Positions 1 to 39,408 of a stretch of DNA of 39,408 nt are shown here, piece by piece. The stretch is taken from NCBI GenBank assembly GCA_015063625.1, contig SVTT01000015.1:1-39408 (forward strand). Reading direction: 5' to 3'. Under the pieces are notes generated by a model. It was not told the DNA's origin and did no database searches. It saw only the letters and a program-made list of their open reading frames with translations. Within the stretch, counting starts at the first letter, position 1, and each line of letters starts with the position of its first letter. The translations under genes and the position numbers were made by a program. The stretch is from Oscillospiraceae bacterium. Lineage in GTDB: Bacteria; Bacillota; Clostridia; Oscillospirales; CAG-272.

Positions 1-471
1 TGCGAGATCCAGCTTGATCTGCATTGCGCAGACCTCATTGGTGATACCCGAAACGCGCTCCTCCTTGACCTCGCCCATGCACAGGATGACGCGCATGCCT
101 GCGGCAAGCGCTGCCTTGGTGCGAAGGTTGACGGTTTCGTCGGTCTCGCCAAAGTACTGGCGGCGCTCGGAGTGTCCGATGATCACGGTGTCAACGCCGA
201 TCGCCTTCAGCATCTCGGCAGAAACCTCACCGGTGTAAGCACCCTTGGGAGCAAAATGCACGTTCTCGGCACCGATCTTGATATTGGAGCCCTTTGCTGC
301 CTCCATGGCTGCAGCGATGGTCACATAAGGTGCGCAGAAAATGATATCGCAATTGTCCTTGCCTGCCACCATGGGCTTGATCTCGTTGATAAATGCAGTC
401 GCCTCGGCAGGGGTGAAGTTCATCTTCCAGTTGCCGGCGATCACGGTTCTTCTCTTTGCGGGATTCATCAT
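1..471 (-). CDS. tpiA: Triosephosphate isomerase, N-terminal part (cut by window edge)
   Basis: Interconverts dihydroxyacetone phosphate and glyceraldehyde 3-phosphate in glycolysis, in the cytosol. The 157 visible codons start at an ATG with an AGAGG ribosome binding site 6 bases upstream; a second ATG follows directly and is an alternative start. The substrate-binding Asn and Lys lie in GNWKMN (Asn14, Lys16), and the electrophilic His lies in IIGHSERR (His100). The family is usually about 250 residues, so the catalytic Glu and the C-terminal phosphate loop lie beyond the left edge. It follows pgk by 43 bp on the same strand, which suggests one glycolytic operon. The call is secure; only the 3' end is missing. 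Confidence 0.97.
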   Translation of the reverse strand, partial: MMNPAKRRTVIAGNWKMNFTPAEATAFINEIKPMVAGKDNCDIIFCAPYVTIAAAMEAAKGSNIKIGAENVHFAPKGAYTGEVSAEMLKAIGVDTVIIGHSERRQYFGETDETVNLRTKAALAAGMRVILCMGEVKEERVSGITNEVCAMQIKLDLA

Positions 472-514
472 CAATATCCTCTCTTATTATGAACTTTTAT
501 TTCGACGCTATGAA

Positions 515-1810
515 TTACTTGTCAAGCAGGCAAGCAATGCCGGGAAGCTCCTTGCCCTCGAGGAACTCGAGAGAAGCGCCGCCACCTGTGGAAACGTGGG
601 TCATCTTATCGGCAAAGCCGAGCTTTTCGACAGCTGCTGCGGAGTCACCGCCACCGATAATGGAGATGGCGCCCGACTCGGCAACTGCCTTGGCAACTGC
701 CTCGGTGCCTGCGGCAAAGTTTTCCCACTCGGAAACGCCCATCGGACCGTTCCAGATCACGGTGCCCGCATTGGCGAGAACCTTTGCAAACATCGCCTGC
801 GTCTTGGGACCGACGTCAAGACCCATCCAGCCCTCGGGGATCGAATCGGAATCCACGGTCATGCTGTCGGTATCGGGAGCATATTCCTTGCCGAGCTTGT
901 TATCCACGGGAAGGAGGAACTGCACACCCTTTGCCTTTGCCTTGTCCATCAGCTCACGGGCAAGATCCAGCTTATCCATCTCGCAGATGGAGGTGCCGAT
1001 CTCAAGGCCCTGTGCCTTGAAGAAGGTATAAGCCATACCACCGCCCACGATGAGCGTGTCCACCTTCTCGATGAGGTTGTTGATCACACCGATCTTGTCA
1101 GATACCTTAGCGCCGCCGAGAATGGCAACGAAGGGACGCTTGGGATCGGCAAGAGCGCCGCCCATGATGGAGATCTCCTTCCGGATCAGATAGCCGCAAA
1201 CGGCAGGCAGATAATCAGCAAGACCTGCGGTGGAGGCGTGTGCACGGTGTGCCGTGCCGAACGCATCGTTGACGAAGATCTCTGCCATCGATGCCATCTC
1301 TTTGGCAAACTCGGCATCGTTCTTGGTTTCCTTCTTGTGGAAACGGACGTTTTCAAGAAGCAGGACCTCACCGGGCTTGAGCGCAGCAGCCTTTGCCTTT
1401 GCGTCGGGACCTACGACATCCTTTGCCATCTTGACCTCAAAGCCAAGCAGCTCAGAAAGCTTTGCGGCAACAGGGGCGAGAGAAAACTTCTTCACGTCGC
1501 CTGCCGCGTCGGCAAGATACTTCTCGGTAGCGGCTGCCTGCTCCTCTGCGGGCAGAGCCTCAACCTTCTTCTTCTCCTTCTTGTCAAGCTCAAGCTTGGC
1601 ATCAAGAATGTTGTGAGGGCGACCGAAGTGCGAGCACAGGATAACTGCTGCGCCGTTATCGACCAGATACTTGATGGTGGGCAGTGCGCCGACGATACGC
1701 TTGGGGTCGGTGATCACACCGTCCTTCATGGGGACGTTGAAATCGCAACGGGCAATGACTTTTTTGCCCCTGACTTCGATGTCTTCAATGGTTTTCTTGT
1801 TGTAGGTCAT
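515..1810 (-). CDS. pgk: Phosphoglycerate kinase with an inserted lysine-rich segment
   Basis: Transfers the acyl phosphate of 1,3-bisphosphoglycerate to ADP, the first ATP-yielding step of glycolysis. I chose the start at MTYNKKT (431 residues) because AAAGGCGG lies 8 bases upstream; the longer frame starting at 1861 lacks such a site. Visible family motifs are RCDFNVP (residues 21-27), the substrate loop SHFGRP (60-65), [27 protein letters not shown], the WNGPMGV segment and the GGGDSAAAV nucleotide loop. Between HFGRP and FSLAPVA (residues about 66-108) there are roughly 30 more residues than usual, rich in Lys, Glu and Ala. The family is normally about 390-400 residues. It lies directly upstream of tpiA and has its own promoter. 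Confidence 0.96.
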
Positions 1811-1900
1811 GAGAAAAACCGCCTTTCTGATTTGTGTGTCTTGAAAATCACGCCGAGGCACTGCCGCAGGTAATTTCCGGAAATACTTCGCAACAGATAT

Positions 1901-1929
1901 ATTTTATCACATCGTGTTGATTTTATCAA
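1901..1929 (-). promoter_or_regulatory. Sigma-70 type promoter for pgk-tpiA
   Basis: On the minus strand TTGATA and TAAAAT are separated by 17 bp. They lie about 90 bp upstream of the chosen pgk start and are the only good match in the gap, which is AT-rich. The assignment rests on consensus match and position. Confidence 0.6.
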
Positions 1930-1965
1930 GAGAAATTCGTTAAAAATTTCGCAATTGCATCAATA

Positions 1966-2745
1966 TTATTTGTTTTTGAAGATTTTTCCCAGCATACCCG
2001 TTCTTTTTTTAGGGATTTCCACTGCACCGATCGATGCCCTCACCGTCGGTCTTGCAGGCGAAGCGCTCCCGTTACTCTCCCGAGGCTTCAAGCGGATCAG
2101 GCGAGGGGTGATCGCCGAGGGTGCGGCATCCTCCCGTCTGTCCCCGACACGAGCAGGGCTTTCCTCGGGAACGGGCGAATCCGCGCGAGGCAGGAGAGAG
2201 CTTCTTTCGCGCAGCTCGTCAAAAAAGATCTCGTCAAGCACCATATCGGCATCCGTGGCAGCGGGATGATCGGGCAGAGCATCATGCTCCTTCCGACGCG
2301 GCTGATCCGAAGACGCCGATTTCTTTTCGGTTACCGTGCCGATCCCGTCAAGCTGCTTCATGGAAAGCGATATCAGCTCTCCCTTTCTTGAGAGCAGCAA
2401 TTCGGGATCCGCCACGCCCGTGCGCAGCATAGAGATGGCGCGCAAGCACGCCTTCTTGGTGGCATAGGCGGATGAGGTGATGACGCTCTTTCCGTTGGGT
2501 GATTTGAAGGAAAAGACAAATGCACCCTCGACACCGCCGATCTCGAATTTGGGATTGGCGCCGTAGCCGCCCGACGTCGCGTCCACCACAGGAGCAGAGG
2601 GGGCATTGACGATCAGGGATGCGATGCCCTTCTTGCAGGCATCCAGCGTGGCGTAATTTCTTGAAACGGCAAGCCTTCTGCCGTTCGGCGAAACCAACGA
2701 AAAGCGGTCTCCCGTCGCCGTGCGAGAGATGATAAAGCGACCCAT
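1966..2745 (-). CDS. Protein with two DUF1508 (YegP-like) repeats and a basic tail
   Basis: The protein has 259 residues. Two copies of the short DUF1508/UPF0339 repeat are visible: residues about 2-47 (GRFIISR, LVSPNGRRLAVSRNYATLDACKKGI) and about 66-111 (KFEIGG, FKSPNGKSVITSSAYATKKACLRAI). The shared words are SPNG followed by a Ser/Thr, Tyr-Ala-Thr and a Cys/Lys-rich helix. The rest (about 120-259) is Arg/Lys/Ser/Pro-rich and probably disordered. No signal peptide or membrane segment is seen. The start ATG follows AAGGGTGA and a clear promoter lies upstream. The molecular function of DUF1508 is not established, so none is assigned. No enzyme motif is visible and the neighbours give no functional hint. 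Confidence 0.8.
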   Translation of the reverse strand: MGRFIISRTATGDRFSLVSPNGRRLAVSRNYATLDACKKGIASLIVNAPSAPVVDATSGGYGANPKFEIGGVEGAFVFSFKSPNGKSVITSSAYATKKACLRAISMLRTGVADPELLLSRKGELISLSMKQLDGIGTVTEKKSASSDQPRRKEHDALPDHPAATDADMVLDEIFFDELRERSSLLPRADSPVPEESPARVGDRREDAAPSAITPRLIRLKPRESNGSASPARPTVRASIGAVEIPKKRTGMLGKIFKNK

Positions 2746-2783
2746 GAGTCATCACCCTTTCCCATCAAAATACTACGCTTCTC

Positions 2784-2813
2784 ATTATACATCCCGTCCC
2801 CTGGCTTTGTCAA
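2784..2813 (-). promoter_or_regulatory. Sigma-70 type promoter for the DUF1508 gene
   Basis: A perfect TTGACA and a perfect TATAAT lie 18 bp apart on the minus strand, about 40 bp upstream of the start codon. Confidence 0.75.
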
Positions 2814-2822
2814 CAAAAATCA

Positions 2823-2860
2823 ACGAGTGGGCGACCTGCCGTAGCAGGTCGCCCACTCGT
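2823..2860. repeat. Perfect 17-bp hairpin next to the repeat block
   Basis: A 17-bp perfect stem beginning ACGAGTGGGCGACCTGC closes a 4-base loop. Neither side has a T-run, so it is not a standard intrinsic terminator for a minus- or plus-strand gene. It marks the left edge of the intergenic repeat region. Confidence 0.7.
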
Positions 2861-2881
2861 CCTGTGGGAACTTAGGGACAA

Positions 2882-2937
2882 GAGAGCGAATCGAACACGG
2901 TTTCAAGGGGCAGATCTCCGCCCATGCTGCCGCAAAA
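2882..2937 (+). repeat. Dispersed 56-bp intergenic repeat, copy 1
   Basis: This 56-bp stretch (starting GAGAGCGAAT, ending GCTGCCGCAAAA) recurs at 16152-16207 with three mismatches. In both places it lies just left of a block of 69-71 bp tandem repeats. It has no coding potential and contains the short inverted pair GGCAG/CTGCC. Confidence 0.85.
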
Positions 2938-3087
2938 TCGCCAAAAAACGGGTCGTCGAAGGCGCCGACCCCTACCGGGTTTGATCACATCCAAACCTGC
3001 CGCGAGGACGTCCAAAAACGGGTCGTCGAGGGCGCCGACCCCTACCGAGGTTTGATCATGCCCGAACCTGTCGCGAGGACATCCATG

Positions 3088-3246
3088 AACGGGTCGTCGA
3101 GGGCGCCGCCCCCCCCTCGTTGTCATCCTGAGCGAAGGGCGAAGCCCGCAGTCGAACCCTCAGGGCGATGCGGAGCATCGGGATCTGCGAGGGGATGACG
3201 GATAAAAGGGCGTGCCGCGAGGATGTCGACAAACGGGTCGTCGAGG
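3088..3246 (+). repeat. Long direct repeat, copy A (composite element)
   Basis: This segment is almost identical to 3482-3638, differing by length changes in a C-run and a G-run. It consists of one 70-bp-type unit, a stem-loop element bounded by GTCATCC (3122-3128) and GGATGAC (3193-3199), and the start of the next unit. Inside are small hairpins such as GGGCgaaGCCC and ATGCggaGCAT. The GTCATCCTGAGCG word resembles a repeat found in many bacterial genomes. Confidence 0.85.
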
Positions 3247-3481
3247 CGCCGACCCCTACCGCGTTTGATCATACCCGAACATGCCGCGAGGTGAGGGCGA
3301 TCGGGTGCACGCGCGAGCCTCGTTTTCGCCCCGAACGACCGACGGTCGCCCCCTGTGTTCGCCGCGACCCTTGGTTCGATTGACCAATGTTCAAATTATA
3401 TCGTACCCGGTAGGGGCTGGCGCCCACGACAGCCCGTGATAAACAAATGACATCTATGAATGTGCCGCAAAGATGCCGACA

Positions 3482-3638
3482 AACGGGTCGTCGAGGGCGC
3501 CGCCCCCCCTCGTTGTCATCCTGAGCGAAGGGCGAAGCCCGCAGTCGAACCCTCAGGGCGATGCGGAGCATCGGGATCTGCGAGGGGATGACGGATAAAA
3601 GGGCGTGCCGCGAGGATGTCGACAAACGGGTCGTCGAG
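3482..3638 (+). repeat. Long direct repeat, copy B (composite element)
   Basis: Second copy of the composite element at 3088-3246, with the same outer stem GTCATCC (3515-3521) and GGATGAC (3586-3592). Near identity of two copies under 400 bp apart suggests recent duplication or gene conversion. Confidence 0.85.
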
Positions 3639-3693
3639 GGCGCCGACCCTTACCGGAATCAGGGCTTTCGGCGGCAAGTGCGCTTATAAAGTC

Positions 3694-4512
3694 CTACGCG
3701 GTGATAACACCCGTGATATTGAGGATCGCGGTATCCCCTGCGGGGATAAATGCGGTAAAGGAGGGGGTGAGAACAAAAAGTCCGTTGGCGCTCACGGTAT
3801 AATCTTCTCCCTCCTCAAGAGGCACATTGACGCCGTCGATGACGAGCGTGACACCCGTAAAGGAGAACTGCTGCGGCAGCTGATCGCTGATGCGATCGAT
3901 CGAAATGGGCGCGGCGGAGCTGTTGGTGATGGTAAAGGTATAGCTGACCGTATCTCCCACGCTTGCCGTTTCGGGTCCTTCCTTGACGATGGTGAGCAGC
4001 GTACGCGTGATGGTGGCAGTGTCCGAATCGGTGATAATATCGCCGCTTTCACTGCCCTCACGAGCCGTTCCCGTCGCGGTGGAGAGAATGCTTTCCGCGG
4101 TGGAGCTCACAACGGTGGAGCGATACACCAGATAAATAAAGCCGCCTGCGGGCAAAACTGCATCGAGCGTGAAGGTGAGAGGTGAGTTCTCGGTGACGGT
4201 CACCGCCACGGGCGTGACCTCCCCTCCCGCATAAAGGAACGCAGCGGCACTGCCCTCCACATAGTCAAGATTCCCTTCCCCCGCATCGACGGTCACGGTG
4301 GGCAAGTAAAGGCTGCCCGTACCGATATTGCGCAGAAGAACGGTGTAAAGGATCTCATTCCCCGTCACGAAGGTCACAGGTGCTGCCGCATGAGAAACCT
4401 CCAGACCGTAGCTGACTGTCAGCTCGGTGGTGGTAATATTGGAAGAAACACTGCTCTGTGTGCCCCCCGCGGGGGTGTACAGCAGCGTTCCCTGGTTGGT
4501 TAAGATTGCCAT
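3694..4512 (-). CDS. DUF11-repeat protein without signal peptide
   Basis: The protein has 272 residues and starts MAILTNQ after AAAGGA at 9 bases. It contains two immunoglobulin-like DUF11 type domains. The first covers residues about 25-160, with VTFVTGNEILYTVLLRNIG; the second about 170-272, with SVGDTVSYTFTITNSSAAP followed by ISDQLPQQFSFTGV. The composition is Thr/Ser/Val-rich and acidic, as in surface or appendage proteins. No N-terminal hydrophobic signal, sortase motif or transmembrane segment is seen, which is unusual for the fold. In firmicutes, short single proteins of this kind beginning with a similar LTNQ N-terminus occur as uncharacterised proteins. It lies between a repeat block and the mscL terminator, and I see no clear promoter of its own. 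No function is assigned. Confidence 0.75.
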   Translation of the reverse strand: MAILTNQGTLLYTPAGGTQSSVSSNITTTELTVSYGLEVSHAAAPVTFVTGNEILYTVLLRNIGTGSLYLPTVTVDAGEGNLDYVEGSAAAFLYAGGEVTPVAVTVTENSPLTFTLDAVLPAGGFIYLVYRSTVVSSTAESILSTATGTAREGSESGDIITDSDTATITRTLLTIVKEGPETASVGDTVSYTFTITNSSAAPISIDRISDQLPQQFSFTGVTLVIDGVNVPLEEGEDYTVSANGLFVLTPSFTAFIPAGDTAILNITGVITA

Positions 4513-4575
4513 GTTTCATTTCCTTTCCGATTTTTCAAGGGCATCCACGCCCTCAATACAGAATATGAAGCGCGA

Positions 4576-4613
4576 CAAAAAAATGCACGGATTTTCAAAA
4601 TCCGTGCATTTTT
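4576..4613 (-). terminator. Intrinsic terminator downstream of mscL
   Basis: On the minus strand a perfect hairpin (AATGCACGGATTTT and its complement around a single base) is followed by seven T residues. It begins just past the mscL stop codon. Confidence 0.85.
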
Positions 4614-4624
4614 CACAATGGAGG

Positions 4625-5248
4625 TCACGCCTGCTTCTCGGCAATTTTTTCAAGCAACGCCGTCTGCTTTTCCACATTCTCGTAGAAACGGGCAAGCGCC
4701 TCCTCCTTTTCCCTTTGAACAAGCGCGGCAGCCTCTGCCTTTGCCTTTTCCTCCTCCTTCTTCTTTGCCTCCTCTGCCGCCTTTGCCGCAAGCTCTCTTG
4801 CATTCAGGCGCTTCTGCGCTCTGGTGATGATGCGCACCGCAACAAAGATGCTCAGTGCAATGATCAGGAAATTGAGGATCGTCTGGATCCATTCTCCCCA
4901 CAGGATCGAGATCTCCGCGGTCACGACCTCGCCCGCCTCGTCAAGAACCTCCTCCTTGAGAACAGTCTTGATGCCGTCCATACTGATATCCCCCGTCAGC
5001 AGGGCGATACAGGGATTGATGATGAACTTGACAAGTCCGTTGACGATGGCATTGAAGGCAGTACCGATGACAACGGCAACGGCAAGATCAATGACATTGC
5101 CCTTCGTGATGAATTTTTTCAAATCCTTGAAGAAGCCGTCGGTTTTCTTTTTGAGCTCCTTTTTCCTTTTCTTCAGCATGCTTTCCTTTTCTGCCTTTTC
5201 ACCCGCTTCAATGCGGCTTTGAATGGCATCCATATCTGCTTTTCCCAT
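4625..5248 (-). CDS. mscL: Large-conductance mechanosensitive channel with N- and C-terminal extensions
   Basis: Forms a pentameric pore in the cytoplasmic membrane that opens under tension and releases solutes during hypo-osmotic shock. The start at MGKADMD (207 residues) follows AGGAGG at a good distance. The MscL core is recognised by FITKGNVIDLAVAVVIGTAF (residues 47-66, N-terminal helix and TM1) and TM2 at about 121-142 (IQTILNFLIIALSIFVAV). The periplasmic loop lies between them. Unlike the usual roughly 130-residue family member, it has about 38 extra charged residues before the core and a C-terminal tail (about 150-207) that is almost all Ala/Glu/Lys and predicted to be a coiled coil. 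It is a single gene with its own promoter and terminator. Confidence 0.93.
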   Translation of the reverse strand: MGKADMDAIQSRIEAGEKAEKESMLKKRKKELKKKTDGFFKDLKKFITKGNVIDLAVAVVIGTAFNAIVNGLVKFIINPCIALLTGDISMDGIKTVLKEEVLDEAGEVVTAEISILWGEWIQTILNFLIIALSIFVAVRIITRAQKRLNARELAAKAAEEAKKKEEEKAKAEAAALVQREKEEALARFYENVEKQTALLEKIAEKQA

Positions 5249-5282
5249 GTTATTCCTCCTTGATGTGATCGGGGTCCTTTTC

Positions 5283-5311
5283 ATTGTACCGTCAAAATCG
5301 ACTTTTGTCAA
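5283..5311 (-). promoter_or_regulatory. Sigma-70 type promoter for mscL
   Basis: TTGACA and TACAAT are separated by 17 bp on the minus strand, about 35 bp upstream of the mscL start. Confidence 0.75.
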
Positions 5312-5324
5312 GAAAAATCAAAAG

Positions 5325-5358
5325 CTGCCCGTCCCCCCGATCAAGGGGGCACGGGCAG
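5325..5358 (-). terminator. Intrinsic terminator downstream of aroF
   Basis: A GC-rich hairpin (CTGCCCGTGCCCCC pairs with its near complement across a short loop, read on the minus strand) is followed by a T-rich stretch. It separates aroF from the mscL promoter. Confidence 0.85.
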
Positions 5359-5375
5359 TCATTTTTGGTCGGTCA

Positions 5376-6404
5376 TTAAAGCAGATCGGCAATATCGAGC
5401 ACCAGGCGCTCGCTCTTTTCCCAACCAAGGCAGGGGTCTGTGATCGACTGACCGAAGACACCGTCGCCGATCTTTTGCGCTCCGTCAACAAGATAGCTCT
5501 CGATCATGAAGCCCTTGACCAGCCTTGCCACCTCACTGTTATGGCGACAAGCATGAAGCACCTCCTTGCAGATACGGGGCTGCTCGGCATACCGCTTGCC
5601 CGAGTTGGCGTGGTTGGCATCCACGATGAGCGCGGGATTGGAGAGCTTTGCCTTCTCGTAAAGCTCCGCCAGATGCATCAGATCCTCGCAGTGATAGTTG
5701 GGCATACTCTTTCCGTAGCGGTCCACATAGCCTCGCAAAATGGCGTGTGCAAGCAGATTTCCACTTGTCGAAACCTCATGGCTGCGATACTGGAACACGT
5801 GGTGATGCTGTGCGGCAGTGATCGCATTCATCATGACCGAAAGATCACCGCTTGTGGGATTCTTCATGCCGACGGGAACGTCCATACCGCTTGAAACAAG
5901 GCGGTGCTCCTGGTTTTCTACCGAGCGCGCGCCGACCGCAACATAGGAAAGCAGATCGGACAGGTACTGATAGTTCGCAGGATAAAGCATCTCATCGGCA
6001 GTGGGAAGCCCCATCTCGGTCAGCACACGGGTATGCAGATCACGGATCGTCAGCAGTCCGCCGCGCAGATCGGGCTCCTTCACGGGATCGGGCTGATGCA
6101 GCATGCCCTTATAGCCATCACCCGTGGTGCGGGGCTTGTTGGTATAAACGCGCATGATAAGAAGCAGCTTATCCTTGACCCTTTCCTGCAGCCTTGCCAG
6201 CCGCTGCGCATACTCCAGCACAGGAGGCTCACTATCGACCGAGCAGGGACCGATCAGCAGCACCTTTTTCTCGGACTCTCCCGTGAAGATCCGTCGAATC
6301 TCCTCATCGCACGCCTGCTTGCAAGAAAGTGCAGCGAGCGAAATGGGATACTGCTCCTTGATCTCATCGGGGCTCGGAAGCTGGCGAAGGAATTCCATTG
6401 ACAT
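5376..6404 (-). CDS. aroF: 3-deoxy-7-phosphoheptulonate synthase, class I
   Basis: Condenses phosphoenolpyruvate with erythrose 4-phosphate, the first step of the shikimate pathway. The 342 residues match the class I (AroF/G/H) family: IGPCSVD (51-57), RVYTNKPRTTGDGYKG (85-100), GARSVENQEHR (158-168) and VDANHANSGK (261-270). The expected metal ligands are present as Cys54, His265, Glu302 and Asp323. The N-terminal extension that carries feedback control in this family is present (about 1-45), but which amino acid inhibits cannot be read. The start ATG at 6404 has only a weak AGAG upstream; the ATG six bases later is an alternative. The gene is divergent from the tetR-aro operon and shares a regulatory region with it. 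Confidence 0.96.
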   Translation of the reverse strand: MSMEFLRQLPSPDEIKEQYPISLAALSCKQACDEEIRRIFTGESEKKVLLIGPCSVDSEPPVLEYAQRLARLQERVKDKLLLIMRVYTNKPRTTGDGYKGMLHQPDPVKEPDLRGGLLTIRDLHTRVLTEMGLPTADEMLYPANYQYLSDLLSYVAVGARSVENQEHRLVSSGMDVPVGMKNPTSGDLSVMMNAITAAQHHHVFQYRSHEVSTSGNLLAHAILRGYVDRYGKSMPNYHCEDLMHLAELYEKAKLSNPALIVDANHANSGKRYAEQPRICKEVLHACRHNSEVARLVKGFMIESYLVDGAQKIGDGVFGQSITDPCLGWEKSERLVLDIADLL

Positions 6405-6456
6405 AGAAGATCATCTCTTTTCTGAATTTTTTGTTCTTAAAATTTCCACAAGCCTC

Positions 6457-6485
6457 TTGACAAGCAGCACTTGATGTGTTACACT
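6457..6485 (+). promoter_or_regulatory. Promoter of the tetR-tyrA-aro operon
   Basis: TTGACA (6457-6462) and TACACT (6480-6485) are separated by 17 bp. Transcription would start near 6492, just left of the palindrome at 6496-6518, leaving a leader of about 90 nt before tetR. Confidence 0.7.
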
Positions 6486-6495
6486 TGTGTCAGTT

Positions 6496-6518
6496 ACATC
6501 CGTAACGGTTACGATTGT
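6496..6518. promoter_or_regulatory. Palindromic operator, probable TetR-family binding site
   Basis: The perfect 13-bp palindrome CGTAACGGTTACG (6501-6513) extends as ACA-NN-palindrome-NN-TGT to 23 bp. It lies just downstream of the -10 boxes of both promoters, so a bound dimer would block both. Related GTTAC words occur nearby (6478-6482, 6493-6497, 6544-6548). Assignment to the adjacent regulator is inferred from position and symmetry. Confidence 0.6.
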
Positions 6519-6542
6519 ATCACTTTTTGCATGAAAAGTCAA
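6514..6542 (-). promoter_or_regulatory. Promoter of aroF
   Basis: On the minus strand TTGACT and TACAAT are separated by 17 bp. Transcription would start near 6507, inside the palindrome, and run left into aroF. It faces the tetR promoter, so the two 5' ends would overlap by about 15 nt. Confidence 0.7.
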
Positions 6543-6583
6543 CTGTTACGAGATGAAGTGTGACAAAATGGAGGTTTTTGTTC

Positions 6584-7153
6584 ATGTCCAGAGGAAGTGA
6601 ATCCAACCGTCTTGCCAAGGAATGTATCGTGACCGCGTTGGTCGAGCTGATGAAGGTGAGGGATTACGACTCGATCTCGATCACCGACATCGCCAAAAAG
6701 GCGGGGGTGTCCCGTATGGCTTACTACCGCAACTATCTCTCCAAGGATGACATTCTCAACAAATACATTGAAGAGGTGGGAGAATCGATCCACCAAATGA
6801 TCACGGAAAGCAACAGCGGAAGTGTTCCCTACGATTATTTTTACGCGCTCTTTGATCAGCTTGGCAGGTACAGTGATCTCGCCATCGTTGCCTACCGCGC
6901 CCACCTCGGTGAGCTGATCCTCAGCAATATTATCAAGAACATGTTTTACACCTTCCCACCCGCCACCGAATCGACCGACGAGCGTTATCGCCGTCATTTC
7001 CTTGCGGGAGCCTTTTACAACGTATTTATCGAATGGCTGAAGGGAGGACTGCGCGAGGATGCGGCCACCATGGCGCGCATCTGTGCCGACATGGCGATCA
7101 ACGGCTCTCCCACGCCCTTTCTGGAGGTGAACGCGCATGAAGGAACGCGCTGA
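6584..7153 (+). CDS. TetR-family transcriptional regulator of the aromatic operon
   Basis: The protein has 189 residues. The start at MSRGSES follows GGAGG at 9 bases; a longer reading from a GTG at 6560 is less likely because that codon lies upstream of the ribosome binding site. The N-terminal helix-turn-helix covers about residues 30-52 (ISITDIAKKAGVSRMAYYRN), the classical TetR pattern. The C-terminal part (about 70-189) is helical and has no recognisable ligand motif. The gene is first in the aromatic amino acid operon and overlaps tyrA by 17 bp. It therefore probably senses an aromatic metabolite and represses both its own operon and aroF through the palindrome between them. That role and the ligand are inferred. 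Confidence 0.88.
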   Translation: MSRGSESNRLAKECIVTALVELMKVRDYDSISITDIAKKAGVSRMAYYRNYLSKDDILNKYIEEVGESIHQMITESNSGSVPYDYFYALFDQLGRYSDLAIVAYRAHLGELILSNIIKNMFYTFPPATESTDERYRRHFLAGAFYNVFIEWLKGGLREDAATMARICADMAINGSPTPFLEVNAHEGTR

Positions 7154-8012
7154 GCGACAGACAGGCTCACTGACCGTCGGCATCGTCGGACTCGGGCTGA
7201 TCGGCGGCTCAATGGCACGCGCCTACCGTGCGGCAGATCACCGTGTGCTTGCCACCGATCTGAACACCCGGGCGATCGCTTCCGCATGCGACGAAGGTGT
7301 TATAAACGGGATCCTTGACCGCACCACGCTGCCCGAATGCGATCTTCTGCTGCTTGCCGTCTATCCCGCCGCTGCCACCGCGTGCCTGAGCGATTGGGCT
7401 GACGCTATCAAAAAAAGCACCGTTGTGCTTGATCTTTGCGGCACCAAGCGGCGCGTTTGCGATACCTGCTTTGCGATCGCACAGGAGCACGGCTTTGATT
7501 TCGTGGGAGGACACCCCATGGCAGGTACGCAGTTCTCGGGCTTCGAAAGCAGCCGTGCCGATCTTTTTAAGGGCGCTCCCATGGTGCTGGTCATGCCGCC
7601 CGAGGCAAGGAGCGACCTGAAGGAGCGCGTGATCACCCTGCTCTCCCCCATTGGCTTCGGTTCCTTTTCCGACACCACTGCGGCGGCACATGACCGCGTG
7701 ATCGCCTTTACGTCACAGCTTGCCCACGTCGTTTCCAACGCCTATGTCAAAAGCCCACAGGCACAGATCCATCACGGATTCTCCGCAGGCTCCTACCGCG
7801 ACCTGACGCGTGTTGCATGGCTGAACGAAGCGATGTGGTGTGAGCTGTTTCTTGAAAATCGCGACTATCTTTCGGACGAGATCGACGGCATCATCCGCGC
7901 TCTTACCGAATACAAGGAGGCTCTGGACTCCGAGGACGCCGCGCGCCTCAAGGCGCTTTTGCGCGAGGGACGCATTGCCAAGGAAAACGCAGACAAAGGA
8001 GATCCCTCATGA
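7137..8012 (+). CDS. tyrA: Prephenate dehydrogenase
   Basis: Oxidatively decarboxylates prephenate to 4-hydroxyphenylpyruvate, committing chorismate to tyrosine. The protein has 291 residues. The NAD(P)-binding Rossmann motif is GLGLIGGS (18-25), GGHPMAG follows at about 124-130, and the catalytic His lies in SQLAHVV (His197). The C-terminal dimerisation helices are present. There is no chorismate mutase or ACT domain, so tyrosine feedback through an ACT domain is absent; the mutase activity needed upstream comes from pheA in the same operon. A GGAGGTGA ribosome binding site lies inside the end of tetR, and the stop codon overlaps the aroB start (ATGA), indicating translational coupling. Confidence 0.94.
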   Translation: MKERAERQTGSLTVGIVGLGLIGGSMARAYRAADHRVLATDLNTRAIASACDEGVINGILDRTTLPECDLLLLAVYPAAATACLSDWADAIKKSTVVLDLCGTKRRVCDTCFAIAQEHGFDFVGGHPMAGTQFSGFESSRADLFKGAPMVLVMPPEARSDLKERVITLLSPIGFGSFSDTTAAAHDRVIAFTSQLAHVVSNAYVKSPQAQIHHGFSAGSYRDLTRVAWLNEAMWCELFLENRDYLSDEIDGIIRALTEYKEALDSEDAARLKALLREGRIAKENADKGDPS

Positions 8013-9073
8013 CAAATCATATTACGGTAAATGCCTCAAAAACCTATACCGTTTCGGTCGAACGCGGCATACTCGCGCGCGCCGGCGAACGGATCGCGGC
8101 AATCCTGCCACCCCCCCGCAGGCTTCTTCTGGTCAGCGACGACACAGTGGATTCCCTTTGGGGCAATACACTCCTGCTGTCGCTGGAAAGCGTCGGCTTT
8201 ACGGTATGCCGCTTCACCTTTTTGCACGGAGAGTCATCCAAGAACACCGACACGCTGTGCCGCCTCTGGAATGCGGCGGCACAGGCGGGGCTCTCTCGCT
8301 CGGACGCCATCGTGGCGCTCGGCGGCGGCGTGACGGGTGATCTCGCGGGCTTTGCCGCCGCCACCTATCTGCGCGGCATTGCCTGCGTTCAGATCCCGAC
8401 CACACTGCTTGCCATGGTCGACTCCTCGGTCGGGGGAAAAACGGCTGTGGATCTGCCGTCCGGCAAGAACCTCTGCGGTGCGTTTTTTCAGCCCTCGCTT
8501 GTGCTTTGCGATACAGAGGTGCTCCACACGCTCCCTGCCGAATATTTCACCGACGGATGTGCCGAGGTCATCAAATACGGCTATATCGGCGACCCCCTGC
8601 TGCTCGACCTGCTGAAAAAGCCCTTTGCCGATTCCCCCGAGCAGATCATCGCGCGCTGTGTAGCACAAAAGCGCGATCTGGTGGAGGCGGATGAGCAGGA
8701 CACGGGCGTACGCCAGCTGCTCAATCTCGGGCATACGGGCGGTCACGCCGTGGAACGGCTGTCAGACTTTTCGGTCTCGCACGGGCGCGCCGTTGCCATC
8801 GGAATGCTGCTTGCCGCGCGCGCCGCAACGGCACGTGGCATTTGCACCCCCGACGTGGCACCGCACATGCAGGACATGCTGATGCGCTACGGGCTTCCGA
8901 CCGACTGCCTCTTTTCTGCCACTGAGCTTGCCGAGGCGGCGCTTGCCGACAAGAAGCGACGCGGCGACGAGATCACGCTGGCTTTGCCCACAAGCCTTGG
9001 AAAGAGCGAGCTTGTCAAGCTTCCGACCGACGGACTTGCCGACTTCTTTGCGGCAGGAGGTGCACGCCGATGA
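8009..9073 (+). CDS. aroB: 3-dehydroquinate synthase
   Basis: Cyclises DAHP to 3-dehydroquinate using NAD and a divalent metal, the second shikimate step. The 354-residue length is typical. Diagnostic motifs are the NAD-binding LGGGVTGDLAGFAA (about 108-121), TTLLAMVDSSVGGKTAVD, and the metal ligands in AEVIKYG, NLGHTGGHA and SHGRAVAIGM. It overlaps tyrA by 4 bp and aroA by 4 bp, both ATGA. The first ATG is the natural start, with GGAG upstream inside tyrA. Confidence 0.96.
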   Translation: MTNHITVNASKTYTVSVERGILARAGERIAAILPPPRRLLLVSDDTVDSLWGNTLLLSLESVGFTVCRFTFLHGESSKNTDTLCRLWNAAAQAGLSRSDAIVALGGGVTGDLAGFAAATYLRGIACVQIPTTLLAMVDSSVGGKTAVDLPSGKNLCGAFFQPSLVLCDTEVLHTLPAEYFTDGCAEVIKYGYIGDPLLLDLLKKPFADSPEQIIARCVAQKRDLVEADEQDTGVRQLLNLGHTGGHAVERLSDFSVSHGRAVAIGMLLAARAATARGICTPDVAPHMQDMLMRYGLPTDCLFSATELAEAALADKKRRGDEITLALPTSLGKSELVKLPTDGLADFFAAGGARR

Positions 9074-10320
9074 CCGTGACACTGAACCACCCACATTATG
9101 CCGATCGCATCAGCGCGCCGACCTCAAAATCGGCGGCGCACAGAGCCTTGATCGCGGCGGCGTTTGCCGATGACGTGACCCGACTGACCGTCAGGACCTC
9201 CTGTGAGGACATTGATGCCACCGTGCGCTGCCTTTGCGCCCTCGGTGCCGACATCAAAAAGGAGGATGGCATTCTTCTGGTAACACCTATCCCCAAAAAC
9301 GGGGTCAGAAAGGGTGCGATCCTCGACTGCGGAGAATCGGGTTCTACCCTGCGCTTTCTCGTCCCCGTCTGCGGTGCGATCGGCGCCGACGCCGTCTTTC
9401 TCCGTGCGGGCAGGCTGCCCGAGCGCCCCTTAAAGCCCCTGCTCGATACACTGGAAGCACACGGCATGCGCTTTTGCGAGGACGGACCGCGACTCCTAAG
9501 TGAGGGCAGTCTGACGGCGGGCGATTACCGCATTACCGCCAACATCTCCTCACAATACATCACGGGGCTTTTGTTTGCCCTTTCCCTGCTCGACGAGCCC
9601 TCAAGGCTCATACCCGTCGGAAGAATGGAATCCTCGCCCTATATTGACATGACGGTGGATACACTGTCCCGCTTCGGTGCCACGCCTGGGAGGAAGGGAG
9701 AGGACTTCCTGATTGAAGGCAAAAAGAGGCTTCCTCTGAAAACGCCCTCCCGACTGACGCCCGAGGGTGACTATTCGGGCGCGGCGTTTTTGCTCGCCAT
9801 GGGCGCCATCGGCAGTCACGCCGTGACCGTGACCGAGCTCTCGCCCTCCTCCCTTCAGGGCGACGCCGCGATTCTTTCCCTGCTTACGCAATTCGGTGCG
9901 CGGGTCAGCGCACAGGGCGACAGCGTGACCGTTTACCCTGCGCCCCTGCATGCCATCGACATCGACGCCACCGAGATCCCCGATCTCGTCCCCATCCTTG
10001 CCGTGATTGCCGCGGCAGCAAGAGGCACGACACACATCACAGGGGCGGCACGACTTCGTCTGAAGGAAAGTGACCGACTTGCCGCAACCTCGGCATTTTT
10101 ACGCACCATCGGGGGGGATATTGTCGAAAACGAGGACGGCTTGACCGTAACGGGCGGCAGACCCCTGACGGGGGGAACGGTGGACGTATGCGGTGATCAT
10201 CGCATTGCAATGAGCGCCGCCGTTGCTTCGCTTCTCGCCACCGACGCGGTGGTCATCCCCCACGCGGAGTGCACAAAAAAATCCTATCCTTCCTTTTTTG
10301 AGGATGCTTTCGGGAGGTAG
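9070..10320 (+). CDS. aroA: 3-phosphoshikimate 1-carboxyvinyltransferase (EPSP synthase)
   Basis: Transfers the enolpyruvyl group of phosphoenolpyruvate to shikimate 3-phosphate. The protein has 416 residues. Substrate-binding elements are visible: the N-terminal Lys and Ser in SAPTSKSAAHRAL, the PEP loop GESGSTLRFLVP, then DLVPILAVIAAAARG, RLKESDRLA and the C-terminal CGDHRIAMSAAVAS. It is translationally coupled to aroB by an ATGA overlap, and aroC starts two bases after its stop codon. This is the target enzyme of glyphosate. The P-loop Gly (GESGST) is retained, but sensitivity cannot be read reliably. Confidence 0.96.
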   Translation: MTVTLNHPHYADRISAPTSKSAAHRALIAAAFADDVTRLTVRTSCEDIDATVRCLCALGADIKKEDGILLVTPIPKNGVRKGAILDCGESGSTLRFLVPVCGAIGADAVFLRAGRLPERPLKPLLDTLEAHGMRFCEDGPRLLSEGSLTAGDYRITANISSQYITGLLFALSLLDEPSRLIPVGRMESSPYIDMTVDTLSRFGATPGRKGEDFLIEGKKRLPLKTPSRLTPEGDYSGAAFLLAMGAIGSHAVTVTELSPSSLQGDAAILSLLTQFGARVSAQGDSVTVYPAPLHAIDIDATEIPDLVPILAVIAAAARGTTHITGAARLRLKESDRLAATSAFLRTIGGDIVENEDGLTVTGGRPLTGGTVDVCGDHRIAMSAAVASLLATDAVVIPHAECTKKSYPSFFEDAFGR

Positions 10321-10322
10321 CT

Positions 10323-11402
10323 ATGAACAATCAATACGGAAACAACCTCACACTCTCGGTCTTCGGAGGCTCACACGACGACGAGATCGGCATGCACCTT
10401 GGCGGCTTTCCCGCCGGTCTTGCCGTAGACACCGATGCGCTGCTTGCGCTGATGGCGCGGCGCGCTCCCGGCAGCACCTCTCTCGGAACGCCGCGCCGCG
10501 AGCGTGACATCCCCATCTTTTTATCGGGCATATCCAACGGCGTGACCGATGGCGGCGAGATCACCGCCATCATCAAAAACGAAAACAGGCGATCCTCCGA
10601 TTATTCCTTTGTTTACGACACGCCGCGACCCGGGCACGCCGATTTTGCCGCACTTGTCAAGCACGGTGGGCAGATCGATCTTCGCGGCGGCGGAAAATTC
10701 TCGGGCAGACTGACCGCACCTCTTTGCATTGCGGGGGGACTTTGTCTGCAATATCTGAAGGAAAAGGGCATTGAGATCGGCGCACACATTCTCTCGATCG
10801 GTGACGAAAAGGACCGCTATTTTGACCCCATTGCCGCCGAAAACCGACTTTTTACCGCTTTAAAGAAGCGCCCGCTTGCCGTGATCGACGAGGCGGCAGG
10901 CGAACGGATGCGCGCGGTGATCGAGCGCGCGCGCGCCGAGGGCGACTCGGTCGGCGGCGTTGCCGAATGCATGATCGCGGGACTGCCGATCGGCCTCGGC
11001 GAGCATATGTTTGACGGCGCAGAGGGACGTTTTGCCTCGATCCTCTTTTCGATCCCCGCCGTGAAGGGTGTGGAATTCGGTGACGGCTTCGGCATAGCAA
11101 CCAGAAGAGGCAGTGATGCCAACGACGCCTTTTATACCGACGGTGTCAACGTGAAGACCCGTACCAATCATTGCGGAGGTATCCTCGGCGGTATGACCAA
11201 CGGCATGCCCGTGCTCTTTCGGGTTGCCTTCAAGCCCACACCCTCCATTGCAAAAGAGCAGCAAACGGTATCGCTTTCGCGCATGGAAAACACCATACTT
11301 TCGATCGGCGGCAGGCACGACCCCTGCATCCTCCCCCGTGCCATCCCCGTGGTGGAGTCAGCCGCTGCGATTGCCGTCACCGACCTTCTTCTTGACCAGT
11401 GA
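10323..11402 (+). CDS. aroC: Chorismate synthase with a variant N-terminal motif
   Basis: Removes phosphate from EPSP to make chorismate, using reduced FMN. The protein has 359 residues. Core motifs are MARRAPG, the Pro-rich TPRPGHADF with the second active-site His, RGGGKFSGR, and the C-terminal GGRHDPCILPRAIPVVE. The N-terminal signature, usually GESHG, here reads GGSHDDEIG: His18 is kept but the preceding Glu and following Gly are replaced. The rest of the protein is intact and the gene sits in a complete pathway, so it is probably active. The ribosome binding site AGGTAG overlaps the aroA stop codon. No separate flavin reductase is visible in the operon. Confidence 0.95.
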   Translation: MNNQYGNNLTLSVFGGSHDDEIGMHLGGFPAGLAVDTDALLALMARRAPGSTSLGTPRRERDIPIFLSGISNGVTDGGEITAIIKNENRRSSDYSFVYDTPRPGHADFAALVKHGGQIDLRGGGKFSGRLTAPLCIAGGLCLQYLKEKGIEIGAHILSIGDEKDRYFDPIAAENRLFTALKKRPLAVIDEAAGERMRAVIERARAEGDSVGGVAECMIAGLPIGLGEHMFDGAEGRFASILFSIPAVKGVEFGDGFGIATRRGSDANDAFYTDGVNVKTRTNHCGGILGGMTNGMPVLFRVAFKPTPSIAKEQQTVSLSRMENTILSIGGRHDPCILPRAIPVVESAAAIAVTDLLLDQ

Positions 11403-11410
11403 GGTAGACA

Positions 11411-12565
11411 ATGAATCAGGACAACAAGCTTGATCTCGGCGAGCTGCGCCGAGAGATCGACCGCATCGACAGCGCACTCGTTTCGCTCTTCTCCGAGCGC
11501 ATGCAGGTGAGCGCGCGCGTTGCGGAATACAAACGCCGAGTAGGTATGGCTGTCACCGACGCCACGAGAGAGGCAGAACTGCTTGATCGAGTGGCGGCAC
11601 TCTCCCCTGCACAAACCGCCGACTATACCCGTACGCTTTACACCAACATTCTGTCGCTTTCGCGTGCCTATCAGCACATGAGGCTTGGCAATGACTCCGC
11701 GCTTTCCGCCGAGATCGATGAGGCACGCCGCCACACGCCCCCCCTCTTTCCCACCCATGCAACGGTCGCCTGCCAGGGAACGGCAGGCGCTTACTCCTGC
11801 AAGGCGGCAGCAAAGCTGTTCGAGAACCCCGACATCCGCCACTACCCTCATTTTTCAGACGTGTTTGACGCCATTGAACGGGGCGAATGTCGCTACGGCG
11901 TGCTTCCCATTGAGAACAGCACGGCAGGCTCTGTCACCGAGATCTATGATCTGATGTCCCGTTACCGCTTCTTCGTCGTACGTGCAATGCGCCTTGGCAT
12001 TGACCATTGCCTGCTTGCGGCACCCAATACCCGCAGGGAGGACATCTGCGAGATCGTATCGCACAAGCAAGCGCTCTCCCAGTGTGCCGCTTTCCTTTCG
12101 GGAAATCCCCACATCAAGGTAACACCCATGGAAAACACCGCAGTTGCCGCCGCCTACGCCGCAAAGCACCCGGGCGTTGCCGCGATCGCCGACAGGAGCT
12201 GTGCGGAGCTTTACGGGCTTTCTGTGGTTGCAGAGGACATCCGCGACCGCGAGAACAACACGACGCGCTTTATCTGCATCTCCAAGACCCTTGAGATCTA
12301 CGGGGACGCCGACAAGACCAGCGTGATCCTGACCATTCCCCACAAGCCCGGCGCACTTGCAAAGATCCTTTCGCGCTTCGACGCCCTTCATATCAATCTC
12401 ACAAAGCTGGAATCACGTCCCATCCCCGAACGGGATTTTGAATTCCGCTTCTACTTTGACCTCGTTGCCGAGGCGGGCACGCCCGTCCTTCTGCATATCC
12501 TTTCCGAGCTATCGGGCGAAAGCGAGGAGTTCCGCTACCTCGGTACCTATACCGAGCTGCTTTGA
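11411..12565 (+). CDS. pheA: Bifunctional chorismate mutase / prephenate dehydratase
   Basis: Rearranges chorismate to prephenate and dehydrates it to phenylpyruvate, the phenylalanine precursor. The protein has 384 residues in three parts. An AroQ-type helical chorismate mutase covers about 5-90 (RREIDRIDSALVSLFSERM). A prephenate dehydratase covers about 115-290 (CQGTAGAYS, PIENSTAGSV, and NNTTRFICIS with the catalytic Thr-Arg-Phe). A C-terminal ACT domain covers about 300-384. The ACT domain keeps PGAL and LESRP, the phenylalanine-binding motifs, so feedback inhibition by phenylalanine is expected. The mutase part also supplies prephenate to TyrA encoded upstream. The ribosome binding site is GAGGTAG. 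It overlaps the possible TTG start of the next gene. Confidence 0.95.
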   Translation: MNQDNKLDLGELRREIDRIDSALVSLFSERMQVSARVAEYKRRVGMAVTDATREAELLDRVAALSPAQTADYTRTLYTNILSLSRAYQHMRLGNDSALSAEIDEARRHTPPLFPTHATVACQGTAGAYSCKAAAKLFENPDIRHYPHFSDVFDAIERGECRYGVLPIENSTAGSVTEIYDLMSRYRFFVVRAMRLGIDHCLLAAPNTRREDICEIVSHKQALSQCAAFLSGNPHIKVTPMENTAVAAAYAAKHPGVAAIADRSCAELYGLSVVAEDIRDRENNTTRFICISKTLEIYGDADKTSVILTIPHKPGALAKILSRFDALHINLTKLESRPIPERDFEFRFYFDLVAEAGTPVLLHILSELSGESEEFRYLGTYTELL

Positions 12566-12573
12566 GGTGTACC

Positions 12574-13815
12574 ATGAAAGACACAAGGCAATTGCGCACC
12601 GGTCTGATCGGTACGCATCTCGCACACAGCTTTTCCCCTTTGATCCACGCGGCGCTCGGTGATTACGAGTACCGCCTGATCGAGCTCTGCCCCGAGGAGC
12701 TTGCCACCTTTTTCGAGAAGCGCGATTTTGATGCGCTGAACGTGACTATCCCCTACAAGCAGAAGGTGATCCCCTACCTTTCTTCGCTTTCGCAAAACGC
12801 GACGCGCATCGGCGCGGTCAACACCGTGATCAAGCAAGCCGACGGCACGCTGTTCGGCGACAACACCGACTACGGCGGTCTGCTTGACATGATCGACAGC
12901 CTCGGCATTTCGCTGACCGACAAAAAGGTCCTGGTGCTCGGCTCCGGCGGCGCCTCGCGCACGGCAGTTGCCGTGGCAAGCGACCTCGGTGCACGCGAGG
13001 TGGTGGTGATCTCCCGAAACGGAGAAAACAACTATGAAAACCTCGAAAAACACGCCGACGCCGAGATCATCATCAACACGACCCCTGTCGGCATGTATCC
13101 GAGCAACGGAGAGAAACCTCTGTCACTTCGCGGCTTTCCGCGCCTTGCGGCAGTCTATGATCTGATCTACAACCCCGCAAGAACCGCCCTGCTCCTCGAA
13201 GCAAAGAGACTCGGGATCCCCTACCGCAACGGACTGCTGATGCTGGTTTCCCAAGCGCGACGCGCGGCGGAGCTTTTCACGGGAGAGGTCATTCCAACAG
13301 AGCGCTCCCTTGAAATCGCAGCGAGCATTGAACGAAGCACCAAAAGCATCGTACTGGTCGGCATGCCCGGCTGCGGGAAAAGCACACTCGGCAGTCTGCT
13401 TGCCACCGAGCTGGGGCTCGACTTCATCGACACCGACAAGGTGCTGGAGCAAAAGGCAGGCATACCAATCCCCGAGATCCTCCGACTGGAGGGCGAGGCG
13501 GGCTTCCGCAAAAGGGAAAGCGCGGTGCTAAGGGACGTCTGCAAAAGGGGGGGCAGAGTGATCGCCACGGGGGGCGGTGTCGTCACCGTGGAGGAAAACG
13601 GCCCGATCATGGAGGAAAACGCCGCGGTTCTCTTTCTTGACGCCGATCCCGCCACCCTCCCCACGGCAGGTCGCCCCCTATCCTTACAAAAAACGCCTGC
13701 GGTGCTTTACCGCGAGCGCGAGCACCTTTACCGCCGCTATGCCGACATCACCGTGAAGGTGACACGCGACGTTGAAGAAAACCTCAAGCACATCAAGGAG
13801 GCACTGAAGCAATGA
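12574..13815 (+). CDS. aroE-aroK: Shikimate dehydrogenase - shikimate kinase fusion
   Basis: One polypeptide of 413 residues carries two successive activities. The AroE part (about 1-252) reduces 3-dehydroshikimate with NADPH: substrate motif HSFSPLIH, catalytic Lys62 in NVTIPYK, Asp99 in NTDYGG, and the Rossmann motif GSGGASRTA. The AroK part (about 257-413) phosphorylates shikimate: P-loop GMPGCGKST (263-271), DTD, FRKRES, TGGGVV and the lid GRPL. The linker is only a few residues long. The ATG start at 12574 follows GAGGTG; a TTG at 12562 in the same frame overlaps pheA and is less likely. The two enzymes act consecutively, so the fusion may help pass shikimate along. It overlaps aroQ by 4 bp. 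Confidence 0.95.
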   Translation: MKDTRQLRTGLIGTHLAHSFSPLIHAALGDYEYRLIELCPEELATFFEKRDFDALNVTIPYKQKVIPYLSSLSQNATRIGAVNTVIKQADGTLFGDNTDYGGLLDMIDSLGISLTDKKVLVLGSGGASRTAVAVASDLGAREVVVISRNGENNYENLEKHADAEIIINTTPVGMYPSNGEKPLSLRGFPRLAAVYDLIYNPARTALLLEAKRLGIPYRNGLLMLVSQARRAAELFTGEVIPTERSLEIAASIERSTKSIVLVGMPGCGKSTLGSLLATELGLDFIDTDKVLEQKAGIPIPEILRLEGEAGFRKRESAVLRDVCKRGGRVIATGGGVVTVEENGPIMEENAAVLFLDADPATLPTAGRPLSLQKTPAVLYREREHLYRRYADITVKVTRDVEENLKHIKEALKQ

Positions 13816-14243
13816 AGCTATTGATACTGAACGGACCAAATCTTAACATGCTGGGCATCCGCGAGCCAGAGATCTACGGCAGCAGAAATTATGCCGCACT
13901 CTGTGACAATATCAGCACTGCCGCCGCCGAGGTGGGTGCGGAATGCGAAATCTTTCAATCCAACCACGAGGGGGCTCTGGTGGACAAGATCCAAGGGGCG
14001 TACGGCAGGTTTGACGGCATCGTGATCAACCCCGCCGCCTACACGCACACCAGCGTTGCCATTGCAGACGCTCTTGCCGCGGTGGCGATCCCGACCGTGG
14101 AGGTCCATCTGTCGGACGTGATGAAGCGCGAGAGCTTCCGCCACCACTCCTTCGTATCTCCGATCGCGAGAAAAACCTATATGGGACTTGGCTTTGAGGG
14201 ATACCGCCGCGCCATCCGCTATCTGGTGCTCGGAGAGGAATGA
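13812..14243 (+). CDS. aroQ: 3-dehydroquinate dehydratase, type II
   Basis: Dehydrates 3-dehydroquinate to 3-dehydroshikimate, the third shikimate step; type II enzymes are small dodecamers. The 143-residue length fits. Motifs are LILNGPNLNMLG at the N-terminus, the catalytic Tyr on the flexible loop (EIYGSRNY), NPAAYTHTSVAIADAL, and EVHLSDVMKRESFRHHS with the catalytic His. The start overlaps the aroE-aroK stop codon (ATGA). It is the last gene of the operon; a hairpin with a T-run follows about 165 bp downstream. Confidence 0.95.
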   Translation: MKLLILNGPNLNMLGIREPEIYGSRNYAALCDNISTAAAEVGAECEIFQSNHEGALVDKIQGAYGRFDGIVINPAAYTHTSVAIADALAAVAIPTVEVHLSDVMKRESFRHHSFVSPIARKTYMGLGFEGYRRAIRYLVLGEE

Positions 14244-14392
14244 TCCTGCAAAAGCAAAGCCACTCGGCTTAGCGTTGTGTTCTGAAAGACATAAACGCAC
14301 TAACGTGTGATGTTCTTAGCGGAGAATTTAAAAAATACCGCTAAGCGCGAGCATCGCATTTGACCGGTCAAATGCATTTGGGCTAAGCCCAA

Positions 14393-14640
14393 GCCCTTGC
14401 AACGACAGAAAGAGATAACAAATCGGTTCGTAGCCGAAATGTTATCTCTTTTTTGTTTGTGAAGTTTTCGCCGACGCGAAAGTGAAGTTGCTTTGCAGTG
14501 AAGTTTGCGCTACGCACAAGTGAAGTTAAGTTTGCCCACTTCGCCATAGGCGAAGCTTCACTATCCGCAGGATAACTTCACTTGCCCATAGGGCAAACTT
14601 AGTTTTAGCGTGATACTCCGTTAAGAGTATCACGCTAACG
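14393..14640 (+). repeat. Structured hairpin array 1 (AGTGAAGTT type)
   Basis: After CCCTT-NN-AACGACAGAA comes a terminator-like hairpin. Then copies of AGTGAAGTT (14481, 14497, 14519; a GTGAAGTT at 14459) are separated by tiny perfect hairpins: TTCGCcgacGCGAA, GCtttGC and TGCGctaCGCA. The second half holds inverted words (CTTCACT, AACTTCACT), hairpins CTTCGCCataGGCGAAG and TTGCCCataGGGCAA, and an outer pair AAGTTTGCCC (14528-14537)/GGGCAAACTT (14591-14600). It ends with a 14-bp stem on a CGTTAA loop (14605-14638). Array 2 at 16563-16826 has the same layout. No coding potential is seen. It is not a CRISPR: units are too short and unevenly spaced. Confidence 0.85.
14409..14457 (+). terminator. 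Intrinsic terminator of the tetR-aro operon
   Basis: AAAGAGATAACA (14409-14420) pairs with TGTTATCTCTTT (14440-14451) around a small inner hairpin, followed by a T-rich run. It is also the first hairpin of array 1. Confidence 0.75.
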
Positions 14641-14950
14641 GGTGGCTTCTTCTTTCTTCTTTTTAACGACCGCGTGATGGCGTTGCACACGACAAAAGAA
14701 GACATTTCCAATCATTTTTCTTAATTTTCCAATTTTACAATATATATATTCCATTTTTATTACCCGATAATTTCAATGTTTTTTCGACAACACTCCTGTT
14801 TTCCCGTTTGTTGCAAAAAAACACCAAATCTTTTAGCTTTGTGTCCCTACATACACTGCAAGGAAGCGTTACAGCAATGATACCGCAATTCCATAGCAAA
14901 GCATGTGCTTGAGAGCTTCTTTTATGAAATAAAAAAACAACATCCTCAAA
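14641..14950. other. AT-rich gap without a recognisable gene
   Basis: About 300 bp of AT-rich sequence lie between hairpin array 1 and the ddh terminator. I see no frame with a ribosome binding site, no further repeat and no clear promoter; short TATATATAT runs occur near 14742-14752. Confidence 0.5.
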
Positions 14951-14952
14951 AA

Positions 14953-14985
14953 AACCGCCGTGATGCGCGGCGCATCACGGCGGTT
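14953..14985 (-). terminator. Intrinsic terminator of ddh
   Basis: A nearly perfect palindrome beginning AACCGCCGTGATGC (at least a 14-bp stem), read on the minus strand, is followed by seven T residues about 10 bp after the ddh stop codon. Confidence 0.9.
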
Positions 14986-14995
14986 CAACGTTTTA

Positions 14996-15982
14996 TTAAA
15001 GCAGAGCCTTGCGAAGCTCCTCGGGTGACATTGGCGAAAGCAGCGCAGGTGGGACGTCAAGCACGGTTTTACAGCCAACGGCACCGTCTGCTGCAAGACG
15101 ATAGGCAGCACGGGCATACGCCACCAGCACCGATGCGGTAAACTCGGGGTTGGAATCGAGCTTCAGGCGATATTCGATCAGATGGCGGTTTTCACCGTTA
15201 AGCCCCGTTCTTCCGCTTCGGATCACGAAGCCTCCGTGCGGAATACCGCTATGGTTGCGCGCGAGCTCCTCCTTGGTGATAAAATGCACCGTGGTATCGT
15301 AGTCGGCAAAATAGTTGGGCATGGACTTGATCTCCTGCTCGATGGCGGCAAGGTCGGCGCCCTCCTTTGCTACGACAAAGCATTCGCGAAGGTGCTTTTC
15401 GCGCGTGGTCAGCGTGGGCTCCTCGCCGCTTCGCACGGCATCGAGCGCCGCCTCGACGGGAATGGTATACTGCTTGCCGTCAAGCACGCCCTTTACACGA
15501 CGAATGGCATCCGAATGACCCTGGCTGACCCCCTTGCCCCAGAAGGTATAGTCCCTGCCGTCGGGCAGGACCGCACCCGCATAAAGGCGGTTGAGCGAGA
15601 AAAGACCGGGATCCCATCCCACCGAAATGATGCCAACCTTTCCTGCGGCACGGGCGGCGGCGTCCACTCTGTCGTAATGCTCGGGGATACGGGCATGGGT
15701 ATCAAAGCTGTCCACCACGTGGAAATGCTCTGCCAGGGCAGGTGTCTGCACAGGCAGATCGGTGGCAGAGCCTCCGCAAAGGATCATGACATCAATGCGT
15801 CCCACAAACTCGACGACGCGGTCGGCATGATATACAGGCACCCCCGAAATAACGGGATCTACCGTGGCAGGATCGCGACGCGTGAACACTGCCACCGTTT
15901 CAAGATCCTCGCATGCGCGAAGCGCGAGAAGCACGCCGCGTCCCAGATTACCGTAACCGAAAACACCAACTCGAATACTCAT
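14996..15982 (-). CDS. ddh: meso-diaminopimelate D-dehydrogenase
   Basis: Catalyses the NADPH-dependent reductive amination of L-2-amino-6-oxopimelate to meso-diaminopimelate, the one-step shortcut to lysine and peptidoglycan precursor. The start at MSIRVGVFGYGN (328 residues) follows AGAAGG at 6 bases; the longer frame from 16096 has no such site and crosses the promoter. The N-terminal Rossmann motif is GVFGYGNLGRG. Family motifs follow: LCGGSATD, VDSFDTHARIPEHY, ISVGWDPGLFSLNR, TFWGKGVSQGHSDAIRR and the C-terminal NPEFTASVLVAYARAAYR. It is a single gene with its own promoter and terminator, flanked on both sides by repeat arrays. Confidence 0.94.
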   Translation of the reverse strand: MSIRVGVFGYGNLGRGVLLALRACEDLETVAVFTRRDPATVDPVISGVPVYHADRVVEFVGRIDVMILCGGSATDLPVQTPALAEHFHVVDSFDTHARIPEHYDRVDAAARAAGKVGIISVGWDPGLFSLNRLYAGAVLPDGRDYTFWGKGVSQGHSDAIRRVKGVLDGKQYTIPVEAALDAVRSGEEPTLTTREKHLRECFVVAKEGADLAAIEQEIKSMPNYFADYDTTVHFITKEELARNHSGIPHGGFVIRSGRTGLNGENRHLIEYRLKLDSNPEFTASVLVAYARAAYRLAADGAVGCKTVLDVPPALLSPMSPEELRKALL

Positions 15983-16018
15983 AAATAACCTTCTTTCAGG
16001 GAACTTTTTAACGGTAAA

Positions 16019-16047
16019 ATTATAGCACATTTTATGTATACCGTCAA
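16019..16047 (-). promoter_or_regulatory. Sigma-70 type promoter for ddh
   Basis: TTGACG and TATAAT are separated by 17 bp on the minus strand, about 35 bp upstream of the ddh start codon. Confidence 0.75.
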
Positions 16048-16151
16048 CAAGGTACGCATATTTTTTGCAGTAAGACTGAAAAAAAGGGGCGGACACTGAG
16101 GGGGGCTGTTCTTAGCGGAGAATTTGAAAGCTCCACTCAGTGCGAGCATTG

Positions 16152-16207
16152 GAGAGCGAATAGAACACGGTTTCAAGGGGCAGATTTCTGCCCATGCTGC
16201 CGCAAAA
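16152..16207 (+). repeat. Dispersed 56-bp intergenic repeat, copy 2
   Basis: This copy matches 2882-2937 apart from three substitutions and again precedes a block of 69-71 bp repeats. Just to its left, the words GTTCTTAGCGGAGAATTT (from about 16108) also occur at about 14312, left of array 1, so these intergenic regions share several modules. Confidence 0.85.
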
Positions 16208-16343
16208 AGCCTTGTAAATTCCGCATTTCACGGCGGCTTTTGCGTTGCCTTGGCAAAGATCTGCTCCCTTGAAGCTCGGGTGATATCATACATGGTAGGG
16301 GCTGGCGCCCACGACAGCCCGTGACAAACAGAAGGCACCCAAG

Positions 16344-16530
16344 AACGGGTCGTCGAGGGCGCCGACCCCTACCGGTTTGATTGTATTCGAACATGCCGCG
16401 AGGATGCCGACAAACGGGTCGTCGAGGGCGCCGACCCCTACCGGTTTGATTGTATCCGAACATGCCGCGAGGATGCCGGCAAACGGGTCGTCGAAGGCGC
16501 CGACCCCTACCGGAATCAGCGCTTTCGGGC
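16344..16530 (+). repeat. Tandem 69-bp repeats, three copies, same family as 2947-3655
   Basis: Units beginning AACGGGTCGTCG start at 16344, 16413 and 16482, an exact 69-bp period. Each has the GGGTCG/CGACCC hairpin core, CCCCTACCG, a TTTGATTGTAT stretch and CATGCCGCGAGGATGCC. An inverted, diverged core (GTAGGGGCTGGCGCCCACGA) lies at about 16294-16313. The interval 16208-16290 between the 56-bp repeat and this block holds no gene I can support. Confidence 0.85.
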
Positions 16531-16562
16531 GGGTTCAGATCGCTCCCTCTTGCCTAAGCAAA

Positions 16563-16826
16563 AACCCTTATAACGACAGAAGAGAGAACAAATCGAAATG
16601 TTCTCTCTTTTCTGTTAGTGATGTTTTTGCTATCGCAAAAGTGATGTTATTCGCTTCGCTCATCACGATGTTGCTCGCCAAGACTCGCAGTGATGTGATG
16701 TTTGCCCACTGTGCCGAAGGCACAACATCATTCACGCAGTGAACATCACAAGGCGAAGCCGACATCACTTGCCCGCAAGGGCAAACATCGTTTCGCGTGA
16801 TACTCCGTTAAGAGTATCACGCGAAG
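16563..16826 (+). repeat. Structured hairpin array 2 (AGTGATGTT type)
   Basis: It has the same order of parts as array 1: CCCTT-NN-AACGACAGAA, a leading hairpin (AAGAGAGAACA 16580-16590 with TGTTCTCTCTT 16599-16609), repeated AGTGATGTT words separated by small hairpins such as TTTGCtatcGCAAA and GTGCCgaaGGCAC, then inverted words (AACATCA, ACATCACTT) and TTGCCCgcaaGGGCAA. It ends with TTCGCGTGATACTC on a CGTTAA loop (16792-16825). No plus-strand gene precedes it, so it is not simply an operon terminator; the feo operon ends just beyond it on the opposite strand. Confidence 0.85.
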
Positions 16827-16840
16827 GTCCGCCCCAAGGT

Positions 16841-17008
16841 TTATTTTACACCTTTTTCCTTTACAGTGCAGCTCATACCGCAAGCACCGCACGATCCGCC
16901 GCAGGAGCAGGAATGCTTACCCTTCATTTTGTTTCGAACGGCATTGATCACGATGGCAAGAAACACGGCTGCCACCACTAAGGCAACGAGAACGGTTTGC
17001 CAATTCAT
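16841..17008 (-). CDS. FeoB-associated Cys-rich membrane protein
   Basis: This small protein of 55 residues is encoded 24 bp downstream of feoB. The start ATG follows GGAGGTG at a good distance. A single hydrophobic helix covers residues about 5-24 (TVLVALVVAAVFLAIVINAV), followed by a basic turn and a Cys/Gly cluster at 34-47 (CSCGGSCGACGMSC) with five Cys. Proteins of this design are commonly encoded next to feoB in firmicutes and are named FeoB-associated Cys-rich membrane proteins. They are thought to assist ferrous iron uptake, although their precise job is unproven. The cluster could bind iron on the cytosolic side of the FeoB pore. Confidence 0.85.
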   Translation of the reverse strand: MNWQTVLVALVVAAVFLAIVINAVRNKMKGKHSCSCGGSCGACGMSCTVKEKGVK

Positions 17009-17032
17009 TCTGACACCTCCGAAAAATCGAAT

Positions 17033-19189
17033 TTAAAGCTTTTGCTCGTATTTGTTTTTGCGTACGACCAGATAGATGAACAATCCAAGCACCAGGAAGG
17101 CAGGCAGTGTCCATGCGCTGAAGCCTCCGCCCGTAAAGAGCATGCCGAGGCGATAGATGACCAGCGAGGTCGCATAGGCGAGTGCGGTCATATAACCGAG
17201 CGCTGCAAGCGTCCATTTGCCGCTGTTCATCTCTCTCCTGATGGCGCCCATTGCCGCAAAGCAGGGGGCGCAAAGAAGATTAAATACCATAAAGGAAAAG
17301 CCTGCAAGCTTACTGCCGCCGAAGAACTCCTGACCGATGATGGCAAGCTCCTTGGAGCCGGACTCGACCAGCTCAAGTGCGAGATCGGCATTTGCCATAG
17401 AGGAAAGCGCGCCGAACACGCCCACGACCTCCTCCTTGGCAAGCAAGCCGAGCACCGTGGCAACCGCCGCCTGCCACTCGCCGAAGCCAAGCGGAATGAA
17501 GAGGACTGCGATCCATTCACCCACTACGTTGAGAATCGATTTGGCATCACCGTCACCGATGTAATGAAGTCCTCCCTCAAAGGAGAGGCTGTTGAGCACC
17601 CACACGATCATGCTTGCTGCCACGATCACGGTGCCCGCACGCTTGATAAAGCTCCAGCCGCGCTCCCAGGTAACACGCAGTGTGTTGCGCACAACAGGTG
17701 CATGATAGGCGGGCAGCTCCATGACAAAGGGGGCGGGATCGCCCGCAAATGCCTTGAGCTTCTTCAGGATCAGCCCCGAAAAGACGACTGCCGCAATGCC
17801 GATAAAGTAGGCTGCGGTGGCAATGAGGGGAGAATCCCCGAAGAGGGCACCCGAGATCATTCCCACGATGGGCATTTTAGCACCGCAGGGGATGAAGGCT
17901 GTGGTCATCACGGTCATCCTGCGATCTCTCTCCTGCTCAATGGTGCGGGATGCCATAATGCCGGGCACGCTGCATCCGCTACCGACCAGAAGCGGAATAA
18001 AGGACTTACCCGAGAGCCCGAATTTGCGGAACAAGCGGTCCATGATAAAGGCAACGCGCGCCATATAGCCGCAGTCCTCAAGCAAGGAAAGCAGCACAAA
18101 CAGGATCATCAGCTGAGGCACGAAGCTGAGCACGGCACCCGCACCGCCCAGCGCACCGTCTGCGATCAGACTGATCAGCCATTCGGCGCATCCCCAACGC
18201 GTCAGCAGCTCGGTGACACCGGGAATGATCCATTCGCCAAACAAAATATCGTTCATAAAGGTGACCGTGAGATCACCGATCGTGCCAATGGAAATGAGGT
18301 AGACAAGAAACATGACTCCCGCAAAGATGGGCAACGCCGCAAAGCGATTGGTCACGATGCGGTCGATGCGCTCCGACACCGTCAAGCGGTTGGCGTTCTT
18401 TTTCTTATAGCACTGCTTTGTCAGCTCCTCGACGTAAAGATAGCGCTCGTTGATGACCACGGCATCCGCCTCATCATCCAGCTCTCTCTCCACCCTGACG
18501 ATATCCGCCTCGATATGCGCAAGCTTTTCTGCGGAAAGCGCGAGCGTTTCCAGCACCTTTTGATCTCGCTCAAAGATCTTGATGGCATACCAGCGCTGCT
18601 GCTCCTCCGGCATATGATGCACCGCCGCCTCCTCGATATGGGCAATGGCGTGCTCCAGAAGTCCCGAAAAATAGTGCTTCTTAGGGCGCGAGATTCCCTT
18701 TTCGGATGCCGCCCTGATCGCTGCATCCGCCGCCTCAAATACGCCCTCTGCGCGCAGTGCTGAGATCTCGATGACGGGACAGCCAAGTCCCTTCGAAAGC
18801 CTTTCGATATCGATCTGATCACCGTTCTTCCTGACAATATCCATCATATTGATGGCGATCACCACGGGAATGCCAAGCTCCATCAGCTGAGTGGTCAGAT
18901 AAAGATTCCTTTCGAGATTGGTGCCGTCCACGATATTGAGAATGGCGTCGGGGCGCTCGTTGATGAGGTAATTACGGGCAACCACCTCCTCCAGCGTGTA
19001 GGGCGAAAGTGAATAAATGCCGGGAAGGTCGGTGACAATGACACCGTCACGTTTCCTCAGCTTCCCCTCCTTCTTCTCCACCGTCACACCCGGCCAGTTG
19101 CCGACATATTGATTGGCACCCGTGAGCGCATTGAACAGGGTGGTCTTGCCCGAGTTGGGGTTCCCGGCAAGCGCAATCTTCAGTTCCAT
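17033..19189 (-). CDS. feoB: Ferrous iron transporter FeoB
   Basis: Membrane protein of 718 residues that takes up Fe(II), driven or gated by its N-terminal G domain. The G domain shows G1 GNPNSGKTT (9-17), G2-region VGNWPGVTVEKKEG, G3 DLPGIYS (54-60), G4 INMMD and the G5 region ISALRAEG. A helical GDP-dissociation-inhibitor-like spacer follows (about 165-260). The membrane part contains two Gate-type repeats with the conserved Cys-containing segments VGSGCSVPGIMASRT and IPCGAKMPIVGMISG. A further Cys lies in LLCAPCFAAMGAIRREM near the C-terminus. The start follows AAAGGA at 7 bases. It lies 58 bp downstream of feoA, with an operator-like palindrome in between. Confidence 0.96.
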   Translation of the reverse strand: MELKIALAGNPNSGKTTLFNALTGANQYVGNWPGVTVEKKEGKLRKRDGVIVTDLPGIYSLSPYTLEEVVARNYLINERPDAILNIVDGTNLERNLYLTTQLMELGIPVVIAINMMDIVRKNGDQIDIERLSKGLGCPVIEISALRAEGVFEAADAAIRAASEKGISRPKKHYFSGLLEHAIAHIEEAAVHHMPEEQQRWYAIKIFERDQKVLETLALSAEKLAHIEADIVRVERELDDEADAVVINERYLYVEELTKQCYKKKNANRLTVSERIDRIVTNRFAALPIFAGVMFLVYLISIGTIGDLTVTFMNDILFGEWIIPGVTELLTRWGCAEWLISLIADGALGGAGAVLSFVPQLMILFVLLSLLEDCGYMARVAFIMDRLFRKFGLSGKSFIPLLVGSGCSVPGIMASRTIEQERDRRMTVMTTAFIPCGAKMPIVGMISGALFGDSPLIATAAYFIGIAAVVFSGLILKKLKAFAGDPAPFVMELPAYHAPVVRNTLRVTWERGWSFIKRAGTVIVAASMIVWVLNSLSFEGGLHYIGDGDAKSILNVVGEWIAVLFIPLGFGEWQAAVATVLGLLAKEEVVGVFGALSSMANADLALELVESGSKELAIIGQEFFGGSKLAGFSFMVFNLLCAPCFAAMGAIRREMNSGKWTLAALGYMTALAYATSLVIYRLGMLFTGGGFSAWTLPAFLVLGLFIYLVVRKNKYEQKL

Positions 19190-19213
19190 TTGCTGTTCCT
19201 TTCAAAAAGATAA

Positions 19214-19229
19214 GTTAGTTTTTGCTAAC
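19214..19229. promoter_or_regulatory. Operator-like palindrome between feoA and feoB
   Basis: GTTAGTTTTTGCTAAC has the form GTTAG-N6-CTAAC, identical in arms and spacing to the site at 19512-19527. TTAG...CTAA dyads are typical of DtxR/IdeR-type metal-dependent repressors; which regulator binds here is inferred. Confidence 0.5.
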
Positions 19230-19247
19230 AGCTCAGATAAAAAACAA

Positions 19248-19469
19248 TTACGCGATCTCGATCATCGCTGCGTCCGCCTTGCGGAGCGACAGCTCATAGC
19301 CGCGCACAGTCAGCTCCATCGGGTCACCCAGCGGTGCCAGCTTACGGACACGGATCTCGACACCCTTGGTGATGCCCATATCCATGATCCTGCGCTTCAG
19401 CGCGCCTTCCCCATGCAGCTTCACGACCTTGACCACGGTACCGATCGCCGCGTCCCTCAGGGTCTTCAT
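19248..19469 (-). CDS. feoA: Ferrous iron transport accessory protein FeoA
   Basis: Small cytosolic protein of 73 residues with an SH3-like beta-barrel, the partner of FeoB. Family features are the opening MKTLRDAAIGTVVKVVKLHG, the RRIMDMGITKGVEIRV core and the closing ELTVRGYELSLRKADA. The start follows GGGAGG. It is the first gene of the feo operon, with a promoter and an operator-like palindrome immediately upstream. Its role in FeoB assembly or activation is known for the family and not visible in the sequence. Confidence 0.94.
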   Translation of the reverse strand: MKTLRDAAIGTVVKVVKLHGEGALKRRIMDMGITKGVEIRVRKLAPLGDPMELTVRGYELSLRKADAAMIEIA

Positions 19470-19511
19470 AACAGGTCCTCCCTATTGAATTTCAATGACA
19501 GGCAAACAATT

Positions 19512-19527
19512 GTTAGCCTTTGCTAAC
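19512..19527. promoter_or_regulatory. Operator-like palindrome at the feoA promoter
   Basis: GTTAGCCTTTGCTAAC begins 8 bp downstream of the -10 box and covers the expected transcription start near 19528. A repressor bound there would block initiation. It matches the second site at 19214-19229. Confidence 0.6.
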
Positions 19528-19534
19528 TGAATAC

Positions 19535-19563
19535 ATTATAGAATGAGAAAAAAGGTTTGTCAA
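19535..19563 (-). promoter_or_regulatory. Sigma-70 type promoter of the feo operon
   Basis: A perfect TTGACA and a perfect TATAAT are separated by 17 bp on the minus strand, about 65 bp upstream of feoA. Confidence 0.8.
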
Positions 19564-19834
19564 GCATTTTTTGTGCATTTTTTATCATTTGGCGATTCCG
19601 ATATTTCAAGAAGAACGCCACAACACTTCTTTATCTATTTTTCACAAAATCGCCCCGCGCGCTTCGCTCTTAAGTCGAACACCCCCTCAAGGGCGCATTT
19701 GATATCGGTAGTACATCGGTCGATGAGCAGCAGAAAAAACAAGAGATTCAAAACATTTCAAAAAAGTGAGAAAAATCAAGATAATGATGGGATAAATCAA
19801 AATAATCGGCTGTAAACGCTCCTAAATCCGTCGG
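19564..19834. other. Gap between the divergent feo and ctsR operons
   Basis: The sequence is AT-rich with runs of A and T. A frame of 90 codons crosses it, but it has no good ribosome binding site and an unlikely composition, so I do not call a gene. No repeat of the window's families is found here. Confidence 0.5.
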
Positions 19835-19880
19835 TTTGACTTTCCTTGACTTTGACTTTGTTTGACCTTCGTACTACAAT
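19835..19880 (+). promoter_or_regulatory. ctsR operon promoter with two CtsR boxes
   Basis: The -35 TTGACT (19852-19857) and -10 TACAAT (19875-19880) are 17 bp apart. The -35 and spacer are covered by TTTGACTTTGTTTGACC (19851-19867), the reverse complement of a perfect CtsR box (GGTCAAA-NAN-AGTCAAA type). A second, slightly weaker box lies at 19835-19851. Autoregulation by CtsR is well established for this family. Confidence 0.9.
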
Positions 19881-19892
19881 AAAAGCGATGAA

Positions 19893-19909
19893 AGTCAGGA
19901 AAGGTCAAA
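19893..19909 (+). promoter_or_regulatory. Third CtsR box, in the leader near the ribosome binding site
   Basis: AGTCAGGAAAGGTCAAA has two heptads separated by AAA, in the opposite orientation to the two boxes at the promoter. It ends next to the AGGAGG of ctsR. Confidence 0.7.
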
Positions 19910-19922
19910 GGAGGGGTATCTT

Positions 19923-20372
19923 ATGTTAGCCGATCAAATTGCAAAGCTGATCGAGGAGATGCTGGAGGAGGGCGGCGGCTCGCTGGAGCTGCAACGAAAC
20001 GAAATGGCAGGGCGACTTGGCTGCGTTCCAAGCCAGATCAGCTACGTCATTACCTCGCGCTTCACCCCCGAGCGCGGCTATATCATCGAATCCAGGCGTG
20101 GAGGTGGCGGACACATCCGCATCGTTCGAAAGCAAATGCACCGCAACGAATATCTGATGCATTTTTTTTACGCCATCGGGGATGCGATCGACGAAAAGGA
20201 GGCGCGCGCCTATCTTGTCAATCTTCTTGACCAGGATATCATCACCCCGCGCGAGGCACTGATCATCGAGCATGCCGTGTCGGGCGCTGCTCTGCAGGAT
20301 CTGACCTCCGACGTCGCACGCACCGTGCGTGCCAGAATGTTCAGACACATCCTACTGTCCCTGATGAAATAA
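19923..20372 (+). CDS. ctsR: Class III stress gene repressor CtsR
   Basis: Dimeric repressor of clp and related stress genes, inactivated by heat and targeted by the McsB/ClpC system. The protein has 149 residues. The N-terminal winged helix-turn-helix includes MAGRLGCVPSQISYVI (about 29-44). The glycine loop RRGGGGHIRI, the heat-sensing wing of the family, is intact. The C-terminal dimer/ClpC-binding domain covers about 78-149. The start ATG follows AGGAGG. It is first in the operon ctsR-mcsA-mcsB-clpC and has CtsR boxes at its own promoter. Confidence 0.95.
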   Translation: MLADQIAKLIEEMLEEGGGSLELQRNEMAGRLGCVPSQISYVITSRFTPERGYIIESRRGGGGHIRIVRKQMHRNEYLMHFFYAIGDAIDEKEARAYLVNLLDQDIITPREALIIEHAVSGAALQDLTSDVARTVRARMFRHILLSLMK

Positions 20373-20384
20373 GGAGGCGATATC

Positions 20385-20891
20385 ATGAAATGTGAAAAGT
20401 GCCTGCAAAACGAGGCAACCTATTATTATGAGGAAACCGTGAACGGCAAAACACGTTCCCTGCACCTTTGCGCCGAATGCGCAAAAAAAATGCAGAGCGG
20501 GCAGATCCCGAAGGAGGACAGCGCACCCGATCTTTTCTCCTCTCCCCTGCCAGATCTCCTCGGTGACCTTTTCGGGCTTTCCCCCAAAAAGACCGAGTCC
20601 GCCAAGCGCTGCCCCGATTGCGGCGCGCTCTGGCAGGATCTGGTGAGCTGCGGAAAGGCATGCTGCCCCACCTGCTACAAAACCTTTGCCCAGGAGCTGG
20701 AACGAACCGTGCGCGCGATACACGGCAACGTTACGCATACGGGGCGTGCTCCCGCAGGCTTTCGCGCCGTGCACGAAAAGGAGCAAAGGATCGCCGCGCT
20801 CAAAAAGGAGCTCGCCGCGGCGATCACCGATGAAAACTTCGAAAAGGCCGCCGAGCTGCGCGACGAGATCCGCAAGCTCACGGCAAACTGA
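20385..20891 (+). CDS. mcsA: McsA, activator of the protein arginine kinase
   Basis: Zinc-binding partner that activates McsB. The protein has 168 residues. CXXC pairs are visible at the N-terminus (CEKC, residues 3-6; CAEC, 28-31) and in the middle (CPDC, about 75-78, and CPTC). The C-terminal UVR-type helical hairpin is at about 130-165 (KEQRIAALKKELAAAI and NFEKAAELRDEIRKL), which in this family contacts the arginine kinase or ClpC. The ribosome binding site AAGGAGG overlaps the end of ctsR. mcsB follows after 12 bp. Confidence 0.93.
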   Translation: MKCEKCLQNEATYYYEETVNGKTRSLHLCAECAKKMQSGQIPKEDSAPDLFSSPLPDLLGDLFGLSPKKTESAKRCPDCGALWQDLVSCGKACCPTCYKTFAQELERTVRAIHGNVTHTGRAPAGFRAVHEKEQRIAALKKELAAAITDENFEKAAELRDEIRKLTAN

Positions 20892-20903
20892 AAGGAGGAG
20901 CAT

Positions 20904-21926
20904 ATGGCTTGGTATCAGGTAAAAGGCAATGAAACCGACGTCGTGATCTCCTCACGCATCCGACTTGCCAGAAGCATCAAGGGGTATCCCTTTGGTGATC
21001 GACTCGACGACAAGCAGCGTGCCGAGCTTGTCACCATGACCGAAAAGGCACTCGCGGGACAGAATTTCACTCGCACCGACCTCGGTTCTCTTTCGCCCGT
21101 TGCACGAGAGGCGCTGGTAGAGCAGCACCTCATCAGCCGCGAATTTGCCGCCGCGAAATACCCCCGTTCACTTTTGCGCAACGACAACAAGAGCGTGTAT
21201 CTGATGGTCCCCGAGGAGGACCACATCCGACTGCAATGCATTCTCCCCGGGCTTTCCCTGCGCGATGCCTACCGCTTTGCCATCGAATGCGACGAGCTGC
21301 TTGACGCCTCGCTTGACATCGCCTTTGACGAGCGCCTCGGCTATCTCACGCACTGTCCCACCAATCTCGGTACGGGACTGCGCGCCTCGGTCATGCTCTT
21401 TCTGCCCGCACTGACCGACGGAGGATACATCCCCTCTCTCTCTCACCAGCTGTCAAAGATCGGACTTACGATGCGCGGTCTTTACGGCGAGGGTACGGCA
21501 CCGCGCGGATGCATCTATCAGATTTCCAACCAGATCACGCTGGGTCTTTCGGAGGAGGATATCCTTCACAAGCTGGAGGAAACCGTGCAAACTATTATCG
21601 AAAAGGAGCGCTCCCTCCGCGCCGCGGTCACGGGCGAGGCGGCATCGCTGCGCGAGGACCGCATCCACCGCGCCGAGGGTATTCTGCGCTACGCAACGCG
21701 GATCTCCTCTGAGGAATTTTTCTCGCTTTTCAAGGAGCTGAAGCTCGGGATCTCACTCGGCATGATCACCTCGCTCTCGAACGAAACGCTCAACACGCTG
21801 CTGCTTTCGGTACAGCCTGCCATGCTTTCCGAGGGTGCCTCCACACCCCCGAAAACGCCCGCCGAGCGCGACCGTCTGCGAGCAGCCTTTATCAAGCACG
21901 CATTGGAGGTGAAGCACCATGAATAA
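20904..21926 (+). CDS. mcsB: Protein arginine kinase McsB
   Basis: Phosphorylates arginines on CtsR and on misfolded proteins, marking them for ClpC-ClpP. The 340 residues belong to the phosphagen kinase fold: [15 protein letters not shown] near the N-terminus, [10 protein letters not shown] with the catalytic acidic pair, [15 protein letters not shown] with the expected Cys, and the nucleotide-binding region [20 protein letters not shown]. The C-terminal domain is present. The start follows AAAGGAGG. It overlaps clpC by 8 bp, so the two are probably translationally coupled. Confidence 0.95.
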
Positions 21927-24423
21927 CCGTTTTACACCCAACGCGCAGAACGTTCTGCAAAATGCTCTGCGCTTTGCCCGTTCGCTCGGGCACACCTATA
22001 TCGGCTCAGAGCATCTTCTGCTTGCTCTGACCGCTGAAGCCGACAGCGTGGCGGCAAAGCTGCTGGCAAAAAACGGCGTCAGCAAGGACGCCGTGCAATC
22101 CCGCATCGTGGAGATCGCGGGAAGCGGCAGTGAGAGCAACGTTGCCCCCACTGACATGACTCCGAGAACCAGAAAGATCATCGAGACCTCCGCGATGGAG
22201 TCCGCACGAAGCGGACAGAGCTTTATCGGAACCGAGCATCTTCTGCTCGCACTGCTTTACGAAAGCGACTCGGTTGCCGTAAAGATCCTGGAGGAGCTCT
22301 CCTTTCACGTCAAATCCGCCATTGAGGAGCTTGGCGGCATTCTCGGCACCTCTGCAGCAAAGAACAGGCGGGGCGACAGGCGCACCGACCATACGGCAAG
22401 GGATGGCAAGGGCGGCGTATCGGACAGCTCTGCCCTAAAGGGCTTTGGCAGGGATCTTACCGCATTGGCACGCGACGGCGGCATCGATCCCATCATCGGG
22501 CGCGACAGCGAGACCGAGCGCGTTATTCAGATCCTTTCCCGTCGCACCAAGAACAACCCCTGCCTGATCGGCGAGCCCGGCGTGGGCAAGACCGCCGTAG
22601 TAGAGGGGCTGGCACAGCGTATTGTCGAGGGCAAGGTGCCCGAAACACTGCGCGACAAGACGGTTTTCACGCTGGACATTGCCGGCATGATCGCAGGGGC
22701 AAAATACCGCGGCGAATTCGAGGAGCGCCTGAAAAACGTGATGGAGGAGGTTGCCAAGAGCCCCGACATCATTCTCTTTATCGACGAGATCCACACCATC
22801 GTGGGGGCAGGCGCCGCCGAGGGTGCGGTTGACGCCGCCAACATCATCAAGCCCGCCCTCTCGCGCGGCGAGATGCAGGTCATCGGCGCAACCACCATCT
22901 CCGAGTATCGCAAGCACATTGAGAAGGATGCGGCGCTTGAACGCCGTTTTCAACCCGTTACCGTGGGAGAGCCCTCCCCCGAGGAGGCAGTGCTGATCCT
23001 GAAGGGACTGCGTGAAAAATACGAGGCGCATCACAAATTGAAGATCTCGGATGAAGCCATCAGCGCTGCCGTCACGCTTTCCACCCGTTATATCAGCGAC
23101 CGCTATCTTCCCGACAAGGCGATCGACCTCATTGATGAGGCCTCCTCTCGCCTGCGCATCGGCGCTCTGACCTCCCCCCCCGATCTGAAGGATATCGAGG
23201 AGCGCCTCGCCGCCCTCGCGCTCCGAAAGGAGGAGGCGGTGACCGCGCAGGATTTTGAGCGAGCAGCCGCTCTTCGCGACGAGGAAAAGCAGCTGCGCGC
23301 AGAATATGACACTGCCAAAAACAGCTGGGAGAGCACGGTCAAGGACCGCACACTCACCGTAACCGACACCGACATTGCCGACGTGGTCACGCAATGGACG
23401 GGAATCCCCGTCAACAAGCTGCTGCAGGAGGAAAGCGAGAAGCTCCTCCACCTCGAGGAGCTTCTGAAGGCACGCGTGATCGGTCAGGATGCCGCCGTCA
23501 GCGCCGCCGCCAAGGCGATCCGCCGCGGACGCATGGGACTGAAGGACCCCCGACGTCCCATCGGCTCCTTCATCTTTCTGGGTCCGACCGGTGTGGGTAA
23601 GACCGAGCTTTGCAAGGCGATCGCCGATCTCCTCTTCGGCTCTCCCGATGCAATGATCCGTCTTGACATGTCCGAGTATATGGAGAAGCACAGCGTTTCC
23701 AAGCTGATCGGCTCTCCTCCCGGCTACGTCGGCTTTGAGGAGGGCGGGCAGTTGACCGAAAAGATCCGCCGTCGCCCCTACTCGGTGGTGCTCTTTGACG
23801 AGATCGAAAAGGCACACCCCGACGTCTTTAACATTCTTCTTCAGGTGCTGGAGGACGGCATTCTCACCGACTCCCAGGGACGCCGCGTGGACTTTAAGAA
23901 TACCATTCTGATCATGACCTCCAACGTGGGTGCCTCCGCGCTCACGGGTCAGAAGCGCGGCACGCTCGGCTTCTCCGAGGCGGCAAACGATTCCACCGAC
24001 AGCGCGCACAAGCGCGTGATGGAGGCACTGAAGTCCACCTTCCGCCCCGAGTTTCTCAACCGCATTGACGATATCATCATCTTCAACAAGCTCTCCGAGG
24101 AGGATATCACTGCCATTGCCTCTCTGATGCTCGGGGACGTCAAGGCGCGCATTGCTGCGCTGGATATTGAGATCGCCATCGATCCCTCCCTGCCCGTTCT
24201 GCTTGCCAAGGAAGGCTTTGACCCCGTGTTCGGTGCACGTCCCCTGCGCCGTGCCATCGTGCGTCTGGTGGAGGACGCCTTCTCCACCGAAATGCTGGAG
24301 GGCAGGATCGGGAGGGGCGATCGCGTCACGGCACTGGCAAGAGAGGGTGCCGTCGTCTTTGAGAAAACCGCCCTCGAAGCCGCGGAGGCCTCCGACAAGG
24401 ACGAGGAGAATCACGGGAAATAA
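21919..24423 (+). CDS. clpC: ATP-dependent unfoldase ClpC
   Basis: Hexameric AAA+ chaperone that unfolds substrates for ClpP. The protein has 834 residues. The N-domain has two Clp_N repeats (about 1-145). D1 follows with Walker A GEPGVGKT (218-225), Walker B LFIDEIHT and the arginine-bearing [17 protein letters not shown]-like middle segment sits at about 430-460 ([22 protein letters not shown]). D2 has Walker A GPTGVGKT (from 555), the pore/[14 protein letters not shown] segment and the C-terminal [14 protein letters not shown]. The middle domain identifies ClpC rather than ClpB. The start follows GGAGGTG. It is the last gene of the operon, followed by a strong hairpin. Confidence 0.96.
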
Positions 24424-24452
24424 GCATCGGCGACTTCCCCTTCAAAGCAACA

Positions 24453-24489
24453 AATGCCCCCTGCGGTGCATAGCACCGCAGGGGGCATT
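24453..24489. terminator. Convergent terminator hairpin between clpC and the beta-helix gene
   Basis: A perfect 17-bp stem (starting AATGCCCCCTGCGGTGC) closes a 3-base ATA loop. It lies between two converging genes and probably serves both. T-runs on either side are weak. Confidence 0.75.
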
Positions 24490-24495
24490 GACTGT

Positions 24496-27400
24496 TTAAA
24501 GTGTGGCGCGAATGCTCGGAATATCCTCGGGTCTGATGATATACTGACCGTATTCCATCGCAGCATCGTCATCGGCAATATTCTCAAGGCGGTCGAGATC
24601 TGCGCCATCGGGTCGCAGCGTCATCATGACGTTATAACCGTCCGAAAGAATGATGATATCCCAACAATCGTCATTGACCTGTGCATTGGTGATCAGCGCA
24701 TTCTTTCCCGTCTTGGAGGGATCGATCTCGCTTCTGAAGCTCGTATAAACGGTCGTCCACCAAACGCATTGTGCATCAATGAGATCGTAAAGCTCAAATT
24801 CACAGCCCGTTCCGCCGTGATGTGCCACCTGCACCATGTCCGAGGAAAGATACTCGCCGTACATGGCGCGCATCCACATGCTGACGCGGCGCTGGGCATC
24901 GCCAAGCCACATCGCCGTGATCGGCACGCTGCCCTCGGTCACATGCCCCTTGCCGTCGGTATGATACATTGTGAATCGGATCACGGTGGTGACATCATTA
25001 AAGGTTTCAATGCTCCAGGGGTACATATCGCCGTGCGTGTAAAGCACCTCAAATTCCACGTTTCGGACAAAGAATTTTTGCCCCGTAAAGACCTTGACAT
25101 ACTTCACGTAACCGTTTTTATCCCGTAACCACTTGTCGGTACCGATGCGATAGCCGATCGCGGGGTTCGGGTTGCCACAGTTATAAAGCTCGTCATTCGA
25201 GGGATAGCTTGCGATCATCTGCTCCACCACGATCCTGCTGCGATAGCGATCAAGGAGCTTGATAAAGTTATTGTGATGGTCACCGTGCGAATGCGAGAGA
25301 TACCACGCTGCGATCACGATGGGGTCATCCTCGGTGGGGGCACTGCCGTGTGCCCTTTCGTGCAGCTCGGCAAGCACGTTGTAAAGCCTGCCCGTGTCAT
25401 CGACAACAGTGGAGCCATCGCCGCCGTCGAGCACAATGAAGCTGCCGTCCTCCAGCGTGATGATATAGCAATGACCGATATTCTGGGGATGAAGCTGCAT
25501 CGAGGTGACTGCCGTGTCGGTCACTCTCTCGTAGCTGCCAAGCGTCAGCATCGACTCGGGGATCAGATTGATATGGGTACCGTCGATCTCGGCGACCGAC
25601 ACTGTGATCGCAGGAGCATAGAGATCCGAAAGAGGCTGACCCTCACTGAACCTCTCCGACGCCGCATGGGCAAATGCCTGATAGGCAACGTGGATCAGCT
25701 GCGTCTTGCTCCCATTGACGTAGGTGCGGAAATAGCTGCCCTCCACGTCGTCGTTTTGCATATAGAGCATGTAGCCTGCGACACGGAGCTGCTCGCAATA
25801 GGCAAGAAACGCACCGACGTTCACTCCCTCATCTGCATAATAATACTGATAAGCGCCGTTGGCAATATCCAGAGCGCCCGAGAGCTGAAGCGTGGGCGTC
25901 GGGAAATCGGTCAAGAAGGAGGAGGTATCGGTGGCGGTCCTGACTGCCTCATAATCAAAGGGCAGCAGATAGCCTGTGACGTTGCCGCCCCCGTCCCTCA
26001 CCGCAAGCTCCTCAAGATCGTTCGTAAAGAGTGCCACCGCCTTGCGAAGGCTTTGATCGTTGTAGGATGCGATCACGATCTTGCCATCCTTGATCACATA
26101 GCCAAAGGCGTTGACATCCGATCCAAGCCGTCTGAGAAGTGCCGCCGTATCGGGATCACTCGTGATACCGATATGAATGGTCAGACCCGCGACGGTGTGA
26201 TCGTCCGAAATGGCAAAAAAGCGGTCGTCAGCGCCCGTGAACAGACGGCGAAGCACCGATGCCGCATAGGCGGGATAGTCGACCTGCAATTCGGAATTAT
26301 CCTCACCCCGATAACCACTCGCATCATAATACGAGGAGTGGAGATAGCCGCCTTCGTTCTTGCGGTCGACCGCGCCGTCGCGGTAACGGGAAAACACAAA
26401 CACGGTGTCGCTGTTAATGACATACATCGGCAGATCCGAGATGACACTTTCGCGGACTGTAAAGGTCGTGCCCGCATAGGTCGCAGTGAAGCAGTCAAGT
26501 GCCTTTTCGGTCAGGGCATTGGTGGTACCAACGATGACCAGCTTGCTGCCGATCACGCCGATATAATAGCCGTGCCCTTTGATCTTGGAAAGCGCCTGCT
26601 TGGTTTCCTCTCGTGCGGTATTGCCCACCAGGATCTCCTTTTCGGTCTTTGTACCGTTGAGCACCGTGATGCCGTAGACGGCACGCAGGTCATTGACGGC
26701 AGAGAGCACGCGCACAGTTGCATCATTGCCACAAACAATGCGGTATTCGCTCGGCGTGACCGTCACCTCGGTGGGGACGGCATAGCCGCAAATGCTCTGC
26801 ATCATCTGCTGCACCTCAGAGGGATAAGGGCTGTAGCTGCCCTGCCAATACAGCGATCGCTCGGTATAGGTGGCATCGGGGGCACTCCCTACGTCGGCGA
26901 GGGCGCTTTCGCAAAGCCGATCATATCTGCCCGCCTGCTCGGTTGCCTCGCAGGCGCTGTAATAATAAGTATTTCCCACCTTGGCATAGGAAACGGCAAG
27001 GAAGGGACGATGACGGTTGGTGGGCTTGATATTGATCAGCGCCGCATTGAAGGTATAGCCGCCCCCATCCTGCGGCACCAGGCTGTTTTTTGCCACCACA
27101 TCGGCAAAGATGCGATCCTGCTCAATACCTACTGCCATGGCATACGCCGAAAGTGCCGCGTGCGTGAAGCCTCCCGCCTCAGCCACATGATCGGCAGGGG
27201 CGATCAGAGTCCCGAGCGTGACCTCGGCACTGCCGAAGATCGCCTCAACGGCAGCAGCAGAGATCGCGGAGGTAAAACGGATCCCCTGTGAATCCTTGAC
27301 CGTGCGGAGTGTGGGCGCACCCACAAGCACGGGCGCTCTGCTCGCAAGCGTCGCCTCCAGTGAGATCTCGGTATAGTACTGCTTTCCGCCGTACCAAATG

Positions 27401-29316
27401 CGGGGAGATTCCGTGCTCATACCGATCACATCCTCTTGCTCACCCGACAGCACAAAGCAGCTCTTGAGTGCGGCACTTAGCATCACGCTGTTTTTGATGC
27501 TGAAGCTTCCGTTGCCGATCGAAAGATCCATTACCTGATTATTATGGGCTCGGTCGTCCACGAAAACGCCGCCGCTGATCGCGATCTCGCCCCCAAACGT
27601 ATGGTAAAGCTCTGTATAGTCATCGATGGGAGAATAGTGCTGATAAAGATCGGCGCCCGTACGCAAAATGGCACCGCCCGTCACGGTACTGCCTTCAAGC
27701 AAATGAAAGACGCCGCCCGAAATGTTGAGCTTGCCGCAGGGTGAGGAGCACCAAATAAGGCAGTCGCCTGCACCCTTGAAGGTGCCACCGCTGATGCTGA
27801 CGGTATACGGATAGCTTTTTGCCGTACGCAGATTGAAGATCCTACCGCCCGCCGTGGCATCAAACACGGGAGTGCCGCTGACGGTGATATTACCCGCACC
27901 CTGCCTTCCGTATGCACCGCCGTCACGCTTCACAAAGGCACTCGCCGCATGGTGAAAGATCGCCGCGGTACTGTCGGAGGTCACAAAGGTACCTCCCGTC
28001 ACCGTAACGTTGGAATTGACATCGTTATCGGTCAGCTGAAAGATCACCTGGGAGAGATCGCGCGCGGTGTCGGCGCGGTGCAGCACAAACGTGCCTCCGC
28101 TGATCACCAGCTCGCCTCCCGCGCAGTGGAACATGACCGCTCCCTTTGTGACCTCATCCTCACCCGACATCACCTTTTTTCCATACACGGCAAAGCTGCC
28201 CGACGTGATCGTCACGCGCGCGCTCCTCGTTTTGTTGGAGATCACGTCTGCCGAATTGAAGAACGAGATCAGGCGGCTTCCCGAAAAATCCGCGCCGAAT
28301 ACGGCATCCCCCGAGATGCTCAGCGCAACGGTGCCTCCCACCGCAAGCTGGATGTCACCGCCCTTGAAGGTGCCGCCGCTGATCGCGACGGTGGGCAGCT
28401 GATCCAGATTTTTGGTTGATATACAGTTGAGCCCCTTGCCGTTGCCAAGCATGGTAAAGGTACCGCCCGTGACAGTCAGTGCCCCTGCGGGGCGATCCTT
28501 CGTTTCGGTGGCGTAACCCCCGGAAACGCCCGCATCGTAGTCGACAATGCTCCCCGTGCCGTTGGTGGTAAAATTGCCGCCCGAAATTTTGACAGCAGAA
28601 ACGTGGTCACCGTCTGTCATACGAATAAGGGGCTTTGCGGTATTGGCAGGCATGGTAAAGCTGCCGCCCGAAATATTGATATTGGCGCCCGCCGCATTGA
28701 TCAAGCCGTGCGAAAAGGTGGTGTAGCCCTGAAAGCTGCCGCCCATGATGTTGACGGTATCATAGCTCTTGGTGGGTTTCAGCGAGGTGGCATGAAAGGC
28801 ACCGTTATTGGAATTGATCAGTGCACGACTGACCGAAACGCCCTTCGCACCGAATTCCGTATTGCCCGAAATATTGACCGTAGCACCGCTGCGATTGGTG
28901 ACATTGAGCTGTGCGGTGCCGCCCACAAACCGCGTGCCGTTGATATTGACGGTAGAGGTGCCCTCGACATAAACAATATAGCATGCCGGATTGGTTGCCC
29001 TCAGCGTGCCCTTGGTCAGATTGACCGTGCCTGACTTGATCGAAAGCCCCCTGCTTCCTCCAAACGAGATGGCATAGCTGCCACCGTCGACGGTATAGGT
29101 CTTGTTGACATCCAGAACCACGATCTCGTTTTCGACCGTGTTGCCCATCAGATGAATGGTGCCGCCCTGCGGCACTGCGGCAACTGCCTCGGCAAGCGTT
29201 TCATAGCTACTGCCGCCAACCTGATAATTCCCCGTTGCCGAGATCGACAGCACCGTCAAAAGAGCAAGTGCGGTCACGGTCAGAATCAAATAAAGGACTC
29301 TAAGCTGCTTTTTCAT
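24496..29316 (-). CDS. Secreted parallel beta-helix protein with C-terminal metallo-beta-lactamase-fold domain
   Basis: The start MKKQLRVLYLILTVTALALL follows AAGGAGG and gives 1606 residues with a signal peptide (about 1-28). Residues about 40-620 hold some fifteen right-handed beta-helix rungs, repeatedly ISGGTF, INISGGSF or VTVTGGTF. A middle part (about 640-1250) contains HGYYIGVIGSKLVIVG-type repeats seen in large clostridial extracellular proteins. The C-terminal part is an MBL-fold hydrolase: HSHGDH at 1342-1347 and a second His pair in VAHHGG (1499-1500), which with conserved Asp would bind two metals. The substrate is unknown; surface carbohydrate or cell-envelope esters are possible. 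No sortase or S-layer motif is seen. A cytosolic MBL-fold protein is encoded about 3 kb further upstream in the transcription direction. Confidence 0.82.
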   Translation of the reverse strand: MKKQLRVLYLILTVTALALLTVLSISATGNYQVGGSSYETLAEAVAAVPQGGTIHLMGNTVENEIVVLDVNKTYTVDGGSYAISFGGSRGLSIKSGTVNLTKGTLRATNPACYIVYVEGTSTVNINGTRFVGGTAQLNVTNRSGATVNISGNTEFGAKGVSVSRALINSNNGAFHATSLKPTKSYDTVNIMGGSFQGYTTFSHGLINAAGANINISGGSFTMPANTAKPLIRMTDGDHVSAVKISGGNFTTNGTGSIVDYDAGVSGGYATETKDRPAGALTVTGGTFTMLGNGKGLNCISTKNLDQLPTVAISGGTFKGGDIQLAVGGTVALSISGDAVFGADFSGSRLISFFNSADVISNKTRSARVTITSGSFAVYGKKVMSGEDEVTKGAVMFHCAGGELVISGGTFVLHRADTARDLSQVIFQLTDNDVNSNVTVTGGTFVTSDSTAAIFHHAASAFVKRDGGAYGRQGAGNITVSGTPVFDATAGGRIFNLRTAKSYPYTVSISGGTFKGAGDCLIWCSSPCGKLNISGGVFHLLEGSTVTGGAILRTGADLYQHYSPIDDYTELYHTFGGEIAISGGVFVDDRAHNNQVMDLSIGNGSFSIKNSVMLSAALKSCFVLSGEQEDVIGMSTESPRIWYGGKQYYTEISLEATLASRAPVLVGAPTLRTVKDSQGIRFTSAISAAAVEAIFGSAEVTLGTLIAPADHVAEAGGFTHAALSAYAMAVGIEQDRIFADVVAKNSLVPQDGGGYTFNAALINIKPTNRHRPFLAVSYAKVGNTYYYSACEATEQAGRYDRLCESALADVGSAPDATYTERSLYWQGSYSPYPSEVQQMMQSICGYAVPTEVTVTPSEYRIVCGNDATVRVLSAVNDLRAVYGITVLNGTKTEKEILVGNTAREETKQALSKIKGHGYYIGVIGSKLVIVGTTNALTEKALDCFTATYAGTTFTVRESVISDLPMYVINSDTVFVFSRYRDGAVDRKNEGGYLHSSYYDASGYRGEDNSELQVDYPAYAASVLRRLFTGADDRFFAISDDHTVAGLTIHIGITSDPDTAALLRRLGSDVNAFGYVIKDGKIVIASYNDQSLRKAVALFTNDLEELAVRDGGGNVTGYLLPFDYEAVRTATDTSSFLTDFPTPTLQLSGALDIANGAYQYYYADEGVNVGAFLAYCEQLRVAGYMLYMQNDDVEGSYFRTYVNGSKTQLIHVAYQAFAHAASERFSEGQPLSDLYAPAITVSVAEIDGTHINLIPESMLTLGSYERVTDTAVTSMQLHPQNIGHCYIITLEDGSFIVLDGGDGSTVVDDTGRLYNVLAELHERAHGSAPTEDDPIVIAAWYLSHSHGDHHNNFIKLLDRYRSRIVVEQMIASYPSNDELYNCGNPNPAIGYRIGTDKWLRDKNGYVKYVKVFTGQKFFVRNVEFEVLYTHGDMYPWSIETFNDVTTVIRFTMYHTDGKGHVTEGSVPITAMWLGDAQRRVSMWMRAMYGEYLSSDMVQVAHHGGTGCEFELYDLIDAQCVWWTTVYTSFRSEIDPSKTGKNALITNAQVNDDCWDIIILSDGYNVMMTLRPDGADLDRLENIADDDAAMEYGQYIIRPEDIPSIRATL

Positions 29317-29367
29317 CACTGCCTCCTTATATGCGATCGTGTGTCGCGCGCGGCTCCCTTTAAGGCA

Positions 29368-29396
29368 ATTATATCGGAACAAGAGTTTCCCGTCAA
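29368..29396 (-). promoter_or_regulatory. Sigma-70 type promoter of the beta-helix/MBL gene
   Basis: TTGACG and TATAAT are separated by 17 bp on the minus strand, about 50 bp upstream of the chosen start. This also argues against the longer reading frame that starts upstream of the promoter. Confidence 0.75.
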
Positions 29397-29440
29397 GTTC
29401 TGTGAAATATATTTTCTCGGTTTTTGACAAAATGCTGCTC

Positions 29441-30433
29441 TCAAGCGTGTTGCGTTAAATTCTGCTTGCAGAGAATGCCGCCCTTTTGTAACGGATACGG
29501 GCAAAGCGCCTCCGCATCAAGCGGCGTTGCATGCAGATCTGCGGCAAACACCGCAGGTGAACGGTGGGTCTTGTAGTAGTAAATCCCCCGCGCCAAATTC
29601 ATGCAAGCGGCATAGGTGGTATAATGGTATGCGTTTTCCTCGGTAAGAACAATCCCCTTGACGGGTGCAAGCGCCCCGAGAGCCGAAAAGCAGGTCGCCA
29701 CATTTTCCTCCTCCTCTCCATCCAACACGGTCATCTCCCGAAGGAAGGTCGCCTTGACAAAGCGAGAAGCGGAGGAATAGTCCCCCGGCAATCCCAGCGC
29801 GCCAAGCCCCGTCCCAAGCGTGATCGACGGCATCTTCTGCAAAAAACGAGCCGTCGGTGAGTCGTTGCTCAGGTGACGGTAGCGGGCAACATTGAACATA
29901 TGAAATTCAAAGGGTGGATTGTTGGCAAGCACTCTTGTGGGATTTTCGTATACCATCATGCCCTCTTTTGTGGGCTCGACCACCAGAGCGCCACTGCGAT
30001 CACCCACAAAAAAATGCAAGGGTGTCAGCGGAACGTCACTGCAAAAGGGCGTGTTGGCAAGAGAGGTTTTGTCAAGCAGTGCTCTTGCCTCAGCAAGGCT
30101 ACCGCATTGTGACAAGACCCAGGGGATCAGTTCAAACGGCGCGATCTCATAACATCCCTTGCAGTGACCGCCGCCGTAAACGGCATATTGCGGAAAATGA
30201 AGTCCCGCCATGCAAAGCCCCTGCTCGTTGACGGCATCGGCAAACAGCGGATATCCCTTCATCACTGCCGCCATACCGATCATGGCATAATGCTCCCGTA
30301 CACGGTGACGTCCACCGAACAAAAAGCCAAATCGGCGCGGCAAAACCACCACGCGCTCCCCAAAGGTATCCTCAAGATCCATATTCCGACAAAAATAAGT
30401 GCCCGTACCCGAAAGCATCATACAAGTACACAT
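29441..30433 (-). CDS. Choloylglycine hydrolase family protein (bile salt hydrolase-like)
   Basis: Ntn-hydrolase family that cleaves the amide of conjugated bile acids or of related N-acyl compounds. The start at MCTCMM (330 residues) follows AAAGGAGG and exposes Cys2, the N-terminal nucleophile. Other family residues are Arg16 and Asp19 (CRNMDL), Asn171 in VLANNP and Arg224 in SASRF. The position equal to Asn82 of the Clostridium perfringens enzyme (recalled from family knowledge) is His79 in AGLHFP, which may alter specificity. No signal peptide is seen, as usual. It is consistent with life in an animal gut. Specificity between bile salts and penicillin V or acyl-homoserine-type substrates cannot be settled from sequence. 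Confidence 0.85.
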   Translation of the reverse strand: MCTCMMLSGTGTYFCRNMDLEDTFGERVVVLPRRFGFLFGGRHRVREHYAMIGMAAVMKGYPLFADAVNEQGLCMAGLHFPQYAVYGGGHCKGCYEIAPFELIPWVLSQCGSLAEARALLDKTSLANTPFCSDVPLTPLHFFVGDRSGALVVEPTKEGMMVYENPTRVLANNPPFEFHMFNVARYRHLSNDSPTARFLQKMPSITLGTGLGALGLPGDYSSASRFVKATFLREMTVLDGEEEENVATCFSALGALAPVKGIVLTEENAYHYTTYAACMNLARGIYYYKTHRSPAVFAADLHATPLDAEALCPYPLQKGGILCKQNLTQHA

Positions 30434-30599
30434 TGATACTCCTCCTTTCTTTCTCTCTATTTTTAGAAAAATCCTGCTTTTTATGCGTTTAGCACAGGGT
30501 TTCGGGTGCCATTGCGGCATTCTCGGATATTCGGTAGAGGTTGGCGTCTTGTTTGTCAGCGTCCTCACGGTATTGCGGTATGCATCAAACCCGGGAGAT

Positions 30600-30680
30600 A
30601 GGGGGCGGCGCCCTCTGCACCGATCCAAGGGGTTATTATTCGCTTTTTACGGGCTGTCGCGGGCGCCGCCCCCACCATGT
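30600..30680. repeat. Fragment of the intergenic GGGCGCC repeat family
   Basis: GGGGGCGGCGCCCTC and ACGGGCTGTCGCGGGCGCCG resemble the core of the 69-71 bp repeats at 2947-3655 and 16344-16530, but only as diverged single fragments. They lie in the 454-bp gap between rtcB and the choloylglycine hydrolase gene. Confidence 0.5.
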
Positions 30681-30692
30681 GTGTGCTGTAAT

Positions 30693-30736
30693 CAGAGATG
30701 GCACCCTCTTTCTTAAGAAAGAGGGTGCCATCTCTG
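30693..30736. repeat. Perfect 44-bp palindrome
   Basis: Two 22-bp arms meet with no loop at TTAA (30713-30716); the left arm begins CAGAGATGGCACCCTC. No T-run follows. It lies downstream of rtcB and could act in transcript ending, or be a mobile or recombination palindrome. Confidence 0.8.
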
Positions 30737-30756
30737 TCGAGCAATTGTCAAGGATG

Positions 30757-30790
30757 GGGGGACGGAGAACGCAAGCATTCTCCGTCCCCC
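30757..30790 (-). terminator. GC-rich hairpin downstream of rtcB
   Basis: GGGGGACGGAGAA pairs with TTCTCCGTCCCCC around a short loop. Lack of a T-run makes termination uncertain, but it is the first strong hairpin after the rtcB stop. Confidence 0.45.
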
Positions 30791-30887
30791 TTCCTGTCGG
30801 TAGGTTTCGCTCCTTATTCAATTTCTTAAAAGCAGTTATCTTAACGGGGGCACCTTATCCTGCCCCTTGCGGAAGAATCAACGCCCT

Positions 30888-32075
30888 TCAATCCTCCCCG
30901 TCCTTTGTTTCCTCATCGGCAATGTGTTTGCTTGCCTTGAAATTATAAAGAGGCGTCAAAATATCGTTAACGGTCACGGTCGGCTCAACGGCATCCAGGA
31001 TCTCATCGATACGGCGATATGCCATGGGGGACTCATCCAAGGTCGATTCCCCCACAGATGTGGTGAAGATCCCCTTCATTTCAGCCACATAATCGGCAAG
31101 ACTGATGCCCGCCTTGGCATCCGAACGCTTCATCACTCTTCCCGAGCCGTGCGGTGCCGTGAAATTCCAATCCGCATTCCCCTTTCCGGTACAAAGTAGG
31201 CTGCCGTCCTTCATATTGATGGGAATCAGTAGCCTTTTCCCCTTCGCAGCGTTTACGGCACCCTTTCGCAAAATGCGACTGCTCGTATCAATGTAATTGT
31301 GGATCGTGGCAAAGCAATCGTCGGCGTCAAGTCCCATATGATACATGATTCGCTCACCGATATCGCGCCGATTTCGCTCGGCATAGGAAATTGCAATATC
31401 CATATCGTGCAGATAGCGCGCCAATCGCGTTCCCGACAAAAAGCATTCTTCGGGAGATTTGGTGGAGCGTATTTCCGATGGCTTCAGCTTTCTGCGAGCT
31501 GCCTCCTCGATACCAATGCCGTTCGCCTCAAAAAACGCCTCATTTTGGTGATAAAGCGCCACATCTCTGCCAAGACGGCGGCTGCCAGAGTGGATCACGA
31601 GGTACAGGTGCCCCGAAAGATCCTGACCGACCTCGATAAAATGATTTCCGCCGCCCAGTGTTCCCATCGCCCTCGCAACCGTTTCGTGGCGAAGATGATC
31701 ATAGCAATAAAGCTCCTGAAGCGGAATCGCACGAACAGCGGGATTGGCACTCGAAAAGATCGCGGCACCTGACGGCACATGCGCTCTGATGACCTCGTCA
31801 AGCCTTGCAAAATCAATGCTTTTCGCGGTAAGACAAAAGACCTGCATACCGCATCCGATGTCACCACCCACATAGGCGGGATTGACCTTGTCCCCTACGG
31901 TCATGGAGGTGCCAACCGTGCATCCCTCAGCGGCGTGCATATCGGGCATCATGCGGATCACAGCGCTCCGAAGCTCCTCTGTGTTGCACATCCGAAGCAC
32001 CTGTCCGTAGGATTCACTATCCACCATAGAGGCATAAATGACTGCCTTATTATATTTTCCCGTAACTTCAAACAT
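30888..32075 (-). CDS. rtcB: RtcB-family RNA ligase
   Basis: Joins RNA ends with 3'-phosphate or 2',3'-cyclic phosphate to 5'-OH through a GMP intermediate; in bacteria it serves RNA repair. The 395-residue form starts at MFEVTGK because AGGAGG lies 9 bases upstream; an ATG six bases earlier (32081) is an alternative. Conserved elements are MPDMHAAEGCTVG, GGDIGCGM (metal ligand Cys75), GGGNHFIE (His145), HSGSRRLG (His162), a His at 259 and the guanylated His309 in APHGSGR. It belongs to the shorter bacterial type (about 400 residues). No RtcA, archease or RtcR regulator is adjacent. It lies 39 bp after the MBL-fold gene on the same strand and may be co-transcribed with it. Confidence 0.9.
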   Translation of the reverse strand: MFEVTGKYNKAVIYASMVDSESYGQVLRMCNTEELRSAVIRMMPDMHAAEGCTVGTSMTVGDKVNPAYVGGDIGCGMQVFCLTAKSIDFARLDEVIRAHVPSGAAIFSSANPAVRAIPLQELYCYDHLRHETVARAMGTLGGGNHFIEVGQDLSGHLYLVIHSGSRRLGRDVALYHQNEAFFEANGIGIEEAARRKLKPSEIRSTKSPEECFLSGTRLARYLHDMDIAISYAERNRRDIGERIMYHMGLDADDCFATIHNYIDTSSRILRKGAVNAAKGKRLLIPINMKDGSLLCTGKGNADWNFTAPHGSGRVMKRSDAKAGISLADYVAEMKGIFTTSVGESTLDESPMAYRRIDEILDAVEPTVTVNDILTPLYNFKASKHIADEETKDGED

Positions 32076-32114
32076 CGTCATCCCCCTCCTTTCTGTCTTC
32101 GATCATTCTGATGG

Positions 32115-33677
32115 TCAGAATGTCATGGAAGCGTAGCTCGCCGCGTGATGCCTATGAGATACCACCATGGGCTTATCGCATAGAAATCGCACAGCAAACG
32201 GTACGTCTTCTGGGATCCCCTTTCGCTTCAAGGAATCTCCATTAAAGAAAAGCGCATCGCCGTCTGCTTCCTCGCCGATGATGCAGAGTGTGCGCAAGCT
32301 GCTCGCGGGGATCTCGGCTTTGATAAAACGGATCGCGCATTCCTTCGCCTCAAAAAACAATTCAATATCCACCGTAGCGGGCAACGCGGTCATATTCAAC
32401 AGCGTAAAAGAAAAATCCTCCTTGCATGATGTCGATAATCCGGTATATACCCAGGTGCGCGCACCGTTGTCACGCTCACCGCGAGCGCATTTTTCCTTCA
32501 TCTCTCGCCTCACATGATCATCGGCAGTATATGGCAACGTAATGGTACGTTGTGTGCTCCCCGTAATGATTTCTTTTACGTTCGCGGCGTTCATCAGATA
32601 TCGCGTTCCCTCACGGTAACTGCAAAAAAAGGTGTATGCCGAATAATCCGAAACGGGCAGAAGACACACCTGCGGCTTTATCAGATCATAGCCCCGAATT
32701 TCTGACGATGCCTCCCCACATTGAAACCCGTGATGAGGAACCTGTAAAATATCCGCCTTCAAATAGCTACCGTAGCGTTCGGGCAATCGGGCATAGCTGA
32801 ATCCCGCATCGGTCGTCCAGAGGATGGTCTGTCCGCCAAGACACATGCGTATGACAAGCGACGTGGCATTGATGTTTTTCGACACGTGGATCGTATCATC
32901 CATACACGACAGCACCTCACAATCGGCATCACCGATACGGTATCTCTGCCCGGTGTGCAGCGTATAGCTCTGTGCACCCGTCCTTTTTATCCGTTCAAGC
33001 ATACGAGGGATGTTCGTGATCTCCGACACGTCATCAGTAAATCTTGCGTCCTTGTATGAGAGATCCGGATAATGCTCAAGATCATCCGCTTCCGGAAAAT
33101 TCAACATGACCTTTTCTATCAACACTTCATCGGCATAGCGATCCACGAATCCAATAAAGCATTGATAGTGATCGATGTGCGGATGCGACATGATCCATGC
33201 GGCAATGATCGGCTTGCTTTCGGGACTTTCGTTCTTCAGACAGCAAAACAAGCGGTCACGGTCCGGCTCAAAATTATAACCACCGTCTATCACAACAAAT
33301 CGCCCGTCAGACAGGCGGATCGCATAAGACATCCCGAAATCCTCCAGCATGATCTGAGTGATCTGCGGCGAAACGGATAGGTTCTTGCATGTATCGACAT
33401 AAGAAAAATAGCGGCAGAAATCCTCGATGACGATTCTTAATTCCCTTATGAAGCTATAATAATTGATAAAAACGCCCTGCTTTCCCTTTGACAGTGCGGC
33501 AAAGCGGTGTATGGGGGTACGGTACTCCTCTTTCTTGACATACGCGACACCTTCAAAAAGTGCGCAATAGTCATCAAAGGATCGGTCATCTGCATCCGCA
33601 ATGTGAAACACGCGGTTATGACGGTTTTCTTGATTCTGAATGCACGTTTTCTCGCCAAAGGCAGGTATGTTACACAT
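32115..33677 (-). CDS. Cytosolic metallo-beta-lactamase-fold hydrolase
   Basis: The protein has 520 residues without a signal peptide; the start follows AAAGGA at 6 bases. The MBL core runs from about 110 to 380: GMSYAIRLSDGRFVVIDGGY, HPHIDH metal motif (His165, His167, Asp169, His170), ILWTTDAG and the late His pair in VPHHGF (315-316). Architecture and order resemble the C-terminal domain of the 1606-residue secreted protein in this window, so the two are probably distant paralogues. The C-terminal 120 residues look like a beta-rich domain. No RNA-processing (beta-CASP) motif is present. The function is unknown, likely a hydrolase of a phosphate or carboxyl ester. The gene may form an operon with rtcB. 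Confidence 0.8.
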   Translation of the reverse strand: MCNIPAFGEKTCIQNQENRHNRVFHIADADDRSFDDYCALFEGVAYVKKEEYRTPIHRFAALSKGKQGVFINYYSFIRELRIVIEDFCRYFSYVDTCKNLSVSPQITQIMLEDFGMSYAIRLSDGRFVVIDGGYNFEPDRDRLFCCLKNESPESKPIIAAWIMSHPHIDHYQCFIGFVDRYADEVLIEKVMLNFPEADDLEHYPDLSYKDARFTDDVSEITNIPRMLERIKRTGAQSYTLHTGQRYRIGDADCEVLSCMDDTIHVSKNINATSLVIRMCLGGQTILWTTDAGFSYARLPERYGSYLKADILQVPHHGFQCGEASSEIRGYDLIKPQVCLLPVSDYSAYTFFCSYREGTRYLMNAANVKEIITGSTQRTITLPYTADDHVRREMKEKCARGERDNGARTWVYTGLSTSCKEDFSFTLLNMTALPATVDIELFFEAKECAIRFIKAEIPASSLRTLCIIGEEADGDALFFNGDSLKRKGIPEDVPFAVRFLCDKPMVVSHRHHAASYASMTF

Positions 33678-33933
33678 GATACGTCCTTTCCCCCTCTGCT
33701 TTTTGAAATTTGATCCGGTCGATCGGCAGCATGCTCGATCCCCACAGGAAATGATCCGAGCTCATCCCTGACAATAGAGCACATAGCGTTATTGTTATGA
33801 CCGAGAAAAGCCGAACGGACAGGCCATTACATGCACTCTCTTGGGAAGGTGCGGCAAGACAAAGGATACAAAAAAGGATTGCCACGAGATCGCCCTGCTT
33901 GATTCCGATTCCTTTTGCTTCTTTACGACCCAT
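33670..33933 (-). CDS. Possible small membrane protein, leaderless
   Basis: This 87-residue frame overlaps the next gene by 8 bp (its stop codon lies inside the sequence ATGTGTAA that starts the MBL gene). Two hydrophobic stretches are visible, about 15-30 (DLVAILFCILCLAA) and 43-58 (LFSVITITLCALLSGM). It has no ribosome binding site; its ATG lies 4-5 bases after a perfect promoter, so it could only be translated as a leaderless transcript. The alternative is an untranslated leader of about 255 nt for the MBL gene. I do not recognise the protein. Confidence 0.3.
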   Translation of the reverse strand: MGRKEAKGIGIKQGDLVAILFCILCLAAPSQESACNGLSVRLFSVITITLCALLSGMSSDHFLWGSSMLPIDRIKFQKAEGERTYHV

Positions 33934-33937
33934 ACAA

Positions 33938-33966
33938 AGTATAGCAAAAAAAATCCTTCATGTCAA
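33938..33966 (-). promoter_or_regulatory. Sigma-70 type promoter upstream of the MBL-rtcB genes
   Basis: TTGACA and TATACT are separated by 17 bp on the minus strand. Transcription would begin around 33931, which is 254 nt before the MBL start codon. Confidence 0.75.
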
Positions 33967-33992
33967 TGCCGCGTGCTCTGCACCGGAAAAGC

Positions 33993-34046
33993 AATAAAAA
34001 ACCATTTAACCTTTTTTGGAACAGACCGGTTAAATGGTTTTTTATT
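33993..34046 (-). terminator. Terminator downstream of the TIM-barrel epimerase gene
   Basis: A 19-bp perfect stem (arms AATAAAAAACCATTTAACC and complement) closes a 16-base loop; the stem ends in T-rich sequence on both strands. It lies 11 bp after the gene. Confidence 0.8.
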
Positions 34047-34057
34047 AATTGTCCGTA

Positions 34058-34912
34058 TCACTTGTTCTCTTTGTAATATTCGAATCTGCTGATCAAATAA
34101 TGTCCAACCTTTGCCATATACGCTAAACCGTCAGAATAAAGCGCCGTCGGAACGTTCTTCAGGAAAGCAGACGCCTCGTAATTCAGATCGCCCTTATAGT
34201 CGATATCCGCAAGCGCCTTCATCACACCTTCCCACTCAACCTTGCCGTAAAAAGGCAGAGTGTGCGCATCGGTATCGCCGAAATTATCGTGAACGTGCGT
34301 GCAACCGTCAACCAACCTGTGCCCGATCTTTCTGATCGCTTCCGCAGGATCAACGCCTTGCAAGAGGCAATGTCCAACATCAAAGCAAACGGTAAACACG
34401 GGGTTGTCCAGAGCGTCGTAAAGCCTGTTCAATCTTTCGGGAGTAGACGTAATGGAAACCCGTCCGATATTTTCGATGGCAATTTTGATGCCGCATTCCT
34501 CAGCATAAGGGATCAGCCTTTTATAAAAATCAAGATTATATTCAAACAGCTTTTCGGGATTTCCTTCGACCGAATAATCGAGATGACAGCAGGGGTGCAC
34601 AACGATCATCGGCGCGCCCAGATAAGATGCATTTTTGATGCCCTGCACGATCTCTTCAAATCTTTTTGCCGCTTTTTCCTCCTCGGTGTAGCTGGATGCA
34701 AAGGGCGCATGTGCCTGACAAATGGAAACACCCGCCTCGCGCGCGTAGTTTCCAAGGTCCACATAGAACTGCTTGTCGTGCTCCTGCGTACAATACTCCG
34801 CGACGTCGTTGTTGAAATCCATGCCTTGTATTCCTGCCTGTGCAAAAATATCAAAGGTCTTTTTCATGCCGAACGTGTCGTGAATTTTGATCATATTTGC
34901 AGAAAGTAACAT
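34058..34912 (-). CDS. Xylose isomerase-like TIM barrel protein (sugar phosphate isomerase/epimerase family)
   Basis: The start at MLLSANMIKIHD (284 residues) follows AAAGGAG; the longer frame is not supported. Strands and ligands of the AP endonuclease 2/xylose isomerase fold are visible: QAHAPFASSY, IVVHPCCH, IAIENIGR (Glu), CFDVGHC (Asp and His), THVHDNFGDTDAH (His/Asp) and LNYEAS (Glu near the C-terminus). These would bind one divalent metal. The family covers keto-sugar epimerases, inosose dehydratases and isomerases, so the substrate is open. It is followed by a strong terminator. Upstream lies a hairpin-riddled tRNA remnant. It may function with the glycosidase and esterase genes encoded nearby in carbohydrate use. 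Confidence 0.8.
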   Translation of the reverse strand: MLLSANMIKIHDTFGMKKTFDIFAQAGIQGMDFNNDVAEYCTQEHDKQFYVDLGNYAREAGVSICQAHAPFASSYTEEEKAAKRFEEIVQGIKNASYLGAPMIVVHPCCHLDYSVEGNPEKLFEYNLDFYKRLIPYAEECGIKIAIENIGRVSITSTPERLNRLYDALDNPVFTVCFDVGHCLLQGVDPAEAIRKIGHRLVDGCTHVHDNFGDTDAHTLPFYGKVEWEGVMKALADIDYKGDLNYEASAFLKNVPTALYSDGLAYMAKVGHYLISRFEYYKENK

Positions 34913-34970
34913 ATTCTTCTCCTTTGTATGTATATCTTTGATCTTAAAATCCACGCCTTTCAACTTCTGA

Positions 34971-35010
34971 AAACCGATCAGCAACGCAATTCTTGCGCGG
35001 GAATCGGTTT
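34971..35010. repeat. Nested two-stage inverted repeat upstream of the TIM-barrel gene
   Basis: Outer arms AAACCGAT (34971-34978) and ATCGGTTT (35003-35010) enclose an inner hairpin CGCAAttcTTGCG. It lies about 60 bp upstream of the start codon and could be an operator, a leader structure or part of the hairpin family further right. Confidence 0.6.
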
Positions 35011-35195
35011 AGTCGCATCGAGCGTGCGATCAAAGTGACATCAACATTATCCTAATGATATTACATAGAAAAACAAAACGCAAGCCTATAGAGAAAAATA
35101 TGGGATTCTTTGAGCAGTTGCAATCAAAAGCCATTTAACCCTTTGCCGGTTCAACCCGCAATGGGGAAACAAAAAGAAAATCCATATGGAACAAT

Positions 35196-35493
35196 TGGTC
35201 GCAAGAACGCGCAGCGTTTCTTGCTACGTGCACGCAGTGCACGTGAGGCGCCAATTCAGGTGATTCTCTACAACACTTCGAGTTGTGCAAAGGTTGCAAA
35301 GCAATCTTTACCACCCGCAAGGGCATCAGCCCTTGCTACGTCGGCTTCGCCAACGTGGAGGGACACTCACTGTCCACTTGCCTGCGGCAAGTAAAGAGAT
35401 CATGTTGCCTGCTCAGCAAAGCTGAGCGATTCAGCTTCGCTGAACATCAACAGGCAGACCGTACACGGTCTGGTGAGTGAGCCCTAAAGGTGC
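35196..35493 (-). pseudogene. tRNA-Lys remnant filled with an array of about eight hairpins
   Basis: The left flank (35150-35199) matches the tRNA-Lys trailer at 37152-37200 and ends at the CCA position. The right end CTAAAGGTGC (35484-35493) is the 5' acceptor strand of tRNA-Lys(CTT). Between them the tRNA body is gone and successive small hairpins appear: ACGTGCACgcaGTGCACGT, GCAAGGGCatcaGCCCTTGC, ACTTGCCtgcGGCAAGT, CTCAGCaaaGCTGAG, TTCAGCttcGCTGAA and GACCGTacACGGTC among them. An outer pair TGCCTG/CAGGCA encloses two. The stretch 35367-35398 is shared with the other broken copy at 38781-38812, including its hairpin. Confidence 0.75.
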
Positions 35494-35552
35494 ATAAGCA
35501 ATGTTTTTTCTTTTTGTTGTGTTTATAGGTCAAAAAGACAACTCGTGATTCT

Positions 35553-36863
35553 TTACCATTCTATCAAAACAACATCGTTGTTTTGAATCTCATTCGCATT
35601 GGGGATCCACGAGAGAAGATGGTCTTGATCAATCAAAGAACAACGAGCATTTTTCAAATCAACGCCCTCTATGGTCAAAGATTGCTTTTCTCCGGTTAAA
35701 TTCACGATCATAGCTGCGTGTTTCTCCCCGTTAGAAGCCGCAAGAACATACAAGCGATTCTCGGCGCATTGACTTTCAACCTGTGCACCAAGATGATAAA
35801 GCGCATTGAACGCTACCATAGAGTAATAACCGTGAATGGGCTTATGGGTTTTAATATCGAACAGAGGGCAATACGGAGCGGTATTGGTTCTCATATCGTA
35901 AATACAACAAATATCGGTGTGCCCGTGCTGCAAAGCGATCATCATAGCCGCTATCTCTGCGGCGTGATGTGCCGTTCCGAACTCCTTGGCGTAAGGATTC
36001 CATTCGTTCAAATGTGTTTCCAAACCGCCATAGCCCAATTTTTCCAGCTCCTTATGCAACCATTCGTCCATAATCGCCACACGGCTGACATCTGCATAAC
36101 TGTGCCATGAGAAAAAATCAATGGGTGAACCATGCTCCTTGATATATTCAAAAAAGCCGTAGAAAAAGTGCATCAGATTATTTTCATGATCGCTGGGTGG
36201 AATGGTGCCGGGCAAATTGGTTTCGGGATCAATCTTCACCTTAGGAGCGATGGCATAAAAGCCACAGCTTGCGTATCCGCCGATTTTCAGGTGTGGAAAG
36301 CAAGCCTTCAGGTGCTTCGCGGTCACGTCATAAAGGTGGTAATATTCCTCGTCTGTGCCGCACCACATCATTTTTTCCTGTACCTCGGGCTCGTTCCATA
36401 TCTCCCAATATCGAATATTGTAATGATATCCGTCAGCCCACCCCTCAGTATAGTGGCGAATGATATGCTCGCAGATCCGTGCCCATTTTTCCGGATTTTT
36501 CGGTGGAAAAGTATGATACGGCTTAATGTATGCTTGATTCTCAATCGTAATGCCCAAACGGTAATACGGTTCGACATTTGCCTCCACCAAGGCTTTTAAA
36601 AGATGATCGGTAAATGTGAAATCGTAATTGGTGGGATCGTTTTCGTCTGCATCAAAATTGCGGAACAAATTGGGAATGTCAACAAATCGTCCACCACCAA
36701 ACGCACCGCCCACATCGTGCAAACGGGAAAAAGGAATCCCCGCCTCGGTCACGTAATGAAAAAACTCTGTCAAAGCCTTTCCACCAAGCGGCGGCTGTCC
36801 ACCGCCGTGCATGGGCTTGATTTTTCCCACGATTTTCGTCGTATCTACCTTTATCGTACACAT
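35553..36863 (-). CDS. GH39-like glycoside hydrolase
   Basis: Clan GH-A TIM-barrel glycosidase of 436 residues, most like family 39 beta-xylosidases. The acid/base Glu158 lies in EIWNEPE, and the nucleophile Glu287 lies in ETHLNEWNP. RLHDVGGAFGGGRFVD, YRLGITIEN and FFSWHSYADVS are further barrel segments. A short beta-sandwich tail (about 370-436) follows. There is no signal peptide, so it would cleave oligosaccharides inside the cell. The start follows GAAGGAG. A 13-codon leader reading frame with its own ribosome binding site overlaps the start. It sits between two tRNA-derived repeat units with no neighbouring transporter, so the exact substrate remains open. Confidence 0.8.
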   Translation of the reverse strand: MCTIKVDTTKIVGKIKPMHGGGQPPLGGKALTEFFHYVTEAGIPFSRLHDVGGAFGGGRFVDIPNLFRNFDADENDPTNYDFTFTDHLLKALVEANVEPYYRLGITIENQAYIKPYHTFPPKNPEKWARICEHIIRHYTEGWADGYHYNIRYWEIWNEPEVQEKMMWCGTDEEYYHLYDVTAKHLKACFPHLKIGGYASCGFYAIAPKVKIDPETNLPGTIPPSDHENNLMHFFYGFFEYIKEHGSPIDFFSWHSYADVSRVAIMDEWLHKELEKLGYGGLETHLNEWNPYAKEFGTAHHAAEIAAMMIALQHGHTDICCIYDMRTNTAPYCPLFDIKTHKPIHGYYSMVAFNALYHLGAQVESQCAENRLYVLAASNGEKHAAMIVNLTGEKQSLTIEGVDLKNARCSLIDQDHLLSWIPNANEIQNNDVVLIEW

Positions 36864-36892
36864 AACAATACTCCTTCAAAGTATTTTTTCAT
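36851..36892 (-). CDS. Possible 13-residue leader peptide overlapping the GH39 start
   Basis: An ATG with AAGGAG 8 bases upstream opens the frame MKKYFEGVLLCVR, ending in TAA 10 bases inside the glycosidase gene. It could couple translation or act as a regulatory leader. The frame is short enough to have arisen by chance. Confidence 0.3.
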   Translation of the reverse strand: MKKYFEGVLLCVR

Positions 36893-36927
36893 GATCGCTT
36901 CTCCTTGATATACAAGGCTTATTCGAT

Positions 36928-36956
36928 ATAATACAATAAATCTGCCGGCATTTCAA
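36928..36956 (-). promoter_or_regulatory. Sigma-70 type promoter for the GH39-like gene
   Basis: TTGAAA and TATTAT are separated by 17 bp on the minus strand. The short dyad CCTTG/CAAGG (36903-36917) lies between promoter and start and could be an operator. Confidence 0.55.
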
Positions 36957-37050
36957 GGGCTTCATTTACGAAACTTTTTCGTGTTTTTTTAATATAGCGG
37001 TGCGATATTGTCAAGAGTTCATGTCCCGATGTTGTTCGCTACGCTCACTC

Positions 37051-37075
37051 TTTTGGCTCCCCCTGCTGGAGCTTG
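37051..37075 (-). pseudogene. tRNA-Asn 3' end remnant, copy 2
   Basis: TTTTGGCTCCCCCTGCTGG (37051-37069) is identical to the 3' acceptor/T-arm end of tRNA-Asn at 39004-39022; after one extra base GCTTG also matches. The rest of the tRNA is replaced by hairpins such as CTGCCCGCaaGCGGGCAG (37079-37096). Confidence 0.7.
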
Positions 37076-37172
37076 TTTCTGCCCGCAAGCGGGCAGGGCA
37101 AGATTCTCCATAGAAAGCAAAAAGGCAAGATTCAAGCAGAATCTTGCAGGCTCAATCCACAATGGGGAAACA

Positions 37173-37300
37173 AAAAGAAAATCCATATGGAACAATTGGT
37201 GCACCTTCAGGGACTCGAACCCGGGACCCACTGATTAAGAGTCAGTTGCTCTACCAACTGAGCTAAAGGTGCGTGACATGTTCCATATGGATTTTCTTTT
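37173..37300. repeat. 22-bp perfect inverted repeat bracketing tRNA-Lys copy 2
   Basis: The left arm 37173-37194 (ending ATCCATATGGAACA) is the exact reverse complement of the right arm 37279-37300. The arms lie 2 and 6 bases from the tRNA ends, so the precursor transcript would fold with leader and trailer base-paired around the tRNA. Confidence 0.9.
37197..37272 (-). tRNA. tRNA-Lys(CTT), intact copy 2
   Basis: The 76-nt gene folds as a full cloverleaf. The acceptor GCACCTT/AAGGTGC carries an encoded CCA. The D-stem is GCTC/GAGC and the anticodon stem ACTGA/TCAGT, with loop CTCTTAA giving anticodon CTT (Lys, codon AAG). The T-loop is TTCGAGT. The T-stem has a C-T mismatch at its second pair, shared with the other copies. 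It differs from the copy at 38903-38978 mainly in one T-loop base. Confidence 0.95.
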
Positions 37301-37326
37301 GGACTCATAGTATAAAAATGCAACTT

Positions 37327-38343
37327 TTACAGATATGATATTTCATCAACCAATGCTTTAATTGGCGCATCATCCTTACAAAATTCGTGAGTTCCCTCAA
37401 ATGTTATAAAAGAAATCCAACCCGTGCCAACATCATTGCATAACTCCAAGACTCTTTCATATGATTTTATGCCGTATGTAACGTCAAACAAATTATCATT
37501 CGTTCCAATCTCAATACACAATTTACGCGGATAAACCATACATGCAATCTCAGCATCATCAAATTTTTCGGCAGATTTAAACCAAGTCCAATCACTCCAA
37601 GTGATCTGGTCTCTCGTATTAAAGAAAGAACAGGAAATGGCGGAACGAATTCTCTTATCGATTGCAGAAAGAAAGAGAGTATAGAAGCCGCCATAAGACA
37701 ATCCCACCATTCCAAAGTTCGAAACATTGTCTTTCGATTCAAAATAATCCAAAATTCGCATCAAACCGTAGAGTTCAACCGCGGTAATCGAGCTTCCTAC
37801 CCTTTTCAATCTGGTATCTATATTTTCACGTTCAAACGAAACACCAAATTTTTCCTTATCCCATAAAAGCAGCTGTGGAGCAAAAGCATGAACTCTATGA
37901 GCGATTATCCGTTCTAACATATCATTATAATTCCGCGTATCGCCATTGTAAAAAGCAGAAATTAATTCAGGAGTTCCCAACCCTCCGTGTTGAACCAAGA
38001 CGAGCGGCTTTTTTTCTTCATCCATTTCAAAATACAATCCTGACATTTCAAGTCCGTCAAGAATATGAAATTTCATTCGGTATATGGTATATCCGTCTTC
38101 TCTCGCGATTATTTCAGCATTCACCGACGGGAGCAGATCATCATGATGGTCAACGAGTGGCCATCCCAGCATTTTTTTGAAATCCTCCCTGTATTTTTCG
38201 GGTTCAAGCATAATATTCTTGGCATATTCTTTACGAACTTTCTCCATATCCTGCTGCCTTGAAATTATTAGCTTATCAAGACCGTCAACATAGTCTTGCT
38301 TATTTTGTTGCGTAATCGATATTTCCTCACGATATTTCATCAT
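37327..38343 (-). CDS. Alpha/beta hydrolase (esterase or dienelactone hydrolase-like)
   Basis: The protein has 338 residues with no signal peptide; the start follows AAAGGCGG. The alpha/beta hydrolase triad is visible: nucleophile Ser216 in GLSYGGF, probable acid Asp283 in IGTNDNLFD, and His319 in EGTHEF. The oxyanion region VLVQHGGLG (about 115-123) precedes. An N-terminal helical extension of about 70 residues is present. Related proteins include acetyl xylan esterases and acyl-peptide-type hydrolases. Placement beside a GH39-like glycosidase suggests removal of acyl groups from oligosaccharides, as an inference. GC content is lower than in the left half of the window, which fits acquisition from elsewhere. 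The gene lies between two tRNA-derived units. Confidence 0.8.
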   Translation of the reverse strand: MMKYREEISITQQNKQDYVDGLDKLIISRQQDMEKVRKEYAKNIMLEPEKYREDFKKMLGWPLVDHHDDLLPSVNAEIIAREDGYTIYRMKFHILDGLEMSGLYFEMDEEKKPLVLVQHGGLGTPELISAFYNGDTRNYNDMLERIIAHRVHAFAPQLLLWDKEKFGVSFERENIDTRLKRVGSSITAVELYGLMRILDYFESKDNVSNFGMVGLSYGGFYTLFLSAIDKRIRSAISCSFFNTRDQITWSDWTWFKSAEKFDDAEIACMVYPRKLCIEIGTNDNLFDVTYGIKSYERVLELCNDVGTGWISFITFEGTHEFCKDDAPIKALVDEISYL

Positions 38344-38369
38344 AGAACGCCACCGCCTTTCTTATTCGT

Positions 38370-38397
38370 ATTATATCGCAAAATTCTAAAAAGTCAA
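38370..38397 (-). promoter_or_regulatory. Promoter for the alpha/beta hydrolase gene
   Basis: TTGACT and a perfect TATAAT are separated by 16 bp on the minus strand, about 25 bp upstream of the start codon. Confidence 0.7.
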
Positions 38398-38404
38398 TAC
38401 GTTA

Positions 38405-38611
38405 TCATAAAAAAGTATGCTCGCAAGCTCGCAAACTTTTGCAAGTTTGACTTGCACCGCTAAACACGGTGCATTTGCTTTGCAAAACGTCAAACGTTGA
38501 GTCAGCCGCGCTCCGCGCTGCTTTCTGTTAAATATAAGGCATCTCTGATCAAATTCAATAGAAAGAGCCAACGAAAAAACCACGCCGATTGGCGTGGTTT
38601 TCCGTTGGCTC
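38405..38611. repeat. Cluster of small hairpins upstream of the hydrolase promoter
   Basis: Short inverted pairs follow one another: TGCACCGctaaacaCGGTGCA, TTTGCtttGCAAA and AGCCGCGCtccGCGCTGC-like. A two-part stem follows (GAGCCAACG...AACCACGCC against GGCGTGGTT...CGTTGGCTC, 38565-38611). The last one runs into the tRNA-Asn remnant. No coding frame is credible here. Confidence 0.6.
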
Positions 38612-38627
38612 CCCCTGCTGGGGCTTG
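38605..38627 (-). pseudogene. tRNA-Asn 3' end remnant, copy 3
   Basis: TTGGCTCCCCCTGCTGG (38605-38621) equals the 3' end of tRNA-Asn. It continues into the same hairpin CTGCCCGCaaGCGGGCAG and following sequence as copy 2, so both descend from one altered tRNA-Asn. Confidence 0.7.
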
Positions 38628-38748
38628 TTTCTGCCCGCAAGCGGGCAGGGCAAGATTCTCCTCAGAAAACAAAAAGACAAGCTTCAAGTAGAATCTTGCA
38701 GGTTCATTCCGCAATGAGGAAACAAAAAGAAAATCCATATGGAACAAT

Positions 38749-38863
38749 TGGTGCACCTTCAGGGATTCGAACCCGGGACCTCACTGTCCACTTGCCTACG
38801 GCAAGTAAAGAGTCAGTTGCTCATGTTCAGCTCCGCTGAACATCCAACATGAGCTAAAGGTGC
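38749..38863 (-). pseudogene. tRNA-Lys with hairpins inserted in the D-loop and beside the anticodon
   Basis: The copy is 115 nt long instead of 76. Acceptor arm, CCA, T-arm and the D-stem GCTC/GAGC are unchanged. The D-loop is enlarged by the hairpin ATGTTCAGCtccGCTGAACAT (38823-38843). Immediately 3' of the anticodon bases CTCTT lies the hairpin ACTTGCCtacGGCAAGT (38790-38806, plus-strand reading), with ACTG/CAGT of the anticodon stem retained. It shares the trailer block 38703-38752 with the intact copy 2. It cannot serve as a normal tRNA unless processed. Confidence 0.75.
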
Positions 38864-38885
38864 TGGATAATAGCCGCATAAAAAT

Positions 38886-38996
38886 AAAATTGTCCTATTC
38901 CATGGTGCACCTTCAGGGATTCGAACCCGGGACCCACTGATTAAGAGTCAGTTGCTCTACCAACTGAGCTAAAGGTGCATGGAATAGGACAATTTT
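38886..38996. repeat. 18-bp perfect inverted repeat bracketing tRNA-Lys copy 1
   Basis: AAAATTGTCCTATTCCAT (38886-38903) is the exact reverse complement of 38979-38996. The arms touch both ends of the tRNA. The sequence differs from the arms around copy 2, while the arrangement is the same. Confidence 0.9.
38903..38978 (-). tRNA. tRNA-Lys(CTT), intact copy 1
   Basis: The 76-nt cloverleaf has an encoded CCA, anticodon CTT in loop CTCTTAA and T-loop TTCGAAT. It lies 26 bp after tRNA-Asn in the transcription direction, in the tail of the rRNA operon. Confidence 0.95.
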
Positions 38997-39004
38997 AGAC
39001 TTTT

Positions 39005-39080
39005 TGGCTCCCCCTGCTGGGCTTGAACCAGCGACATCATGATTAACAGTCATGCGCTCTACCGACTGAGCTAAGGAGGA
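39005..39080 (-). tRNA. tRNA-Asn(GTT)
   Basis: The 76-nt cloverleaf has acceptor TCCTCCT/AGGGGGA (one G-T pair), discriminator G and an encoded CCA. The anticodon loop CTGTTAA gives GTT (Asn). It follows the 5S genes on the same strand. Confidence 0.95.
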
Positions 39081-39084
39081 ATAT

Positions 39085-39108
39085 ACTCCTTGATTGAAAT
39101 CAAGGAGT
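39085..39108. other. Spacer hairpin between 5S rRNA and tRNA-Asn
   Basis: ACTCCTTGAT and ATCAAGGAGT form a 10-bp perfect stem on a 4-base loop. There is no T-run, so it is more likely a processing structure than a terminator. Confidence 0.6.
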
Positions 39109-39112
39109 TTGT

Positions 39113-39228
<116 letters not shown>

Positions 39229-39253
39229 TGCCCATGCGGCAAGCCGCACAGGT

Positions 39254-39279
39254 TCGCATTTGCCGTTTGGCAGATGCGA
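39254..39279. other. Spacer hairpin between the two 5S genes
   Basis: TCGCATTTGCC and GGCAGATGCGA form an 11-bp stem (one G-T pair) on a GTTT loop, next to a small GCGG/CCGC hairpin. It is a probable processing signal between tandem 5S units. Confidence 0.6.
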
Positions 39280-39284
39280 GATGT

Positions 39285-39400
<116 letters not shown>

Positions 39401-39408
39401 TTTCATGG

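Follow-up and report, generated by a model that had tools for sequence, protein, structure and literature searches.

In our judgement, two hairpin arrays in this Oscillospiraceae DNA are somewhat likelier than otherwise to be gene-less copies of a mobile cassette built in two layers, with an outer layer of RAYT type and an inner layer consisting of an array that accompanies genes of the '23S rRNA IVP' family (PF05635). The window, that is, the whole stretch of 39,408 nucleotides analysed, contains both arrays, and inspection of its sequence confirmed that they are real and paralogous and bore out the sequence, order of parts and coordinates (14393-14640 and 16563-16826) given in a preliminary description of this DNA.

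Arrays, ends and insertion sites

The arrays form the inner part of a longer element that extends beyond those coordinates, has the ends GTGATGTTCTTAGCGGAGAA ... CTCCGTTAAGAG.ATCACGC, and lies within the loop of a terminator. Copy 2 is interrupted by ~400 bp of other repeats. The parts of both elements are as follows.

14257..14266 (no strand): host terminator interrupted by element 1, left arm (AAGCCACTCG), pairing with 14639-14648 with one G-U
14267..14306 (+): 40-nt stretch separating the terminator arm from the left end; by eye, it resembles an end hairpin that has decayed (TTAGCG...CACTAA)
14307..14326 (+): left end of element 1, GTGATGTTCTTAGCGGAGAA, a match to the end pattern
14394..14410 (+): conserved anchor of element 1, CCCTT-NN-AACGACAGAA, in full CCCTTGCAACGACAGAA
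14409..14451 (+): leader hairpin of element 1 (inverted-repeat search, folding, covariation), arms GAGATAACA 14412-14420 and TGTTATCTC 14440-14448
14459..14600 (+): word array 1, GTGAAGTT exact at 14459, 14482, 14498 and 14520; inverted copies exact at 14574, partial at 14556
14533..14605 (-): match of array 1 to Gut-1 (RF01706), E 9.9e-6, at 40.0 bits against a 50-bit cut-off
14605..14638 (+): final hairpin, at the right end of element 1; 14-bp perfect arms and loop CGTTAA
14639..14648 (no strand): right arm of the host terminator at element 1, then a T-rich run
16086..16094 (no strand): host terminator interrupted by element 2, left arm (GGGGCGGAC), with an A run before it
16103..16122 (+): left end of element 2, GGGCTGTTCTTAGCGGAGAA, two mismatches to the pattern
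16150..16552 (no strand): other repeats inside element 2, 69-bp tandem repeats and inverted copies; boundaries approximate, by eye
16565..16581 (+): conserved anchor of element 2, CCCTTATAACGACAGAA
16582..16607 (+): leader hairpin of element 2, arms GAGAGAACA 16582-16590 and TGTTCTCTC 16599-16607
16618..16789 (+): word array 2, GTGATGTT exact at 16618, 16641 and 16695; inverted copies exact at 16742, partial at 16724 and 16784
16720..16793 (-): match of array 2 to Gut-1 (RF01706), E 1e-4, at 36.0 bits against a 50-bit cut-off
16792..16825 (+): final hairpin, at the right end of element 2; 14-bp perfect arms
16827..16835 (no strand): right arm of the host terminator at element 2 (GTCCGCCCC)

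The repeated word does differ between the arrays, as had been proposed, with four exact forward copies of GTGAAGTT in array 1 and three of GTGATGTT in array 2; each array has one exact inverted copy, but the other inverted copies are partial. Both arrays fold far more strongly than dinucleotide shuffles (z -8.8 and -9.3), none of 200 shuffles equalling either. In a hand-picked set of 17 leader hairpins, drawn from this genome and its relatives, pairing holds in 95.8% of cells, and 7 of 16 pairs have changed on both sides. Of 500 shuffles, 5 reached that number and none matched the covariation score. The earlier claim of compensation in every major helix holds in that the named helices change in step, but some sister copies are incomplete, with mismatched leader stems in L003 and L009 and TTCGCG opposite CGCTA in the final stem of L007.

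The family is repeated, with 35 blastn pieces in its own 1.76-Mb genome, a few of which are a hairpin matching its own reverse. The left-end pattern, allowing up to two mismatches, is found in 29 of 59 related genomes, compared with none of the 59 for the reversed control. As to the terminal inverted repeats of a MITE, the left end GTGATGTCCTTAgCGGA is an imperfect likeness of the right hairpin GTGATGTCCTTAaCGGA read as its reverse complement. We examined the flanks of the 37 left ends with a recognisable right hairpin at most 470 nt away, skipping reverse readings of right hairpins, and saw exact complementary arms of at least 9 nt in 23 of these insertions, compared with 36 of 1332 when flanks were swapped. 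Of the window copies, the first belongs to these 37, where its additional 40 nt hold its score down to 6; the second does not. At rnpB, 16 relatives compared over the first 200 nt past the gene are without the element borne by L008, although that copy sits in a second hairpin absent from the relatives, so that the exact empty hairpin was not seen. No target-site duplication was recognised in the flanks by eye, no excision was seen, and blastn found no match for array 1 in the phage collection or for array 2 in the plasmid collection.

Relatives' elements also bear genes. One with the same left end carries a NUDIX gene (L236), and two with the same ends (L305 and L289) carry the gene for RAYT, a REP-type HUH transposase, as fragments or short ORFs only; the L305 ORF scores 51 bits against NF047646 REP_Tyr_transpos, for which the cut-off is 80. 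RAYT is matched in 26 of the 59 genomes and its count is correlated with that of left ends (rho 0.57), a correlation that falls short of significance inside the genus (rho 0.21, p 0.35). The window's own assembly (93.7% complete) gave neither a PF01797 nor a RAYT match, so nothing is visible there that would mobilise its copies now. Of the structured RNA, DNA cruciform and non-autonomous mobile element originally offered, the last fits best, given the many copies, their shared ends, the insertion in terminator loops, the relatives that bear genes and the variability of sites, albeit with no movement observed.

Relation to Gut-1 and to PF05635 genes

The preliminary description had found no named family that fits, which is too strong. 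Both window copies align over the full 77-position model of Gut-1, in opposite orientation, at 40.0 and 36.0 bits, which is below the curated cut-off of 50 bits; in a scan of 19 sister loci, three from the same genome (L008 at 55.7, L006 at 53.3 and L005 at 50.4 bits) and two from relatives (L039 at 55.7 and L033 at 54.5 bits) exceed it, the others falling below. Copies without covariation, or a match to a known transposon or Rfam family, had been named as what would overturn the original reading; the copies do covary, yet an Rfam relative exists and the ends are common to RAYT-bearing elements. PMC2864571 places Gut-1 with the likely noncoding RNAs and enters it as 'Human gut only', whereas here it is linked to PF05635 and matched in 41 of the 59 relatives' genomes, above cut-off in 35; one of 14 control genomes, E. 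coli, has a match below cut-off.

It is unlikely that the fold itself is the functional product, with the arrays acting as a discrete non-coding RNA of the structured kind under which Gut-1 was filed. The strong fold, the covarying leader stem and the similarity to Gut-1 are what such an RNA would show, as are the hairpins kept in the spacers between words, where a stem of at least 5 is present in 90 of 206 compared with 16 of 206 after shuffling. However, the words within an array are nearly alike and shift in concert, something that base pairing by itself would not demand, and Gut-1 spans only one half of a symmetrical array, both halves being matched on opposite strands at several loci. In addition, 11 of the 59 genomes hold at least 20 Gut-1 copies, and at several loci a promoter-like TTGACA/TATAAT, recognised by eye, lies between the array and the PF05635 gene, which places the array outside the leader of that gene.

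Arrays stand directly upstream of PF05635 genes, which encode four-helix-bundle proteins. From 106 matches we used 104, omitting two partial pieces, and 97 of these had at least 300 nt upstream. A word total of at least 6 was reached in 47 of the 97 upstream regions, compared with 5 of 1149 windows taken at random, 2 of 265 upstream regions of other ORFs and 2 of 97 regions downstream of PF05635; the control stretches (n=20) include L193, in which a type-I element lies, and thus contain one true array or more. The remaining 50 fell below the chosen threshold, some with direct word repeats only. Of 80 loci in named MAGs, the 73 with 300 nt or more upstream were scored and seven were not; 40 of the 73 reach the same word total (35 of 68 without five that overlap the first set). 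A Gut-1 match (E < 1) lies near 12 of 30 PF05635 loci versus none of 10 PF01797 loci. Copy numbers of Gut-1 and PF05635 are correlated over the 59 genomes (rho 0.82), both inside the genus (0.80) and outside it (0.81), the exceptions being about five (five to six) of 19 PF05635-free genomes that carry Gut-1 and 4 of 40 PF05635 genomes that do not.

In the window's own genome, PF05635 has four matches, on contigs C2 (two), C5 and C22. The contig of the window has none, so no such gene lies directly downstream of its arrays; the arrays of the two intact PF05635 genes elsewhere in the genome use GTGATGTT and GTGAAGTT, which are both of the window's words. By eye, a locus with the gene (L104) and one without it (L023) have the array and the sequence beyond the gene in common, and in one relative (G013) an array stands beside a different gene.

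An array could also be the repeated operator, in DNA or RNA, of the PF05635 gene, or a barrier to transcription at the 3' ends of tRNA and other genes, its dispersal being a side effect of the RAYT cassette, but we consider this doubtful. Arrays sit immediately 5' of the gene and in many cases closely follow the terminator of a tRNA, tmRNA or other gene, which would suit such a role, as would the agreement of word with protein subfamily described below. Nevertheless, Gut-1 far exceeds PF05635 over the 59 genomes (540 versus 106 matches), and the two rise together beyond what an operator explains.

The word and the protein subfamily

Protein pairs with 40-60% identity use the same word in 2% of cases, and those with 80% or more in 82-94%; none of 2000 permutations gave a match as strong (70 rows, each with at least 250 nt upstream, a protein of at least 95 aa and a word score of at least 5). 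Linked inheritance alone would bring some such agreement. In 10 of 14 pairs from different genomes, compared at a protein identity of 75% or above with equal numbers of spacers (at least four), the words are identical while the spacers average 68% identity; one of the four 'different word' pairs is the same word on the other strand. Since words stay identical while spacer hairpins drift, replacement of the whole word is better explained by the subfamily of a partner PF05635 protein than by selection on one large RNA fold. The words of two of these subfamilies are GTGATGTT and ATGAATTG. Of the 24 array loci examined in the window's genome, two have words that none of the PF05635 genes seen in it uses (GCGATAT in L011 and GTTATGA in L014); among relatives, the words of gene-less arrays match by eye a PF05635 gene of the same genome in some, for example G003, G009, G027 and G082, and do not in others, such as G004 (which has no PF05635 hit), G007, G013 and G017.

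Rather less likely again is a purely selfish family of hairpin repeats that owes its spread to RAYT alone, with PF05635 as no more than frequent cargo and words kept alike by hairpin copying errors (concerted evolution). The RAYT-linked ends and the occurrence of half-compensated copies agree with this account, but Gut-1 follows RAYT in number much less (rho 0.34) than PF05635, arrays adjacent to PF05635 have, by eye, surroundings other than type-I ends, and words are preserved exactly despite the drift of their spacers. As drivers of the arrays we rejected a Y1 transposase (PF01797, absent from the window's genome, with no Gut-1 match at 10 PF01797 loci and rho 0.16) and a reverse transcriptase or diversity-generating retroelement (no RVT_1 in the genome; Gut-1 versus RVT_1, rho -0.04).

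A proposed two-layer cassette compared with known systems

In the two-layer cassette that we favour, the hairpin ends would define an outer unit of REP/RAYT (HUH Y1 transposase) type, mobilised by RAYT, that inserts in the loops of intrinsic terminators and can bear assorted genes. The word-hairpin array inside it, with Gut-1 as one half, would be the cis partner of the PF05635 proteins, and words would change en bloc because each must match its protein subfamily. An oligomeric protein would bind and read the repeated word of 7-9 bases, with spacer hairpins keeping words apart, or exposed in the folded form, and three to four direct plus three to four inverted words may offer a symmetrical platform that aids excision, integration or retention of the cassette. 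Our inference is that the protein would recognise the array as a cis-acting site, and that the two copies in the window are derivatives lacking the gene, within cassettes of RAYT type.

Non-autonomous elements of REP/RAYT and IS200/IS605 type share the hairpin ends, and RAYT fragments occur inside relatives' elements with the same ends; unlike them, the window family uses terminator loops and bears large word arrays and genes, in a genome without detected RAYT. Intervening sequences of 23S rRNA occupy hairpin loops of the rRNA, and those with a PF05635/TIGR02436 (S23, IVP) gene share the protein family, whereas here the gene follows terminators of tRNA and other genes and has a word array upstream. 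Diversity-generating retroelements have a hairpin near their target and, in Avd, a protein like PF05635, but RVT_1 is unmatched in the window's genome and in 44 of the 59. Integron gene cassettes are likewise small, with varied genes and structured ends; here, however, insertion is at terminators and 3' ends. The PF05635 domain is termed functionally uncharacterized in PMC11270868, its resemblance to Avd is given in PMC10053308, and '23S rRNA IVP' is named in a figure legend on CRISPR adaptation modules in PMC10910872. No description of PF05635-linked word arrays was found in the titles and abstract openings of the published open-access papers searched.

It is possible, though we put it forward tentatively, that PF05635 proteins and word-hairpin arrays make up an unrecognised two-part mobile or recombination system, in which a subfamily word present about eight times in a folded array is read by the protein and the array is the cis site of small cassettes, with or without the PF05635 gene, in hairpin loops and the 3' ends of genes. 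Gut-1 would then be a half site and the intervening sequences of 23S rRNA a special case, and the residues invariant among 15 of the proteins (Q35, S42, N46, E49, D58, K62, E69, E72 and W76), whose closest solved chain is 2rld, could be catalytic. If binding follows the words, a common small gene family would gain a function and a high-copy class of repeats in these genomes would gain an explanation.

Two arrays within longer elements

The preliminary description had placed two paralogous arrays of words and hairpins at 14393-14640 (array 1) and 16563-16826 (array 2), with compensatory changes in every major helix. Sequence inspection confirmed both arrays in the window at these positions, and their leader stems (of the hairpin after the CCCTT anchor), repeated words of 7-9 bases and final stems are all altered in step. 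Folding is far below that of shuffled sequence in both (z -8.8 and -9.3). Across 17 leader hairpins, hand-picked from the source genome and related genomes, 95.8% of cells are paired against 83.6% when shuffled, and 25 cells changed on both sides against a shuffled mean of 5.5. Pairing of the leader stem is kept across copies, although some copies are imperfectly compensated.

Array 1 used as query against the source genome gave 35 matching pieces, a few of which are hairpins matching their own reverse. The oriented copies share a left module, 5' of the start originally assigned, that runs from GTGATGT(T/C)CTTAGCGGAGAA through a palindrome around GCATTTGAC..GTCAAATGC and then GGGCTAAGCCC to the leader CCCTT..AACGACAGAA. 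Because of this shared left end, the arrays are the inner parts of longer elements, with the following extents in the window:

14307-14638, element 1
16103-16825, element 2, in two parts separated by other repeats of about 400 bp
14257-14266/14639-14648, complementary arms bracketing element 1, flanked externally by an A or T run
16086-16094/16827-16835, complementary arms bracketing element 2, flanked externally by an A or T run

Of the 59 comparison genomes, 29 contain the left-end pattern with at most two mismatches, and none contains the reversed pattern used as a control. Element 2 is interrupted at 16294-16550 by 69-bp repeats, three in tandem (AACGGGTCGTCGAGGGCGCCGACCCCTACCGG...) and one inverted, and their words are also present at about 2961-3645. 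An inverted repeat with perfect 16-bp arms and a 1-nt loop (14953-14985) lies just past the 3' end of a minus-strand ORF (14996-16096) and is probably its terminator.

The element is multi-copy, and its copies lie within terminators. Among 37 insertions with a recognizable right end, exact complementarity over at least 9 nt exists between the two flanks in 23 of 37 cognate pairs, compared with 36 of 1332 swapped pairs. The copy at locus L008 is located behind rnpB; in 16 relatives, the first 200 nt after rnpB contain a terminator-like hairpin, no such element, and no counterpart of the second hairpin that houses the L008 copy.

Gut-1, PF05635 and the word

At a permissive threshold, the orphan RNA family Gut-1 (RF01706; cut-off 50 bits) matches the minus strand of array 1 (40.0 bits, E 9.9e-6) and of array 2 (36.0 bits, E 1e-4). 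In the 19 sister loci scanned, matches exceed the cut-off at L008, L006 and L005 of the source genome and at L039 and L033 of relatives, and the others fall below it. Gut-1 is one half of a symmetrical array, as several loci have matches on opposite strands inside a single array. A 2010 listing (PMC2864571) places Gut-1 among likely noncoding RNAs as "Human gut only", whereas here it matches 41 of the 59 relatives' genomes, above cut-off in 35 and with up to 50 matches; one of 14 control genomes matched, below cut-off.

Because a four-helix-bundle gene lies just 3' of two Gut-1 loci, linkage to PF05635, the "23S rRNA IVP" family, was tested. PF05635 was found in 40 of the 59 genomes, and Gut-1 is present in 36 of these 40 and in 5 of the 19 lacking it. 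Without formal phylogenetic correction, Gut-1 copy number correlates with PF05635 at rho 0.82 over the 59 genomes (0.80 inside the genus, 0.81 outside), and with Y1 transposases (PF01797), reverse transcriptases (RVT_1) and REP-associated tyrosine transposases (RAYTs) at 0.16, -0.04 and 0.34, respectively. A Gut-1 match (E <1) lies near 12 of 30 PF05635 loci, compared with none of 10 PF01797 loci.

Inverted word arrays, defined as a 7-mer present at least twice per orientation and at least six times in total, lie directly 5' of PF05635 in 47 of 97 cases, compared with 5 of 1149 random windows, 2 of 265 upstreams of other ORFs, and just 2 of 97 PF05635 downstreams. Totals of at least seven occur in 24 of the 97 upstreams and in none of either control; none of 970 shuffles attained a total of five. 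In named MAGs, mostly ruminant-gut Clostridia, totals of at least six and seven occur at 40 and 24 of 73 PF05635 loci (35 and 23 of 68 once five loci overlapping the first set are removed). By eye, an Acholeplasmataceae locus (L375) has word-and-hairpin repeats (automatic score just 4), and none were seen at loci from Lentisphaerae (L367) and Arcicella (L403). Another PF05635 subfamily (L064-L066, L082, L084, L087) has direct word repeats just 5', mostly without hairpins, such as GCAGAATGCAGAAT and ATTATTCATT.

Word classes derived from DNA alone track PF05635 protein subfamilies. The same word is used in 2% of protein pairs at 40-60% identity, 82% at 80-90% and 94% above, figures nearly unchanged for pairs from different genera only; the correlation is 0.33, and none of 2000 permutations reached it (largest 0.15). 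Linked inheritance would explain part of this match. However, the word is identical in 10 of 14 compared pairs whose spacer hairpins average only 68% identity (range 0.49-0.91), which counts against inheritance alone. The spacers retain the ability to form hairpins (stem of at least 5 in 90 of 206, compared with 16 of 206 shuffled).

The two intact PF05635 genes of the source genome have arrays with the words GTGATGTT (C2:41336) and GTGAAGTT (C5:416), the same two words as in the window, and one or the other is used by 20 of 24 array loci examined in that genome. By eye, its loci L104, with a PF05635 gene, and L023, without, agree in the array and also in sequence past the gene, and look like full and gene-less copies of one element.

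Insertion contexts and outer ends

An array directly follows the tRNA-Cys terminator in two of nine genus contexts examined, accompanied by a PF05635 gene in genome G000 and by another word and another gene in G013. Both contexts contain one more array, this one after a stray tRNA 3'-end copy. The remaining seven contexts, two of which end after 73 and 93 nt, contain other sequence, in some of them including fragments of the tRNA end, inverted or direct. This pattern would be the residue expected of repeated insertion at one site. Between two tRNA pieces, the source genome contains a PF05635 gene, an MBOAT gene and two ORFs, one of 68 aa and HTH-like, the other of 343 aa; no integrase-like gene was seen there, with Pfam search covering the MBOAT gene. 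In other genomes, L414, L417, L419 and L429 have tRNA 3'-end pieces, inverted or direct, within 200 bp downstream of tRNA-Cys, which is likely an insertion hotspot for several small elements. A hairpin precedes the arrays at L023, L085, L088, L093 and L104; its left arm encodes a conserved HVE[ST][VI]VCL, presumably the C-terminus of an RNA methyltransferase, and its right arm is altered to match in each. L088 and L104 apparently have just the fragment.

The contents of relatives' elements sharing the left end differ, and many contain word arrays. One (L236) has a NUDIX gene and 16-nt terminator arms, another (L235) a gene and an array by eye, and a third (L289) a P-loop gene (AAA_33 24.1 bits, below the cut-off of 27) and a RAYT-like ORF. 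The L305 element has a RAYT fragment and another gene; its ORF matches REP-associated tyrosine transposase (NF047646; E 1.2e-13), below the curated cut-off, and no Pfam family. Left-end and RAYT counts correlate over the 59 genomes (rho 0.57), but inside the genus the correlation is not significant (rho 0.21, p 0.35), and a search of the source assembly gave no RAYT or PF01797 match. Taken together, the outer ends are RAYT-like in kind, and present-day mobility of the window copies is hypothetical.

By eye, a second class of elements (L005, L006, L016, L021, L026, L027) has ends like GGCGACCTGCGATAAAGCAGGTCGCC and contains word arrays, whole or in part. L021, too, sits within a terminator-like hairpin. 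At L018, from about 1736, the leader is broken by an insertion-sequence-like inverted-repeat end (TGCACC..AAAAGT..).

A possible reader of the word

Nine polar or aromatic residues are invariant in 15 PF05635 proteins (A1): Q35, S42, N46, E49, D58, K62, E69, E72 and W76. This would be unusual for a mere scaffold. The closest solved chain to IVP is 2rld, an entry with five chains. The "23S rRNA IVP" protein is named in a figure legend of PMC10910872, and a passage of PMC11270868 terms the domain functionally uncharacterized. The open-access literature searched yielded no report of the array-PF05635 pairing. All the parts have named relatives, in Gut-1, RAYT elements and PF05635.

Pairing alone needs no likeness among the words of one array, and the economical way to explain that likeness is therefore a reader specific for the sequence. 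Of the steps in the mechanism proposed here, the analysis showed the copies with their ends and sites, the relation to Gut-1, the linkage to PF05635 and the match between word and protein. The word array would be bound by an IVP oligomer, perhaps as double-stranded DNA, single-stranded DNA or RNA, with the hairpins holding the words spaced or exposed. The array may then be a cis-acting site for cassette handling, possibly in movement rather than regulation, and the window copies would be gene-less derivatives inside RAYT-type cassettes that a RAYT might mobilise.
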